DNA of 61,177 bases. It comes from an uncultured Bacteroidales bacterium (GTDB lineage: Bacteria > Bacteroidota > Bacteroidia > Bacteroidales > P3). Position 1 is the stretch's first letter, and each line of letters opens with the position of its first letter. The notes under the pieces are model-generated. The model did no database searches and was not told where the DNA came from. It was given only the letters and a program-made list of their open reading frames with translations. This document shows positions 1-61,177 of this stretch, piece by piece. The stretch lies in contig ONQD01000011.1 of the NCBI GenBank assembly GCA_900319865.1, positions 1 to 61,177 on the forward strand, read 5' to 3'. The translations under genes and the position numbers were made by a program.

Positions 1-1223
1 ATGGCGGGCAGACTGAGGACCGTGCGGACACTGCCGTCGGGAAGGGTCTCGTCCTTCAGCGCATAGCTGAAGACGGCCAGGAAAGTGCGGTCGACACCGA
101 TGGAGGTCTCGATGACGTAGGGCGTGTAGCTCTCGTTAAGCTCGGAGTCGAAATACTGGCGTTTCTTGCCGCTGAACTCGCTGTGACGGCTGAGGTCGAA
201 GTCGGTGCGGCTGTGGATGCCTTCCAGCTCCTTGAATCCGAAGGGGAACTCGAACTCGATGTCGGTGGCGGCGTTGGCGTAGTGGGCCAGCTTCTCGTGG
301 TCGTGGTAGCGGTACTTCTCGGCGGGGATGCCCATGGCGAGGTGCCATTTGAGGCGTTCCTCCTTCCAGTAGCGGAACCACTCCATCTCGGTGCCGGGAC
401 GGACGAAGAACTGCATCTCCATCTGCTCGAATTCGCGCATGCGGAAGATGAACTGGCGGGCGACAATCTCGTTGCGGAAGGCTTTGCCTATCTGGGCAAT
501 GCCGAAGGGAATCTTCATGCGACCGGACTTCTGGACGTTGAGGAAGTTGACAAAGATGCCCTGTGCCGTCTCGGGACGGAGATAGAGGGTGTCGCTGTCG
601 TCGATGACGGAGCCCATCTTGGTGGCGAACATAAGATTGAACTGACGCACATCGGTCCAGTTGCGGGTGCCGCTGACGGGGCAGACAATGCCGAGGTCGA
701 GGATGAGCTGTTTGAGACCGGCGAGGTCGTTGGCGTTCATGAGTTCGGCATACTTGGCACGGATTTCGTCAATCTGTTTCTGATGTTCAAGCACACGGGC
801 GTTGGTGGAGACGAACTGTTGGCGGTCGAAGGCGTCGCCGAAGCGTTTGTGAGCCTTCTCGCATTCCTTGTTGATTTTCTCCTCAATCTTGGCGATGTGG
901 TCCTCGATGAGCACATCGGCACGATAGCGTTTCTTGGAGTCCTTGTTGTCGATGAGGGGGTCGTTGAAGGCATCCACATGGCCGGAGGCTTTCCAGATGC
1001 GGGGATGCATGAAGATGGCGGAGTCGATGCCGACGATGTTCTCGTGGTACTGTACCATGCTGCGCCACCAGTATTGCTTGATGTTGTTTTTGAGTTCGGT
1101 ACCCAGCTGGCCATAGTCGTACACGGCGGCGAGGCCGTCGTATATCTCGCTGGAGGGGAATATGAAGCCGTATTCCTTGGCGTGGGATACTACTTTTTTG
1201 AAGAATTCTTCTTGATTTGCCAT
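1..1223 (-). CDS. glyS: Glycyl-tRNA synthetase, dimeric type (C-terminus outside window)
   Basis: Class II aminoacyl-tRNA synthetase that charges tRNA-Gly with glycine in the cytoplasm. The frame opens with ATG at 1223 (MANQEEFFKKVVSHAKEYGF) and runs off the left edge after about 407 residues, so the anticodon-binding end is missing. The N-terminus carries the family signature YDGLAAVYDYGQLGTELKNN. Further on, FRNEIVARQFIFRMREFEQ is class II motif 2 with its conserved Arg-Asn-Glu. This is the single-chain homodimeric form, also found in archaea and eukaryotes, not the GlyQ/GlyS tetramer. It lies 16 bases after a small lipoprotein gene and is probably cotranscribed with it. Identification is secure; only the end is unseen. 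Confidence 0.95.
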   Translation of the reverse strand, partial: MANQEEFFKKVVSHAKEYGFIFPSSEIYDGLAAVYDYGQLGTELKNNIKQYWWRSMVQYHENIVGIDSAIFMHPRIWKASGHVDAFNDPLIDNKDSKKRYRADVLIEDHIAKIEEKINKECEKAHKRFGDAFDRQQFVSTNARVLEHQKQIDEIRAKYAELMNANDLAGLKQLILDLGIVCPVSGTRNWTDVRQFNLMFATKMGSVIDDSDTLYLRPETAQGIFVNFLNVQKSGRMKIPFGIAQIGKAFRNEIVARQFIFRMREFEQMEMQFFVRPGTEMEWFRYWKEERLKWHLAMGIPAEKYRYHDHEKLAHYANAATDIEFEFPFGFKELEGIHSRTDFDLSRHSEFSGKKRQYFDSELNESYTPYVIETSIGVDRTFLAVFSYALKDETLPDGSVRTVLSLPA

Positions 1224-1239
1224 AAAGTGATATTGAATA

Positions 1240-1680
1240 TTATGATTTAGGAGTAAGCGTGACATTTACATTCACATTGCCTTCGCCTTGATACCAATGA
1301 CCGTCGCCACCCGAGAGATGTATGTCATGGGTGGGGACTACCAGAGAGGTGTCGCGGTAGCTGCCGTTTTCGTTGCTGTCAATATCGGAGAAGGTAAGCC
1401 GGATAGAGTCAAGGCAAACTCTGTTGAGAGTGGCTTTGTAATTCCCTTGCGCATCGGTGGTGTCGAGAGGGGAACTATAGTCACTATGATAGCTCCAGCG
1501 ATGTGAAACCTTTATTCCGGACACTGAACTGCCATTAGGAGCAGTGACAGTGCCTTTGACGTGGTAGGTAGCCTCAGGGGTGCCGTATTCGACAGGCATC
1601 TCACAACTGATATTCATGCCCAAGGCTGCGGCAGCCAGGGCAATAAACCATTGTTTCAGTTTGAGGTACTGGATACGCAT
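1240..1680 (-). CDS. Small putative lipoprotein with carboxypeptidase-regulatory-like fold
   Basis: 146 residues. The N-terminus is a signal sequence ending in a lipobox-like LGMNISC, so Cys26 would be lipidated and the protein anchored in the envelope. The rest contains YGTPEATYHVKGTVTAPNG followed by a DAQGNY turn, the pattern of carboxypeptidase-regulatory-like beta-sandwich domains. It resembles the Bacteroidota lipoproteins annotated as radical-SAM-associated (CEYGTP...VKG), but no radical SAM gene is adjacent here. It lies between pta and glyS, preceded by an inverted repeat. The family resemblance is from memory and the function is unknown. Confidence 0.75.
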   Translation of the reverse strand: MRIQYLKLKQWFIALAAAALGMNISCEMPVEYGTPEATYHVKGTVTAPNGSSVSGIKVSHRWSYHSDYSSPLDTTDAQGNYKATLNRVCLDSIRLTFSDIDSNENGSYRDTSLVVPTHDIHLSGGDGHWYQGEGNVNVNVTLTPKS

Positions 1681-1693
1681 GTTTTTTAATGTG

Positions 1694-1769
1694 TTAATTC
1701 GTTAATGTGTTAACGTGTGAATGTGTTAGTCGATTTGCAAGTTAACACATTCACACATTAACGAATTAA
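1694..1769. repeat. Interrupted inverted repeat between pta and lipoprotein gene
   Basis: The arm TTAATTCGTTAATGTG (from 1694), then TGTGAATGTGTTA (from 1715), is matched in reverse complement by 1741-1769 (GTTAACACATTCACACATTA onwards). Only a 6-base TTAACG insert in the left arm breaks the pairing. It begins just past the pta stop codon, so the transcript would form a long AT-rich hairpin that could act as a terminator, attenuator or mRNA stabiliser. It lacks a clear run of T directly after the stem. The pairing is visible; the role is inferred. Confidence 0.6.
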
Positions 1770-1774
1770 AAAGA

Positions 1775-2782
1775 TTACTTTTTGGAAGCGGCCTGGGTGG
1801 CGGTGATAGCCACGACGTTGACCACATCCTCGACACTGCAGCCACGGCTAAGGTCGTTGATGGGGGCGGCCATGCCCTGCATGACGGGACCCACAGCTTC
1901 GGCACCGGCCAGACGCTGGACGAGTTTGTAGCAGATGTTGCCGCTCTGGAGGTCGGGGAATACCAGAACGTTGGCTTTGCCGGCGATGTCGCTGCCGGGG
2001 GCTTTGCTGGCACCCACTTTGGGGACGATGGCGGCATCGGCCTGGAGTTCGCCGTCGAGATGCACATTGGGGTCGAGTTCGTGAGCCACACGGGTGGCCT
2101 CAATCACTTTGTCGACCAACTCGTGCTTGGCGCTGCCCTTGGTGGAGAAACTGAGGATGGCGACACGGGGGTCTTCGAATCCGGCAATGGCCTTGGCTGT
2201 CTGAGCTGAAACCACGGCAATCTGACCAAGTTCCTCGGCGGTGGGGCAGGGGGTGGCAGCGCAGTCGGCGAAGACGAACATGCCGTTCTCGCCATAGGTG
2301 GTGTCTTTAAGAATCATGATGAACGCACCGCTGACGACGCTCACGCCGGGAAGGGTCTTGACAATCTGGAAGGCAGGACGCAGCACGTCGCCGGTGGCAT
2401 TGCGGGCACCTGCCACTTCGCCGTCGGCATCGCCGTTCTTGATGAGCATGCAAGCCAGATACAAGGGGTCGGCCACAAGCTTCATGGCTTCGTCCATCTG
2501 CATGCCTTTCTTCTTGCGGATTTCGCAGAGCATTTGAGCGTAGTACTCTCTTTTGGGATTGGTTTCGGGGTCGATGATGGTGGCCTTGTCGATGTTCTTA
2601 AGACCCCACTCTTTGGCAAGACCTTTGATTTCGGCTTCGTTGCCGAGCAAGATAAGACGGGCTATACCTTCGGCCAGAATGATATCGGCTGCTTTGAGGG
2701 TTCTTTCTTCTGTACCTTCTGCCAGCACAATGGTTTTGCCGGCTGCTTTGGCTTTGGAACGGATTTGTTCAAGAAGTGTCAT
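1775..2782 (-). CDS. pta: Phosphate acetyltransferase
   Basis: 335 residues, the usual length for the short Pta form. It interconverts acetyl-CoA and acetyl phosphate in the cytoplasm, part of acetate fermentation. The N-terminus MTLLEQIRSKAKAAGKTIVL and the internal stretches GARNATGDVLRPAFQIVKT and FADCAATPCPTAEELGQIA are characteristic of the PTA_PTB family. The C-terminal part carries GPVMQGMAAPINDLSRGCS, the CoA-site region. Acetate kinase, its usual partner, is not in this window. The gene lies 49 bases after the porin gene in the same direction and may share its transcript. Confidence 0.95.
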   Translation of the reverse strand: MTLLEQIRSKAKAAGKTIVLAEGTEERTLKAADIILAEGIARLILLGNEAEIKGLAKEWGLKNIDKATIIDPETNPKREYYAQMLCEIRKKKGMQMDEAMKLVADPLYLACMLIKNGDADGEVAGARNATGDVLRPAFQIVKTLPGVSVVSGAFIMILKDTTYGENGMFVFADCAATPCPTAEELGQIAVVSAQTAKAIAGFEDPRVAILSFSTKGSAKHELVDKVIEATRVAHELDPNVHLDGELQADAAIVPKVGASKAPGSDIAGKANVLVFPDLQSGNICYKLVQRLAGAEAVGPVMQGMAAPINDLSRGCSVEDVVNVVAITATQAASKK

Positions 2783-2831
2783 AATAATAATGTTTTAATG
2801 TTTTATTGTGATTTATTCTATTGTGTTGCGA

Positions 2832-5009
2832 TTAGTCGAAGAATTTCCACGTGAGGCCGAAATAGAAACCAAACTGGTTAGCGGGGTAGTGGGGCAGGAG
2901 GTAGTAGCTATGTGACTCCAAGAAGCTGTTGAAGTGCCCCGCCTTGGCGTAGATGCTGGCACGTTTCACCTGAAGGTTGATGAAGAAGTCGGCCCACAGA
3001 TAGTTGCCCACCTCGATCTTGTCCTGTTTGAAAAAAACACCCAGCAGGGGGTCGTAGCCATCGGCTTTGAATTTTGTGTGATACCTTATGTCGAATCCAA
3101 TCTGGGTGCGCAATGCGTTGTTGAAGAGTTTGAAATCGGCATAGATGGAGTTCTTGCTGGCAAACAGCGGCACGCGTATCTGGTTTTGGTCGCTGCTGTA
3201 TTGCACATGTTGCTGCATATCGTAGTGCAGCCAGGAGGTCACCTTGAGGTTCAGGTTCACACGCAACTGCATCAGCAGTGCACCGCTGTCGGTTTGGTGG
3301 GGTATCAATTTATCGTCTTCTCCTTGTTGTTGGAACCAGATGTTGTGACTCACCTGCTGAACGGAAGCATACACCTTGAGCAAGTCCCCTTGCTTGAAGT
3401 CGGCCTCGATCATTCTCACGCCAACCGACTTGAAGTCGTCGGAGGCAGTTATCTCCTGGTGATAGGTTTGAGCGTAGTAGATGAATTCCGGCTTATGGGC
3501 CTGCACCACAGCCCGCAAGGTCAGGTTGCGCAGGGTGTTGCCAAGGGTGTCGCGCATAGGGAACTGCAGCCGGGCGTCGAGGTTGTATTCCGACATGTCG
3601 ACAGCCGCCTCGGCATACACATTCAGTTCCGTGGCTGCCCAGGGGCTGAATTCAACTCTTCCAAAAGGATATAACGCCACTCGGCGAATGAAAGCCGGGT
3701 TGTAGTCCTCTTCCAGCCGCAGCCACGATATTTCGGGACGCACACCTCCATAAATCTTTAACGGGTTACGCCAGCGGCGGTCCATATAGGCATCGTTGCT
3801 CCAATACAGGCTTGCCGACAGGCGGTGATACATGATAGAGTCGCCACAGCGGTATTTCTGTTTGTCCCACTGCATGTCGAGGGCTAGCACGCCGGTGTTG
3901 TACACATGAGGCTCGTAGGGCTGAATGGTGTCGTAGCCCACTATGGTGTCGCGGACCTCGTAGCGGATGTTGGCTTTTAGAGAATCGCTGTACACGGTGT
4001 CGTTTTTCTCAACATCGAAGCGGGCGGTTTTGATGGTGTCGTACTCGGTAATGGTGTCAATATACTTCTGTTTGATGGGGCGATACCACACAAACTGACG
4101 CACGGTGCTCCACGACTGTTTGACAAAAACGGTGCGGTCGTTGGTGAGGCTGTGGAGGTTGTTGAACATCACCGGCACACCGCCCATGTTGCTGATGCGC
4201 TTGTTTACGTATGTGTCGTCGTTTGATACACCACCGTTCTCGCCCAAGACCATACGCTGCCAAATAAAACCTCCCGACACTTGATAGCGGGCGTCGGAAG
4301 AGTAGTAGTTGGTATTGAAATCAAATATGTGGTCGGTGGCGGAGCTATTGGTGAACTGCCCCGTGGGGCTGATAAGGTGATAGTCCAGCGCGTAATTCCA
4401 CCGCTCCATTATGTTCTGGGAATGGGTGACATGCAGTTGGTAGTCTTTGTTAAGAGAACTGTTGTAAGAGAGAAGGGTATAGGGGTTCTTTACATGATAG
4501 AAATTCACGTTGTCGGGAGTCTTGTAGAATCCGGGGAAGACATTTTTCCGATACACCAACCCCGGTTGTACCACAAATGATGGGAATACCGAAAGGTGGG
4601 GATGCCCCAGTTCGGTCACCGTGAGGAAATAGTCGCCATTCAAGGCATCCAGCCGGTCGCTGAATTGGGCACCGGTGGGAGTGAACTGCGGGTGTTCGAA
4701 TTTCATGATTTTGATTTGCTGTGCCTTTCTATGGAAAGCAAACACAGCACCCTGCAGCACGCTGTCGGGCACGTCGATGTGATACTCTATCCCGCTCAGT
4801 CCTTCCATCTTGGTAGAGTCCGCACTCTTTGTGCTGTCGGGAGGGAGGTTGAGGCTGGCCTGGTTGGCATTGTTTGGGTTTACGGTAGGCATTCCCGGCA
4901 TACCGTTTACATCAACCTGTCCCCACACCTGACATGCACACAGGAATAGCACGATGCATCCTTGTCGCATCCATCGTGCCATCCTGCGGAGCGAGGTCTC
5001 GAGTCTCAT
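2832..5009 (-). CDS. Putative porin, outer membrane beta-barrel
   Basis: About 725 residues from the ATG at 5009, which falls 7 bases after the trxB stop. An upstream ATG at 5060 would overlap trxB and is less likely. A signal peptide (RQGCIVLFLCACQVWGQ) leads into a proline/asparagine-rich linker. It is followed by a long series of alternating polar and aromatic strands, closing with FGFYFGLTWKFFD, whose terminal Phe is typical of Bam-assembled barrels. Length and pattern match the Bacteroidota 'putative porin' family (Porin_10). It is the last gene of the panD operon. Substrate unknown. Confidence 0.8.
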   Translation of the reverse strand: MRLETSLRRMARWMRQGCIVLFLCACQVWGQVDVNGMPGMPTVNPNNANQASLNLPPDSTKSADSTKMEGLSGIEYHIDVPDSVLQGAVFAFHRKAQQIKIMKFEHPQFTPTGAQFSDRLDALNGDYFLTVTELGHPHLSVFPSFVVQPGLVYRKNVFPGFYKTPDNVNFYHVKNPYTLLSYNSSLNKDYQLHVTHSQNIMERWNYALDYHLISPTGQFTNSSATDHIFDFNTNYYSSDARYQVSGGFIWQRMVLGENGGVSNDDTYVNKRISNMGGVPVMFNNLHSLTNDRTVFVKQSWSTVRQFVWYRPIKQKYIDTITEYDTIKTARFDVEKNDTVYSDSLKANIRYEVRDTIVGYDTIQPYEPHVYNTGVLALDMQWDKQKYRCGDSIMYHRLSASLYWSNDAYMDRRWRNPLKIYGGVRPEISWLRLEEDYNPAFIRRVALYPFGRVEFSPWAATELNVYAEAAVDMSEYNLDARLQFPMRDTLGNTLRNLTLRAVVQAHKPEFIYYAQTYHQEITASDDFKSVGVRMIEADFKQGDLLKVYASVQQVSHNIWFQQQGEDDKLIPHQTDSGALLMQLRVNLNLKVTSWLHYDMQQHVQYSSDQNQIRVPLFASKNSIYADFKLFNNALRTQIGFDIRYHTKFKADGYDPLLGVFFKQDKIEVGNYLWADFFINLQVKRASIYAKAGHFNSFLESHSYYLLPHYPANQFGFYFGLTWKFFD

Positions 5010-5016
5010 GGTAGGC

Positions 5017-5946
5017 TTAGTTGTTTTGAAGGAACCGTTCCACATCCATGGCGGCCACACATCCTTTGCCAGCAGCTACGATGGCCTGGCGGTAGTTGGG
5101 GTCGCACACATCGCCGGCGGCAAATACACCCGGCACATTCGTTGCGCTCGAGGGATTTGCAACGCGGATATATCCCTGTTCGTCCAGTTCCACCTGTCCT
5201 TCGAGGAAGGCTGTGTTGGGCGAATGTCCAATGGCGACGAAGAATCCGGCTATATCGATATGGCGAGTTTCTCCTGTTTTCACATTCTTCAGGTTGGCTC
5301 CGGTCACACCGTCCAAATCGTCACCGCATATCTCTTCGGTGGTCGAATCCCAAACCATTTCAATCTTCGGATTTGACAACACGCGCTGCTGCATGGCCTT
5401 CGAGGCTCTGAGCTCGTTGCGACGGTGTATCAGATACACTTTGTTGCAGAGGGTTGACAGATAGTTGGCCTCTTCGCAGGCAGTGTCGCCACCGCCTACC
5501 ACTGCCACGTCCATCCCCTTGTAGAAATAGCCGTCGCAAGTGGCACAGGCACTCACGCCCTGTCCGTACAGACGCTTCTCGCTTTCGATTCCAAGCCAGC
5601 GAGCCGAGGCACCGGTGGCAATAATCACTGTCTCGGCCTCAATCTCGTTGCCGTGGTCGTCCTTGCAAATAAAGGGACGTTTCGAGAAGTCCACTTTCTC
5701 TATTCTGCCCTGCCGCACTTCGGTGCCGAAACGCTGGGCCTGAGCCTTGAGGTCGGCCATCATAGCTGTGCCCGAAATGCCCTGAGGGTAGCCAGGAAAG
5801 TTCTCTATCTCGGTGGTGATGGTCAACTGACCTCCCGGCTGGCCGCCTTCGTACAGCAGAGGATGGAGGTCGGCACGACCAGTGTAAATGCCAGCGGTAT
5901 AGCCCGCCGGACCTGAACCAATAATAAGACAACGTGTGTGTTCCAT
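5017..5946 (-). CDS. trxB: Thioredoxin-disulfide reductase
   Basis: 309 residues, the standard low-molecular-weight TrxR length. This FAD enzyme passes electrons from NADPH to thioredoxin. Seen: the N-terminal FAD-binding loop IIGSGPAGYTAG, the redox-active CATC (Cys134 and Cys137), the NADPH-binding VVGGGDTACEEA, and the C-terminal FAD motif GVFAAGDVCDPNYRQAI. The stop of the preceding membrane-protein gene lies 1 base upstream of this start, so the two are translationally close. The porin gene follows 7 bases later. Confidence 0.97.
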   Translation of the reverse strand: MEHTRCLIIGSGPAGYTAGIYTGRADLHPLLYEGGQPGGQLTITTEIENFPGYPQGISGTAMMADLKAQAQRFGTEVRQGRIEKVDFSKRPFICKDDHGNEIEAETVIIATGASARWLGIESEKRLYGQGVSACATCDGYFYKGMDVAVVGGGDTACEEANYLSTLCNKVYLIHRRNELRASKAMQQRVLSNPKIEMVWDSTTEEICGDDLDGVTGANLKNVKTGETRHIDIAGFFVAIGHSPNTAFLEGQVELDEQGYIRVANPSSATNVPGVFAAGDVCDPNYRQAIVAAGKGCVAAMDVERFLQNN

Positions 5947-5947
5947 A

Positions 5948-6979
5948 TTACTTATCTTTTTTGTTTGCTATTGAGAAATGAATCAAATATACCAGTCCTA
6001 CCACAAGCACTATCACTTGCTGTGACGACCACAGGAGCCAACCCACGGCCAACCCCACGGTCTCGCTGATGCCATACAAGGCCAGCGCCTGCCACACCAG
6101 CACAGGATAGGCTCCCAGGCCTCCTTGCGATATGGACATTCCCACCGAGCCGAACAGATACAGCACAAAGGCTGCCCCGAACCCCAATAAATGGGTCTCG
6201 GGAAAGGCTTTCATTATAAGCATTCCGCTAGCTATGTATAGCAGATATATAACGATGCTGTATACAATGAATAGCACTAACGAGCGTTTTTTGAGGTGGA
6301 AAATGCTTTTCAGGCCATCCAGTCCGCCCACTATGATAGAGTCAATCTTTTCGAAGGCTTTGTATTTCATCAGTCGACCTCTCAGGGCTCGGTATACCAG
6401 CACCAGAACCACCAGCAGCACTACGGCCACTACCCCAAGCACAGCCATTCCGGGCAGGCTTGCACTCTTTTCGGTCAGCACCCCGTAGAGCCATTCCTTG
6501 GCTTGCCCATACATGGCTAATAGTCCCACCAGCACTATTATGCCGAATGCCAGTATATCCACTGCGCGTTCGGTCACCACCGTGCCGAGAGACTTCTCGA
6601 TGGGGATGTCCTCGCTGGTGCGTAGCGTGGCGCAACGCATCACTTCTCCCAGACGGGGAAATACCAAGTTGGCCATATAGGCCACCACTACCGATCCGAA
6701 GGTGTTGTTCAGTCCCGGAACTTGTCCCATGGGCTCGTACAGCAGCCGCCAGCGCAACGCCCTTGCAAAGTGGCTCAGCAGGCATGCTGCCATTGTGGCG
6801 GTCACCCACCAGTAGTCGGCATGCACAAACGAGTCCCAGATGGCCTTTTTCTGGCTCGGCTCCAGTTTCAGCAGGAACAGGTAGATGAATAAAAAACCAA
6901 TGCCCAGAAACACTATGAGCTTCACTATGTTGCCCCATCGTTTCCGCTTCACACTGGCTTTATTTCCGGTCTCGCCCAT
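5948..6979 (-). CDS. Lysylphosphatidylglycerol synthase TM-region family protein (UPF0104)
   Basis: 343 residues, very hydrophobic, with about eight predicted membrane helices. It contains FPRLGEVMRCATLR and VVTERAVDILAF, the two conserved stretches of the flippase-like LPG_synthase_TM family. The MprF-type lysyl transferase domain is absent, so it probably moves or binds a lipid and does not synthesise lysyl-PG. The start lies 9 bases after the panD stop and the gene ends 1 base before trxB, so it sits inside a tight operon. Family is confident; substrate unknown. Confidence 0.85.
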   Translation of the reverse strand: MGETGNKASVKRKRWGNIVKLIVFLGIGFLFIYLFLLKLEPSQKKAIWDSFVHADYWWVTATMAACLLSHFARALRWRLLYEPMGQVPGLNNTFGSVVVAYMANLVFPRLGEVMRCATLRTSEDIPIEKSLGTVVTERAVDILAFGIIVLVGLLAMYGQAKEWLYGVLTEKSASLPGMAVLGVVAVVLLVVLVLVYRALRGRLMKYKAFEKIDSIIVGGLDGLKSIFHLKKRSLVLFIVYSIVIYLLYIASGMLIMKAFPETHLLGFGAAFVLYLFGSVGMSISQGGLGAYPVLVWQALALYGISETVGLAVGWLLWSSQQVIVLVVGLVYLIHFSIANKKDK

Positions 6980-6988
6980 ATAGTTTTA

Positions 6989-7330
6989 TTATACCTTGTT
7001 GTCGGTGGGGAATATGACTGTGGGATGCCATTGCTTGGCCTCTTCGAAGTCCATCATGGCATAGGAGGCAATAATCACCAGGTGCCCAACACCCACTTTG
7101 TGGGCCGCAGCTCCGTTTATGCCAATCACGCCGCTACCTCGCTCTCCCTTGATGGCGTAGGTGCTGATGCGTTCTCCATTGGTGATATTGTATATGTCAA
7201 CTTTTTCGTTCTCAATAATGTTGCTGGCTTCCATCAAAGCCTCGTCAATAGTGATGCTGCCGATATAGTCAAGGTTGGCCTCGGTAACTGTAACTCTATG
7301 TATTTTAGATTTTAATACGTTTACAAACAT
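6989..7330 (-). CDS. panD: Aspartate 1-decarboxylase (pyruvoyl enzyme precursor)
   Basis: 113 residues. It makes beta-alanine from aspartate for pantothenate and CoA synthesis. The chain must self-cleave between Gly24 and Ser25 ([10 protein letters not shown]); Ser25 becomes the pyruvoyl group. Also seen are [10 protein letters not shown] and the [20 protein letters not shown] core. It is the first gene of a leftward operon with the LPG_synthase_TM protein, trxB and the porin. A TAnnTTTG box lies 15 bases upstream. panB and panC are not in the window. Confidence 0.97.
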
Positions 7331-7344
7331 GCTTTATTTTTTTG

Positions 7345-7352
7345 CAAATATA
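7345..7352 (-). promoter_or_regulatory. Bacteroidota -7 box for the panD operon
   Basis: Read leftward the sequence is TATATTTG, a full match to TAnnTTTG. It lies only 15 bases from the panD start codon, so the leader would be very short. No clear -33 TTTG was found at the usual distance. Confidence 0.5.
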
Positions 7353-7632
7353 CAGTTTTATTTTGAATCATGCAGTATAAATATATATTATATTAGTCTT
7401 CCAACTATTTCCCACGTGCCATTGCCTCTCTGCCGTGCCAGCTTTTCTTGCCCCTTTGTTATGATACAAATGCTATTCGAGGATTGCATAAATCCGTGTT
7501 GTAGTTGTGTCGTTGGGTGGAATGGGGAGCCCTATCACCCATAGGCATATAATTGGCAATCACCATGAAACCCAGAAACTGATGCCTATTGGCATTGTTT
7601 CGGCAATGTGCAGCGGGAGTGCTTGCTGTAGC
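7353..7632. other. Gene-free spacer between panD and the DUF3127 operon
   Basis: About 280 bases between the end of the tail-anchored-protein gene and the panD promoter. Short open frames exist but none has a recognisable product or a good start signal. No strong hairpin was seen, so where the upstream operon terminates is unclear. Confidence 0.4.
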
Positions 7633-8139
7633 TTAAAACGAGAATATCAGCGACAACAGGAGGAACACGATAAAGCAATACAGAATAATCTTTGTGCCTG
7701 AGACGGGCTTCATGTAGTTCGTGTCAGAAATGTCGAAACGCCGCTTTATCTTTATCTGTCGTTTGGCCTGGCGGTATTTCTCGGTCAAAGTGTCGTCCAC
7801 GGGCATGTCTTCCTTTTTCTCCGTGGTCGTGTCCGTGGTAGTACCGCTGAAGCGGGGCTGATAGTTGAAAGTGGGCATTTCCCGCTTGCGGAAAAGGTCC
7901 ATCAGTGTCAGCTTCGACTGGCGTTGGCGTTTCTCCGAATCCATTGTTCGCACCTTACGCTCAAAATAGTCCAAATCAGCGTCACCGGCACCCTCTTCTT
8001 TGTCAGTGTCGGCTGCCTCGCTGGCTTTCTTCTCCTGCTCTATGGCGTACTTCTTTTTCAGGGCTTCCCATTTCTCTTTCTCAGGGTCGTAGAAACGGGG
8101 CTCGTAATGGAATCGGCGTGGTTTCTCTACTTCAAACAT
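7633..8139 (-). CDS. Hypothetical tail-anchored protein
   Basis: 168 residues, not recognised by function. The first 130 residues are highly charged, rich in Lys, Glu and Arg, with two similar segments: FHYEPRFYDPEKEKW near the start and FNYQPRFSG in the middle. The last 20 residues (TKIILYCFIVFLLLSLIFSF) form one membrane helix, so the protein is probably anchored by its C-terminus with the body in the cytoplasm. It starts 2 bases after the folate cyclo-ligase gene and is surely cotranscribed with it. Confidence 0.75.
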   Translation of the reverse strand: MFEVEKPRRFHYEPRFYDPEKEKWEALKKKYAIEQEKKASEAADTDKEEGAGDADLDYFERKVRTMDSEKRQRQSKLTLMDLFRKREMPTFNYQPRFSGTTTDTTTEKKEDMPVDDTLTEKYRQAKRQIKIKRRFDISDTNYMKPVSGTKIILYCFIVFLLLSLIFSF

Positions 8140-8141
8140 GG

Positions 8142-8690
8142 CTATTCGTGTATTACTTTATTCATCTTGATGTCGAAAGGCTCGGTAGGCACCAGCTCCA
8201 CCATCTGGAATCCGAATGCCACACCCACCTTGAAGGCATGGGGTGTGGTGGAGAGCAGCCGGTCGTAGAAGCCACGGCCACGCCCCATCCGGTTGCCCTC
8301 GCGGTCGAAAGCCACCCCCGGCACTATTATCATGTCTATGCTTTCCAGGTCGGTGAATTCCGGTCCCGTGGGTTCTCCTATGCCGAATTGCTCGCCTGCT
8401 TGCATACATTCCGGACCGGTGTATTGTCTCAGCCGCAGGTCGTCGCCGTCCACACAGGGCAGCAGCAGCCGTTTCTCTTTATACCATCGGTTGACAAAGT
8501 CGTGTGTCTGCACCTCGTCGTCCATCGACCAGTACAGTAGCACCGTGCGGGCATTCTGGAATTGTTCCAGCTTCTCCACCTGTGCCATGAGTGTTTCCGA
8601 CCGGCTCAGTTTCTCACAAAAAGGGACGGCATTTTTCGCCGCCCTTATTTGTTTGCGTAATGCTTTCTTTACTTCTGTTGTCGAAGTCAT
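8142..8690 (-). CDS. 5-formyltetrahydrofolate cyclo-ligase
   Basis: 182 residues, the normal size. This ATP-dependent enzyme converts 5-formyl-THF to 5,10-methenyl-THF. The signature MGRGRGFYDRLL lies near residue 140 and is the conserved GxGxGYYD phosphate-binding loop. The N-terminal KKALRKQIRAAKNAV matches the family's basic helix. It lies 29 bases after the DUF3127 gene and 2 bases before the tail-anchored-protein gene. Confidence 0.92.
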   Translation of the reverse strand: MTSTTEVKKALRKQIRAAKNAVPFCEKLSRSETLMAQVEKLEQFQNARTVLLYWSMDDEVQTHDFVNRWYKEKRLLLPCVDGDDLRLRQYTGPECMQAGEQFGIGEPTGPEFTDLESIDMIIVPGVAFDREGNRMGRGRGFYDRLLSTTPHAFKVGVAFGFQMVELVPTEPFDIKMNKVIHE

Positions 8691-8719
8691 AATCTAAATC
8701 CTGATTGTAATTGCCCAAC

Positions 8720-9193
8720 TTAGAACGGCAAATCCTCTTCGGGTGAAAGGGGTGCGGCAAAGGGCTGTGATGGCTGAGCCGGAGCTGCTGCCTGTCCGGG
8801 AGCTGCGGGGGCGGGTTGCTGAACTACTCCACCGGGCATTCCCGTGGGAGCACCCATCATCCCTGCAGGGGGTGCGGGAGGCCATGCTCCGTAACCCTGG
8901 GTCTGTGGGGGCATCTGTCCAGGCACGTAGGTCTGTACTCGGGTGCAACGCAGGTCTGTGTACCAACGTCCTTCATATTCTCTAGATTCGGGATTGAAAT
9001 TCACTATCACCGGGGTGTTGAGCGCTATCGATTTAATCATTGCCAAACGCTCCTCGCCAAAGGTGGTGAACGCCACTTTGCGTGGGTATTCTCCGCCGGT
9101 CTCTATCACAAATCCGCCACGCACCCATGGCCCGCGTTGGCTCTCTCCCCGTGTTTCGGGAAGAATGGTCAATAATGTACCTGTTATCTCCAT
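8720..9193 (-). CDS. DUF3127 OB-fold-like protein with SSB-type acidic tail
   Basis: 157 residues. Residues 1-90 (MEITGTLLTILPETRGESQR ... GRWYTDLRC) match the Bacteroidota DUF3127 family, predicted to adopt an OB fold. A Pro/Gln/Ala/Gly-rich linker follows, ending in SPEEDLPF. This is the layout of single-stranded-DNA-binding protein: OB domain, flexible linker, and an acidic tip ending in hydrophobic-Pro-Phe that recruits partner proteins. A nucleic-acid role is therefore plausible but inferred. It heads an operon with the folate cyclo-ligase gene. Confidence 0.85.
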   Translation of the reverse strand: MEITGTLLTILPETRGESQRGPWVRGGFVIETGGEYPRKVAFTTFGEERLAMIKSIALNTPVIVNFNPESREYEGRWYTDLRCTRVQTYVPGQMPPQTQGYGAWPPAPPAGMMGAPTGMPGGVVQQPAPAAPGQAAAPAQPSQPFAAPLSPEEDLPF

Positions 9194-9261
9194 AATATAC
9201 TTTATTGTTTTATTTAATTGTCAATTACTTAATGCTTTCTCGTACGATGAGATACGATTTA

Positions 9262-9269
9262 CAAAGATA
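9262..9269 (-). promoter_or_regulatory. -7 box for the DUF3127 operon
   Basis: TATCTTTG read leftward, 69 bases before the DUF3127 start. A TTTG lies 23 bases further upstream (9293-9296), slightly longer than the usual spacing. Confidence 0.5.
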
Positions 9270-9443
9270 TGAAAAAAAACTATATCAATCCCCAAAAAGT
9301 TTTCAACAAAGCGCATTTTTTCCACAACTGCACTATAATGGACTGAAAAGGACTTCTATAAATACCACAGTCCGTACTGTAACCCATTTTACCCTATTGT
9401 GACTCTGTCGTGATTAGAAGGTGATGAGTTGGCAGAATAACCA

Positions 9444-9623
9444 ATGGTGAGACAACCCTCCAACCCTTCACCCTCAGTGGCTGGATGGGGTATCAGCAGA
9501 GCTCTATTGGAGGCGAAACTCAGCGATATGTATGGTCGAAATAAAGAGACACTCCATCCTGAAACTTTAAACTCTAAACTGGTCGATATGATTGATGCCA
9601 TCAATAGCCCAAAAACGAGATGA
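9444..9623 (+). CDS. Candidate 59-residue small protein or gene remnant
   Basis: An ATG-to-TGA frame of 59 codons in the 534-base spacer between the DUF3127 gene and the giant secreted protein. The second half (ALLEAKLSDMYGRNKETLHP and on) has a normal globular composition, unlike most chance frames here. No family is recognised and no ribosome site is clear. The rest of the spacer holds the DUF3127 promoter and the hairpin at 9667. It could be chance or the remains of a larger gene. Confidence 0.2.
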   Translation: MVRQPSNPSPSVAGWGISRALLEAKLSDMYGRNKETLHPETLNSKLVDMIDAINSPKTR

Positions 9624-9666
9624 TAGAAAGAGAATAGTCGTTCTAATAACCGATTGGGGTTTAATG

Positions 9667-9713
9667 AAACAGATATGGCTATCCGGACTAAATCCCGATA
9701 GCCATATCTGTTT
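9667..9713 (-). terminator. 17-bp perfect hairpin after the T9SS protein gene
   Basis: AAACAGATATGGCTATC (9667-9683) is exactly complementary to 9697-9713 across a 13-base loop. It lies 15 bases past the stop of the 1571-residue protein, which is read leftward. The leftward U-run is short, so it may work as a terminator or a 3' stabiliser. Confidence 0.65.
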
Positions 9714-9727
9714 ATAAAGCGGTCGTT

Positions 9728-12700
9728 CTATTTGATGACAACTTTCTGGGGTGTTCCGCTGGTTTTAACATAGTACACTCCTGGGGCCAATTGGCTTACA
9801 TCCAATATGGTTTCCCCTTCGGGTACCTGTTGTCTCAGCACTTCCCTTCCGGTCACGTCAATCATCTTCACCTCTGTGGCTATGGGGCTGACCACTACCA
9901 GATTGTCCGAAGCAGGGTTGGGGTAGAGCCGTATCCTGCCGGTGCTGGCCTCGTCGATGCCTTGAGTACTTTCAAAGAGGGCTGTGAATGTCGTGTCGGA
10001 TTGTACAGTAACCATTCGCGGGTTTTCGCTATTGCCGTCGTCCCAACCCTCAAAGCGATATCCAACCGCAGGCGAGGCAGTCAGGGTGGCAACGCTTCCT
10101 TCCAGGTATTGTCCACCGCCCTCGACGGTGCCCCAGTCGGCATTATTCGCCAATACGGTCACCGTGTAATACACATCACCCAGCGTAGTGACGCCGGTCA
10201 GCGTCGTCTCGGTGTACGAGTACCAGCCGTCGCCACACTTGGTCCTTGCATAGAAGTCGTAGGCGGTTTCCGCATCCAATCCGGTAAAGGTGTACGAGGT
10301 GCCGGTGGCCATCACGGTGGTTCCGGTGCCCCGTTCAAAACCTGACAATCCGTACTCTATTTCAACTCCTTGTGCATTGAGGTTCTCCTCCCATTGCAAC
10401 TCGATGGAGCTGGTGGTCACATTGCTGGCCGTAAGTGCCTCCGGCGCGCTGCATCCGTTCATGGTCACTATGATGTTGTCCACAGCAGCGGGAGGTTGTG
10501 TGCCCATGCTGTTGTCGTTGAGCCAGTAGAAAAGCAGATAGTAATTACCTGGCTCGTCCACAGTGAAATCCTTGTTAAAGGTTACCCAAGACGGATTATC
10601 TACCAGGCCAAAGATGTCCAGCGGTATCCATCCGTCAGGGAGGTTGCGGAAGTAAGGATTTGTTGATTTGGAGTGCATCGGGTTGTATCCGGGTATAAAG
10701 TTTTCTCTTGCGGGCACAAGGCACACCCTCAAAAAGTCGTAGGACATTTCGCCCTCCACGCGACACTTGAACTGGATATGATATGACGAGTGGTTCAGCG
10801 TCAACGCTCTATAGGCGTAGGCATGCGTGGCTTGGTTGACTCTGTATTGGTTGGTGGCTCCTTGGTCGTTCGATATATACATGGCCCAGTTGTCGTCGGT
10901 GCCGGCATAGGTGTCGTTGCCGAAATACCAGCCATTCACCTGCTCGCCGTTGTCGCGGTTCCAAGCGTTGCGCTCGGTGCTGTCGGCAAAGGTGCAGATG
11001 TAGGGGTATGATGTGACGGGGGCACCACACAGGGTGGTGAATGAGAAGGTGGCGTGGGAGTTGTCGGTGCCACAATGACCTGTGATGTGCATATCGTAAG
11101 TGGTGCCGGGTTGCAGGCCTACAAGGGTGACGCTGTTGGTATTGGTGGTGGTGTTGGTACCGCTGCCGGGTGTGAACCCTTGCGGACCGTACTCTATGGT
11201 GTAGCTGGCGGCATTGCTGTTACGCCATACTATGGTGGCACTCACGTCGGTGCGGCTTATCACGTTCATGTGTCTCGGCTCCGCGCAGTTCTCTATATAG
11301 TCTACCACCAAGTCGTCAATATAGTAGTGGTTGTTTCTATTCTCATTGGTGACATAAAGAGTTAAATTGCGCGATGTGCCGGTATACTCCGAAAGGTAGA
11401 GTGTCACTTGGCGCTCATAAACGTTTTCTTCATACTCCAAAGTGTCGATGCCTACAAAGCTCACCTCAAAACCGGCCTCCAAGCTGTCCACTGCGCCCAC
11501 TATGATGGTGGTGGAGGCTGGTTCGTCACGATACAGGTGGAACTGCACCTTGAGTTGGTTCAAGTCCACAGGCATAGTGGGTAGCGCCACAACCGATTTG
11601 TTGCTGAGGCTGAGGCAGTATTGGCCCGAACTCGCCAAGGAGGGGTTACTCGTATTCACAATCTGCACTGTGCCGGGGAATTGTACCCATGCCCAATGCC
11701 AGCATGTGGGCAGATCCTGGACTATGTCTATGCCTTGGTTTATGCCCTCGAAGTCCATGATGTAGGGCAGGGAGTCCACCACACCGCACATGGTGCTGAA
11801 ACGGATGGGTCCATAGGCCGTCGCGGTGTCGTTGCTGCAAAGGGTATAGATATACACGTCGTAGTTGCTGCCCATGGCAAGGCCGCTCAGCGATATGCTG
11901 GTGCTGTCGCTCTCCTGCCGCACACCGGTGCCGGGTTCGAAGAATCGCGGCCCGTATTCCACCATGTATCTGTAGCCGGTCGCTCCTTCATATCCATAGG
12001 GCACTCCCCATCCCACCTGTGCACTGGTGGCGGTGATGTTGTTCACATTGCCGCTCTCCACCGGTATGCAGTTGGGTATTTCCTCCAGCATGATGTTGTC
12101 TATATATTGGTTTTGGCACCCGCGGGGGGCATATATCACCAGATTCCCGTACACCTCAGGTAGGTTGTTAAAGCGGATAATTACCGAGGTGTCGCGTGCC
12201 ACCGCTTCGGCGGTGAAGTAGTATACCGTATCGATGTTCACAGCGGTGATGATGCTGTCGTTTATGCTCTGCATGTAGCCCAGCACCACGTGGTCGCTGT
12301 CGCTGGTTTGCCGCAGGTCGAAACGTATCTGCAACTGGTTCAGCGGCTGGTTCACTTCGGGCAGCACCAAGTAGCTCTCCATGATGCTGCACACTCGGTT
12401 GCCTGCGCCCTGTGTCACCACTGTGGGATACAACCTCAAATTGCCCGTGGTCATGCTTCCGGTGCCCCAGCAGGGACGGCTGTATCGTTCGTTGAGCGTC
12501 GAGGTCTCGAAGTTTTCGCCATAGGGCAATGCAATGTTGTCGCACGACATGGTGGCTCTCCCCACGCCGCTCAGGGTGTCGCTGCCGCATACGCGGGTCA
12601 CCTTCATCTCGTATGTTACGCCCGACTGCAGGCATGTGAAGTGGTAGCTGCTGCCGCTCACGGCACTGTCGGTCACCGTCCAGGCGGAAGTTCCCACCGG

Positions 12701-14443
12701 GCGGAAGGCACATGCATAGGTGGCGGCGCTGTCACCGTTCCAGGATATATTGATATAGTCGGCCCCCACTTCGTCCACTATCACCATGGGCCGCTCACAG
12801 GCGGGCAGGGTGCATCCGCGGGTATTGAGGCGTATGCGGTTCTGACGGTAGGTGGGCGAACCCGACGGCGGGGTGGCGGGATTGATGGTCCCTAACGCTG
12901 AAGTGCGGTATAAAGAGCGGTATTGTGTTGTGGTGCCGCACACAAAGGCGGGTGTCGTCAACGCGAAATCGCCCGAATTGTTCAGCAGGGCCACTATCAG
13001 GTTGCTGTCGGCCACCCTCACAAACGGTGTGGCAAAATGTATGGTCACCTCACGGCCTGTGTTGACCACCGAGTCCGAAAATACTTGGGTCATCAGTCCG
13101 ACTGGGTAGTAGTCGGAGCCCGACATGAAGCGGATACGCGAGCAGTTGCCCAAGTACAAATCTACCTCTGCCGGCTCCATGTTGTAGTCGTCGGCCAAAA
13201 AGAAGGTGATGCCGGTGATGGTGTCAACCCCGGTCAAATCCGCCGCTAGATAAATCTGCTGCGTGTAGCTGCTGAGGCCGGTAAACGACATGGGCAAGTT
13301 GTTGTATGGCCCTGTCGAGTCGGTCAGGAAGGCCGTGCATCCCGAGGTGTAAATCTCGCCCCCGGCTGAGCTACCTTCGCCTTCGGTGCACCACGTGGTG
13401 ACGCGGTACTGATAGCGTGTGTCGGCATTCAGCCCGTTGATAAAGAAATGTTGCTGACTAGTGTAGGCGCTCACCCAGTGGGTGTCGCCCACGGGGCGGT
13501 AGTCCACACGATAGGAACTGATGCTGCTCGAGGTGGTGGGTGCATTCCAACTCAGCCCTATCACGCTGTTGCCGCTCTGGGCTTGCAGGTTGAGCACTTC
13601 GCCGCACTCCGACGCGGTGGTGAAACTTGTGCCCACCATCGTGGCGCGGTCGGTTCCGCAGTCAGCCACCACCCACACATAGTATTGTGTGCTGGCATCC
13701 AAACCGGTAAAGGTGTGCTGTGGGCTGCCCGACACCACATAGGCCGAATCCCATGCAGCGGCAAAGCTGTTGGTGTCGGCTATATAGCACCAGTAACCCA
13801 ACGGCAGGCTGGCGTCCTCGGTCCAAGCCACTGTCGCGTCAAAGGGATTGACCGCAGTGGTGTGCAAATTGGTCACGCTGGCGCACGAGGTAGAGGCCTG
13901 TATCGAAAAGTCGTCTATAAATGTCAGTCCTGTACCCGCTGTGTTGTTGTACGAGAACACCACATAGCACGTGTCGGTGATATTGTATTCCGAGAAGTCG
14001 AGACTCACAAGGGTGTAGTCATAATACGACGGGATGGTGTCCAGCCACTGCACCGGGTTGCTCAGGCTGGTAACGTAGCCCACACGAAACACGCCGGGGC
14101 CGGATAACGCCATATCCACACACCAGAACGAAATGCTTACCCTGTTCAGCGGCAGCGGGATGCGCGGTGTGGCCGCACGCGATTCGCCCGTCGTCGCATT
14201 CAGTATCAACAGCTTGCTGCCATTGTGGGCATAATAGAAGAAGTCATAGGCAAATGTCTCGCCCATCAAAGCTGTCCAGCACGAAGGCATCTGCTCCGAC
14301 ACATCGTTCTCAAACCCCGTGGAGTAGGGGATACTGATGGTGCAGGGCGGGTCGTTGTGTGGCATGCCCGATAGCTGTGCGTTTGTTGTGAACGGCGTCA
14401 GGAATAGGGCTGCCGCCATCAAAAAGAGTTCTTTTACTTTCAT
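9728..14443 (-). CDS. Giant secreted multidomain protein: FN3 repeats, InlB-like domain, T9SS sorting signal
   Basis: 1571 residues. Signal peptide MKVKELFLMAAALFLTPFTT, cleaved near NAQ. The body alternates jelly-roll/MAM-like segments (LPYGENFETSTL, YIMDFEGINQG) with about six fibronectin-III-like domains, each ending in a pattern like GLDAxTxYxxxVxxxCG. Near residues 1430-1490 lies a divergent InlB B-repeat (GYRFEGWDDGNSENPRMVTV). The last 75 residues (LYPNPASDNLVV ... VDVTGREVL-like ... GVYYVKTSG ... KVVIK) are a type A T9SS C-terminal domain. That tail is removed on export and the protein is fixed on or released from the surface. Ligand unknown; adhesion is the usual inference. It is followed by a strong hairpin. 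Confidence 0.92.
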   Translation of the reverse strand: MKVKELFLMAAALFLTPFTTNAQLSGMPHNDPPCTISIPYSTGFENDVSEQMPSCWTALMGETFAYDFFYYAHNGSKLLILNATTGESRAATPRIPLPLNRVSISFWCVDMALSGPGVFRVGYVTSLSNPVQWLDTIPSYYDYTLVSLDFSEYNITDTCYVVFSYNNTAGTGLTFIDDFSIQASTSCASVTNLHTTAVNPFDATVAWTEDASLPLGYWCYIADTNSFAAAWDSAYVVSGSPQHTFTGLDASTQYYVWVVADCGTDRATMVGTSFTTASECGEVLNLQAQSGNSVIGLSWNAPTTSSSISSYRVDYRPVGDTHWVSAYTSQQHFFINGLNADTRYQYRVTTWCTEGEGSSAGGEIYTSGCTAFLTDSTGPYNNLPMSFTGLSSYTQQIYLAADLTGVDTITGITFFLADDYNMEPAEVDLYLGNCSRIRFMSGSDYYPVGLMTQVFSDSVVNTGREVTIHFATPFVRVADSNLIVALLNNSGDFALTTPAFVCGTTTQYRSLYRTSALGTINPATPPSGSPTYRQNRIRLNTRGCTLPACERPMVIVDEVGADYINISWNGDSAATYACAFRPVGTSAWTVTDSAVSGSSYHFTCLQSGVTYEMKVTRVCGSDTLSGVGRATMSCDNIALPYGENFETSTLNERYSRPCWGTGSMTTGNLRLYPTVVTQGAGNRVCSIMESYLVLPEVNQPLNQLQIRFDLRQTSDSDHVVLGYMQSINDSIITAVNIDTVYYFTAEAVARDTSVIIRFNNLPEVYGNLVIYAPRGCQNQYIDNIMLEEIPNCIPVESGNVNNITATSAQVGWGVPYGYEGATGYRYMVEYGPRFFEPGTGVRQESDSTSISLSGLAMGSNYDVYIYTLCSNDTATAYGPIRFSTMCGVVDSLPYIMDFEGINQGIDIVQDLPTCWHWAWVQFPGTVQIVNTSNPSLASSGQYCLSLSNKSVVALPTMPVDLNQLKVQFHLYRDEPASTTIIVGAVDSLEAGFEVSFVGIDTLEYEENVYERQVTLYLSEYTGTSRNLTLYVTNENRNNHYYIDDLVVDYIENCAEPRHMNVISRTDVSATIVWRNSNAASYTIEYGPQGFTPGSGTNTTTNTNSVTLVGLQPGTTYDMHITGHCGTDNSHATFSFTTLCGAPVTSYPYICTFADSTERNAWNRDNGEQVNGWYFGNDTYAGTDDNWAMYISNDQGATNQYRVNQATHAYAYRALTLNHSSYHIQFKCRVEGEMSYDFLRVCLVPARENFIPGYNPMHSKSTNPYFRNLPDGWIPLDIFGLVDNPSWVTFNKDFTVDEPGNYYLLFYWLNDNSMGTQPPAAVDNIIVTMNGCSAPEALTASNVTTSSIELQWEENLNAQGVEIEYGLSGFERGTGTTVMATGTSYTFTGLDAETAYDFYARTKCGDGWYSYTETTLTGVTTLGDVYYTVTVLANNADWGTVEGGGQYLEGSVATLTASPAVGYRFEGWDDGNSENPRMVTVQSDTTFTALFESTQGIDEASTGRIRLYPNPASDNLVVVSPIATEVKMIDVTGREVLRQQVPEGETILDVSQLAPGVYYVKTSGTPQKVVIK

Positions 14444-14553
14444 GGTTTATATATTTATTTGGTTAATAAATAATTAATTACACTTCTGTCTCATCCCCAC
14501 GGCACCCATCGGGTGTCTCCCTATAAGTGTCTATCCGCTTTGGGGGTTAATGG

Positions 14554-14591
14554 GCAGGGTTGCCCCTTATGGCACTAAGCGGCAACCCTGC
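14554..14591 (-). terminator. 11-bp hairpin after corA
   Basis: GCAGGGTTGCC (14554-14564) pairs with GGCAACCCTGC (14581-14591). It starts 9 bases beyond the corA stop codon in the leftward direction. No U-run follows, so it is a weak or Rho-assisted terminator candidate. Confidence 0.55.
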
Positions 14592-14599
14592 TTTGTCGG

Positions 14600-15529
14600 C
14601 TACCTGTTGGTTCGCCGATAGAAATATACAATCAGCAGTGTGGTAATTACCACCATCACGCCTATTATAATCCAGAATGCCGTCACGTTGGTCACAAACG
14701 GGAAGTCCACGTTCATGCCGAACATTCCGGTCACCACAGTCAGAGGCATCATGGTGGTGGAGAAGTAGGTGAGCACCTTCATAATCTCGTTGGTGCGGTT
14801 GGCCTGCAACGAGTCGAACGTCTTGGAGAGACCCTCAATCAATTCGCCGTAGTCCTCAATCGAGTCGAACATCTTCTGGTATTGGTCCAGGATATTGCCC
14901 CAGTAGTCTTCCATGTCGAGCACCTCGGGGTCCACAAAGCCTTTGATGGTACCGCCTTCAAACATGTGCAGCACGCGCAGTTGGGGTTTGAATGTGGTGT
15001 TCAGCAGAATGATGTTGCGCCGGGTGATGGAAATCAATTCAATAATGCTCCTTGCCCGCTTGTTGAAGATGTCGTAGTTTATCAAGTCCACCTCCGAACC
15101 CACACGCATGATGAGGGTGTAGGTTTCCAGCATAAGGCGGTCCAGAATGTGGTACAGCAGAAGGTCGCTCGACGAGAGTTTCTCTTTCACATCCTCGTCG
15201 TCGTCCTGCAGGTCCTCCTGCATCTCCTCAAACAGCTTTTTCACCACCCAGTGGGCCTTGCCTATGGTGATGATATAGTCCTTGCCCCAGAATATCTTCA
15301 CCTCGCGAATGCGGATGAATTTGTTCCCTTTGTCGAAATAGGGGAAGTGCAGGATGAGGAAATAGTAGTCGTCGTATTCGTCAATCTTGGGTCGCTGGGT
15401 GTTGCCCCGGCAGTCCTCAATATCCAAGGGGTGGAACTGGTATTCCTCGAGCAGGTAGCGGTACTCCTCCTCGGTGGGATTGGTGATATGTTGCCATTTT
15501 AAAGACTTGTATTGTATAGTCTCAATCAT
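14600..15529 (-). CDS. corA: CorA-family magnesium/divalent cation transporter
   Basis: 309 residues from ATG 15529, which is preceded by a strong purine tract (GAAAGGGGGG); a longer frame from 15589 is less likely. The cytoplasmic N-terminal domain (KWQHITNPTEEEYRYLLEEY) has the usual alpha/beta funnel composition. Two C-terminal membrane helices flank TGMFGMNVDFPF, the GMN selectivity motif, and the chain ends in the basic YFYRRTNR. It forms a pentameric channel in the inner membrane. Confidence 0.95.
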   Translation of the reverse strand: MIETIQYKSLKWQHITNPTEEEYRYLLEEYQFHPLDIEDCRGNTQRPKIDEYDDYYFLILHFPYFDKGNKFIRIREVKIFWGKDYIITIGKAHWVVKKLFEEMQEDLQDDDEDVKEKLSSSDLLLYHILDRLMLETYTLIMRVGSEVDLINYDIFNKRARSIIELISITRRNIILLNTTFKPQLRVLHMFEGGTIKGFVDPEVLDMEDYWGNILDQYQKMFDSIEDYGELIEGLSKTFDSLQANRTNEIMKVLTYFSTTMMPLTVVTGMFGMNVDFPFVTNVTAFWIIIGVMVVITTLLIVYFYRRTNR

Positions 15530-15611
15530 GGGTGCCCCCCTTTCTTTTATTGGTTGATAATTGACGGGTTCGGGCGTTGAAGCCCGCACCCTTTATGTCT
15601 CGATGTTTTTT

Positions 15612-16202
15612 TTAATCAGCAATCAAGCCCACCAGGCCCACCACGATGGCCAGAACCACCAGTACGCCCGATGCCAGCAGGGTGGTGTTGCCGGTGTCGA
15701 GCATCTCCACCTGCGAGTCGGTGCGCATGTTGTTGTATATGCGGTTCACCGTGCCGTTGGGGCCGCACACCCGGGCAAAGTCCTTGGGGTTGGAGGTGCT
15801 GCATCCTTCCTGCACGCACTCTGTCACATACACATTGCCTTCGTACGCCATGGTCTTATAGGCCATTGCATACTGCACCTGGTTGCCTGTAGAGTCGGCA
15901 AACGAGTAGCGGTTGTGGTAATAGAAGTTGTTAGCCATCTTCTGGCTGAACCCCGTTTTGTAGCCGTATCTGTTGTAGTGGGTAATCGTTTCGTCAACAA
16001 CTATTTCGTTGCTGGTGGTTTGTTCCATGCCCGACTGTTGGTAGCCCTGGGAGGCGAGGTCGTCGGCAATCAGTTGCATGGTTTGCTCGTATCCTTTGTA
16101 CGAAAGCAGATTACGCGTTTCCTTGCAGCCCGTGAGCGTGCTGGCGGCAAGAGCCACTGATATGATTATCAGCAAACGGTTAGAAAGACGGGTTTGTTTC
16201 AT
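15612..16202 (-). CDS. Hypothetical lipoprotein with C-terminal membrane helix
   Basis: 196 residues, family not recognised. An N-terminal signal with lipobox STLTGC makes Cys26 the likely lipidated residue. The middle part is polar and Tyr/Gln-rich. The C-terminus carries one hydrophobic helix (LLASGVLVVLAIVVGLVGLI) followed only by AD. Lipid anchor at one end and membrane helix at the other is unusual. It has its own promoter (16381-16411) with a leader of about 170 bases, and lies 82 bases before corA. Confidence 0.7.
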   Translation of the reverse strand: MKQTRLSNRLLIIISVALAASTLTGCKETRNLLSYKGYEQTMQLIADDLASQGYQQSGMEQTTSNEIVVDETITHYNRYGYKTGFSQKMANNFYYHNRYSFADSTGNQVQYAMAYKTMAYEGNVYVTECVQEGCSTSNPKDFARVCGPNGTVNRIYNNMRTDSQVEMLDTGNTTLLASGVLVVLAIVVGLVGLIAD

Positions 16203-16380
16203 TGTATAGTCGTTTTTTTGTTTATAATGTTCTTGTTTTTTCGGTTAATAAAGATTGCCCCTCCACGCAGGCGGCAACCGTAAATAGGTGCCCATGTAAA
16301 AGGCAGTAGTTTTGCAAGCTGATGGAAATAAGTGTAATAAACTTTAATTCCAATAATCACTTTGCAACTGCTACAAAATG

Positions 16381-16411
16381 CAAAAATACGTTTTTTTTCA
16401 CAACCCGACAA
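16381..16411 (-). promoter_or_regulatory. Promoter of the 196-residue lipoprotein gene
   Basis: Read leftward: TTG at 16411-16409, 20 bases, then TATTTTTG at 16388-16381. Both boxes and their spacing fit the Bacteroidota sigma consensus. Confidence 0.6.
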
Positions 16412-16431
16412 CTTTTTTGTCGAAAAAAGTT
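16410..16431. repeat. Perfect 9-bp A/T hairpin with GTCG loop
   Basis: AACTTTTTT, a GTCG loop, then AAAAAAGTT. It overlaps the -33 region of the leftward promoter, so it could affect promoter geometry or be a simple AT-rich palindrome. Confidence 0.5.
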
Positions 16432-16886
16432 TTCCCAACCCTCCCGAACCGCCTCCCGTCCCGTCCCCAATAGCCCTTATGAACAACAGTTAACGCCCCC
16501 ATACACAACAGATAATCCCCTCGCGTTACAATCAACCAGCCCCATATTCCCCACCACCGAACCCGACATACGATTTTCAACCTGTCCCCGTCCTTCCCCA
16601 ATCCCCTCCCGTATTATCCAGGTATCGATACCAATACCTATTAAATTTATGAAAATCAATCCATCACTTGGCTGCAAGTTTGCCCCGTGTCCGCTATTCC
16701 TCCGCCTTTCCTCCGCTGGTTCCACAATATTTCCACAGTAGTTTAACGCTCCAAAAGCGTCGAAATACCGTTGAAGTAGTGTTGAAGAAGGGTTGAAATA
16801 AAGACCCCACAGCAAAGGACAATAGAAATGGATAAAAAAAACACACTCAAATCAAGTATTTTACATGCTATTTACCAAAAAAAATG
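16432..16886. other. Gene-free, strongly C-rich spacer
   Basis: From about 16432 to 16640 the upper strand is dominated by C and T with very few G. The remainder is AT-rich up to the promoter at 16887. Frames in it translate to Pro/Ser-rich low-complexity peptides and are not credible genes. Confidence 0.5.
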
Positions 16887-16894
16887 TATATTTG
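16887..16894 (+). promoter_or_regulatory. -7 box upstream of the structured RNA / zinc-ribbon lipoprotein gene
   Basis: TATATTTG, an exact TAnnTTTG match. It predicts transcription from about 16901, some 260 bases before the first start codon at 17161, so the leader would be unusually long. Confidence 0.65.
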
Positions 16895-16900
16895 CATTTG

Positions 16901-17135
16901 GTTTAACCTTAAAAGGTGACGGCCAATTTGTTGAAATACGAAGCGTTATGCTTTTCTTGTGTCTGAAAACGTGAGAAACTTTCAAGGTCTACAAGGATTG
17001 TGTAAGGGTTCGCGTGTTATGCGTGGACTGTTTACATCTTCTTAGACCTAGGTAATTTCTCACGACCTTCAGACGAAGAAGTGGTATACGGTGCCACGCT
17101 TCTTTACATTACACTCTATGGGGTACGGTAGAGTT
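16901..17135 (+). ncRNA. Candidate structured RNA or long structured 5' leader
   Basis: The segment holds a rod-like set of nested perfect stems: GTCTGAA (16961-16967) with TTCAGAC (17068-17074); CGTGAGAAA (16970-16978) with TTTCTCACG (17056-17064); GGTCT (16986-16990) with AGACC (17044-17048); TGTAA (17001-17005) with TTACA (17032-17036). Three smaller hairpins flank it: AAGC/GCTT near 16941-16954, GAAG..GTGG/CCAC..CTTC at 17075-17102, and ACTCTA/TAGAGT near 17113-17134. A TAnnTTTG promoter sits just upstream. A 6S-like RNA is one possibility because of the long rod with internal loops; a cis-acting leader is another. No known family was recognised with certainty. Confidence 0.6.
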
Positions 17136-17160
17136 ATAAATAACATATTATCACAAACTT

Positions 17161-17814
17161 ATGAAAAGACTTCTAATTAATTTATTTTTTTCTTTCTGTG
17201 TTTTACTTGTAATGTCTTGTGATTATCCTCAAAATGAGGCTATGTCCAATGAAAAACAAGATGTTGTAAAAGTCGAGACAGATGAAATAGTTGATTGTGA
17301 TTGGTGTGATGGCAATGGTTATAGTATTCATAAATGTAATTACTGTAATGGAATGGGTGCACTATATGGAACAGTCAGCAGAACTGAGAGGGGACCTTGT
17401 TCTTATTGCAATGGGAACAGAAAGTTGATTTGCAGCACCTGTTCAGGTAGTGGACGTATTAGATGTCAGTATTGTGGCGGACAAAGAAAAAGATGTACTA
17501 ATTGTAATGGTAGTGGATTTACTGTTATAGGAACATGGAATGATGTTACGTATATAAAGTGCCCATATTGTGAAGGCAGTGGTTACGAAGTATGTCTCAT
17601 TTGTGATAATGTTGGTTTTCTTCCATGTAGTACATGCTCAGGAACTGGATGGATGAATTGTCCAAAGTGTTATGGCTCTGGTAAAGGTGAATTACAAACC
17701 CGTGATAGTGTATATTATGCTGAATGTCAAGTATGTAATGGAACAGGGGAAGTGAGCTTAGAATGTGAAAAATGTAATGGTACGGGAAAAATTAAAAAAA
17801 GTGAGTTAGATTAG
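17161..17814 (+). CDS. Lipoprotein with twelve DnaJ-type CxxC zinc-ribbon-like repeats
   Basis: 217 residues. A signal peptide ends in LLVMSC, so Cys20 should be lipidated. From residue 45 to the end there are about twelve CxxC units, most of the form CxxCxGxG (CDWCDGNG, CNYCNGMG, CSTCSGSG, CPYCEGSG, CSTCSGTG, CPKCYGSG, CQVCNGTG, CEKCNGTG). This is the zinc-binding repeat of DnaJ's central domain, but there is no J domain and the protein is predicted outside the cytoplasm. The gene is AT-rich compared with its flanks and follows the structured leader. It may bind metal or unfolded protein; this is inference. Confidence 0.8.
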   Translation: MKRLLINLFFSFCVLLVMSCDYPQNEAMSNEKQDVVKVETDEIVDCDWCDGNGYSIHKCNYCNGMGALYGTVSRTERGPCSYCNGNRKLICSTCSGSGRIRCQYCGGQRKRCTNCNGSGFTVIGTWNDVTYIKCPYCEGSGYEVCLICDNVGFLPCSTCSGTGWMNCPKCYGSGKGELQTRDSVYYAECQVCNGTGEVSLECEKCNGTGKIKKSELD

Positions 17815-17872
17815 GTCTTCAAAATAATCCTCATAGTGATAGAATCGATAATAAATATCAAATAAATAATCT

Positions 17873-18670
17873 ATGAAAAGAATTGTTGTTATATTATTAT
17901 TACTGACATCGATAGATGTTCTTGCTCAAAAATATTTAACCCTGTCGAATAATGATGGAATGTACACTCTAAAATGCAAAATCAACAATGTTCCATTGAA
18001 TATGATAATTAATCCAGGTGCTGAGAAAGTGGTATTTTCTGCAGATATGGGTAGTTTCTTGCTCCAGAATGGAATAGTATCTAAGGAAGATTTTTCTGAG
18101 ATAAATAATGAACTAATAGTTACGATACGAGAATTAGAGATTTCAGGAACTACTATCAGAAATGTTCAAGCAATTATCTCATCTAGTTACGTTGGACCTC
18201 CTGTTCTTGGACAATCTGCTTTTGCAAAAATGGGACGATATTCAATTAAAGGAAATCAACTAATATTGTATGATGTAAAAACAGACAGGTCATACGCAAT
18301 TCAATATGGAAATAAATGGTTGGATAAAAAATCATTGATAGATAGAATTGACAGAAAAGCGGGAGCATATATGAATTATTTAAGATTAGAGGGAGATATG
18401 AGAGTTGACTTTGTAGAATGGCTAAATGAAATCCGACAAAGATTATATGATGGAAGGGTGTCATTTGGACAGAATAGTTCATCAAGTTGCCTAACAAATT
18501 TAGGTAGTATAAAACTTCAATGTTGTTATAATTACAATAATAGAGGAGTTCGTGGAAGAGGGAATAATTATGTAGATATTAGACAGCACGTGATAAATTT
18601 AGTTTGTGGAGTTGCAGAGGCTCTATCGCAAAAGTCTCAAACAGATATTAATGGCGTGATTTTTGAATAA
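17873..18670 (+). CDS. Secreted retropepsin-like protein with degenerate active site
   Basis: 265 residues. Signal peptide MKRIVVILLLLTSIDVLAQ. Residues 20-135 follow the clan AA aspartic protease layout of Bacteroidota: a first strand with IINPGAEKVVFS where active members have a DTGAS-type motif, then FLLQNGIVSKEDF, and a closing LGQSAFAKMGRYSIKGNQLI. The catalytic Asp is Asn47 and the next Thr/Ser is Pro48, so cleavage activity is not expected. Residues 140-265 form an unrecognised Cys- and Asn-containing domain. It lies 58 bases after the zinc-ribbon lipoprotein gene, shares its AT-rich composition, and ends at a strong terminator. Confidence 0.75.
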   Translation: MKRIVVILLLLTSIDVLAQKYLTLSNNDGMYTLKCKINNVPLNMIINPGAEKVVFSADMGSFLLQNGIVSKEDFSEINNELIVTIRELEISGTTIRNVQAIISSSYVGPPVLGQSAFAKMGRYSIKGNQLILYDVKTDRSYAIQYGNKWLDKKSLIDRIDRKAGAYMNYLRLEGDMRVDFVEWLNEIRQRLYDGRVSFGQNSSSSCLTNLGSIKLQCCYNYNNRGVRGRGNNYVDIRQHVINLVCGVAEALSQKSQTDINGVIFE

Positions 18671-18694
18671 AAGTTATTTATAATTATATAACAG

Positions 18695-18728
18695 TAAACG
18701 CCCACAAATTGTTTTTTGTGGGCGTTTA
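18695..18728. terminator. Bidirectional 14-bp terminator
   Basis: TAAACGCCCACAAA (18695-18708) pairs with TTTGTGGGCGTTTA (18715-18728) across a 6-base loop. It lies between two converging genes (ends at 18670 and 18766) and can serve both. Confidence 0.85.
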
Positions 18729-18765
18729 TTGTTAGTATAAATATTTGATTTTGTGTGTGTTGTTA

Positions 18766-20238
18766 TTAGTAGGCGCGGGCGAAGATGACGCGGCGGTGGG
18801 AGGGTTTGCCGGTGAGGATGCAGCGGCCTTCTTCCTGCGGGGCATCGTAGGGGATGCAGCGGATGGTGGCTTTGGTGAGCTCCTTGATACGCTCTTCGGT
18901 CTCGGTGGTGCCGTCCCAGTGGCAAAGGAGGAATCCGCCTTTTTCTATTTCTTCCTGGAATTGCTCCCAAGTGTCGACGGGGCGGGTGTTGGCGGCGCGG
19001 AAGTCGGCAGCGCGTTGGAAGAGAGAGTGCTGTATGTCGTCCATGAGTTGGAGTACGTGGTCGGCGATGCCTTCGATGGGCATGGTGATTTTTTCCAAGG
19101 TGTCGCGGCGGCACACTTCGCAAGTGCCGTTCTCGAGGTCGCGGGGGCCGATGGCGAGGCGTACGGGCACGCCTTTGAATTCGTATTCGTTGAATTTCCA
19201 GCCGGGTTTGTATTCGGTGCGGTTGTCGTATTTCACGGTGAGGCCTTTGGCGCGGAGCTGTTCGATGAGGGGAGCGATGTGGGCGTCGAGTTCGGCCATT
19301 TGTTCATCGTTTTTGCAGATGGGAACTATGGCCACCTGGATGGGTGCGAGTTTGGGCGGGAGTACGAGGCCGTTGTCGTCACTGTGGGTCATGATGAGTG
19401 CGCCCATAAGGCGAGTGGAGACGCCCCAGGAGGTGGCCCATACGTACTCGAGTTGGTTCTGGGTGTTGAGGAACTGGACTTCGAAGGCTTTGGCGAAGTT
19501 CTGTCCGAGGAAGTGGGAGGTGCCGGCCTGCAGGGCTTTGCCGTCCTGCATCATGGCTTCGATGCAGTAGGTGTCGAGGGCACCGGCGAAGCGTTCGTTG
19601 GGCGATTTTACGCCTTTGATGACGGGTACGGCCATCCAGTTTTGGGCGAAGTCGGCATAGACGTCGAGCATGCGGCGTGCTTCTTCCTCAGCCTCCTCGC
19701 GGGTGGCATGGGCGGTGTGGCCTTCCTGCCAGAGGAATTCGGCGGTGCGGAGGAACATGCGGGTACGCATTTCCCAGCGCACTACGTTGGCCCACTGGTT
19801 GCAGAGGATGGGGAGGTCGCGGTAGGATTTGATCCAGTTCTTGTAGGTGGACCATATAATGGTTTCGGAGGTGGGGCGGACGATGAGCTCTTCTTCAAGG
19901 CGTGCGGCGGGGTCGACAACGACACCTGTACCGTCGGGGTTGTTCATGAGACGGTGGTGGGTAACGACGGCGCATTCTTTGGCGAAGCCTTCTACATGCT
20001 CGGCTTCACGGCTGAGGAACGACTTGGGGATGAAGAGGGGGAAGTAAGCGTTTTGGTGGCCAGTGGCTTTGAACATATCGTCGAGGGCACGCTGCATTTT
20101 TTCCCAGATGGCGTAACCATAGGGTTTGATGACCATGCATCCGCGAACGGCGGAGTTTTCGGCCAAATCGGCGCGGACAACGAGTTGGTTGTACCATTCG
20201 GAGTAGTTTTCTGAACGCTTTACAAAATCTTTTGCCAT
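18766..20238 (-). CDS. proS: Prolyl-tRNA synthetase, archaeal/eukaryotic-like type
   Basis: 490 residues. It attaches proline to tRNA-Pro. It begins [20 protein letters not shown] and ends in the diagnostic RRVIFARAY of the short class without the editing insertion. Class II motifs are present: [18 protein letters not shown] (motif 2 region precursor), [20 protein letters not shown] (motif 2 with Arg-Trp-Glu) and the C-terminal anticodon domain. It is transcribed leftward from a TATCTTTG box at 20342-20349, interleaved with the promoter of the rightward envelope operon. Confidence 0.96.
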
Positions 20239-20302
20239 ATCACGATAGGGTTTTTATGTTTCGATTTTTGAATTTTTTTCGTTGTATTTCAAATTATTTG
20301 CG

Positions 20303-20310
20303 TAACTTTG
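20303..20310 (+). promoter_or_regulatory. -7 box of the envelope operon starting at 20364
   Basis: TAACTTTG, matching TAnnTTTG, 53 bases before the first start codon. A TTG at 20282-20284 is a possible -33 element with an 18-base spacer. Confidence 0.55.
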
Positions 20311-20341
20311 CATTTTGAAACGGGTGTCCGTTTCGGAGTTG

Positions 20342-20349
20342 CAAAGATA
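20342..20349 (-). promoter_or_regulatory. -7 box of proS
   Basis: Read leftward, TATCTTTG. It lies 104 bases before the proS start and downstream of the rightward promoter's start point, so the two transcripts would overlap. Confidence 0.5.
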
Positions 20350-20363
20350 CAAAATTAATATCA

Positions 20364-21221
20364 TTGACGATGAAAATCAGAGAAAAAATATTTGGAAGGG
20401 TATTGTTGTTGTGTGTGCTTGCGGTTGCCGGAAACGGCGATGCTATGGCCCAGCTGGACTTGAAGAATGATACGCTGGAGTGTCCGATTATCGGTTTCAG
20501 TGTGGGAATGATGGCTCCGAGCAACGCCCTTTCGAAGGCAACGGCTGCCAACGGGAGCGCGGTGGAGGGGTTGCGGATGAGCGACCTGTACTCGGCCCCG
20601 TGGATGAATGTGGGGTTGGATGTGATATATAAGTTCAAGAGCAACTGGCTTTTGATGGGTGAGGGGAATATGTGGTTCGCAGGCAACAACTTGAAGAATC
20701 GCACGGTGCGTATGGGGAGTGTGTATACGAGTGAGGGTTTGATAATTGGGTCGGGCGGGATGGATGCCACTGCCACTTGTTCCAACCGCGGGTTCTCGAT
20801 TGAGGCGGGTGGTGGACGTGTGTTTGCGCTGGTGCCCGAGAAGAATCCCAATTCGGGTATATTGGCTATGATGCGGGCAGGCTATCTGCGGCAGCAGACC
20901 ATTTTTATGCTCAACCAGGATCATGCACCCCAGCTGGAGAACGATATGGCGTTGCTGTACGACCACCAGCGGCACGGCTTTACGCTGACCGAGGGGGTGG
21001 GCTTTTGGTATATGAACAATAAGCGCACGTTGATGAACTTGTATGTGGGACTGGAGGTGAAGCAGTGCTGGACCTGGTCGACGCGCGACTATGTGATAGA
21101 CTATTCCGCCGGGCTGCAGGGGAAGGACCGGAACCGGTATTTTGACTGGATTTGGAGCCTGAAGATATGCTGGATGTTCCCGCTGACGGGCAAGGCATCG
21201 CACGACTACTATTTCTATTAG
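20364..21221 (+). CDS. Hypothetical outer membrane protein
   Basis: 285 residues. A signal peptide (LLLCVLAVAGNGDAMAQ) is followed by an alternating strand pattern (VGLDVIYKFKSNWLLMGEGN, LMNLYVGLEVKQCW) and an aromatic C-terminus (ASHDYYFY), all consistent with a small beta-barrel. No named family is recognised. It is the first gene of a rightward run with kdtA, tamL and the prenyl synthase gene, so an envelope role is likely. An internal ATG two codons later (MKIREKIF) could be the true start. Confidence 0.7.
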   Translation: MTMKIREKIFGRVLLLCVLAVAGNGDAMAQLDLKNDTLECPIIGFSVGMMAPSNALSKATAANGSAVEGLRMSDLYSAPWMNVGLDVIYKFKSNWLLMGEGNMWFAGNNLKNRTVRMGSVYTSEGLIIGSGGMDATATCSNRGFSIEAGGGRVFALVPEKNPNSGILAMMRAGYLRQQTIFMLNQDHAPQLENDMALLYDHQRHGFTLTEGVGFWYMNNKRTLMNLYVGLEVKQCWTWSTRDYVIDYSAGLQGKDRNRYFDWIWSLKICWMFPLTGKASHDYYFY

Positions 21222-21277
21222 TAGTTGCCTTGGGTGATAGGATTTGTTGAAAGATTGACTATTGATTGTGTTGATAT

Positions 21278-22546
21278 ATGAAAAGATTTCTATACAGTGT
21301 GGGCATAGGATGCTATGCAACCGGGGTGCGGGTGGCGGCACTGACCAACGACAAGGCGCGGAAGATGGTGGAGGGGTGGAGCCGTACGTTCGGAAGGCTG
21401 TCGATGGCTCCGGTGGGAAAGGGAAAGACGGCGTGGTTTCACGCGTCGTCGCTGGGAGAGTTTGAGCAGACGAGGCCGGTGCTGGAGGAGTTTAGGAAAC
21501 GGCACCCGGAGTATAAGATTTGTGTCACGTTCTTCTCGCCGTCGGGATACGAGGTGCGGAAGGATTATGCGGGAGCCGACTTTGTGTGCTATCTGCCGCC
21601 CGACACGCGGGGCAACGCCGCCCGGTTTCTGAATTTGCTGCACCCTACGGTGGCATTTTTTGCCAAGTATGACTTCTGGTTCAACTACCTGGAACAGCTG
21701 AGCCTGCGGGGTGTGCCCACCTATATCTACTCTTCGATATTCCGACCGGACCAGTACTTCTTCAGATGGTACGGCCGTTGGTTCTTGAAGCATCTGAGAA
21801 GGTGCTTTACCCACATATTTGTGCAAAACGAGGAGTCGCTGGAATTGCTTAAGGGGCACGGTGTGGAGCGATGCACGCTGGCGGGCGATACACGTTTTGA
21901 CCGAGTGGCGGCCATAGTGGCTGCCGCCGAGGTGGACCCGCTGGTGGAAGGATGGCTGCAGCGCAGCCGAGAGGGGAAAGTGGTGGTGTGTGGCAGCACC
22001 TGGGAACCCGACGAGGATTGCCTGCACCGCTATTTGATGCATAGGGGCAGCGATGTGCGGATGATTGTGGCTCCCCACGAGGTTGGGGAAGAGCGGGTGG
22101 CTCATGTGTTGGGACTTTTTGGCCGGGAACGCTGTACGCTATACTCCGAGTTGAAGAGTGGCGTAGAGGGTTCTGGACAGGTGCTGGTGGTGGACAATGT
22201 GGGACTGCTGTCGAGGCTGTACCGCTATGCCGAAGTGGCGTATGTGGGGGGCGGTTTTGGCCGCGGAATCCACAACACGCTCGAGGCTGTGGCCTGGGGC
22301 ACTCCGGTGGCTTTCGGACCGAGATATGAGAAGTTTCAGGAGGCAAAGGATATTATAGCAGTGGGCGGTGCCTTGGGGTATGAACGATATGAGGATTTGG
22401 AGAAATGGATGGACCGCATGCTTGACGACAGTGAGGCGCATACACGTGCCGCCGGGGCTTTGCAGAACTATATGAACCGCCAGACGGGTACCACCGAGAA
22501 GGTGATGCAGGCTGTGGAGAGAGACTTGAAGCGGGTGAGCCCCTGA
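21278..22546 (+). CDS. waaA: 3-deoxy-D-manno-octulosonic acid (Kdo) transferase
   Basis: 422 residues, the usual KdtA length. It transfers Kdo from CMP-Kdo to lipid A precursor at the inner membrane. Seen: WFHASSLGEFEQTRP with the catalytic Glu in the SxGE loop, then FFSPSGYEV, LPPDTRGNAARFLN and FAKYDFWFNYL. In the C-terminal GT-B half are VVCGSTWEPDEDCL and AYVGGGFGRGIHNTLE for CMP binding. It lies in an envelope operon before tamL. Confidence 0.95.
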   Translation: MKRFLYSVGIGCYATGVRVAALTNDKARKMVEGWSRTFGRLSMAPVGKGKTAWFHASSLGEFEQTRPVLEEFRKRHPEYKICVTFFSPSGYEVRKDYAGADFVCYLPPDTRGNAARFLNLLHPTVAFFAKYDFWFNYLEQLSLRGVPTYIYSSIFRPDQYFFRWYGRWFLKHLRRCFTHIFVQNEESLELLKGHGVERCTLAGDTRFDRVAAIVAAAEVDPLVEGWLQRSREGKVVVCGSTWEPDEDCLHRYLMHRGSDVRMIVAPHEVGEERVAHVLGLFGRERCTLYSELKSGVEGSGQVLVVDNVGLLSRLYRYAEVAYVGGGFGRGIHNTLEAVAWGTPVAFGPRYEKFQEAKDIIAVGGALGYERYEDLEKWMDRMLDDSEAHTRAAGALQNYMNRQTGTTEKVMQAVERDLKRVSP

Positions 22547-22596
22547 GACGGGAGGGCGGAAAATGGCTATTCGTAAAAGAAATAAATGATAGAAGA

Positions 22597-25032
22597 ATGA
22601 ATAAGCATGGTTTGTTGAAACGGTTTTTGACTATGGTTGCGGGGACATTGATTGTGTGTTCGTGCAGCGTAGGGAAATATTTGCCTGAAGGAGGAAAACT
22701 GTTGCAGCATAACCAGCTGAATGCCACCATGACCGACGGCAGTGAGGTGACACCGGAGGTGAAACGCGCACTGAGCGGGGCAAGCCAGTTTTTCTATCAG
22801 CAGCCCAACAAGCGTTTCCTGTTTATGCCGATGGGGTTGTGGCTGTATTGCACTACCAACCCGGACGATTCGAGCGGATGGGCCAACTTCTGGCGTAACC
22901 AGGGAGAGCCTCCGGTGGTGTATAACCCGATGGCGGCCCAGCAGACAGCCCAGCAGTTGCAAACCTTGATGAAGACGAAAGGATGCTTCAACTCGACGGT
23001 GACGGTGGACACGGTTCATGAGGGCGATGACGGGGTGACGGTGCGCTATAACTTGAAAGCCTCGTTGCGTAGAAAGATAGACGAAGTGGGCTTTTTCAGC
23101 CGTCAGCCGGATTTGGACAGCCTGTTGAAACAATGGAGCGGGGAGTCGCTGCTGAAAGAAGGGAGCTATTATGACCAGGACCTGATGACCGCCGAGCAGA
23201 CCCGGATAGCGACCAACTTGAAAAACGAGGGGTACTATTACGCCTCGCGTGAAATGATACGTTTTTACGTGGACACGAATTATGACCCGGAGCTGCTGAG
23301 CGTGATGGTGAGTGTGAGGATGGAGCGGCGGTGGGAAGGCGATTCGGCAGTGGATGTGCCTCTGCAGAAATACCATCTAGACAAGGTGTATCTGTATCCC
23401 AACGTGTCGTCGGCCGAGGGCCAGCAGGCCAGGTTGGACACTTTGGTATACAGCTATGAAGGTCGGTTGGGAATGCACGACTACTATTTTGTGCACAACG
23501 GCACTATTTCTCCCAAGCCGAGAACTATTTGCCAGTCTCTTTATCTGTATAGCGGCCAGCAGTTCAGGCCGCGGGCGGTGTCGGCATCGACACAGTCGCT
23601 GCTGGGATTGCACAATTTCAAGTATGTGGATATCAACTTCGAAGAGTCGCCAGCCAGTAGCGACAGCAACCGTTTGCTGAATGCCCGGATCAGGATGCTG
23701 AACAATACGAGACACAGATTGTCGCTATCGCTGGAGTTGACCAATACCTCCGATTTTGGCAAATCGGGCAATCTCTTCACCAGCGGCAATTTAGGAGTGG
23801 GCACCACTCTGGGCTATCAGAACAACAACCTGTTTGGCGGCGCGGAGATGTTGAATGTGGAAGGGAATTTGTTGATTGATTTGCCGAAGAATGTGTTCGG
23901 GAGCAAGACATCGGATTTCTATCAGACGTTTTCGGCATTTGAGGCGGGATTTGGCACCACGCTGGACCTCCCGTCGTTTGTGCTGCCTTTTTCCCATTAC
24001 CTGCAGATGTCGTTCAACCGGCCTCATACGCTGGTAGGACTGAACGCGAACTATCTGTTCAGAAAGATTATACTTCCAAAGGTGGAGGGTTTTCCGGCAC
24101 AGACAGACGAGACACTGGAGCAGGTGCGAGTGGGAGCTTCGTTCGGTTATTCATGGACCCATCGCAGACGCCACCAGCATAAACTGCTTCCGGTGAATTT
24201 GAGTTTTGCCCACTTGATTTCGGGAGACCTGTATTATCTGTATCTCTTTAACCAGACCGGTGACTTGAAGTTCCTGTTCATGATTAACGACTATGTGCTG
24301 CTGAATACGCATTATGAGTATACTTTCACGGACCAGACAGTAGGGGTGAGATCGGATTTCGACTATGTGCATATTTCGCTGGAGACGGCCGGCAACCTGC
24401 TTAACCTGATAAGCAATATAACTGGCTATACCGATGTCAGGATGGACGACGCTAAATCGTTGGAATTCTATCAGTATGTGCGATTTGAAACAGAGTATAA
24501 GCGATATATCTATTTTGGAAAGAAGAGCACGTTGGTGTTGAGGGCATTGGCCGGATTGGGACTGCCTTATGGGCATTCGGTTGGTCTGCCGTATGAGAAG
24601 ATGTTTGTTGGCGGAGGCCCCACCACGATGCGTGGATGGTCGCTGCGACGGCTGGGAACGGGATTGCTGACGACGAGCGAGGTAGATTATGCTTTGGGAC
24701 TGGGCGAGGTGCAGGTGGTGGCCAACGTGGAGGCGCGGTTTCCGTTGGTGGGAATATTCGAGGGAGCGGTGTTCTGCGATGCGGGCAATGTGTGGAATTA
24801 TACCGATTGGGGACTGTCGTCAAGGTCGACTTTTAATGTGAATGAGCTGTTGCAGGGAGTAGCCTGGGACGCGGGTTTGGGACTGCGACTGGTGCTGCCC
24901 ATTATGGTTTTGCGACTGGACGTTGCTTTGCCGCTGTATGACCCGGGGTACCGTGAAGGGATGAGATGGTTAAACAAACATTGGTCGTGGAAGAAGGTGG
25001 TGCTGAACCTGGGCATCAACTATCCTTTCTAA
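22597..25032 (+). CDS. tamL: Lipoprotein BamA-family outer membrane protein (TamL-like)
   Basis: 811 residues. The N-terminus has a lipoprotein signal (GTLIVCSC; lipidated Cys21 or Cys23), followed by SVGKYLPEGGKLL, the hallmark start of Bacteroidota TamL. POTRA-like domains follow (KIDEVGFFSRQPDLDSLLKQ). The last 400 residues are an Omp85 barrel, including GLPYEKMFVGGGPTTMRGWS with the conserved RGW of the lid loop, and ending in LNLGINYPF. TamL works with TamB in outer membrane assembly; a tamB gene is not in the window. It follows waaA by 50 bases. Confidence 0.92.
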   Translation: MNKHGLLKRFLTMVAGTLIVCSCSVGKYLPEGGKLLQHNQLNATMTDGSEVTPEVKRALSGASQFFYQQPNKRFLFMPMGLWLYCTTNPDDSSGWANFWRNQGEPPVVYNPMAAQQTAQQLQTLMKTKGCFNSTVTVDTVHEGDDGVTVRYNLKASLRRKIDEVGFFSRQPDLDSLLKQWSGESLLKEGSYYDQDLMTAEQTRIATNLKNEGYYYASREMIRFYVDTNYDPELLSVMVSVRMERRWEGDSAVDVPLQKYHLDKVYLYPNVSSAEGQQARLDTLVYSYEGRLGMHDYYFVHNGTISPKPRTICQSLYLYSGQQFRPRAVSASTQSLLGLHNFKYVDINFEESPASSDSNRLLNARIRMLNNTRHRLSLSLELTNTSDFGKSGNLFTSGNLGVGTTLGYQNNNLFGGAEMLNVEGNLLIDLPKNVFGSKTSDFYQTFSAFEAGFGTTLDLPSFVLPFSHYLQMSFNRPHTLVGLNANYLFRKIILPKVEGFPAQTDETLEQVRVGASFGYSWTHRRRHQHKLLPVNLSFAHLISGDLYYLYLFNQTGDLKFLFMINDYVLLNTHYEYTFTDQTVGVRSDFDYVHISLETAGNLLNLISNITGYTDVRMDDAKSLEFYQYVRFETEYKRYIYFGKKSTLVLRALAGLGLPYGHSVGLPYEKMFVGGGPTTMRGWSLRRLGTGLLTTSEVDYALGLGEVQVVANVEARFPLVGIFEGAVFCDAGNVWNYTDWGLSSRSTFNVNELLQGVAWDAGLGLRLVLPIMVLRLDVALPLYDPGYREGMRWLNKHWSWKKVVLNLGINYPF

Positions 25033-25081
25033 ACTTGTGGAGAACGATGAATAGAATTCACTATAAAAATACTAATACATT

Positions 25082-26047
25082 ATGGAGAGTTTACTGAAAC
25101 GGGTGCAGGGGATTTTTGAGAGAGAGGTTTTCCTAAGCGAGCCCAAGGGGCTTTATGAACCGATAGAATATACTTTAAGGCTTGGCGGGAAGCGCATACG
25201 CCCGGTGATGCTGCTGGCGGCCAACCAGATGTTTGGCGGCAGTATGGAACAGGCGGAGGCGGCGGCTGTGGGCATTGAGGTGTTTCACAATTTCACATTG
25301 CTGCACGACGACTTGATGGACCAGTCGCCATTGAGACGGGGAAAGCCGACAGTGTATAGAAAATGGAACGGAAACACGGCTATACTGTCGGGCGACACGA
25401 TGTTTGCGCTGGCTTGGCGATATATGCTCAAAGTGGAGCACCCAAGGCTCAGGGAGATATTGAACTGCTTTAACGAGACGGCAATAGAGGTGTGTGAAGG
25501 TCAGCAGTACGATATGGATTTTGAGCGTGAGAGCGAGACCACGATTGCTGAGTATATGATGATGATTCGGCTGAAGACAGCGGTGCTGTTGGCCGGTGCG
25601 TTGAAAATTGGCGCCCTCTATGCAGGCGCACCGGACGAGGATGTGGACCATCTGTATGAATACGGAATCCACCTGGGGCTGGCATTCCAGCTGCAGGACG
25701 ACCTGCTGGATGCCTATGGCGATGTGGCCGTTTTCGGAAAGCAGACGGGACAGGATATTCGTGACAACAAGAAGACATATCTGATTTTGAAAGCCTTAGA
25801 GGTGGCACCGATGCAGGAACGTGAAGAGTTGAAAAGATGGTTCGCCACTACGGATTGCAACGACGATGAAAAAGTGGCAAGTGTATTGAAAATTTACGCT
25901 GGTCTGAACATCAAAGAGAAGGTGGAGGAGGCCATTGAAACGGAGTTTGAGAGTGCCCGCCGGCATCTGGATGCAATAAGGGTGGAAGAGGCTCGGAAAC
26001 GCCCTTTGCGGGAGCTCACGGAGGCTTTGCTGGGACGTAAAAAATAA
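25082..26047 (+). CDS. Trans-type polyprenyl diphosphate synthase
   Basis: 321 residues. It condenses isopentenyl diphosphate with allylic diphosphates to make a longer prenyl chain. Both aspartate-rich motifs are seen: LLHDDLMDQSPLRRGKPT (first, DDxxD) and LAFQLQDDLLDAYGD (second). LRLGGKRIRPVMLL is the substrate-binding GKRIRP region. The chain length made (farnesyl, geranylgeranyl or longer) cannot be decided from the sequence. Last gene of the envelope operon. Confidence 0.93.
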   Translation: MESLLKRVQGIFEREVFLSEPKGLYEPIEYTLRLGGKRIRPVMLLAANQMFGGSMEQAEAAAVGIEVFHNFTLLHDDLMDQSPLRRGKPTVYRKWNGNTAILSGDTMFALAWRYMLKVEHPRLREILNCFNETAIEVCEGQQYDMDFERESETTIAEYMMMIRLKTAVLLAGALKIGALYAGAPDEDVDHLYEYGIHLGLAFQLQDDLLDAYGDVAVFGKQTGQDIRDNKKTYLILKALEVAPMQEREELKRWFATTDCNDDEKVASVLKIYAGLNIKEKVEEAIETEFESARRHLDAIRVEEARKRPLRELTEALLGRKK

Positions 26048-26086
26048 AAAAAATAAACTTTTTCTCTCTGTTTTAGAAAAATAGTG

Positions 26087-26094
26087 TATATTTG
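26087..26094 (+). promoter_or_regulatory. -7 box of the exb operon
   Basis: TATATTTG, 64 bases before the ExbB start, within an AT-rich spacer. No clear -33 element. Confidence 0.6.
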
Positions 26095-26158
26095 CAGAAA
26101 TATTGATTACAAACAAAAACAAATTTACTAATTTATAATCAACTCATTAAATTAAATC

Positions 26159-26989
26159 ATGAAAAAAGTAATTGCTTTGATGTCAATTGTTGCATTATTG
26201 ACATTCACCAATCTCAATGGTGTCATGGCTCAGGATCAGGCTGCCCAAGCTGACCCCGCCGCAACCGCTCAAGTTGACGAGCAGACCACCGACAGCGCAG
26301 TGGTCGAAGCTCCCGCAGAGGAAATGGAAACCACCGCAGTTGCACCTGTGGAAGAGACCAAGTCTTTCCATCAGATGTTGAAAGAGAAGTATATTCAGGG
26401 TGGTGCAGGCTGGATGACCCCTGTGTTGCTGTGCCTTATCTTCGGTATGGCTCTGGTTATCGAGCGTATCCTTTATTTGAACATGGCTACCACCAATGTG
26501 CAGAAACTCCTCGAAGGCATTGAGGAGCATGTTCAGAAAGGTGACTATGCTGGTGCAAAAGATCTTTGCCGCGACACCCGTGGTCCTGTGGCTTCAATAT
26601 TCTATCAGGGTCTTGACCGTGTGAACGAGGGTCTTGACAATGTAGAGAAAGCCGTTACCTCTTACGGTGGTGTACAGATGGCCCGCTTGGAGAACAACAT
26701 GACTTGGATTGCCCTGTTTATCGCTCTGGCTCCTTCGTTTGGATTCCTCGGAACCGTTGTTGGTATGGTTCAGGCATTCTACGATATCGAGGTTGCCGGT
26801 GATATCAGCCCGACGGTTGTTGCCGGTGGTATGAAGGTGGCTCTGTTGACAACCATCTTCGGTCTTATCGTTGCCATTATCCTTCAGATTTTCTATAACT
26901 ACATCCTCACCAAAATCGAGAGCCTTGTTGCCCAGATGGAAGATGGTTCTATCTCCTTCATGGACATCCTCGTCAAGAACAAGAAATAA
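26159..26989 (+). CDS. exbB: MotA/TolQ/ExbB proton channel family protein
   Basis: 276 residues. It starts with a signal-like segment (ALMSIVALLTFTNLNGVMAQ) and an acidic Ala/Glu/Thr-rich linker to residue 72, an extension common in Bacteroidota ExbB. The channel part has three membrane helices: GWMTPVLLCLIFGMALVIER, TWIALFIALAPSFGFLGTVV, and MKVALLTTIFGLIVAIILQI. The conserved GFLGTVVGMVQAF is seen. It uses the proton gradient with the ExbD proteins encoded downstream, probably to power TonB-dependent uptake. Confidence 0.93.
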   Translation: MKKVIALMSIVALLTFTNLNGVMAQDQAAQADPAATAQVDEQTTDSAVVEAPAEEMETTAVAPVEETKSFHQMLKEKYIQGGAGWMTPVLLCLIFGMALVIERILYLNMATTNVQKLLEGIEEHVQKGDYAGAKDLCRDTRGPVASIFYQGLDRVNEGLDNVEKAVTSYGGVQMARLENNMTWIALFIALAPSFGFLGTVVGMVQAFYDIEVAGDISPTVVAGGMKVALLTTIFGLIVAIILQIFYNYILTKIESLVAQMEDGSISFMDILVKNKK

Positions 26990-27041
26990 TAGTTATAAGG
27001 AATCTTTAATAATAATTACAAACTAAAATCCTTAAACTGTT

Positions 27042-27533
27042 ATGAAAGAGAAAACTGATAAAATATTGACTCTGGTACTCTTGGGACTGAGCATTGTGGC
27101 TTCCATTTTGGCCGTATTGTTCGCCTTGGGGTCCGACCCGAAACACATTATGCAAGGCATCACTGAGTTGGGTAACAGCAATTCTGTGGCTTTCGACATT
27201 GCCTTCTGGATGCTGGTTATCCTGATTGGTGTTGCCCTCTGTGCTATTGTTGTGTTTCTTTGCAAAAAGCTTTTTGCACGTTTCAGAGAAGAGAAAGGCT
27301 ATCTCAAGAAGTTCCTTATCCTTTTGATTGTGATTGTGGCATTGTTGGTTGTTTCGTTCCTGCTGGCCAACGGCAACGACGTTTCCGCCGCACTGCTCGA
27401 CAAGCACGGCCTGTCGGTTGGCGCATCCAAACTGATTGGTGCTGCCTGCATCCTGGTTTATATCATTGTGATAGGAGCTGCTTTGTCAATCTTGGTGACT
27501 GAAGTGATGCCCAAATCTAACAAGAAAAAATAA
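27042..27533 (+). CDS. Hypothetical four-helix membrane protein of the exb operon
   Basis: 163 residues with about four membrane helices: ILTLVLLGLSIVASILAVLF, IAFWMLVILIGVALCAIVVF, LILLIVIVALLVVSFLL and LIGAACILVYIIVIGAALSI. It is not recognised as a named family. It lies between exbB (52 bases before) and exbD (6 bases after), so it is probably an accessory subunit or assembly factor of this ExbB/ExbD complex. Confidence 0.75.
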   Translation: MKEKTDKILTLVLLGLSIVASILAVLFALGSDPKHIMQGITELGNSNSVAFDIAFWMLVILIGVALCAIVVFLCKKLFARFREEKGYLKKFLILLIVIVALLVVSFLLANGNDVSAALLDKHGLSVGASKLIGAACILVYIIVIGAALSILVTEVMPKSNKKK

Positions 27534-27539
27534 TTTACT

Positions 27540-28115
27540 ATGGGAAGAAAAACACCTGGCTTAAACACCAGTTCAATGTCCGACATCTCGTTCTTGTTGT
27601 TGGCCTTCTTCCTGCTGGTCTCCAACATCAACACAGATCAGGGTATTGCACGTCGTTTGCCGCCGCCACTGCCGCCTAATCAGGAAAAACCGCCTGAGAT
27701 TAAAAAGCGCAATATTTTCGTGGTGAAAATCAACAGTCATGACCAGCTGCTCTTCAATGGAGAGTATGGTGATGTGAGAGATCTGAAAGAGCGTGCCAAA
27801 GAGTTTCTCGGCAACCCCAACAACGATCCGGAGATGCCTGAAAAGCTTACTCAGGAAATTCCCTTGCTGGGCTCGATGCAGATTTCAAAAGGTGTGATTT
27901 CGCTGCAGAACGACCGCGGTACTTCGTACGACATGTATATCGCCGTTCAGAACGAGCTGACCGCTGCTGTTGACGAGATGCGCAATGAACTCTCTCAAGA
28001 AAAATTCGGCCGCAAATATGCCGACCTTACCGAACCCCAGGCTGACGCCATCGACCAAGCAATTCCTATTGCTATCTCCGAGGCTGAGCCTACAAAGATA
28101 GGAGAAAGAAAATAA
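27540..28115 (+). CDS. exbD: ExbD/TolR-family biopolymer transport protein (first copy)
   Basis: 191 residues. After GLNTSSMSDISFLLLAFFLL, the single N-terminal helix carries the conserved Asp of SMSD needed for proton coupling. A periplasmic domain follows (KRNIFVVKINSHDQLLFNGE). Its stop shares one base with the start of the second exbD (TAATG), indicating coupled translation. Confidence 0.92.
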   Translation: MGRKTPGLNTSSMSDISFLLLAFFLLVSNINTDQGIARRLPPPLPPNQEKPPEIKKRNIFVVKINSHDQLLFNGEYGDVRDLKERAKEFLGNPNNDPEMPEKLTQEIPLLGSMQISKGVISLQNDRGTSYDMYIAVQNELTAAVDEMRNELSQEKFGRKYADLTEPQADAIDQAIPIAISEAEPTKIGERK

Positions 28116-28591
28116 TGGCACGTTTTACAGGTAAAAAAGCAAAAGAGACTCCCGGCCTTAACATGGGCTCGATGTCCGACATTATCTTCATGCTCCTGTT
28201 CTTCTTCATGACAATTACAACAATGCGTGAAAGCTCATTGTATGTGACTATCAAAGTGCCTAAGGCTACCGAGACGATTAAGCTGCAAAAGAAAAGTCTT
28301 GTCAGTTATATCAATGTCGGTACTCCTATGGTGGGCGATATGCAGAAGAAGTATGGTACTGAATCGCGTATTCAGCTGAACGACCAGATTGCTGAAGTTT
28401 CGGATATTCCTCTGTATGTGGAAACCGAATTGCAGTCGCGTGTCGATGCTGACCGTCCTTTCGTCACCTTCTCTATCAAGGCCGACCAAGACACAAGAAT
28501 GGGTTTGATAAGCGACATCAAACAGGAGTTGCGTAACTCTGGTGCATTTAAAATATTCTATAATGCCCAAAAAGCCGAACGCAAGTATTAA
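28115..28591 (+). CDS. ExbD/TolR-family biopolymer transport protein (second copy)
   Basis: 158 residues. GLNMGSMSDIIFMLLFFFMT mirrors the first copy with the same Asp-bearing helix. The periplasmic part (YVTIKVPKATETIKLQKKSL) differs, so the two may form a heteromer. It overlaps the first copy by one base and ends before a clear intrinsic terminator. Confidence 0.92.
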   Translation: MARFTGKKAKETPGLNMGSMSDIIFMLLFFFMTITTMRESSLYVTIKVPKATETIKLQKKSLVSYINVGTPMVGDMQKKYGTESRIQLNDQIAEVSDIPLYVETELQSRVDADRPFVTFSIKADQDTRMGLISDIKQELRNSGAFKIFYNAQKAERKY

Positions 28592-28619
28592 CGTTTAGGC
28601 TACACTGATAAGAAAGGAA

Positions 28620-28648
28620 GGCTGTCCATTTATGGATGGCCTTTTTTT
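28620..28648 (+). terminator. Intrinsic terminator of the exb operon
   Basis: GGCTGTCCAT (28620-28629) pairs with ATGGATGGCC (28632-28641), followed by a run of seven T. Confidence 0.9.
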
Positions 28649-28761
28649 GATTATGTGCGTTTGATTCTATTTGTTTGGGCTGTTGTGCTTATGGTAATAG
28701 TTGTTTTGTTGTTTTTGGAAAAATATGTAGGATAAAGGGAAAATTATATCTGATTAATTTG

Positions 28762-28769
28762 TAAATTTG
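28762..28769 (+). promoter_or_regulatory. -7 box for the 28812 gene
   Basis: TAAATTTG, an exact TAnnTTTG match 42 bases before the ATG at 28812. Confidence 0.55.
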
Positions 28770-28811
28770 CAAAAGAAAGAATGAGATAATTATCTATTGA
28801 ATATACTAAAA

Positions 28812-30035
28812 ATGAAAACATTGACTATGATTTACCTTTTTAAAGGAAGCAGAATTGTTTCAAGTCGCATGAGCCGTTTAGTCGCCAAAGGGTTGGCGGC
28901 ATTGTTGTTTTGTGTATTAATTGGTGGAAATGTCGTCGGACAGTCTTCAGACCAACAGTTGGCCAAAGTCCGTTCTTGGCAGAAGGGACCTTTAACTTGG
29001 AACGATTTCAAGGTTGTGGATCAAAGTATTGGTGCGGAACATTCTTATCTGGAGTTTTTCTTGAAGACCGAATATAACGTGCGTAAGTTGGACGGTGTGA
29101 GCCTTTCCAAGCGTGAGGCTGTGGCGTATGTGAACAGAACCCTTTCATGGGTTGATAAAGCCTGCCAGACACCAGCAGAGTTGCGTTATAATCAGGTAAT
29201 CTTCAATCTTGCCGAGTTGCAACGCAGACGTATGCAGATTGAATTGGATTCAACCAATGATGTGAATACAGCCTACCACATGCGTCTTTTGACACATACC
29301 GTCGATAGCTTCTGCCGTGTGACCAATTATGGTTTCGACACATTGGAGGTTGCCATTTGGGATGTGGAGGTACGTAATCAGATGGATGCTATCACACCCC
29401 GAATGGTGGAATTGGAAGCCAAGAAAAATCAGATGCCCAAGTATTACACCACTTCCCGTTTCGGGATGAATATGGGTCCTGGGATGAAGATTATGGGTGG
29501 ACAACTGAGAGACTATTTCCGCCCCAGCGGTGGTATGTATATGGATTTTGAGTTAGGCTATTGGCGCAACATCTTTTCAATGGGATTCTATGTTGGAGGA
29601 GGAAAGGCCAAGAGGGATGTTGTGTGTGTGAACAATGACAATGATTTGTTTGAAGGAGAACGCCTTTCAGTACTTGATCTGAATATCAACTATGGCTTTG
29701 CCGTGATTGATAACCAGAAGGTTCGTCTAACACCTTTTGTGGGCTATGGTATGAATGGTTTCTACCTGAACTCAAATAATGAGAACGAAAGTTCGATTGG
29801 GCCGACCGATGGATGTTGGCGAGCCGGATTGGATTTCAAATACCATTTGTTCAACGATGCTGATTTCTCTGAGAAATCGGGCAGTCAATTCTTGGGTTCC
29901 GTGAATGCAAAAGTATACATGACTTTCGACAAGATGCGGCAGATAGAAGGTACCCCCAAAGGGTTTACCATCAATGTTCAGTTGGGAGTTGGATTTATGG
30001 GACAGAGCAATAAGGTTAAAACAGTGAAGAAATAA
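28812..30035 (+). CDS. Hypothetical outer membrane protein
   Basis: About 407 residues from ATG 28812. A TTG at 28797 is the alternative upstream start. A signal peptide precedes QSSDQQ. The first half (WQKGPLTWNDFKVVD ... SYLEFFLKTEYNV) resembles the periplasmic domain often seen before small barrels in Bacteroidota. The second half (YMDFELGYWRNIFSMGFYVG, KVRLTPFVGYGMNGFYL) is a glycine/aromatic strand series typical of an outer membrane barrel. Function unknown. It ends at a strong terminator. Confidence 0.7.
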   Translation: MKTLTMIYLFKGSRIVSSRMSRLVAKGLAALLFCVLIGGNVVGQSSDQQLAKVRSWQKGPLTWNDFKVVDQSIGAEHSYLEFFLKTEYNVRKLDGVSLSKREAVAYVNRTLSWVDKACQTPAELRYNQVIFNLAELQRRRMQIELDSTNDVNTAYHMRLLTHTVDSFCRVTNYGFDTLEVAIWDVEVRNQMDAITPRMVELEAKKNQMPKYYTTSRFGMNMGPGMKIMGGQLRDYFRPSGGMYMDFELGYWRNIFSMGFYVGGGKAKRDVVCVNNDNDLFEGERLSVLDLNINYGFAVIDNQKVRLTPFVGYGMNGFYLNSNNENESSIGPTDGCWRAGLDFKYHLFNDADFSEKSGSQFLGSVNAKVYMTFDKMRQIEGTPKGFTINVQLGVGFMGQSNKVKTVKK

Positions 30036-30065
30036 CTTTAACTTTTCATCCTTTTTTATTTTTTT

Positions 30066-30098
30066 CGGCGGACAGCATTTGTTGTTCGCCGTTTTTTT
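30066..30098 (+). terminator. Intrinsic terminator
   Basis: CGGCGGAC (30066-30073) pairs with GTTCGCCG (30084-30091), with one G-U pair, followed by seven T. Confidence 0.85.
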
Positions 30099-30104
30099 AG
30101 CTAT

Positions 30105-30201
30105 AATGACCGATTTGGGTTCAGAACAACTGTAGCAACTGTAGCGCTGCAACGCGGCGATAAAGATTCCACACATTGCCCGTCCTAATGACCGGTTGAG
30201 G
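30105..30201. repeat. Short intergenic repeats marking the left edge of an accessory segment
   Basis: Contains AATGACCGATTTGGGT (30105-30120), a 19-base AACTGTAGCGCTGCAACGC (30137-30155) and a diverged AATGACCGGTTGAGG (30187-30201). Close copies occur at 33120-33138 and 33544-33559, on the far side of the PLD and DUF1848 genes. Confidence 0.5.
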
Positions 30202-30253
30202 ATTAATGTATAGACAAAAAAGGCTCTCCAATAGTCTGACTTCTCCAAAAAAC

Positions 30254-30283
30254 TTGCCATATCAAATATTATTCGTATTTTTG
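30254..30283 (+). promoter_or_regulatory. Promoter of the nucleotidyltransferase remnant
   Basis: TTG at 30254-30256, a 19-base spacer, then TATTTTTG at 30276-30283. This is one of the best -33/-7 matches in the window, yet it drives only a 32-codon remnant. Confidence 0.6.
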
Positions 30284-30305
30284 CATCGAAAAAAACATTT
30301 CACCC

Positions 30306-30404
30306 ATGACAGACAAAGCCATGATGCAACGGATTAAACAAAATGTGCTTGAAGTTGATCCTCAGGCAGAAGTATGGCTTTATGGGTCACAGGCACGTAA
30401 CTAA
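30306..30404 (+). pseudogene. Truncated minimal nucleotidyltransferase (MNT-domain) gene
   Basis: 32 codons from ATG 30306 to TAA 30404. The peptide ends ...AEVWLYGSQARN, matching the start of minimal nucleotidyltransferases up to the LYGSxAR metal-site loop. It stops exactly where the catalytic Asp-x-Asp would follow. The rest of the domain is not found downstream; AT-rich DNA and the PLD gene follow instead. These proteins usually pair with HEPN toxins; no HEPN gene is seen. It appears to be a remnant cut by insertion or deletion. Confidence 0.6.
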
Positions 30405-30520
30405 TTGATTGAAATAGTGATAGTTTATAAAACTATCTTTTATCAAAGTATATAGTAAATAAAAATTATTGTATAGCCATTGCAAAAAAAAGAATAGTTA
30501 ACAATAAACAATGAACAATC

Positions 30521-31765
30521 ATGTCAAAGATTATTATTAATTCCGAAGAATTAAGTAACATTTTTCAAGAAAAGTGCAAGAATTATAATCATATAGCTTT
30601 CGTTACAGCTTGGGCAGGTAATCCTAATGAAAAAAGTATCCAATGTCTCTATAATAATCGCTATAAAATTACAAAAGCAGTGGTGGGGCTACATTTTTAT
30701 CAAACTTCACCGTTTTTTATTAAGAAATTCTGGGGGATAAGTGCTGTACGCTATATCACCAATCGTAATACTGATATATTTCATCCGAAGGTTTACCTGT
30801 TTTATAACAATAAAAATAAGTGGGAAGCATTAGTCGGAAGTTCCAATTTGACAATGGGTGGATTTGAAAAGAATACCGAATGTAATGTGTTACTAACATC
30901 CGATGAAGATTCCCAAAATGTCTATTCTGACTTGTTGATATTTATCTCAAATCAACATAGAGAATCCGTGATAATGTCAGAAGATGAGTACTTAGTATAT
31001 TGTGAGTATAGCAAAAAGAATAATAAAAATAAAACATTTGATAATTTAATTGCCCCTCTGAACCATAATCTTACTGGTTTTGATTGGGATATTTATTATT
31101 CTCGTCTAATTGATAATGAGGGCAGAAATCATAAGGAAAAGATTAAAATTCGATTAAAATTATTAGACAGATGTCAACTTTTATTCAAAGAGAAAAGTTT
31201 CAAGGACTTTAGTGAAGACGAACAAAAAGCCGTGGCAGGTATAGTTGCGAATATTGGCGATGGAATTGAAGATTGGCAATTTTTTGGTAGCACAAGCGCT
31301 AATGGTCATTTTAAAACAAAATTAAAAGATAAGAAGATAGTAAAAAGATTGTCTGATGCTATAGACCTGATTCCCCTAGAGGGAAATGTCAATAAAGACA
31401 TCTATGATAAATATGTAAAAACCATGAAAAATGTATTGGGAATGAATGACCCTGTAACTATATGCACTAGATTTTTAGCATTAAAACGACCTGATTTGTT
31501 TGTGTGTATGGCAGGAAGGACTTCAAAAAATGAAGGTCAGTCAACGATATCTAAGTTGCTAGAGATGCTTGGGGAAAAGGTCAAAAAGAGTACTACAATT
31601 TCCCTTAATAACTATTGGGATAAGGTGGTTGAGAACATTCGGAATTCGAAATGGTACAAAGAAACAATGAGAGTAGATGCTGATATAATTGAGAAAAGGG
31701 TATATCAATATCGCGCTGCAATGTTAGATGGTCTGTGCTATAGGTTAAACGAGTCCTTTAATTAG
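30521..31765 (+). CDS. Phospholipase D-like domain protein, possible nuclease
   Basis: 414 residues. Residues 1-150 contain FHPKVYLFYNNKNKWEALVG then SSNLTMGGF: His88, Lys90 and Ser107/Asn109 form one HKD half-site of the PLD superfamily. One motif per chain suggests a dimer, as in PLD-type nucleases. Residues 190-414 form an unrecognised, mostly helical domain (DPVTICTRFLALKRPDLFVC). The gene is strongly AT-rich against its flanks and lies in an eroded segment with short bracketing repeats, suggesting acquisition by transfer. A defence or DNA-processing role is inferred only. Confidence 0.75.
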   Translation: MSKIIINSEELSNIFQEKCKNYNHIAFVTAWAGNPNEKSIQCLYNNRYKITKAVVGLHFYQTSPFFIKKFWGISAVRYITNRNTDIFHPKVYLFYNNKNKWEALVGSSNLTMGGFEKNTECNVLLTSDEDSQNVYSDLLIFISNQHRESVIMSEDEYLVYCEYSKKNNKNKTFDNLIAPLNHNLTGFDWDIYYSRLIDNEGRNHKEKIKIRLKLLDRCQLLFKEKSFKDFSEDEQKAVAGIVANIGDGIEDWQFFGSTSANGHFKTKLKDKKIVKRLSDAIDLIPLEGNVNKDIYDKYVKTMKNVLGMNDPVTICTRFLALKRPDLFVCMAGRTSKNEGQSTISKLLEMLGEKVKKSTTISLNNYWDKVVENIRNSKWYKETMRVDADIIEKRVYQYRAAMLDGLCYRLNESFN

Positions 31766-31965
31766 TTTTTTTCCCTTTTGTTGCAGATTTGCAAACAGTT
31801 CTGCAGTCCTTAACAAAGAATAGAAAGAGTAAATTCTTGTAGTTGAAGTTCTTTCGGAATTGAACATTAGGTATCACAAGCGTTGTTATATACTTTATAC
31901 TAAGGCTATTTTTGGTCTTCCACTATTCGTGGGAGATTTGGAAAGTATGAATAACAATAGTAACA
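31766..31965. other. AT-rich spacer with a possible remnant frame
   Basis: Between the PLD gene and the DUF1848 gene. A short open stretch reading ILVVEVLSELNIRYHKRC then YILYTKAIFGLPLF lacks a start codon and ends at 31972. It may be a gene remnant; no family is assigned. Confidence 0.25.
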
Positions 31966-33021
31966 ATGACTGAGAAAGTATATATCACCCTTGACGACGG
32001 GAGCGTGGTGGAGACTACGATGCATCCTGTGATTGTGTCAGCGAGTCGGGCGACGGATATTCCGGCGTTTTATGCCGACTGGTTCTTTTATCGGCTGCGG
32101 AAGGACTATTCGGCTTGGATTAATCCTTTCAATAACAAGAAGGGGTATGTGTCGTATCAGGAAACACGGTTTATTGCCTTCTGGTCGAAGAATCCCAAGC
32201 CACTGCTGGAGCATCTGGATGAACTCGATAAACATAATATCGGGTGCTATATCCAATATACGCTGAATGACTATGAGACTGACGGGCTAGAAAAGAAGGT
32301 GCCAACAGTACAGGAGCGTATCGACACATTCAAGCGACTTGTTGACCGTATAGGCCTCGGCAGAGTTATTTGGCGGTTCGACCCGCTGGTACTGACTGAT
32401 AGAATTACAACAGATGTGCTGCTTGACAAGATTGAACGCATAGGCGACCAGCTGAAGGGATAAACCGAGAAACTCGTGTTCAGTTTTGCCGACATCGCAT
32501 CTTACCGCAAGGTGAAACATAACTTGAAGGAGTCGAACATCAACTATATAGAATGGAATGAACTGGATATGGCTGATTTCGCCAAACGGCTTGTGGAATT
32601 GAACAAGAAATGGGGCTTCACCCTTGCCACTTGCGGGGAGAAGATTGACTTGCCAGGTGTGGTACACAATAGCTGCATCGACCATGATTTGATTATCCGT
32701 CTTGCCCACAGGGACAAGGTGTTGATGGATTATCTTGGTGTGACAAAGATTCCATTGCAACGAGATATGTTCGGCAATGTGGATTTGCCCCAAGGAGCCA
32801 TTCTGCTGAACGACGGGACAGCGGCCATACAAAAAATGAAGATGTCCGACAAGGGGCAGCGGGCGGCTTGCGGCTGCATGGTGAGCAAGGACATCGGGCA
32901 GTATAACACCTGTCCGCACCAGTGCGAATACTGCTATGCCAACGCCTCGAAGGAGCTGGCTACAGAGAACTGGCACCGCCATCAACTAGACCCACATTCG
33001 GAGCTTATAGTTCCTATATGA
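31966..33021 (+). pseudogene. DUF1848 family gene interrupted by one in-frame stop
   Basis: Two parts in the same frame (31966-32463 and 32464-33021) give about 350 residues split by one TAA at 32461-32463. The first part begins with ITLDDGSVVETTMHPVIVSA then SRATDIPAFYADWFFYRL. The second continues directly with TEKLVFSFADIASYRK and ends with ACGCMVSKDIGQYNTCPHQC then EYCYANAS. That carries a CxxxCxxC cluster like radical SAM iron-sulfur sites, characteristic of DUF1848. No frameshift is needed: one base change at the stop restores the gene. It could be a recent pseudogene, a read error, or read-through. Confidence 0.8.
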
Positions 33022-33119
33022 TTATAAATAATAGATATAACACCCATAGAAGAAGAATCATTCGCAGAATATCGCCTTTGTCTGCGTATTTGCATTATTG
33101 GTGGATGAAGGCGTTTTTG

Positions 33120-33138
33120 AACTGTAGCACTGCAACGC
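33120..33138. repeat. Right copy of a 19-bp bracketing repeat
   Basis: AACTGTAGCACTGCAACGC, one mismatch from 30137-30155 and in the same orientation. The two copies enclose the nucleotidyltransferase remnant, the PLD gene and the DUF1848 gene. Confidence 0.5.
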
Positions 33139-33162
33139 TGCTGGCACTAATTGGGGGTGGGG

Positions 33163-33234
33163 GGACTTGTCGGACAGGTCGGACAGGTCGGACGGGTTGG
33201 ACAGGTCGGACTGGTTGGACTGGTCTGACTGGGT
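33163..33234. repeat. Eight-copy 9-bp tandem repeat
   Basis: Unit GGACAGGTC with variants (GGACTTGTC, GGACGGGTT, GGACTGGTT, TGACTGGGT), eight in a row. Intergenic; any frame through it gives a low-complexity Thr-Gly-Arg peptide. Confidence 0.85.
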
Positions 33235-33543
33235 AGGGCTTTAGGCCGCAATGCGGTGGTTGTATTTTTGCATTGTGTTTGAGTTGCGACGGACTTCGTT
33301 GAAGGTTCTGTGTTGCTTCGCTTTAGGTTCGCTTCCGGAGGCGAACAAAGAGCGAAGAAAGACACTCGGCAAAGTGGCGGCGAAGACTCATCACAAAAAA
33401 GAGTTCTTTGACATATTTGCTTATAGGTTTTAATCAAGCCCCAGACGTTTGACCTACAAAAATAATTGACCCCAATCGGTAGTTCGGGCGACTTTTATAT
33501 TCTTTCTCTCTCTTTCTGGTCACTTTATGCCCTATCAGCATTC
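33235..33543. other. Gene-free spacer with a nested hairpin
   Basis: Within it, CTTCGCTTT (33316-33324) and GTTCGC (33327-33332) pair with GCGAAC (33341-33346) and AAAGAGCGAAG (33347-33357), a long hairpin. A reverse copy of the CCGATTGGGG motif lies at 33468-33480. No convincing gene. Confidence 0.5.
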
Positions 33544-33587
33544 AAATGACCGATTGGGTGGGGATGGATATCCCGCAGAAAATGAAA

Positions 33588-33614
33588 AGAGGGTGCCTTT
33601 GTGGGACACCCTCT
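33588..33614 (-). terminator. Terminator of gcvH
   Basis: AGAGGGTG (33588-33595) pairs with CACCCTCT (33607-33614). Read leftward it is followed by TTTTCATTTTC. It lies 44 bases past the gcvH stop. Confidence 0.75.
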
Positions 33615-33657
33615 GAGTCATGAAAAGAATGATTTTAAATCAAAGTGATAATACTGA

Positions 33658-34035
33658 TTAGGCACCAATTTTGGTGGTGTAGGCAGCGCTATCGAGCAGG
33701 CCGTTGATATCGTCCATGTTCTCGGGTTTGATTTTGATGATCCAACCTTCACCATAGGGGTCGTTGTTGATAGAAGAAGCCTCTTCGAGAGCTTCGTTGA
33801 ATTCAACCACTTCGCCTTTAACGGGCATGAGGAGGTCGGCCACAGTCTTAACGGCTTCGAGGCTACCGAAAGCTTCGCCAGCTTCGATGGTGTCGCCTAC
33901 GCAGTCAACGTCAACAAATACGATATCGCCTAATTCGTGTTGTGCATAGTCAGTGATACCAACAAATGCAAATTCGCCTTCAACGCGTACCCATTCATCA
34001 TCCTGGGTGTACTTTAAATTCTGAGGAATGTTCAT
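33658..34035 (-). CDS. gcvH: Glycine cleavage system H protein
   Basis: 125 residues. It carries the aminomethyl group between the P, T and L proteins on a lipoyl arm. The lipoylation site is Lys63 in [19 protein letters not shown]. The start [20 protein letters not shown] and the turn [16 protein letters not shown] are typical. It stands alone with its own promoter and terminator; gcvT and gcvP are absent from the window, while a dihydrolipoyl dehydrogenase is at 45981. Confidence 0.97.
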
Positions 34036-34080
34036 GTTATTATTGTTTTAAAATGTAATATTATTGTTTTAAATTTTCTG

Positions 34081-34110
34081 CAAAAATACACAATTTAGTC
34101 CGTTCAGCAA
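34081..34110 (-). promoter_or_regulatory. Promoter of gcvH
   Basis: Read leftward: TTG (34110-34108), 19 bases, TATTTTTG (34088-34081). About 45 bases before the gcvH start. Confidence 0.65.
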
Positions 34111-34120
34111 AAAAAAAGTT

Positions 34121-34149
34121 TTGTGTATCATTTTTTTTTCATACTTTTG
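34121..34149 (+). promoter_or_regulatory. Promoter of rho
   Basis: TTG at 34121-34123 and TACTTTTG at 34142-34149 with an 18-base spacer. The leader to the rho ATG is about 120 bases, long enough for autoregulation. Confidence 0.55.
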
Positions 34150-34276
34150 TATCATCAAATGAAGTCTGAATTGTGTCTGAGGGTGAGTTCTGTTTGTTGA
34201 AATTCAAGACTTTCCGTATTATTTATTGAATCAATACATTTTCGAAAAAAATAATATAAGCACATAAGTTATATTT

Positions 34277-36496
34277 ATGTACAGTAAATCAGAATTAGAA
34301 GCCAAGGCGCATATTGAATTGATTAATATCGCCAAGGAATTGGGAATTTCCCGTGCCACGAGAATGGATGCTCAGGAGTTGATATATAAAATTATCGGTC
34401 TCCAGTCGGAAAATCCCAAGGCAATTACCAAAGAGCAAGAAGAAAAGAAAAAAGCACAGGCAGCAGAGCCTCGTCCCAAACGTGCGAGAATTAAACCCCA
34501 GCTGATTGCGGAGTCCTCTATGTCGAATCCTGAATTGCACCGCCATCATCCGTCTGCCGGGATTGCCAAAGACGGCAAGAAGCCAGTCGAGTCGGCCGAG
34601 CAACCGAGTATAAACATAGCAGACCTCGAAATACCGACGATTCCTGTGGTTCCTGAGATGCGAGGCGTTGTGCGCCGCAGCGAGTCGCCGATGCCTCCTA
34701 CGGGCAAGCGCGATGAAGCACCGATGACTGCGGCAACAGAACCCAAGGATTCTGTCAAGGAAGTGAAGGCAACCCCTGCCGAGAAACAAAAGGCAGAACC
34801 CATGGATAGCGATAATACTTCTGCTTCACCTAAGAAAAAGCGTGGCCGTCCCCGCAAGGTGTCGGCTGAAGCTGCTTCTGTGGCAGTAGCGACAGAAACT
34901 GTGGTTAATGATAACGCCTCTAAGGCTGAGCCAGAGACTGAGAAAGTGCAGCCCGCTGCTCCAGTTGAACCAGTTGAGAAGAAAACTGCCGCACCTACAG
35001 AATCCACCCCAGCCACCGTTACAGAGTCCACCCCTGCCACCGATTCGGAAGAAAACCAGTCGCGTGAGGGTCAAGACAAAATACGTCCCCATCGTCCGCG
35101 TATTAAACCTGCCGAGGAGACCGAGAAGGTGACCTTGGTGTCGTTTGATGAAAACGGCAATCCCGCCGATATGAGCGAGAGCGAGATGAACAAATCCAAG
35201 GTGGTGACAGTGACTGTGCCCGAAAATCGTGGTTTTGTGCCCAAGGATCGTTATGTGCGTTATGGCAAGCCTATGGATAAGCGTGACCGATTCCATCAGC
35301 GCAATGGCGATGGAACGGCAGGCGAGGGCTCAGAAGGCTTTTATGTGCCGAAACAGCAAAAGATATATCCTTTCGACTCGGAAGGCGTGATTGAGGTGGA
35401 AGGACTACTGGAACTGAGTCCTGACGGGTATGGCTTTTTGAGGTCGTCCGACTACAATTATCTCAACTCCCCCGATGATGTCTATGTGTCGGCCATGATG
35501 GTGCATCAAACGGGACTGAAAACCGGCGACACGGTGAGAGGTATGGTGCGTCCTCCAAGAGAGAACGACAAGTTCTTTATCCTGGTCAAAATTATCGAGA
35601 TTAACGGTCTCTCGCCCGAACGTATACGTGACAGAGTTCCGTTCGAGTCTCTAACTCCTCTTTTCCCCGAAGAAAAGTTCAAACTCACAGGTCATCCCAC
35701 CGAGACCTACTCCACGCGTATTATCGATATGTTCACGCCTATCGGAAAAGGCCAGCGTGGTTTGATTGTGGCACAGCCCAAGACCGGTAAGACCACCCTC
35801 TTGAAAGAGGTTGCCAATGCCATCGCATTCAACCACCCCGAGGTCTATTTGATGGTGTTGCTCATCGACGAACGCCCCGAGGAGGTGACCGACATGCAGC
35901 GCAGTGTGAATGCCGAGGTGATTGCCTCGACCTTCGACGAACCCGCCGACCGCCATGTAAGGATTGCCAATATCGTTTTGGAAAAGGCTAAACGCATGAC
36001 CGAATGTGGCCATGATGTTGTGATTGTGCTTGACTCCATCACCCGTCTCGCTCGTGCCTACAACACGGTTCAGCCTGCATCGGGCAAAGTGTTGTCGGGC
36101 GGTGTGGAGGCCAATGCCCTTCAGAAACCCAAGCGCTTTTTCGGTGCCGCCCGTAATATTGAGAATGGTGGCTCGTTGACCATCATCGCCACAGCCTTGA
36201 CCGAGACCGGCAGCAAGATGGATGATGTGATTTTCGAAGAGTTCAAGGGAACAGGCAATATGGAGCTTCAGTTGGACCGCAAGATGGCCAACAAGCGCCT
36301 CTATCCTGCCATCGACCTCGTGGCTTCGAGCACCCGCAGGGACGACCTCTTGGTGCCCAGAAACGTTCTGAGCCGCACTTTGGTGTTGAGAAACCAGCTG
36401 ACCGACATGACCCCCGTCGAGGCTATGGAATTCCTGCTGAAGAATATGGCTCACACCCGCAACAACGAAGAGTTCCTGTTTACAATGGACAAGTAA
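34277..36496 (+). CDS. rho: Transcription termination factor Rho with large disordered insert
   Basis: 739 residues against about 420 in E. coli. Residues 1-45 ([20 protein letters not shown]) are the Rho N-terminal helical domain. Residues 50-360 are a low-complexity insert rich in Pro, Ala, Glu, Lys and Thr, with an AT-hook-like [11 protein letters not shown] near residue 185. The RNA-binding OB domain follows ([20 protein letters not shown]). The ATPase has Walker [13 protein letters not shown] near residue 500 and [18 protein letters not shown]. Long inserts are known in Bacteroidota Rho, and in B. thetaiotaomicron the insert drives condensate formation. It ends at an intrinsic hairpin terminator. 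Confidence 0.97.
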
Positions 36497-36505
36497 TAAA
36501 AACCA

Positions 36506-36545
36506 AAGAAAGCTTAGGGCATGAGTTCTAAGCTTTCTTCTTTTA
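36506..36545 (+). terminator. Intrinsic terminator of rho
   Basis: AAGAAAGCTTAG (36506-36517) pairs with CTAAGCTTTCTT (36528-36539), then CTTTT. Confidence 0.85.
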
Positions 36546-36561
36546 TAGAAATAATTGAAAT

Positions 36562-37590
36562 ATGAAACGAGGATTTGGAAGCGACAACCATTCGGGAGTG
36601 GACTCCGAGGTGTTGGACGCCATTGTGAATGTAAATAAAGAGCATGCATTGGCCTACGGCGACGATGAATATTGCCAAGAAGCCGAGATGCTGATTCGCA
36701 TAGCCTTCGGTGCAGGCAATGCCGGAGTTTATTTTGTATTCAACGGAACGGGCGCAAACGTATTGAATATTGATGCCATGTGCCGTTCTCACGAGGCTGT
36801 GGTATGTGCCGAGACCGCCCATATCAATGTGGACGAATGTGGCGCGCCTCAACGTATCGTAGGATGCCGTTTGCTCACTGTCGACACCCCGGACGGCAAG
36901 CTGACTCCCGATTTGGTGAAGACCCGCCTTCACGGTTTCGGTTTCGAACATCATTCCCAGCCCAAGGCTATAAGTATCAGCCAACCAACCGAGTTGGGCA
37001 CGCTTTACACTCTTGACGAAATCAAGGCTCTGGCCCGGTTGGCACACGACTATGGCATGTATCTGCATATCGACGGCGCGCGGCTGGCAAATGCCGCTGT
37101 GGCTCTTGGCTGTTCTTTCGGTGCTATGACCACCGAGTGCGGGGTCGACTGCGTATCGTTTGGCGGCACCAAGAACGGGTTGTTGATGGGCGAGAGTGCC
37201 GTGATTCTGAATCCCGATTTGAACAAAGAGTTAAAGTACCGCCGCAAACAGATGGGGCAACTCTACAGCAAAATGCGCTTTGTGGCTGCCCAGTTCATGG
37301 CCTATCTGGAGCGTGGCGTTTGGAAACGCAATGCGGAACACAGCAACCGTATGGCCGGGAAACTATATGCTGCCGTGAAGGATTTGAAGGGTGTGAAGGT
37401 GATGTATAAAGTGGAGGCCAACAGCGTGTTTGTCCAGCTCCCACACGAGGTATGGACCGCACTGCAGAAAGAATATTTCTTCTACGATTGGGACGAGTCT
37501 CAGAATGTGGTACGTTGGATGTGCTCGTTCGATACCACCGAGGCGGATATCGAGGCTTTTGTGGGTTCTCTCCGTCGTTTGTTGGCATAG
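36562..37590 (+). CDS. ltaE: Low-specificity threonine aldolase family PLP enzyme
   Basis: 342 residues. It cleaves threonine or allo-threonine to glycine and acetaldehyde. The start KRGFGSDNHSGVDSEVLDAI and the PLP features match the fold-type I aldolase family: HIDGARLANAAVALG with the Asp that contacts the PLP nitrogen, and SFGGTKNGLLMGE with the Schiff-base Lys. A related beta-eliminating lyase activity cannot be fully excluded. It starts 17 bases after the rho terminator. Confidence 0.9.
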   Translation: MKRGFGSDNHSGVDSEVLDAIVNVNKEHALAYGDDEYCQEAEMLIRIAFGAGNAGVYFVFNGTGANVLNIDAMCRSHEAVVCAETAHINVDECGAPQRIVGCRLLTVDTPDGKLTPDLVKTRLHGFGFEHHSQPKAISISQPTELGTLYTLDEIKALARLAHDYGMYLHIDGARLANAAVALGCSFGAMTTECGVDCVSFGGTKNGLLMGESAVILNPDLNKELKYRRKQMGQLYSKMRFVAAQFMAYLERGVWKRNAEHSNRMAGKLYAAVKDLKGVKVMYKVEANSVFVQLPHEVWTALQKEYFFYDWDESQNVVRWMCSFDTTEADIEAFVGSLRRLLA

Positions 37591-37641
37591 TTGCACCCAT
37601 TGCTTCATTAAGGCTTGTTCTATTGTAAATACTGACTGGGT

Positions 37642-38451
37642 TTGATTTTTAAGGTTGTTGATTTAAACCATGATGGGTTAAAGTGTTATGCCCGGCTGAC
37701 TGAGGCACAGCTACGCAATCGGCTGGAGCCTGAAAAGGGTATCTTCATTGCCGAGAGCCCGAAGGTGATAAAGGTGGCTTTGCAGGCGGGCTGTATACCG
37801 TTGTCATTGCTGATGGAGGAACGACAACTGGAAGGGCAGGGGGGCGAGATTGTCTCCCTTTGTGGTGATGTGCCTGTGTATGTGGGCGACCGCGATTTGT
37901 TGGCTCATCTTACGGGATATGAACTCACCCGCGGGGTGCTCTGTGCCATGCAAAGGCCTCATTTTCCCACCCCCGAGGAGATATGCCGGCAAGGCAGAAG
38001 GATAGCCATTATTGATAGCGTGGTAAACAGCACCAACACAGGTGCTATTTTCCGTGCTGCCGCTTCGTTGGGCATGGATGGCGTGCTGCTCACTCCCTCC
38101 TGCTGCGATCCGCTCAACCGCAGAAGTGTCCGTGTAAGCATGGGGACGGTGTTTCAGGTGAAGTGGACCTATATTCAAGGCTGGCCTCATCCGGCAATGG
38201 AACAGCTTAAAACATGGGGCTACAGCACTGCCGCCCTGGCCTTGCGTCCGGGTGCTATGTCTGTCGACAATCCCCAGCTGAAGGCACAGGAACGTTTGGC
38301 CATAGTGATGGGTACCGAAGGTGACGGACTTAGTGGCAGAGTGATAGACGACTGCGACTACAGGGTAATAATTCCGATGCAGAACGGGGTGGATTCGCTC
38401 AATGTGGCCGCCGCCGCCGCGGTGGCTTTCTGGGAGCTGTCCAAACGTTAG
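37642..38451 (+). CDS. TrmH/SpoU-family RNA 2'-O-methyltransferase
   Basis: 269 residues. An in-frame TGA lies three codons upstream, so the start must be near 37642, most likely TTG. The N-terminal substrate-binding domain (EPEKGIFIAESPKVIKVAL) is followed by the SPOUT knot: RIAIIDSVVNSTNTGAIFRA (motif 1), LAIVMGTEGDGLS (motif 2) and VIIPMQNGVDSLNVAAAAAV (motif 3). It uses S-adenosylmethionine to methylate a ribose in tRNA or rRNA; the target is unknown. Confidence 0.9.
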   Translation: MIFKVVDLNHDGLKCYARLTEAQLRNRLEPEKGIFIAESPKVIKVALQAGCIPLSLLMEERQLEGQGGEIVSLCGDVPVYVGDRDLLAHLTGYELTRGVLCAMQRPHFPTPEEICRQGRRIAIIDSVVNSTNTGAIFRAAASLGMDGVLLTPSCCDPLNRRSVRVSMGTVFQVKWTYIQGWPHPAMEQLKTWGYSTAALALRPGAMSVDNPQLKAQERLAIVMGTEGDGLSGRVIDDCDYRVIIPMQNGVDSLNVAAAAAVAFWELSKR

Positions 38452-38484
38452 CTATTATCCCGGCCACTCGGCGTTTTCCGGGCT

Positions 38485-39960
38485 TTATCGGTTCAGCACA
38501 ATGCGGAATACGGTTCCTTGTCCCTCAACTGAATATTTCACGAAGATGCGTCCTTTGTGGTAGTCGTTGATAATGCGTTTGGCCAGCGACAGTCCCAATC
38601 CCCAGCCACGCTGTTTGGTTGTGAATCCCGATTCAAAGATACGTTTCTGTATCGAGGGCGACATTCCTTTGCCTGTGTCGGCCAAATCGATATATACATG
38701 CCGTGTGTCGGACGATACCACTACGGTGAATGTACCCACTCCGTCCATTGCGTCGATGGCGTTCTTGCAGATATTTTCTATCACCCATTCGAACAGATAG
38801 CTATTGAGTGGCACCTGTATGTCGTTGTCCGGGAAGTTTGTGACAAATTTCACCTTGCGGGAGCTTCGTGTCTGCAAATAGTTGATGGCATTCTGGATAG
38901 CTTGGCATACATTCTCGTCGTTCAGTTCGGGTATCGACCCTATCTTCGAGAACCTGAGTGTGACTGTCTCGAGTCGATTCAAGTCCTTGTTGATTTCTGT
39001 GGCATAGTTCTGCGTGAATGTCTTGCCCTCAAGGTACTGTGTCCAAGCCATAAGTGAAGAAATCGGTGTACCCAGCTGATGGGCGGTTTCTTTGGCCATA
39101 CCCACCCATATCTTGTTCTGTTCCATATCGCGTGTGTTGCGGATAAGGTAGTATGTGATGATAACCAACACCACCAGAATGAACAGATAGAGCAGAGGCA
39201 CCCATGTGAGCGACTTGAGCAGGGGAGTGTTCTCATAGAATAGGTAGGCCCGTCGCCCGTTGGGCAGGCGGAACTCTATGGGGTCGTTCTCCTCTTCCAT
39301 CTCGCACAATTTCTCAGCCAATCGGTCGGGCGTGTCGAATTCTCTCAGTGGTATGTTGCCGCTGCCCAGCACTTCGCCTTGCAGGCTGTCCACAACCAAC
39401 ACGGGCACGAATACCGAGTTGTTTGTGATTTCGGACAGGAACGATTCGTTGAAGCCGTCGAGCACATGGCGCAGGTCGGTATATACCTTCGACTCTTTGT
39501 AGTACAGCGTCAGCGGCATACCCCATATAGAGTAGTGGAAAGGCTCGTTGTGCGAGAACTCGTCCAGCAGTGCCCCCTCCAGTTTCTGCCCTTTCAGTTC
39601 GTTGGGCACTGTGATGATAGAGTCGGGGTCTGTAATGATGATGGCGGTTTCGCAGCTGTCCACAATATAGCGCACATAGTCCAAACTGAAATCGGCATCA
39701 TAGTTCATGTCGTTCCGGTCGAACGAACGCAGAATGTTGGTGTACATCCGCATCTTGCGGTGCTCGTCCAGTGCCACGCTGGCAAAAAACTCCTCCGAAT
39801 ATGAAACTAGCTCGGCTTTCTGGCTTATGGCCTGTGCCCATAGTTTCACCTTTTGCAACTCGGAATTGCGTATCTGTGTCGATAGATTGTTGATTTCGAA
39901 CAGTGCGAAGGCTGCCATTACGACTGTGGCGACGAGGATGAACCATTTTATCTTTTTCAT
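38485..39960 (-). CDS. Membrane sensor histidine kinase
   Basis: 491 residues. One N-terminal helix (WFILVATVVMAAFALFEIN), an extracytoplasmic sensor of about 210 residues, and a second helix (VPLLYLFILVVLVIITYYLI). Then comes the phosphoacceptor box MAKETAHQLGTPISSLMAW (His294). The ATPase domain has N-box WVIENICKNAIDAM, DTGKGMSP (G1), FTTKQRGWGLGLSLAKRI (F and G2). There is no receiver domain and no adjacent response regulator gene. The start follows the FtsX-type permease gene by 21 bases, so the two are likely cotranscribed; the signal is unknown. Confidence 0.93.
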   Translation of the reverse strand: MKKIKWFILVATVVMAAFALFEINNLSTQIRNSELQKVKLWAQAISQKAELVSYSEEFFASVALDEHRKMRMYTNILRSFDRNDMNYDADFSLDYVRYIVDSCETAIIITDPDSIITVPNELKGQKLEGALLDEFSHNEPFHYSIWGMPLTLYYKESKVYTDLRHVLDGFNESFLSEITNNSVFVPVLVVDSLQGEVLGSGNIPLREFDTPDRLAEKLCEMEEENDPIEFRLPNGRRAYLFYENTPLLKSLTWVPLLYLFILVVLVIITYYLIRNTRDMEQNKIWVGMAKETAHQLGTPISSLMAWTQYLEGKTFTQNYATEINKDLNRLETVTLRFSKIGSIPELNDENVCQAIQNAINYLQTRSSRKVKFVTNFPDNDIQVPLNSYLFEWVIENICKNAIDAMDGVGTFTVVVSSDTRHVYIDLADTGKGMSPSIQKRIFESGFTTKQRGWGLGLSLAKRIINDYHKGRIFVKYSVEGQGTVFRIVLNR

Positions 39961-39981
39961 AGCTTTGCTGACTATGTTTTT

Positions 39982-41202
39982 TTATGACATTTTAATCGAC
40001 TTGGCGGGTTGTACGTGCGAGATGTAGGCAGCGGGTATAAGCATGGCGGCCACACAGACAGCCAGAGTCCCGAGGCTTACGGCTATAAATATCCAAGGGT
40101 TCAGGTCGATGGGCACCGAGCTCATCGAATAACTGGCCGAGTCGAGACTGATGATTTGGAAGTGGTGTTGCAGCCAGCACAGTATCAAAGCTATAACATT
40201 GCCCCACACAATTCCGCGTCCCACAATGGATGCACATTTGATAAGGAATATCCGGCGGATTGATGAGTTGTCGGTCCCGAGGGCTTTCAGTATTCCGATG
40301 GTGGAGGTTTTCTCAAATATCATGATGAGAAGTGCCGAAATGACCGACACGATGCATACCAGCATCATGATGACAATGATGAGGATGATGTTGGAGTCCA
40401 GGAGGTCCAGCCAAGAGAAGAGTGCGGGATAGCGGGTCACAATAGTGGTGAGTGTGAGGTCGTACCCCATCAATGGGAGCAGGCTGTTGGCAATGCGGTC
40501 CAAGTGTGCGAAGTTGTCCACCAAAACCTCATATCCGGCCACTTGGGTGCTGTCCCACTCGTTGAGCCGCTGCACCTGTCTCAGGTCGCCCACCAGGTAG
40601 TGCTCGTCAAAGTCGTTGAGGTCAGTGTTGTATATGCCGCACACCTCGAAAGCGCGGGCCCGATAGGTGTCGGTTTGCCAGAAATATGTGCGCACTTTGT
40701 CTCCCAGGTTCAGGTGCAGCTTGTCGGCAATAGTCTGCGATACGATTATTTCGTTCGATGGTTTGTCCTCGGGGAACGCAAACAGGCGTCCTTCAACAAG
40801 ATGCGAGGCGAAAAATGCCGAGTCGAAGCCGGCATCCACTCCTTTGAATATCACGCCCTGTATCTGGTCTTCGGTCTTCACCATTCCCCCCTTCTCGGCA
40901 AAAAACTGTAAGTGTTTCACTCCCGGAGCCTCTCTTATGAGTTCCACCTCCGGACGTGTAATGTCGATAGGTGTTGGCTCGTAGGTGTTGCCCATTGCGT
41001 AGCTGCCTACCACTATGTGTGAGCCAAAGCCCACCACCTTTTGGCGTATCTCTTTTTGAAATCCGCGGAGGATAGATACGGACAATATCATCACTATCAC
41101 GCCGAGGGCAATGCTGTAGGTGGCAATGCTCACCAACGGGCCGGAGTAGCTTTTGCGGTCGCGGGGAAGGAATCGTTGGGCTATGAAGCGTTCAAATCGC
41201 AT
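39982..41202 (-). CDS. FtsX-family ABC permease, LolC/LolE-like
   Basis: 406 residues. An N-terminal helix (LVSIATYSIALGVIVMILSV) is followed by a large periplasmic domain and three C-terminal helices (IILIIVIMMLVCIVSVISAL; WGNVIALILCWL; PWIFIAVSLGTLAVCVAAML). MRFERFIAQRFLPRDRKSYS and EKTSTIGILKALGTDNSSIR are characteristic of the LolCE lipoprotein-releasing group. The ATPase partner LolD is not in the window. It precedes the histidine kinase gene. Confidence 0.9.
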   Translation of the reverse strand: MRFERFIAQRFLPRDRKSYSGPLVSIATYSIALGVIVMILSVSILRGFQKEIRQKVVGFGSHIVVGSYAMGNTYEPTPIDITRPEVELIREAPGVKHLQFFAEKGGMVKTEDQIQGVIFKGVDAGFDSAFFASHLVEGRLFAFPEDKPSNEIIVSQTIADKLHLNLGDKVRTYFWQTDTYRARAFEVCGIYNTDLNDFDEHYLVGDLRQVQRLNEWDSTQVAGYEVLVDNFAHLDRIANSLLPLMGYDLTLTTIVTRYPALFSWLDLLDSNIILIIVIMMLVCIVSVISALLIMIFEKTSTIGILKALGTDNSSIRRIFLIKCASIVGRGIVWGNVIALILCWLQHHFQIISLDSASYSMSSVPIDLNPWIFIAVSLGTLAVCVAAMLIPAAYISHVQPAKSIKMS

Positions 41203-41360
41203 TTTTCTTTTCTTGGAGCTGTAAGTGTAGGTACATCGAGGATGGGTGTGAGGACTTCACCCTTATCCTATACCGTTATTATAATGGGGCGGCCGGCGGG
41301 ATTGATGCCGTTGCCTGTTTCCCTTCCGGCCGTCCCTGCAATGGGTATGGACGGAATGCT

Positions 41361-42128
41361 TTATTTCTTCCAGGCATTCACAATGCCCATAAAGTCTTCT
41401 GCCTTGAGCGATGCACCGCCGATAAGGCCGCCGTCCACGTCGGGATTGGAGAAGAGCTCTTTCGCATTCGAGGGCTTGCAACTTCCGCCATACAGGATGC
41501 TGGTCTCGTCGGCCACCTCCTTGCCATATTTTTCGGCAATGAGTCCACGGATAAAGGCGTGCATCTCCTGTGCCTGCTCGGGTGTGGCGGTCTTGCCTGT
41601 GCCGATGGCCCAGACGGGTTCGTATGCCACCACTATCTTGCCAAACTCTTCAGGGCTGAGGTGGAACAGACCGTCGGTTATCTGTTTCTTCACCACATCA
41701 AACTGGCGGTTTTCTTCACGCTCCTGCAGCACCTCGCCGCAGCACACTATGGGGCGTATGCCGTGGGCAAGCAGTTGGTTCACCTTGCGGGCTATGATCT
41801 CGTCGGTCTCGTGATAGTAGGCACGGCGTTCGCTGTGTCCCACAATGCAGTACTCCATCTCGAGCGATTCGAGCATGGCCGCCGATACCTCTCCGGTATA
41901 TGCACCGCTCTCCTGGTCGCTCACGTTCTGGGCTCCCACTGCAAAGTAGGATCCGTCGCTATAGTCGCCCGCCATTTCCAAATAGGGGAAGGGGGGACAC
42001 ACGATGACGAGGGTGTCGGCATCGGGGGTATCGTTTTCCAAACATGTCACGATGTCGTCGATAAGCTCGTCGGCTTCCTGGAATGTTTTATTCATTTTCC
42101 AGTTTCCTGCAACAATGTGTTTTCTCAT
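41361..42128 (-). CDS. tpiA: Triosephosphate isomerase
   Basis: 255 residues. It interconverts dihydroxyacetone phosphate and glyceraldehyde 3-phosphate. The catalytic residues are visible: Lys11 in VAGNWKMN, His in [14 protein letters not shown], and Glu in [28 protein letters not shown] is the phosphate-binding loop. It lies in the leftward cluster after the thioredoxin-fold protein gene (41-base gap), with a 158-base gap before the permease gene. Confidence 0.98.
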
Positions 42129-42169
42129 AGTGAATTGTGTTTAAAGGTTAATTGTATTATTGATATTAC

Positions 42170-43618
42170 TTAATGTTGTCGTTTGGCTCTCTGTTGTTCC
42201 TCGTATTTCTTGAAGAATGGCAGTATTGCCTTGGTGGGTAGCACCTTGTTCATGATGATGCGCCGCTCCTCGTTCAGTATTATCATCGTCGGGGCTCCGT
42301 GCACATTGTATGCCACCTGATAGTCGATATTGACATTTTGTCCGCCCACATTCACAAATGGCAGGTTGTGCTCGCGCACATATTTTTTCCATTTCACCAC
42401 ATCGGCCTCATAGCCCACCGCGTAGACCTCGAAGAATTTGTTCCCTGCCGCCGAGAGCGAGTCATATAGCTCTTTCAGCGTCTCTGTCTGTTCTTGGCAG
42501 TGGTGGCAGTCCGGGTCCCAAAACCACAGTATCACATACCGCTGTGGAAACCTGTGCGACGATATCCAGTCTTTTGGGTCGGGCGACTGGTTGGTGTCGG
42601 CCATATACAGCTCCTGCCCCTTTGCACCAATTAGCGACTGCTCCAGGAACTCCACCGTCTGGCGCTTGTTCTGTATGTCGGCTGCCGAAGCCCATGTGCA
42701 GATGCCCGAAAGGTAGAACTCGCGTACCAGATGACACCACACAGCGTCCCACCCTATTTTCTTGGTCGAGCGATAGTAACGGGGCATGATATAGTCCAGG
42801 AAATAACGCAGCATGACTGTGTCGCTCTCTATCGAGTGGAACAGGCGGTCGGCATATTTGCAAATTGTGTCGCAGTCGGCGTCGAACAGCACACCGAAAA
42901 AGAAGTAGTTCATCTTGTTGAACAGCTCCCAGGTGTAGAGCAGCGAGTGGTCGCTCAAGTCTACGTCGTCCCAGTAATGGTTACGATAGTAGTAGGGTTT
43001 GTCCACCACCTCGTCCGGCACTATGGGGCCGCGGAACATGTCGAGGAGTTGGAAAAAGCGGTAATTCTTATTCTTCTTTATGTAGTTTTCTTCCCACTCA
43101 ATCATTTGTGCCGATAGTTCGTCCATCTCCTTTTCGGCCTTCTTGCGCACTTCCGGGTCGGTCGATTTCTTTCGCTCATCGATATCGCGGGCCTGTTTTC
43201 GTGCCTCGGCTATACGGTTGTTGTATTGGAACATCACCTTGTTTGCTTCCGACCCCTTGATGTCCTTCTCCGGGTTGGCCACACCGTAGGTCGGAGTGGT
43301 CACTATGGTGAATTGCTGGCTGCCGTCAATAGTGAAGTCCATCATGGTTTTCTTGGCACCCCGCTCAAAGAGGGTATACATTCCGGTTTCCCATGGCTTG
43401 TTGCCCATAAAGGTATATACACCGTAGCGGGTGGAACCCACCGTCTTGTCCTGCCGTATCGCGCTGTCTACGATAAGTGCCTGCTCGCGGTAGTGGTAGC
43501 CTATATACAGGGTGTCGGCCGTTGCATCGGGAATGTCGAAGCGCATCTTGTATTTCTGTGCCTGGCAGGGTAGAAGCAATGTAGCCAAAAGTAGGGTGAT
43601 AACAAAGTGTTTGGTCAT
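42170..43618 (-). CDS. Periplasmic thioredoxin-fold protein (DUF5106/TlpA-like)
   Basis: 482 residues. Signal peptide MTKHFVITLLLATLLLPCQA. Residues 20-330 form a beta-rich then helical region typical of Bacteroidota DUF4369/DUF5106 thiol proteins. The last 150 residues are a thioredoxin-like domain with active site WFWDPDCHHCQEQTETLKEL (CHHC) and cis-Pro loop NVHGAPTMIILNEE. It probably handles disulfides or thiol peroxides in the periplasm. It starts 22 bases after the upstream outer membrane protein gene and precedes tpiA. Confidence 0.88.
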   Translation of the reverse strand: MTKHFVITLLLATLLLPCQAQKYKMRFDIPDATADTLYIGYHYREQALIVDSAIRQDKTVGSTRYGVYTFMGNKPWETGMYTLFERGAKKTMMDFTIDGSQQFTIVTTPTYGVANPEKDIKGSEANKVMFQYNNRIAEARKQARDIDERKKSTDPEVRKKAEKEMDELSAQMIEWEENYIKKNKNYRFFQLLDMFRGPIVPDEVVDKPYYYRNHYWDDVDLSDHSLLYTWELFNKMNYFFFGVLFDADCDTICKYADRLFHSIESDTVMLRYFLDYIMPRYYRSTKKIGWDAVWCHLVREFYLSGICTWASAADIQNKRQTVEFLEQSLIGAKGQELYMADTNQSPDPKDWISSHRFPQRYVILWFWDPDCHHCQEQTETLKELYDSLSAAGNKFFEVYAVGYEADVVKWKKYVREHNLPFVNVGGQNVNIDYQVAYNVHGAPTMIILNEERRIIMNKVLPTKAILPFFKKYEEQQRAKRQH

Positions 43619-43640
43619 AATGGTCTTGATATTTGATATT

Positions 43641-44906
43641 TTATAGTCTGGTTATTTTACCATTTTGTTTTTCAATGTGTTGTATGTTACGTTTCTGTTT
43701 GTCGAACACCAATGTCGCCACAATGGTGATAGTAATGTTCTTCGACGGTTTGTCATAGATATAGGGGGCAGATGTAGGACAAATCTGATAGGCTACGCCG
43801 AATCCCAGATCCATCACCCCGTATCGCAGCAAGCCGTCAAAACCTGTGGCAGGCTCGAACAGCCCCATATAGGGTGCCTGCAGGTACAGCCCGTCCCAGT
43901 GGCGGCGTCCCAGCTCGTCCTGTCCGCAGAGCCGGCCCCACATGGCGTTGATTTGCAGAAAAGGCTGGGGTTGCGACCACGACAATTCCCACAGCGGCAT
44001 CGGGGCCGTGTAGTTGAGACACAAGTGTGCGTAGTAGTTGGCGGCAAAGGTGTTGGGCCGCACAGTGAGAAATGTATTGCGGAAATAGTATATTGCGTAT
44101 GCTGTACCCGAGAGGTCGAACATTCGGCTATACGGAGCATCGAGCGAAGCGTACCCCACTTGTGCAAAGACATTGAGCCCGAAGTCGCCGGGTTCGGCAT
44201 TGTATTGAGCTATACCGTTGAAGTACTTATGCTGCTCTCCGCTGGCGGTGGTGCAGATGCCCCCCTTCATCTGGAGCGACACCCCTTTGCCCCACACCAC
44301 CTTCGCTGCAGCTTCGCTGAAGGTTCGCATTTCGGTCCTCTGTTCCGGGCGCTTGGGATACAACACACCCTCATTGTTGAAACGGTAGTCCTCCCACGTC
44401 TGTCGAAGTGTGAAATTCATATCCCACATACGCGACGGTGAGAGCATCAACTCCAGCCCCGCACCGCGCACTCCCGCATAGCGTGACGATACGAAGTTTG
44501 TGTTGTAGTGCGGCGAAGTCATCTTGTAGCTTTCCAGCCGTCGTGACGCCACTTGAAACACATCCTTATATCCTTGAATCCTGATTCGCGGGTCGGCCCG
44601 TCCGGGGAGCCTCAGCTGCACTCCGCCGCCAAACTTAAACTCGTGGTCGCGTGTGCCATAAGCCCCGTAAGCCTGCATGGTCCATTGTCCCAGCACCGTC
44701 TTGGGGTTCTCGGCCGTGACGTTGGGAATAACCCACGAGAGCGACGCCTCGAAGCGGGCACCCTCGTAGCGGTTATAGTTTAAAAGCCGGTCAGCGTCAA
44801 AAAAGAGAGCCGTGGGAGCCTTGTAGGGGGTAATCCGTATCATCTGCCCCATAGTCAGTGTGGCAAGCAGCATTAGCGGTATTATAATATGTCTTTTTGT
44901 CAGCAT
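43641..44906 (-). CDS. Outer membrane beta-barrel protein, DUF5686-like C-terminal half
   Basis: 421 residues from ATG 44906 (MLTKRHIIIPLMLLATLTMG), which gives a clean signal peptide; a longer frame from 44939 adds 11 residues. The segment LLNYNRYEGARFEASLSW and the many aromatic strands resemble the barrel half of DUF5686 proteins, but the usual carboxypeptidase-regulatory N-terminal domain is missing. It is the first gene of the leftward cluster. The family match is tentative. Confidence 0.6.
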   Translation of the reverse strand: MLTKRHIIIPLMLLATLTMGQMIRITPYKAPTALFFDADRLLNYNRYEGARFEASLSWVIPNVTAENPKTVLGQWTMQAYGAYGTRDHEFKFGGGVQLRLPGRADPRIRIQGYKDVFQVASRRLESYKMTSPHYNTNFVSSRYAGVRGAGLELMLSPSRMWDMNFTLRQTWEDYRFNNEGVLYPKRPEQRTEMRTFSEAAAKVVWGKGVSLQMKGGICTTASGEQHKYFNGIAQYNAEPGDFGLNVFAQVGYASLDAPYSRMFDLSGTAYAIYYFRNTFLTVRPNTFAANYYAHLCLNYTAPMPLWELSWSQPQPFLQINAMWGRLCGQDELGRRHWDGLYLQAPYMGLFEPATGFDGLLRYGVMDLGFGVAYQICPTSAPYIYDKPSKNITITIVATLVFDKQKRNIQHIEKQNGKITRL

Positions 44907-44928
44907 GAGTACGCAGTATTGCAAATTG

Positions 44929-44936
44929 CAAAGATA
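44929..44936 (-). promoter_or_regulatory. -7 box of the 44906-38485 leftward cluster
   Basis: TATCTTTG read leftward, 23 bases before the ATG at 44906. Confidence 0.5.
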
Positions 44937-44959
44937 CAAAAATTCTTTGAGCTGACGAA

Positions 44960-45860
44960 AAATATTTTTCCCTCCACCCTTGCATCACTATTCAATGCAT
45001 TGTATATAAATATTCTATTCCGTAACCCCACCAACCCTTTCCGCATCCCTTTCCCCTTTCTCCGATGGCCTTTTCACGCCGAAGATGGCCTTCTTCCTTT
45101 CCGTTGCCCATTCCACCGCTTTTCGCCCATAGCCCGTTTCATTTCCCCCTCTTTCGCCCCACCTGTCACCTTTTTCCCCAGCTCAGACCCCTCCGTTACA
45201 ATCCCTTCATACCTCTCATTTCTTTTGCCTGTTTCCAGTTCCCCGTTTCCGTCAATCATTTCCATTCACTGCCCGTTTCTAGTTTACCGTTTCTGTCAAT
45301 CTTTTCCGTTCACAGCCCTTTTTCCGCTTCCACGCCCTTCCGATTAATCAGCCCCCTCATCCGATTGCCTTCCCACTCTTCCAGCTCCCTCATCTCCCAC
45401 AGTTCCATTGTCTGTTTCTTTTTTCGGCACGCACAATTGGTTATTCCCGCAATCGCTTTGCTTTCAGTCGCTTCAAACTACTTAGAGAACTGTCTTTAAG
45501 CGCTGTGGTTACGAAGAACTCAAGAAGAGCTTACTATGTGCTTAAGGGTAAGCGGAGATGAAAAGGAGATGGATTTGGTTGTGAGCGGGGGAAGGTTGGG
45601 CTGGAGAGGGAGATAGTATGATTGGGAAAACGGGAGGGAACGGAAAAGAAGAGAGGGAAGCAGGTGTTGGGGAGCGGGAGGTGATGGGGGAGGTGGGAAG
45701 TGTTTTTGGGATGAGGTGGGGGAGGGAACGGAAGTGTAGATAAGGGGACAAGTGGTTGGGCATGAGAGGGTGAGAGGTCGAGGTGGGGAAGTGTTGAGCA
45801 GGGGTGCTGTGAGGTTGGATTAGGGGTTGCTGCGGGGTTGGGGACAGTGGATGTGGGTTT
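44960..45860. other. Gene-free, strand-asymmetric spacer
   Basis: From 44960 to about 45475 the upper strand is almost all C and T. From about 45541 to 45850 it is almost all G and A. The switch lies in a short mixed segment near 45480-45540. Frames here give Pro/Phe/Ser-rich low-complexity peptides and are not taken as genes. Confidence 0.7.
45231..45318. repeat. 44-bp imperfect tandem duplication
   Basis: 45231-45274 and 45275-45318 align end to end with eight or so substitutions and no gaps (both contain GTCAATC and end in CAC/CACAGCCC-type sequence). Confidence 0.75.
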
Positions 45861-45911
45861 AAAAAATGGATGGATATTGAATTAATTATTCGCTATTTCA
45901 AAAAAAAATCG

Positions 45912-45919
45912 TAATTTTG
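45912..45919 (+). promoter_or_regulatory. -7 box of lpd
   Basis: TAATTTTG, matching TAnnTTTG, 61 bases before the lpd ATG. Confidence 0.6.
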
Positions 45920-45980
45920 CATTTCGTATTAACGGAACATAAAAATTAAATATATATATAAACTACAAATTCTGAAAGAA

Positions 45981-47375
45981 ATGAACTACGATGTCATCGT
46001 TATAGGAAGTGGTCCTGGAGGATATGTGGCAGCCGTGAAGGCAGCTCAATTGGGAATGAAAACCGCTGTTGTGGAACGTGAGAACCTTGGCGGTATATGC
46101 CTTAATTGGGGATGTATTCCCACCAAAGCGCTGTTGAAGAGCGCACAGGTGTTTAACTATATCAGCCATGCTGCCAACTATGGTGTGGCCGCACAGCCTG
46201 TAGAGGCCGACATCACCGCTATGGTGCAGCGTTCGCGTGGAGTGGCCGAGACGATGAGCAAGGGAGTGCAGTTCCTTTTGAAGAAGAACGGCGTGGATGT
46301 GATTATGGGTACTGCCAAAGTGAAGCCGGGGCATAAGGTGTCTGTGACCGATGCCGAAGGCAAGGAGACCGAATACGAGGCCGAGCATATCATAATAGCC
46401 ACCGGAGCCCGCAGCCGTGTGATGCCGAGCATGCCGCAGGATGGCAAGCACATCATTGGCTACCGTGAGGCAATGACGCTGCCTTTCAAGCCTAAGAGTA
46501 TGGTGGTGTGCGGCAGCGGTGCCATAGGCAGTGAGTTTGCTTTCTTCTATCAGAGCATCGGCGTGCAGGTGACACTGGTGGAGTTTATGCCCCAGATACT
46601 GCCCAATGAGGATGAGGATACCGCTTCGCAGATTAGCCGCAGTTTCCGCAAAATGGGCATGAAGGTTATGGCAAGTGCAAGCGTGGAGAAGGTGGATGTG
46701 GACGGCGACGTTTGCCATGTGACTATCAAGGATATGAAGAAAAACACCGAAACGGTGGTTGACTGCGATGTGGTGCTGAGTGCCGTGGGTGTGATTACCA
46801 ACCTGGAGAATCTGGGATTGGAAGAGACTGGCATCGAGGTAGAACGCACCAAGATAGTGGTGGACGACTATTACCGCACCAATATGCCGGGCTATTATGC
46901 CATTGGCGATGTGGTGCACGGGCCTGCTTTGGCACATGTGGCCAGCGCAGAGGCCATTTGCTGTGTGGAGAAGATAGCGGGTCACGAGCCCAAGCTGGTG
47001 AACTACAACAATATTCCCGGTTGCACGTATACCACTCCCGAGGTGGCCAGCGTGGGATTGACCGAGAAGAAAGCTGTAGAGGCCGGCAAAGAGGTGCTGG
47101 TGGGCAAGTTCTTCTTCAAGGCCAGCGGAAAGGCCACAGCGGCAGGCAATACCGATGGTTTCATCAAGATGGTGATAGACAAGAACACCGACGAGATTTT
47201 GGGTTGCCACATGTGTGGCGACAATGTCACCGAGATGATAGCCGGTATCGTGGCTGCCCGCGAGAACCACCTGACAGCCAAACAGGTGGCCGGAGCCATT
47301 CATCCGCATCCCACGATGAGCGAGGCTGTGATGGAGGCTATCGAGGCTGCCTATGGATGTGCCATTCACGGATAA
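45981..47375 (+). CDS. lpdA: Dihydrolipoyl dehydrogenase
   Basis: 464 residues. This FAD enzyme reoxidises dihydrolipoyl groups of 2-oxo acid dehydrogenases and of the glycine cleavage system. Seen: FAD loop VIVIGSGPGGYVAAVKAAQL, redox disulfide in GGICLNWGCIPTKALL, NAD loop VVCGSGAIGSEFAFFY, and the catalytic His-Glu pair in GAIHPHPTMSEAVMEAIEAA. No E1/E2 genes are adjacent; gcvH at 33.7 kb could be a partner. Confidence 0.97.
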   Translation: MNYDVIVIGSGPGGYVAAVKAAQLGMKTAVVERENLGGICLNWGCIPTKALLKSAQVFNYISHAANYGVAAQPVEADITAMVQRSRGVAETMSKGVQFLLKKNGVDVIMGTAKVKPGHKVSVTDAEGKETEYEAEHIIIATGARSRVMPSMPQDGKHIIGYREAMTLPFKPKSMVVCGSGAIGSEFAFFYQSIGVQVTLVEFMPQILPNEDEDTASQISRSFRKMGMKVMASASVEKVDVDGDVCHVTIKDMKKNTETVVDCDVVLSAVGVITNLENLGLEETGIEVERTKIVVDDYYRTNMPGYYAIGDVVHGPALAHVASAEAICCVEKIAGHEPKLVNYNNIPGCTYTTPEVASVGLTEKKAVEAGKEVLVGKFFFKASGKATAAGNTDGFIKMVIDKNTDEILGCHMCGDNVTEMIAGIVAARENHLTAKQVAGAIHPHPTMSEAVMEAIEAAYGCAIHG

Positions 47376-47446
47376 ACAGTATTTAAACCGAAGAGATTTA
47401 AACATAAACACTGATAATCAAAGAGTCCTAAAAAAAACTTATAGTT

Positions 47447-48574
47447 ATGAAACTTCTACCTAAGTATCGCAAAACTATTGCTAAAGGGTTGACAGTGTGG
47501 GTTTCGAACCATTATTGCCCCACCTTGTTTGGCATCCGCGGCCATTACGAGTCGTCGTATAAATCGGGTCAGTATGTGGAATGCGGAGCTCCGGGAACAG
47601 GTTTCTTTGTGAGAAACAGTTCGAGCCATTCATACAAGAATTTCTGCAAGGAAGAGCGTGCCAAGCTTGTGCCGCAGTATAAGAACATGGTCCAGGGAAA
47701 GGAATTCTCGTTCGAAAAGGAGATAGAGCGTGTTACGAAAGCCAAGGAAGCTAATACAGACCCGATAAGGGACATGATATTGGAGTCGTACCTGAACGTG
47801 TTGCCGTTGGCCAAAGAGGCTGAGGAGGCAGAACGGTATGTGAATGGCATCAAGGAGTTGTCGCATCGCAGACACCGCCTTACTTCATACCAGTCGCATG
47901 TGATGTCGGGTATTAAGTCGAAGATTGCCCGTCTGGGTCACGATGTGCGCGACATTCAGCTGTATATCCCCAAGCTTTGTGGCGAGGAGCTTTACCAGCA
48001 ATTTGCCGATGTGGCCAAGCAGTTCACACAGGTGGCCTCAAGTCACCGCATTTGGAGCGTTCGCGAAAACTATGAGGGGCTGGAGGCTGCATTCACTCAG
48101 GTTTACTTCGACTTGGGTATCTTCAACTTCATACAGGCACCGCTGATGACCCCGATGATGCGCGATGCTGAGGGGAGAAAGATTTTCTTCTATCCCGAGT
48201 TTGTAATCCGTGCGAAGGATTCGGTGGACTTTGAAGTGTTTGAAATGAAGTCGCTGACATTCCTGTTCAGGGAAGTGCCCTACGATATGATATCGAACAT
48301 GGTGATTGACAGCTACTATGATGTAGACGACTCGTCGAGTTCCACAAGGTTGCACCGCCGCAATTATGAACAATTTGGCGACGGCCTGCTGGTGAACAAG
48401 GACAGCAAAGCCCTGAACGACATGGAAGAGGAGACCAAGATACGTGAACGTGTGGTGGGCGAACTCTACGTGCCGGAGATGAAGATGCGCTATTATGTGC
48501 GCGACGTGAAGGCTTTGCGTACTTTTGTTCATACACTGAACGAATACAAGGACAAACTGCTGGACAACGAATAG
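47447..48574 (+). CDS. Hypothetical protein, unknown family
   Basis: 375 residues, not recognised. It has no signal peptide or membrane helix, so it is probably cytoplasmic. It starts MKLLPKYRKTIAKGLTVWVS and has a charged helical middle (FEKEIERVTKAKEANTDPIR) and a mixed C-terminal half (IFFYPEFVIRAKDSVDFEVF). The base composition is like that of its neighbours, so it appears native. It lies between lpdA and the M23 peptidase gene. Confidence 0.7.
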   Translation: MKLLPKYRKTIAKGLTVWVSNHYCPTLFGIRGHYESSYKSGQYVECGAPGTGFFVRNSSSHSYKNFCKEERAKLVPQYKNMVQGKEFSFEKEIERVTKAKEANTDPIRDMILESYLNVLPLAKEAEEAERYVNGIKELSHRRHRLTSYQSHVMSGIKSKIARLGHDVRDIQLYIPKLCGEELYQQFADVAKQFTQVASSHRIWSVRENYEGLEAAFTQVYFDLGIFNFIQAPLMTPMMRDAEGRKIFFYPEFVIRAKDSVDFEVFEMKSLTFLFREVPYDMISNMVIDSYYDVDDSSSSTRLHRRNYEQFGDGLLVNKDSKALNDMEEETKIRERVVGELYVPEMKMRYYVRDVKALRTFVHTLNEYKDKLLDNE

Positions 48575-48724
48575 GTGAGCGTTGTTGTACGGACTGAAAG
48601 GATGATGGGATTGGAATAATGCCACATCCTTTCACTTGTGCAACGCGGTGCCCCCGGCAGGCAGGATGGACACCGTGCGTTGGAGCAAGGCCGCAAAGGA
48701 ACAGACATTAAAAGTAAACAGCAT

Positions 48725-49693
48725 TTGAAGAAGAAATACATATACCGATTCAATCCCCACACTCTGGCATACGAGAAGGTGGAGGCTACACTGGGCGACA
48801 GGTTGAAACGCATTTCGACCACAGTGTTGCTTGGGGTGGTGCTGGGTGTGCTGTTTGCCTTGGTGGCCTACTACTTTATCGACTCGCCAAAGGAAAGGAT
48901 GCTGAAAGCCGATATAGCGCAATATAAACGTGCGATGAACGAGTTGAACAAGAGTGTGTCGCGCTGCAATGCGGTGCTGGCCGACATAGAGGAGAGGGAC
49001 AGCGCGGTGTATCGCACTATTTTCGGGGCAAACCCGGTGAGCGAGGCAAAACGCAAGCCGATGCCGCAGGACTACAGCAAATTGGGCGGAAGAGCATCGG
49101 GCAAGATGATAGCTTTGACCCAACTGCGTGTGGACACACTGGAGCAACGGCTGTATGCCCAGTCGGTGTCACTTGACCAGATATACAAGATGGCGGGCAC
49201 CAAAGAGCAGCGTATGGCAACGATGCCGGCCATTATGCCGATAAAGAAGAACCAATGCAAGATGGTGTCGGGTTTCGGTATGAGGTATCACCCCATACTG
49301 CACTACCGCAGGATGCACACGGGTGTGGACTTGACTGCACCGCTGGGCACACCGGTACATGCCACAGGCAACGGCACTGTGGTGGTGGCCGGCAGGGGAC
49401 AGAACCTGGGCGGATATGGCGTGTGTGTGGTGATAGACCACGGATATGGGTTCAAGACACTGTATGCCCACCTTTCGGATGTGGATGTACAGCCCGGGCA
49501 GAAAGTGAACCGGGGCACTGTGATAGGCAAGGTGGGACGGACAGGACTGGCCCAGGGATACCATTTGCACTACGAGGTGATACAGAACGGGAACAAAGTG
49601 AATCCGGTGTACTACTTCTTCAACGACCTGACCCCGGCCGAGTATGACGAGGTGCTGGAGGCCTCGATGAACGAGAATCAGTGTTTGAGCTGA
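48725..49693 (+). CDS. M23-family metallopeptidase, membrane-anchored
   Basis: About 322 residues if it starts at TTG 48725 (LKKKYIYRFNPHTLAYEKVE, typical for the family). The frame extends to a GTG at 48638, but that part reads as low-quality sequence. One membrane helix (TTVLLGVVLGVLFALVAYYF) is followed by a coiled-coil stalk and a C-terminal LytM domain with HTGVDLTAPLGTPV (HxxxD) and YHLHYEV (HxH), both zinc-site motifs intact. It probably cuts peptidoglycan cross-links in the periplasm. Confidence 0.9.
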   Translation: MKKKYIYRFNPHTLAYEKVEATLGDRLKRISTTVLLGVVLGVLFALVAYYFIDSPKERMLKADIAQYKRAMNELNKSVSRCNAVLADIEERDSAVYRTIFGANPVSEAKRKPMPQDYSKLGGRASGKMIALTQLRVDTLEQRLYAQSVSLDQIYKMAGTKEQRMATMPAIMPIKKNQCKMVSGFGMRYHPILHYRRMHTGVDLTAPLGTPVHATGNGTVVVAGRGQNLGGYGVCVVIDHGYGFKTLYAHLSDVDVQPGQKVNRGTVIGKVGRTGLAQGYHLHYEVIQNGNKVNPVYYFFNDLTPAEYDEVLEASMNENQCLS

Positions 49694-49733
49694 TGATTAT
49701 AGTTATTAATAATAGAAAACATATATTATTATA

Positions 49734-50651
49734 TTGAAGATAAAAATAGACGATAATGCGGGTTTTTGTTTCGGAGTGGTGAAAGCCATAGGAACAGCCG
49801 AGGAGGAGTTGTCCCGCTCGGGGACGCTTTATTGTCTGGGCGATATAGTGCACAACAACGCTGAGGTTCAGCGCCTGAAACAGAAGGGACTGGAGGTGAT
49901 AGACCACAGCCAGTTGCCCGCGGTGAAGGGGAAGAAAGTGCTGATTAGGGCTCACGGCGAACCGCCATCGACCTACAGACAGGCTGAAGCCCTAGGAATA
50001 GAGCTGAAGGATGCAACATGCCCTATAGTGCTGGCATTGCAGCAAAAAATACGCAAGGGCTATGACGAGATGTGCGCCCTGGAGCCTGAGGGACAAGTGG
50101 TGATATTCGGCAAACCCGGACACGCAGAGGTGATAGGCCTTTGCGGACAGACCGACAACAGGGCCGTGGTGGTGAGCACCCCCGACGATTTGGACCATGT
50201 GGATTTCGGCAGACCCATAAGGCTGTATTCGCAAACCACCAAGAGCAAGGAGGAATACCGCCAGCTGATAGACAACATGAAGGCACGTGTGGAGGCGAGA
50301 AACGGAGAGACGGAGGAAGGCTTCTTTGTGGCCTATGACACCATTTGCAACCGGGTGGCCAACCGTGCGGTGATGCTGGAAGAGTTTGCCAGGGGAGTGG
50401 ATGTGGTGCTGTTTGTGAGCGGCAAGGGGAGCTCGAACGGCCATTATCTGTATGAGTATTGCAAAGAGGTGCAGCCCAACACGCGGATGGTGTCGGCGGT
50501 GGAAGAATTGAGAAGCGAATGGTTTGAAGGGGTGGAACAGGTGGGGGTGACCGGAGCCACAAGCACGCCGCGATGGTTGATGGAAGCTGTGGCACAGGAG
50601 GCGGAGCGTCTGAGCCTAAAGAATGGCCAGGACGAAACTAAACGGAATTGA
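49734..50651 (+). CDS. ispH: 4-hydroxy-3-methylbut-2-enyl diphosphate reductase
   Basis: 305 residues starting at TTG. It is the last enzyme of the MEP isoprenoid pathway, using a [4Fe-4S] cluster to make IPP and DMAPP. Three cluster cysteines are visible: NAGFCFGVVKAI (Cys12), KDATCPIVLALQQK and YDTICNRVANRAV. VLIRAHGEPPST and VSGKGSSNGHYL also match, the latter being the SSN substrate-site motif. Its product feeds the prenyl synthase at 25 kb. Confidence 0.96.
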   Translation: MKIKIDDNAGFCFGVVKAIGTAEEELSRSGTLYCLGDIVHNNAEVQRLKQKGLEVIDHSQLPAVKGKKVLIRAHGEPPSTYRQAEALGIELKDATCPIVLALQQKIRKGYDEMCALEPEGQVVIFGKPGHAEVIGLCGQTDNRAVVVSTPDDLDHVDFGRPIRLYSQTTKSKEEYRQLIDNMKARVEARNGETEEGFFVAYDTICNRVANRAVMLEEFARGVDVVLFVSGKGSSNGHYLYEYCKEVQPNTRMVSAVEELRSEWFEGVEQVGVTGATSTPRWLMEAVAQEAERLSLKNGQDETKRN

Positions 50652-50673
50652 CAAACAAAAAAAGAGATAGACA

Positions 50674-51795
50674 GTGTATCTGAGTAATATAAAGATTAGT
50701 AATTTCAAGACGTACGAAGAGGTGGATGTTGACTTCTGCTCGAATGTCAACTGCCTGGTGGGCAACAACGGGGTGGGGAAGACCAACCTGCTGGATGCCA
50801 TCTACTATTTGTCGTTTTGCAAGAGCTATTTCAATCCTATAGATACTCAGAACATACGACACGGCGAGGACTTCTTTGCGGTACACGGCATGTATGACTT
50901 TGACGCTGAGCGGGTGCAGGTGTCGTGTATAGAGCGGAAGGGACAGCCGAAACAGATGCGATGGAACAAAAAGGTATACAAAACCTTTGGCGAACATATA
51001 GGGAGGATACCGCTTGTGGTGGTGTCGCCCAACGATATTGAGGTGATACATGGAGGGAGCGAAGTGCGGAGGAAATTTGTGGACGGGGTAATCTCGCAGA
51101 CAGACAGGGGCTATCTGGACCACCTGCTGCAGTATCAGAAGGCATTGGTGCAGCGCAACCACCTGCTGAAGCAATTCTATGAAGACCAGCAATGGGACGA
51201 GGCAAGCATTGCCATCTGGGATGAGCAGCTGGTGAGGCACGGCGAACTGCTGTATGACGGGAGGAAACGCTTTTTGGAAGAGTTTCTGCCTCTGTTCAAC
51301 GAGTACTACTCGTGGATAAGCAACAGCGGGGAGCGGGCGACGGTGGAATATGTGAGCAATGCCGAGGTGCCGCTGCAGCAACAGCTGACCGAAGCACGCC
51401 GCAATGACAGGTATGCCCAATACACCACCGTGGGTCCGCACAAGGACGATGTGACGCTGGGGATAGACGACTATCCGGTGAAGAAATTCGGGTCGCAGGG
51501 ACAACAGAAGACCTTTTTGCTGGCGCTGAAGCTGGGTCAATTCGAATATATCTATCAAAGGAGCGGAGTGAAACCGATACTGCTGCTTGACGATATATTC
51601 GATAAGTTGGATATGGTGAGGGTGAAACAGTTGGTGCATCTGGTGGGGAGCGAGCGGTTTGGTCAGGTGTTTCTGACCGATACACAGCCCGGAAGGGTGG
51701 AGGATATCTTTGCCGAAATACCCCATGTGGAGCATCGGATATTCGAGGTGACGCGCGGAAAGTTGGAACTGAAACAGGAAGGAACAAATGTATAG
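50674..51795 (+). CDS. recF: DNA replication and repair protein RecF
   Basis: 373 residues starting at GTG (YLSNIKISNFKTYEEVDVDF). It loads RecA at single-strand gaps with RecO and RecR. Walker A is CLVGNNGVGKTNLLDAIYYL, followed by the ABC-type SMC signature region and KPILLLDDIFDKLDMVRVKQ (Walker B and D-loop). The stop overlaps the next gene by 8 bases. It is not linked to dnaA or dnaN here. Confidence 0.96.
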   Translation: MYLSNIKISNFKTYEEVDVDFCSNVNCLVGNNGVGKTNLLDAIYYLSFCKSYFNPIDTQNIRHGEDFFAVHGMYDFDAERVQVSCIERKGQPKQMRWNKKVYKTFGEHIGRIPLVVVSPNDIEVIHGGSEVRRKFVDGVISQTDRGYLDHLLQYQKALVQRNHLLKQFYEDQQWDEASIAIWDEQLVRHGELLYDGRKRFLEEFLPLFNEYYSWISNSGERATVEYVSNAEVPLQQQLTEARRNDRYAQYTTVGPHKDDVTLGIDDYPVKKFGSQGQQKTFLLALKLGQFEYIYQRSGVKPILLLDDIFDKLDMVRVKQLVHLVGSERFGQVFLTDTQPGRVEDIFAEIPHVEHRIFEVTRGKLELKQEGTNV

Positions 51796-52108
51796 TAACG
51801 AACATACATTGCAGGATTTGCTGAAGCAGGCCTTCCACCGTCTGGATATGGACGACACGGCAAATGAGATTGATGTGAAATATGCCTACCGTCAAGTGGC
51901 TGGCAATTTGATAAATCAACTCACGTGGTCGATTCAGTTCAAGGACGGGGTGCTGAGGCTCGGTATCGCGTCGCCGGCACTGCGCGACGAGTTGTGGATG
52001 AGACGCGAAGGGTTGACAAAGTCAATCAATCACACGCTTGGGCGCAATGCGGTGAAAAAGATAGTGCTATTCACAAGAGGGGATATGGCCATGAGTGGCA
52101 AACAATGA
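51788..52108 (+). CDS. DUF721 / DciA-like protein
   Basis: 106 residues. HTLQDLLKQAFHRLDMDDTA and LRLGIASPALRDELWMRREG match the DUF721 domain, now linked to DciA, the widespread loader of replicative helicase DnaB. The length is at the short end of the family. It overlaps the end of recF by 8 bases, so translation is coupled and a replication/repair role fits. Confidence 0.88.
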   Translation: MYSNEHTLQDLLKQAFHRLDMDDTANEIDVKYAYRQVAGNLINQLTWSIQFKDGVLRLGIASPALRDELWMRREGLTKSINHTLGRNAVKKIVLFTRGDMAMSGKQ

Positions 52109-52134
52109 TGTATGAATAAACAATTAAGAAAAGA

Positions 52135-53769
52135 ATGAAACAGGTATTAAAGGCATTGAACATGATACGGCTTTGCGACGAGAAGTCGTTCTGGCTGCGT
52201 ATAATATATGTGGTGATACTGAATGCATTGCCCATGCTGAACCTTTATATACTGAAGTTCCTTGTGGATTCGGTGACCGAGGGGAATGTGGCCGTGATAA
52301 TGGGGGTGCAGATGGATGTGTACACCACTTTGGGACTGTTCTGTGCCATCTTTCTGCTGAACCGCTTTGTAGGGGTGCTGAACAGTGTGAACAACGACAT
52401 CATGCAGCAGCGGCTGATAGACTATATCAGTGAGCGGATGCAGCACCAGTCGGCACGCTTGGATATGTCGTATTTCGACAATCCCACCTATCACGACACT
52501 TATCATAGAGCCCAGCAGGAGGCTTCGTACCGTCCTATTCAGATATTGAACGGGTTCATGGGACTTTTGGGGTCGCTGATTTCGATTACCATTATTGTGA
52601 TGATGCTTGCCACAGCTTCGGGCTGGATTATCGTGGTGATGGTGGCGGCAGTGGTGCCCTCGTTTATTGTGAGGATAATCAAATCGAGACAGATTTATGC
52701 TTTCAGGCGCAACAATACCCAGAACTATCGTCGCACAAGTTATTATACTTCCCTTCTTGGCGGACGTGACTTTGCCAAGGAGATGCGTACTTTCGGCTTG
52801 GCTCCTTTCTTCCGCAAACGGTTTGTGGACATCCGCAAAGCGCTGGTGACCGATTTGGTGCGTATATCCCGCCGGTTGGGGGTATACGACTCGATATGTG
52901 CCATTGTGGAGACTGCGGCACTGTTCTTTGTAACAATGTTTTTGATAATGAGTGCCGTTAACGGGTCCATCACCGTGGGTTCGTTCGTCGTGCTATTTGA
53001 GGCCTTCCGCCGTGGGCAGTCGCAACTGACCAGCTTGGTGAGCAGTATCACGGGGTTGTACGACAACCGCCTGTTTATAGGTAACCTGTTCGAGTTCCTC
53101 GATTTGGAGCCTACCATTTTGTCTCCCAAAGATGCAAAGCCTTTCCCGAAACATGTGACGAGTGTGGAATTCAGGGATATCACTTTCCGCTATCCTAAAA
53201 TGGAACGCGATGTGCTGAGCCATTTTAACCTGACGGCGCGCGCTGGTGAGGTGACGCAGATAGAGGGCGAGAACGGCTTTGGTAAAACCACGTTGCTGAA
53301 ACTGTTGCTCCGACTGTACGACACCGACCAAGGGGCAGTGCTGATAGACGGGGTGGACGTGAGAGAGTACGACCTTAAGGGATTGAGGCACGGTATTGGT
53401 GCCATATTTCAGGATTATGTGCGGTTCTATTGTACGGCGGAGGAGAATATTGCCTTTGGCGATATAGAGAACTACGACCACGATAGGGTATTGTACGCTG
53501 CCGAGTTGGCGGGAGTGGACAAATACATCAACAAGTTGCCCAAGGGTTTCGATACCCCTCTTGGGCGAATGTTCGACGACGGCGAGGAACTGAGCATGGG
53601 ACAATGGCAGCGCATTGCGTTAGCCCGTCAGCTCTATAGCGACGCCCCCGTGCTGATATTCGACGAGCCTACCGCCTGGATGGATGTGCCGTCGCGCGAC
53701 AAGTTTTACAAAACACTTGAAATGCTGAAGGAACAGCGGAAGGTGATTATCTTGATTAAGCATGTATAG
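52135..53769 (+). CDS. ABC exporter (membrane plus ATPase), C-terminally short
   Basis: 544 residues. Six membrane helices lie in residues 1-320. The nucleotide-binding domain has Walker A EGENGFGKTTLLKLLLR, Q-loop IGAIFQDYVRF, signature LSMGQWQRIALARQLYSD and Walker B VLIFDEPTAWMD. The chain stops at KVIILIKHV: the H-loop His is present, but the usual 40-50 residues after it (two strands and a helix) are absent. Downstream sequence does not restore them in this frame. It follows the DUF721 gene by 26 bases. Substrate unknown. Confidence 0.9.
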   Translation: MKQVLKALNMIRLCDEKSFWLRIIYVVILNALPMLNLYILKFLVDSVTEGNVAVIMGVQMDVYTTLGLFCAIFLLNRFVGVLNSVNNDIMQQRLIDYISERMQHQSARLDMSYFDNPTYHDTYHRAQQEASYRPIQILNGFMGLLGSLISITIIVMMLATASGWIIVVMVAAVVPSFIVRIIKSRQIYAFRRNNTQNYRRTSYYTSLLGGRDFAKEMRTFGLAPFFRKRFVDIRKALVTDLVRISRRLGVYDSICAIVETAALFFVTMFLIMSAVNGSITVGSFVVLFEAFRRGQSQLTSLVSSITGLYDNRLFIGNLFEFLDLEPTILSPKDAKPFPKHVTSVEFRDITFRYPKMERDVLSHFNLTARAGEVTQIEGENGFGKTTLLKLLLRLYDTDQGAVLIDGVDVREYDLKGLRHGIGAIFQDYVRFYCTAEENIAFGDIENYDHDRVLYAAELAGVDKYINKLPKGFDTPLGRMFDDGEELSMGQWQRIALARQLYSDAPVLIFDEPTAWMDVPSRDKFYKTLEMLKEQRKVIILIKHV

Positions 53770-53820
53770 TGTGGACAGACTCAATGTATTATACGAAACA
53801 ATTAAAACCAGAATTGATAT

Positions 53821-55290
53821 ATGTTGCATTTTGAATTATCAGAAATAGCACCCAAAGAATTTGAAGGGAATGTGATATTCCTTTATGGGAACGATGTCTC
53901 GGACAGGAAGCTGCCGTTGACCAAGAAAGAACTGGACTACTTGAAGAGTCATAGTGAGAACGACCCCGAGGCGGTTGTGGTGTTCGACCGCTTGCCCTAT
54001 CATCTCTATGTTGTATGTTTTGACGGCGAGAAGCCCGCACAGGTATCGCAGGAGCATCTTCGCAAGAATGCCGCCAAGGTGGTGGATATGATCAAGAAAG
54101 AGTGTTTGGATGAGGAATGCTGCGACACTGCTCTGACCGGCGAGGGCGTGATTCCCGAAGAGATTGTGGCTTTCATGGAAGGTATGTGGCTGGCCGATTA
54201 CAGCTTTGACCGCTACAAGACCAAAGAACCCAAACATGTGGGCAAGGTGTATGTGGAGTCGAATTTCCTCAGCAAAGAGGATTTGGACAGCAACGTGCGT
54301 CTGTGGAACCGCATTTATTGGTGCCGCGAGTGGGTGAATATGCCTGTGGCTGATCTCAACGCCGAGAAGTTTGCCTCGGAACTTGACGATATTGCCAAAG
54401 ACCTCAAGGTGGACTGCACCGTATTCGACAAGAAAAAGATAGAGGAGTTGGGTATGGGCGGTTTGCTTGCCGTGAATCAGGGCAGCGTCGACGAGCCTCG
54501 TTTTGTGGTGATGGAGTATAAGCCCCGCCACGCTGTGAACACCAAACCGCTCGCCTTGGTGGGCAAGGGTGTGATGTATGACACCGGCGGACTGAATATC
54601 AAGACAGGCGACTATATGTCGGAGATGAAGTCGGATATGGCGGGAGCCGCTACTATGGCTTCGGTGCTTTTTGCCGCCGCCGAGAATGAGTTGCCGGTGC
54701 ATGTGGTTGCCTTGCTGCCGCTTACCGACAGCCGTCCGGGATTCAATGCCTATGCTCCCGACGACGTTCTGACCATGTATGACGGCACCACTGTTGAGGT
54801 AGTGAATACCGATGCCGAAGGCCGTCTGATATTGGCCGACGCCATTGCCTATGCGGTGCGCAACTACAGCCCCGAGCTGGTGGTTGATGCCGCCACTCTC
54901 ACCGGTGCAGCTGTGCGTGCCATCGGCACCTATGGCATTGCCGCCATGCAGCAACACGCCGAAAACCCCTTCCAGCTGCTGCGTATCATCGGTGAACAGG
55001 TGCACGAAAGGGTAGTGGAATTCCCCTTCTGGGACGACTACGACGAGCATGTGAAGTCGGACTTCGCCGACTTGAAGAACTGTGGCCCCGGACAGGCTGG
55101 CACAATCACTGCGGGTAAGTTCCTGGCCCACTTTGCCAAAGAAACCCCCTATATCCATCTCGACATTGCCGGTGTGGCCTATTTCAGCAAAAAGCAATGG
55201 TATTACGCCCCGGGCGCGTCGGGATTCGGCATCCGACTTCTCTATGCCTTTATCCAAATGTACGAAGGTGCCTCCAAGGGCAAAATGTGA
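53821..55290 (+). CDS. pepA: Leucyl aminopeptidase family M17
   Basis: 489 residues. It removes N-terminal residues from peptides using two zinc or manganese ions. The C-terminal catalytic domain has VGKGVMYDTGGLNIKTGDYM (Lys and Asp ligands), MKSDMAGAATMASV, and the diagnostic VVNTDAEGRLILADAIAYAV. The N-terminal 150 residues are the variable macro-like domain. A hairpin lies about 35 bases after the stop. Confidence 0.95.
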   Translation: MLHFELSEIAPKEFEGNVIFLYGNDVSDRKLPLTKKELDYLKSHSENDPEAVVVFDRLPYHLYVVCFDGEKPAQVSQEHLRKNAAKVVDMIKKECLDEECCDTALTGEGVIPEEIVAFMEGMWLADYSFDRYKTKEPKHVGKVYVESNFLSKEDLDSNVRLWNRIYWCREWVNMPVADLNAEKFASELDDIAKDLKVDCTVFDKKKIEELGMGGLLAVNQGSVDEPRFVVMEYKPRHAVNTKPLALVGKGVMYDTGGLNIKTGDYMSEMKSDMAGAATMASVLFAAAENELPVHVVALLPLTDSRPGFNAYAPDDVLTMYDGTTVEVVNTDAEGRLILADAIAYAVRNYSPELVVDAATLTGAAVRAIGTYGIAAMQQHAENPFQLLRIIGEQVHERVVEFPFWDDYDEHVKSDFADLKNCGPGQAGTITAGKFLAHFAKETPYIHLDIAGVAYFSKKQWYYAPGASGFGIRLLYAFIQMYEGASKGKM

Positions 55291-55322
55291 CACAATGAAC
55301 ATTCAAGGTTGGTGAGGGTCTT

Positions 55323-55347
55323 ATGGCCCGAAGTGCCTTTCGGCCAT
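55323..55347 (+). terminator. Hairpin after the M17 gene
   Basis: ATGGCCCGAA pairs with TTCGGCCAT across a short loop (one bulged C). No U-run follows, so terminator strength is doubtful. Confidence 0.4.
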
Positions 55348-55412
55348 CATGATTAACAGCCTCATCAACAGACATAATACATATTAACTTTTTATTCATT
55401 TTAGATATTGAT

Positions 55413-56456
55413 ATGGAAGAGAAAAAAAACAATCCCCGTGTGCGTTTGGCCATCACGCAGGGCGATATAAACGGAGTAGGTTATGAAGTGATACTCAAAA
55501 CATTCAGCGACAACCGCATGTTCGACGTATGCACTCCCGTGCTATATGGTTCCACCAAGGTGGCCTCCTATCACAAGAAACTCCTTGCCCTTCATCAGGA
55601 CATCACCTTCAACGGTATACATGACGCCAGTGAGGCGGTGGACCGTAAGTTCAATGTGGTGAATCTGACCAACGAAGAGATTAAGATTGATATGGGAAAA
55701 CTGACCGATGTGGCCGGTGCCCAGTCCCGCCTGTCGCTGAACCGCGCCTGCGAGGATTTGAAGAAAGGTCTGGTCGATGTTCTGGTCACTGCCCCCATCA
55801 GCAAGAAGAATATCCAGTCGGAGGACTTTGACTTCCCCGGCCATACCGAGTACCTTTCCCACCAGTTCGGCTGCAGCAGCCTTATGATTATGGTGTGCGA
55901 CCGTATCCGCATAGGCATTGTTACCAACCACTTGGCCCTCAAAGATGTGCCCAACGCCATCACCCACAATCTGCTCTTCGACAAGATTATGCTTATGAAC
56001 GAGTCGCTCAAGCGCGACTTCGGTGTCCCGATGCCCAAGATTGCAGTGCTGGCCCTCGACCCGCATGCCGGCGACAACGGTGTGGTGGGAACTCAGGACA
56101 ACACCGTAATCAAGCCGGTGATAGAAGAGGTGCAGAACAAAGGCGTTTTGGCCTATGGACCTTATCCCTCCGATGGTTTCTTTGGCAGCAGCGAGTTCAA
56201 TAAGTTCGACGGTGTGCTGGCACTCTATCACGACCAGGGTCTTATTCCTTTCAAACTCATGTCGTTCACCGAGGGTGTCAACTACACTGCCGGCCTGCCC
56301 TATGTGCGTACCTCTCCCGCCCACGGCACCGCTTTCGACATTGCAGGCAAGGACAAGGCCAGCGAACAGTCGTTCCGCAGTGCTGTGTTCCTGGCTTGCA
56401 ACATCCTGCGCAACAGGAAAGAGTATGACGAGCTCACCGCCGACCCTCTGCGATAA
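55413..56456 (+). CDS. pdxA: 4-hydroxythreonine-4-phosphate dehydrogenase
   Basis: 347 residues. An NAD-dependent step of DXP-dependent pyridoxal phosphate synthesis. RVRLAITQGDINGVGYEVIL, FPGHTEYLSHQFG, ALDPHAGDNGVVGTQDNTVI and LYHDQGLIPFKLMSF contain the family's metal-binding His residues. SPAHGTAFDIAGKDKA closes the domain. It is followed 53 bases later by polA. Confidence 0.96.
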   Translation: MEEKKNNPRVRLAITQGDINGVGYEVILKTFSDNRMFDVCTPVLYGSTKVASYHKKLLALHQDITFNGIHDASEAVDRKFNVVNLTNEEIKIDMGKLTDVAGAQSRLSLNRACEDLKKGLVDVLVTAPISKKNIQSEDFDFPGHTEYLSHQFGCSSLMIMVCDRIRIGIVTNHLALKDVPNAITHNLLFDKIMLMNESLKRDFGVPMPKIAVLALDPHAGDNGVVGTQDNTVIKPVIEEVQNKGVLAYGPYPSDGFFGSSEFNKFDGVLALYHDQGLIPFKLMSFTEGVNYTAGLPYVRTSPAHGTAFDIAGKDKASEQSFRSAVFLACNILRNRKEYDELTADPLR

Positions 56457-56509
56457 GTCCCCTCTGCATGGCGGAAAAACAATTGATATTCTAACGATAC
56501 GAATGGCCA

Positions 56510-59182
56510 ATGAAGAAGCTGGTTCTTTTTGACGGGATGGCGATGGTCTACCGTTCCTATTATGCCTTGAACGGCTCGGGGCGGATGAATTCCAAAGGGC
56601 TGAACACCTCGGCGGTACTGGGTTTCACCAACACTTTATATGACTTGCTCAAAAAGTTGAAACCCACCCACGTGGCTGTGGCTTTCGATGTTCCGAAACC
56701 CACGTTCAGGCACGAGATGTACACCGAATACAAAGCCAACCGTGAAGCGATGCCCGAGGCCATACAGGTGGGGCTGCCCTATATCCGCAGCATCCTGCAG
56801 GCCTTCCGTATTCCGGTGCTGACCTGCGAGGGGTTCGAGGCCGACGACATCATAGGCACCACCTCCCACTGGGCCGACGAGAAAGGCTACGACGAGGTCA
56901 TAATGGTCACCCCCGACAAGGATTTCGGGCAACTGGTAACCTCCCGCGTCCACATGTACCGCTTCGGCCGTATGGGTCGCCCCGACGAGATTATGGGCGT
57001 GGAGGAGATTTGCAACAAGTTCGGCGTGTCGTCGCCCGCTCAGGTGAAAGACCTCCTGGGCCTCTGGGGCGACAGCTCGGACAACATCCCCGGCATTCCC
57101 GGTGTGGGCGAGAAAACGGCCAAGAAGCTGATTGACCAATTCGGCTCCGTCGAGGAAATGGTGCAGCGTTCCGACGAGATAAAGAACGACAAGATTCGCA
57201 ACCTGGTGAAGGAGTATGGCGAGCAGGCCCTTTTCAGCAAGAAACTTGCCACCATTGTGCTCGATGCACCCGTTGAGCTGAGCGACGAGCAATTGGAGGT
57301 GAAAAAGCCCGACTATGCCGCTGTGCAGTCCCTTTTTGCCGAGTTGGAATTCCGCACATTGGCCAAAAGGGTGTTTACCGACCTCTCGGTCAACGACCCT
57401 TCCGAAGCTCAGCGTTTTGCAGCTTCCAAACCCGCTGCGGCTTCGGCCAAGCGTGCTTCAAAGTCGGCTGACACCCAGCCCCAGCAGCCCACCCTCTTCG
57501 ACCAACCCACCCTGTTCGAGCAGGCGCATATCGACGACTCCCGCGCCACCGAAATACACAGGATGGACCTTTTTCCCGACCACGGCGATGTTGCCGTCTT
57601 TGTCTCCGGTGCCACCATCGTGCTGGCATTCAATGCCGATGAGGTGTATTCTTCGCTTGTGGGCGACATCGATGTGGAACGTCTTCGCAAACTGCTGGAG
57701 GACGAAAGCAGTCTGAAACTGTGCCACGACCTGAAAGCTTTGAAGTATATTCTCAAAGAGTTGGGTATAAGTTTGAAGGGTCAGGTGTTCGATGTCCAGT
57801 TGGCGCACTATCTGATTGATGCCGAAGCCCGTCACGGGCTGGACAGCATCTCTATGTCGGTGTTGGGCAGCGAGCCCGCCAACGAGTTGGAATCGGCCGC
57901 CGTTCTCTGGCAGCTCTATCCGCTCATGGCTGCACAAATGTCCGATTCCGGCCTCAACCACCTCTACAGCGATGTGGAACTGCCGCTGGTCGATGTGCTT
58001 ATCAGTATGGAGGAGGAAGGTGTGCGAATCGATGTCGACGCTTTGAAGGACTATTCGCGCCGCCTGTCCGAGGAGCGTGACGGGATAGAGAAATCCATCT
58101 TCGAGCTGGCTGGAGGCCAATTCAATATTTCTTCGCCCAAACAGTTGGGCGAGGTGCTGTACGAACGTCTCAAAATCACCGACAAGCCGCCCCGCACCGC
58201 CACCAAACAGTATTCCACCGCCGAGGACGTGCTGCTCAAGCTCAAGGATAAACACCCCATCATCGGGATGATATTGGAGTATCGCTCGCTCACCAAACTC
58301 ATCGGCACCTATCTCGACAGTTTCCCCAAGCTGATCGACCCCGTGACTCAACGCCTGCACACCGTCTACAACCAGACTGTCACCGCCACAGGCCGCCTCT
58401 CGAGCAGCAACCCCAACCTACAGAATATCCCCATCCGCACCGAGCGTGGTCGTGAGATACGCAAAGCCTTTGTGGCCAGGGATAAAGACTACATCCTGCT
58501 GGCCGCCGACTACTCGCAGATTGAATTGCGCATCATCGCCTCTCTGGCCAACGACCGCCACATGATCGAGGCTTTCGCAAACCACTACGACATTCACGCC
58601 GCCACCGCTGCCAAGATATACAAGATACCCATCGAGGAGGTGTCAAAAGACCTCAGGCGTAACGCCAAGTCGGTGAACTTCGGCATCGTCTACGGCATCA
58701 GCTCTTTCGGACTGAGCGAGCAGCTGGGCATCCCTCGCAAGGAGGCCGCCACATTGATCGAGGAGTATTTCAACCAGTATCCCGACATCAAAAACTATAT
58801 CGACAAGAACATTGCCTTTGCCCACGAGCACGGCTATGCCCAAACCCTTCTGGGCCGCCGCCGCTATCTGGCCGACATCAACTCGCGCAATGCCTCGGCA
58901 CGCACCTTTGCCGAGCGCAATGCCGTGAATATGCCCATCCAGGGCACCTCGGCCGACATGATAAAGATTGCAATGAACACTATTTATAGCAAATTCCAAC
59001 AGCTCAACCTCAAGTCGAAAATGATTCTCCAGGTACACGACGAATTGGTGTTCGACTGCTACAAGCCCGAGGAGCAACAGGTGCGCGCCATTGTGGAGGA
59101 GGCTATGGTCAACGCCTTGCCCCTCTCCATTCCGGTTGAAGTGGGCATAGATGTGGGCGACAATTGGCTCGAGGCACACTAA
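56510..59182 (+). CDS. polA: DNA polymerase I
   Basis: 890 residues with three parts. Residues 1-290 are the 5'-3' flap exonuclease (VAFDVPKPTFRHEMYTEYKA; GWGDSSDNIPGIPGVGEKT-type helix-hairpin-helix). Residues 340-500 are the 3'-5' exonuclease fold, but the catalytic DxE motif is not seen and motif II reads KLCHDLKALKY, so proofreading is probably lost. The polymerase has motif A AADYSQIELRIIASLAND, motif B RRNAKSVNFGIVYGISSFGL and motif C ILQVHDELVF. It follows pdxA. Confidence 0.96.
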   Translation: MKKLVLFDGMAMVYRSYYALNGSGRMNSKGLNTSAVLGFTNTLYDLLKKLKPTHVAVAFDVPKPTFRHEMYTEYKANREAMPEAIQVGLPYIRSILQAFRIPVLTCEGFEADDIIGTTSHWADEKGYDEVIMVTPDKDFGQLVTSRVHMYRFGRMGRPDEIMGVEEICNKFGVSSPAQVKDLLGLWGDSSDNIPGIPGVGEKTAKKLIDQFGSVEEMVQRSDEIKNDKIRNLVKEYGEQALFSKKLATIVLDAPVELSDEQLEVKKPDYAAVQSLFAELEFRTLAKRVFTDLSVNDPSEAQRFAASKPAAASAKRASKSADTQPQQPTLFDQPTLFEQAHIDDSRATEIHRMDLFPDHGDVAVFVSGATIVLAFNADEVYSSLVGDIDVERLRKLLEDESSLKLCHDLKALKYILKELGISLKGQVFDVQLAHYLIDAEARHGLDSISMSVLGSEPANELESAAVLWQLYPLMAAQMSDSGLNHLYSDVELPLVDVLISMEEEGVRIDVDALKDYSRRLSEERDGIEKSIFELAGGQFNISSPKQLGEVLYERLKITDKPPRTATKQYSTAEDVLLKLKDKHPIIGMILEYRSLTKLIGTYLDSFPKLIDPVTQRLHTVYNQTVTATGRLSSSNPNLQNIPIRTERGREIRKAFVARDKDYILLAADYSQIELRIIASLANDRHMIEAFANHYDIHAATAAKIYKIPIEEVSKDLRRNAKSVNFGIVYGISSFGLSEQLGIPRKEAATLIEEYFNQYPDIKNYIDKNIAFAHEHGYAQTLLGRRRYLADINSRNASARTFAERNAVNMPIQGTSADMIKIAMNTIYSKFQQLNLKSKMILQVHDELVFDCYKPEEQQVRAIVEEAMVNALPLSIPVEVGIDVGDNWLEAH

Positions 59183-59235
59183 ACTATCGTTTTTTACGTT
59201 ATACATCAAGAAACAAAATTAAAAACAGTACAATA

Positions 59236-60009
59236 ATGAAAAAAGTATTCTCTCTCTGTCTGTTAGTCGTGGCATCGATGGGCATGCTCTTCGCGCAGTC
59301 CGATGTCAAGGCGGATTTTTCGTCTGTCGCCACCTCGGGACAGGTGTTATATTACAAAATTATTGATTACGGCGAGGTGCATGTGTGGCCCCACAGCGAC
59401 AACCCCGAGCTCCTGGGCGGTTATATCAAGATTCCCCGCACGGTGAAGTTCGAGGGTCAGAACTATATTGTTACCGGCATCGGCGACAATGCTTTTGCCT
59501 TCTGCATCCGCATCCAGGGCATCGAGCTGCCCACCACCATGTTCTTCATCGGCGACCGTGCTTTCTTCCATTGCACCGACCTCCGCGTGATTCAAATGCC
59601 CAAAACCCTTACCACTATCGGCGAAAGTGCTTTCGAGGGCTGCACCTCGCTAATCGATGTAGTTATGCCCAATTCCGTGATAGAGATGGGTGCCAATGTC
59701 TTTAAGGATTGCGACAATGTGCGCCATTTTGTCATCTCGCAGGGTCTGACCGAAATACCCGAAGGAGCTTTTATGAACTGCAAGTCGGTGACCGACTATT
59801 TCATCCCTGCCTCGGTCACTGCATTGGGATGCAACGCTTTCGATGGCTATGTGAACCTCAAAACTGTCACTTTCTTCGGCAATATCCCTCCCGAACCCGA
59901 ATGCGAGCCCGCCTTTGGCCGCGAAATCCCCATCTATGTGAAATCCCAGGCCTTCGACCAATACAAAGCCTCCTACCATTGGGGGCAATATGCAATCAAG
60001 GCAATGTGA
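59236..60009 (+). CDS. Secreted BspA-like leucine-rich-repeat protein
   Basis: 257 residues from ATG 59236 (MKKVFSLCLLVVASMGMLFA); a longer frame overlapping polA is rejected. After the signal peptide come BspA-type LRR_5 units: IGDNAFAFCIRIQGIELPTT, IGDRAFFHCTDLRVIQMPKT, IGESAFEGCTSLIDVVMPNS, and two more. The end (IYVKSQAFDQYKASYHWGQY) is typical of this family. It is likely surface or periplasmic; binding partner unknown. A strong terminator follows. Confidence 0.9.
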   Translation: MKKVFSLCLLVVASMGMLFAQSDVKADFSSVATSGQVLYYKIIDYGEVHVWPHSDNPELLGGYIKIPRTVKFEGQNYIVTGIGDNAFAFCIRIQGIELPTTMFFIGDRAFFHCTDLRVIQMPKTLTTIGESAFEGCTSLIDVVMPNSVIEMGANVFKDCDNVRHFVISQGLTEIPEGAFMNCKSVTDYFIPASVTALGCNAFDGYVNLKTVTFFGNIPPEPECEPAFGREIPIYVKSQAFDQYKASYHWGQYAIKAM

Positions 60010-60037
60010 TATTTTTTCTAATCGACACCTTTTTTTG

Positions 60038-60077
60038 CCGGACCATGAACCCCTCTTCATGGTCCGGTTTTTATTTT
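60038..60077 (+). terminator. Intrinsic terminator of the LRR gene
   Basis: CCGGACCATGAA (60038-60049) pairs perfectly with TTCATGGTCCGG (60056-60067), followed by TTTTTATTTT. Confidence 0.9.
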
Positions 60078-60093
60078 ATTTTTCGCCCAACGC

Positions 60094-60173
60094 CGCCACC
60101 GCGAGTCCCCTCTTGAGAGGGGTACGGCGAAGCCGTGGGGTATGTATCGAAAACAAATACAGAAAGTCCATAG
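60094..60173 (+). repeat. Repeat copy A1 of the DUF559-associated family
   Basis: Core: GCGAGTCCCCTCTTGAGAGG, then a GGCGAAGCC mini-hairpin, then GGGGTATGTATCG and a CAGAAAGTCCAT tail. CCCCTCT/AGAGGGG forms the main stem. Confidence 0.85.
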
Positions 60174-60181
60174 AGTTTTCT

Positions 60182-60280
60182 CAAGCATAGACAAACGGAC
60201 CGCCACTGCGAGTCCCCTCTTGAGAGGGGTACGGCGAAGCCGGGGGGTATGTATCGTAAACCCAATACAGAAAGTCCATA
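60182..60280 (+). repeat. Repeat copy A2
   Basis: Same core as A1, with an extra upstream part (AAGCATAGACAAACGGA) shared with copy A4. Ends in CAGAAAGTCCATA. Confidence 0.85.
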
Positions 60281-60288
60281 TAATAAAA

Positions 60289-60399
60289 GGACTATTACAA
60301 TATATGCTGGCTCCGCCAGCGTTATACATACCCCGCCACTGTCGTGGCACCCCTTTCGAAAGGGGACGCTGCCGCCGTGACGCTTGTACGGTCATGTAC
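60289..60399 (-). repeat. Repeat copy B1 (opposite orientation)
   Basis: Read leftward it has the A layout: GTCCCCTTTCGAAAGGGG, then a GCCAC/GTGGC hairpin, then GGGGTATGTATAACG, then CTGGCGGAGCCAG. CCCCTTTCGAAAGGGG is a perfect palindrome. It lies 8 bases from A2 with no gene between. Confidence 0.85.
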
Positions 60400-60407
60400 A
60401 ACGGACT

Positions 60408-60483
60408 GCAACCGCGAGTCCACTCTTGAGAGGGGTACGGCGAAGCCGGGGGGGTATGTATCCGAAAACAAATACAAAGAGTC
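60408..60483 (+). repeat. Repeat copy A3, directly upstream of the DUF559 gene
   Basis: A-type core with one change (GAGTCCACTCTTGAGAGGGG) and GGGGTATGTATCCG. It ends 36 bases before the endonuclease start. Confidence 0.85.
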
Positions 60484-60519
60484 AAAATACTAAATTGGGT
60501 ATTGTGTCGTTAATCGAAT

Positions 60520-60954
60520 ATGATTTACAATGAATCTGTATTGCAAGCACTGGGTATAGATACTGACGGTTTGGTTTATTGCGGTGAGTTTCCTCCATAT
60601 AATCCCCGTCTCATACCATTAGCACGGAATCTTCGTACCAGAGGAACCAAGGCTGAAGCCATGTTGTGGAAAGTGCTGAAGAATCAACAGACGGGATATA
60701 CATTTACTCGGCAGAAGCCGATATTGAATTTCATAGCAGATTTCTATTGCCATCAATTGAGGACAGTGGTTGAGGTGGATGGATTTACCCATTTTGAAGA
60801 GGAAGACTATATCGACGATGTTGAGCGTGACAGACAAATGGCTCTTATAGGCATTAGGACAGTTCGAATCCCGGATCAGGATGTTAGACGGAATCCAACC
60901 GAAGCAGCACAGAGGATTTTCTTTGAGATTGGAGTTGATATTCCAATGTTATGA
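60520..60954 (+). CDS. DUF559 endonuclease-domain protein
   Basis: 144 residues. PLARNLRTRGTKAEAMLWKV, FTRQKPILNFIADFYCHQLR and VVEVDGFTHFEEEDYIDDVE match DUF559, a Vsr/restriction-endonuclease-like fold. The core acidic and charged positions (DFYC, EVDG) are in place, so activity is plausible. It is flanked on both sides by inverted copies of one hairpin repeat family. By analogy with REP-associated transposases it may act on those repeats; this is inferred, not shown. Confidence 0.88.
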   Translation: MIYNESVLQALGIDTDGLVYCGEFPPYNPRLIPLARNLRTRGTKAEAMLWKVLKNQQTGYTFTRQKPILNFIADFYCHQLRTVVEVDGFTHFEEEDYIDDVERDRQMALIGIRTVRIPDQDVRRNPTEAAQRIFFEIGVDIPML

Positions 60955-60961
60955 TGGAATA

Positions 60962-61068
60962 GGACTATTGCCATTTATGCTGGCTCCGCCAGCGTTATAC
61001 ATACCCCGCCACTGTCGTGGCACCCCTTTCGAAAGGGGACGCTGCAGCCGTGACGCTTGTACGGTCAT
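60962..61068 (-). repeat. Repeat copy B2, directly downstream of the DUF559 gene
   Basis: Nearly identical to B1, from GGACTATT through the CCCCTTTCGAAAGGGG palindrome to GCTTGTACGGTCAT. It starts 7 bases after the DUF559 stop. Confidence 0.85.
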
Positions 61069-61107
61069 TTGTATCCTTAACCCCGCCACCTCTACACTTA
61101 TAATACT

Positions 61108-61177
61108 CAGGCATAGACAATCGGATTGCCACCGCGAGTCCCCTCTTGAGAGGGGTACGGCGAAGCCGGGGGGTATG
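61108..61177 (+). repeat. Repeat copy A4 (cut by window end)
   Basis: Contains the CATAGACAA upstream part shared with A2 and the full A core; the sequence ends at GGGGTATG. Confidence 0.85.

Follow-up and report, generated by a model that had tools for sequence, protein, structure and literature searches.

Among bacterial interspersed repeats, one close counterpart of the locus reported here is the REP sequences with their RAYT enzymes, in which gene-less inverted pairs (REPINs) are dispersed through the genome and the repeat type is matched to the RAYT lineage. The accessible part of one study describes a GTAG or CGTC tag at one end of the REP palindrome, and CGTC-tagged REPs as apparently being without a dedicated transposase (PMC3733652). 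Another small nuclease family may serve these CGTC-tagged REPs. Our guess for such a nuclease is GIY-YIG.

Repeats of another class, BoxC/PIT/TM, have been known in Escherichia coli since the 1990s. Under the name of intrastrand-triplex motifs they were described from E. coli and more than 260 genomes by Holder et al. 2015, and the accessible part of that paper counts 23 TM_ECO copies in strain MG1655, with five inverted pairs that each join a type A to a type B motif, and contrasts the 29 copies of strain 55989 with a single one in IHE3034 (PMC4666352). The same part of the paper reports no mobility genes near the motifs, and a triplex that is stable in vivo finds no support in its data (PMC4666352). 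Within Enterobacter, too, the numbers in print vary greatly. As for DUF559 proteins, in the accessible portions of the respective papers a role in very-short-patch repair was hypothesised for VsrA of Caulobacter (PMC12907096), one DUF559 gene was placed in the EDxHD family (PMC9403480), and repeated transposase/DUF559 segments of Legionella were found to be mutation hotspots, perhaps via recombination (PMC12308824).

The window analysed in this study is the whole contig ONQD01000011.1 (61,177 nucleotides) from an uncultured Bacteroidales bacterium (assembly GCA_900319865.1). In its last 1.1 kb (60,094-61,177) a single repeat family, composed of a hairpin and a G-rich box (G-box), is present in four A copies and two B copies around one intact DUF559 gene. 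The first-pass annotation of this DNA had described six copies around a single 144-residue gene, the order B1(-), A3(+), gene, B2(-), A4(+), and A and B copies that align after reverse-complementing; repeat search, open reading frame and Pfam (E 1.2e-22) agreed with each of these. The complete order is A1(+), A2(+), B1(-), A3(+), gene, B2(-), A4(+). The A copies constitute a four-copy direct family (60073-60144, 60180-60251, 60386-60457 and 61106-61177; 72-93% identity to the reference), the B copies a two-copy family of 111 nt with 95% identity (60285-60395 and 60958-61068), and A and B are inverted repeats, 73% complementary over 44 nt. In the A unit a hairpin (CCCCTC-loop-GAGGGG or similar) is followed by a second short hairpin and then by the GGGGTATGTAT box, and the B unit has the same design in the opposite orientation with an extra hairpin. 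The features are as follows.

60101 to 60150, forward strand: A1, a single A unit, with hairpin at 60107-60122, second hairpin and GGGGTATGTAT box.
60201 to 60260, forward strand: A2, left unit of the gene-less pair, with hairpin at 60214-60229.
60201 to 60386, no strand: the gene-less inverted pair A2-B1, from repeat alignment and folding.
60306 to 60395, reverse strand: B1, right unit of the gene-less pair, with ATACATACCCC box at 60324-60334 and hairpin at 60350-60365.
60409 to 60465, forward strand: A3, left unit of the gene-bearing pair, with one mismatch in the stem.
60520 to 60954, forward strand: the DUF559 gene between A3 and B2, 144 aa, from open reading frame, Pfam and structural model (Vsr/EDxHD-type nuclease fold predicted).
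60979 to 61068, reverse strand: B2, right unit of the gene-bearing pair, with hairpin at 61023-61038.
61131 to 61177, forward strand: A4, left unit of a further pair, ending at the contig end, from repeat alignment.

The better parse of this array is two inverted pairs, the gene-less A2-B1 and the gene-bearing A3-DUF559-B2, and in the latter the gene occupies the position of the short linker in the former. As the window is the whole contig, A4 was cut off by the assembly. Folded as single-strand DNA, the A2-B1 pair (60200-60380) formed one structure (z -6.05 against shuffles) in which the two boxes base-pair together. A unit finder, which passes over A3 for its one stem mismatch, placed all five TATG-box units that it detected within the last 1.1 kb of the window; 50 first-order Markov resamples of the window averaged 0.04 such units and never had more than one. 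We concluded that the clustering of the repeats in the last 1.1 kb is not due to chance. An RNA-family reading was rejected, since a search of 59900-61177 against Rfam gave no hit with an E of 0.1 or less. Directly behind an LRR-like gene, ahead of the first A unit, lies a terminator-like inverted repeat (60038-60067) with perfect 12-bp arms and a 6-bp loop.

The window protein, encoded by an open frame of 144 codons, matched Vsr weakly in Pfam (E 0.08), and Y1_Tnp (PF01797, HUH tyrosine) was absent from its Pfam matches at E up to 1. Foldseek, given an AlphaFold model (pLDDT 91.7, pTM 0.85), retrieved 3hrl (E 6e-4), which is an endonuclease-like Neisseria protein, and the I-Bth0305I catalytic domain (3r3p; E 0.03, TM 0.74 by target). 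The same two structures were matched in a PDB hmmsearch with a profile of 13 family members (3hrl, E 4e-29; 3r3p, E 7e-06). Residues E46, D74, E85, D87, H91 and D100 were invariant in both DUF559 alignments, one of which comprised the window and 31 of 80 named loci. A Vsr/EDxHD-type nuclease fold is thus predicted for the window protein. With the EDxHD homing endonuclease I-Bth0305I it shares profile and fold similarity, including homology to the catalytic domain, and with Vsr the weak Pfam match. It differs from I-Bth0305I in being a 144-aa protein without added DNA-binding modules, in being encoded within repeat pairs, and in having no tie to one conserved host gene, and no intron was noticed on reading of the loci. 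A defence function was also considered and rejected: the PADLOC matches were weak and concerned parts of larger proteins (DpdF, E 9e-05; mREase_II, E 0.0014), and YcjD, the DUF559 protein of E. coli, had none.

DUF559 genes are associated with these repeats well beyond the window. In the best 80 of 566 loci, which come from many phyla and are biased to the query and to Bacteroidota, a hairpin and G-box unit was found within 250 bp of the gene at 62 of the 70 loci used (the others had flanks cut by contig ends), and on both sides at 41. Displaced control windows in the same loci had a unit in 25 of 404 cases and units on both sides in one. The preferential bordering of DUF559 genes that the first-pass annotation had suggested is accordingly present across phyla; no unit was found within 250 bp at 8 of the 70 named loci. 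The box was mostly directed at the DUF559 gene, the nearest upstream unit of these 70 loci (from the best 80 of 566) being in plus orientation in 42 cases and minus in 6, and the nearest downstream unit minus in 40 and plus in 15. A clade of the window's genus was an exception, its box being directed away from the gene, which still lay between two units. An inverted-repeat score of at least 16 was reached at 38 of the 66 loci with flanks not cut by contig ends (of the 80), compared with 2.5% of the displaced controls (n = 244) and 7.6% of the mismatched ones (n = 330). Three more loci came from a plasmid collection: units stood on both sides in Neisseria and downstream only in Sinorhizobium, and none with a proper box was found in Azospirillum. 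Two records listed as plasmids in this collection are chromosome-sized (NZ_CP141089.1, 4.9 Mb, E. coli KE47; NZ_CP119142.1, 2.2 Mb, N. gonorrhoeae).

The box after the G-run was of different types in different DUF559 lineages (TGTG, TGGG, TGGT, TTGT, ATG, ATT, AGG, TATG, TGAG and others). On a tree of 110 DUF559 domains, with few columns and many open forks, and with labels counted for 70 domains (34 unlabelled, 6 singletons) and 48 named ones, 18 changes of box type were required as against a mean of 51 in 300 shuffles (minimum 46), an agreement slightly inflated by two loci that were present twice (L100/L208 and L101/L042). Across phyla, the distribution of box types mirrors the DUF559 tree. 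When each of 35 loci was compared with its nearest DUF559 outside its own phylum, 30 shared the box with it, as against 3.7 expected; this could equally well reflect recognition or horizontal transfer of the whole element. Whether by transfer or by recognition, gene and repeats travel together. Genome-wide, the TGGT repeat occurred in all six genomes whose DUF559 has a TGGT box and in none of 18 others. The TGTG repeat occurred in 7/7 TGTG genomes, in 4/4 TGGG genomes and in 3/13 others (7/17 of those labelled otherwise). Its presence in one of the three, a Pontibacter genome, is explained by a second DUF559 gene, found by a repeat-only search and enclosed by a facing repeat pair 400 bp apart.

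The repeats extend beyond the surroundings of the gene and are dispersed through the source genome. A search with the B sequence gave 24 matches, namely the two in the window, 20 other B copies and two weak, A-like ones. Since 12 of these 20 B copies had a facing A within 170 bp, and eight were without an A partner in that distance, we concluded that the natural unit is an inverted pair and that some B copies are solitary. DUF559 had a single match in this draft genome (84 contigs, 92% complete). In a survey of the genus, DUF559 was detected at E 1e-9 in 23 of 120 genomes. Twelve of them carry the DUF559 clade that matches the GGCCTCACCCCC-type repeat, and these contained 0, 1, 1, 14, 15, 21, 26, 28, 31, 33, 39 and 65 copies (median 23.5), three of the twelve thus having just 0-1; in the genome with 39 copies (G100) the box of its own DUF559 is AGAG and not TGAG. 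The 11 genomes with other DUF559 clades had at most 3 copies, and the 97 without DUF559 had a median of 0 and a maximum of 8, with copies present in 25. The repeat number in the genus tracks the matching DUF559 clade and not RAYT: in 70 of the 120 genomes it was uncorrelated with the number of Y1_Tnp genes (rho 0.14, p 0.25). A link between repeat number and the presence of DUF559, as the first-pass annotation had envisaged, was therefore found for the matching clade, and repeats of the GGCCTCACCCCC type were far rarer where the gene was lacking. The window-type repeat was present in small number in some genomes with no DUF559 detected. It occurred in 6 of the 120 genomes, of which the source genome (21 copies) and G188 (8 copies) have DUF559, and G114 (5), G189 (5), G099 (1) and G132 (1) have none detected, which indicates that repeats can outlive or outrun the gene.

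Sites of insertion were compared in the fabF-fabZ-fabG operon, read in 30 of 109 genomes with a FabZ match. Seven of the 30 carried a DUF559 element between two genes, at two different junctions, and 22 were without a unit of the local type. Six of the seven elements start at or within 3 bases of a stop codon, and in the seventh (G014) the fabZ frame ends within the element. In G162 gene-less units were located at fabZ|fabG, the junction that bears the DUF559 gene in other genomes. G155 has a gene-less pair at fabF|fabZ in addition to its gene-bearing element, and this pair has the inner sequence AAAAAAGTCCTC in common with the elements of G155 and G169 that bear the gene. The same operon junctions are thus found empty, with a gene-less element or with a gene-bearing one. 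At fabF|fabZ of another genome (L218, from G108), up to about 500 bp upstream of fabZ, we observed a small ORF flanked by TTAATTCTTCATT-like inverted repeats, at a junction where DUF559 sits in two sister species. The ORF looks like what we take to be a four-helix-bundle family, and together with its repeats is possibly another gene-in-repeat system.

Elements were also found inside conserved metabolic genes, the frames of which run on through the inserted repeat array and DUF559 (L035 1057-2721, L207 1090-2700). An epimerase (G100) aligned to residues 5-238 and 253-335 of 5u4q, and an HPPK (folK; G157) to residues 121-202 and 208-264 of 2cg8, in the first case with DUF559 and repeats and in the second with DUF559 in between. 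At the window site, the 1.5 kb that follow the LRR gene contained no TATG-type unit in 16 relatives (~71-76% DNA identity; those of 19 whose match reaches the end of that gene), and one of them (L194) had a unit-like match of another type inside an ORF. A precise empty site for the window element was abandoned, the intergenic DNA of the relatives being too diverged to give a junction. The idea that sites would be empty in relatives was mostly favoured by these 16 genomes and by the fab operon.

Our preferred explanation, which we regard as probable, is that the DUF559 nuclease mobilises the hairpin/G-box pairs as RAYT does REPs, the whole being a mobile repeat system. The element would be an inverted pair of hairpin and G-box units around either a short linker or a DUF559 gene. 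The short-linker pair would represent the non-autonomous form, with up to tens of copies per genome, and the DUF559-bearing pair the autonomous form, with one or a few. The DUF559 protein would recognise units carrying the box of its own type, probably when single strands or cruciforms expose them as hairpins, and would bind and cut them there. Such cutting would allow copying of the pair to new sites, whether the gene is present in it or not. We infer that it is DUF559, and not another factor, that acts as the mover. Counting against this account are the DUF559 loci with no unit nearby, the repeats in genomes where no DUF559 was detected, the solitary B copies, the matching-clade genomes with few repeats, and an insertion without a visible target-site duplication.

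The EDxHD relationship makes cutting plausible, and for the same reason homing into gene-less pairs is a real rival, to which we give roughly one chance in five. According to it, DUF559 is a free-standing homing endonuclease, related to the EDxHD family, whose gene enters gene-less pairs through repair of the breaks that the enzyme makes there, and the repeats spread by some other route. The profile and Foldseek matches to 3r3p, the single DUF559 gene as against about 20 gene-less copies in the source genome, and the fabZ|fabG junction, gene-less in G162 and gene-bearing in others, are all consistent with homing. Homing alone, however, leaves unexplained that gene-less pairs vary among species and strains and that they increase with the matching nuclease, and neither an intron nor a fixed cognate gene was noticed at the loci.

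Mobilisation by DUF559 was further weighed against the less probable alternative, at about one chance in nine, that another factor, be it a resident RAYT or replication and repair, moves the repeats and that DUF559 is cargo often trapped in them. RAYT-type genes (Y1_Tnp, PF01797) are present in 62 of 149 genomes of the family, including the source genome with four matches, and the persistence of repeats in some genomes lacking DUF559 would also fit. RAYT-type genes of the family, however, had a G-box unit at only 8 of 23 loci (23 of 30 used) and on both sides at 1, whereas family DUF559 genes had one at 22 of 25 (25 of 30 used), on both sides at 18, with no unit within 250 bp at 3. Of 30 RAYT-type loci 24 were read, and any inverted repeats that flanked them belonged to other kinds. 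The absence of correlation between Y1_Tnp number and repeat number, and a box type that tracks DUF559 phylogeny across phyla, likewise argue against cargo. Several RAYT-type genes (L060-L089) have short palindromes of their own, e.g. CCCCGTAGGGG. A third alternative, in which a Vsr-like DUF559 serves in repair and the repeats are its immobile loading or regulatory sites, agrees with the hypothesis put forward for Caulobacter VsrA in the accessible part of that paper (PMC12907096), and we consider it very improbable in view of the patchy distribution of DUF559 (23/120), the elements inside conserved genes, the presence/absence polymorphism of the repeats and the occurrence of a single box type in several phyla.

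The system would work like REP/RAYT without being a member of it. In both, inverted palindromic repeats border the gene of a small nuclease, inverted pairs lacking the gene (BIME/REPIN; here A2-B1 and 12 of the 20 B copies elsewhere) are dispersed, and the repeat type is matched to the enzyme lineage. In contrast, RAYT is an IS200/IS605-like HUH tyrosine enzyme and the protein here a DUF559 of PD-(D/E)XK/Vsr type, and the repeats are tagged with the G-box instead of GTAG or CGTC. Membership was rejected, as there was no HUH match and the RAYT-type genes of these genomes border other repeats. The REP/RAYT-like reading of the first-pass annotation is therefore only partly supported: the repeats track and border DUF559, while the mobilising role is deduced and descent from REP/RAYT does not apply. 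Insertion sequences and MITEs similarly comprise gene-bearing (autonomous) and shorter gene-less forms with both ends in common; here, unlike in those, there is no recognised transposase, and no target-site duplication was seen at the recA-recX site of E. coli. In the literature covered, which took in few subscription journals, no paper was found that links DUF559 to these repeats or puts a Vsr-like nuclease in this role.

The first-pass annotation did not include the broader class with which the repeats belong and of which the BoxC/PIT/TM motifs of E. coli are a part. YcjD matches Pfam DUF559 at E 1.4e-49, and its gene, located between sapF and fabI wherever records were read, was present in 3365 of 5426 E. 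coli genomes. The 3' end of ycjD runs into a BoxC-like sequence, after which a unit fitting the TM_ECO pattern precedes fabI; in K-12 the units are on the 3' side only, with none upstream. The published TM pattern, CCCTCNCCC-N3-6-GGGNGAGGG-N3-GGGNGAGGG, is matched by the unit at 2617 of L249, beside an E. coli ycjD, and had no match on either strand of the window. BoxC/PIT/TM and the window repeats have in common a C-rich 5' hairpin arm followed by a G-rich box, an intergenic location and inverted pairs of A-type with B-type units, and in E. coli BoxC/PIT/TM directly adjoins a DUF559 gene. What sets the window units apart is a GGGGTATGTAT box preceded by a second hairpin, and they miss the published pattern. 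The relevance of triplex formation is doubtful, because of the in vivo data in the accessible part of the paper (PMC4666352) and because the window box does not mirror the stem.

We lean, somewhat less firmly than for mobilisation in itself, towards the view that hairpin/G-box repeats, BoxC/PIT/TM among them, form an ancient class of mobile DNA that spans phyla and is independent of HUH, DDE and recombinase enzymes, and that DUF559 proteins, YcjD included, are its dedicated mobility nucleases, each lineage recognising its own box. If so, a very widespread class of bacterial interspersed repeats would have its mover, a family still named 'protein of unknown function' would have a role, and a second, unrelated enzyme would have arrived at the REP/RAYT way of life; if cutting were shown, this would be a new class of mobile DNA. 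E. coli K-12 holds both ycjD and published BoxC copies, and the link is testable there.

Further BoxC-like places numbered 13-30 (median 21) in 37 chromosomes with ycjD and 2-23 (median 6.5) in 22 without, from 60 records sampled evenly from 5422 with one plasmid record dropped; this contrast probably follows phylogroup and is not independent evidence. BoxC insertions are polymorphic for presence and absence in E. coli. Of 5426 genomes, 1623 contain, at more than 80% coverage, an allele between recA and recX with one TM unit and a decayed partner; its flanks are shared by three sampled strains that lack it; in the filled allele a short stretch is replaced and no target-site duplication was visible. 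The ycjD site itself was unusable as an empty site, as strains without ycjD have the eef operon at that place according to the accessible part of its description (PMC12817139). The gcvP-ygfF BoxC site was not a clean empty site either, gcvP being followed by bglA in two of three records and by a transporter gene in the third. Between yggL and yggN (L259 447-706, L266), strain EC556 has a BoxC pair and two other strains, including K-12 AB1157, have a REP-like element, as if one repeat type had replaced the other.
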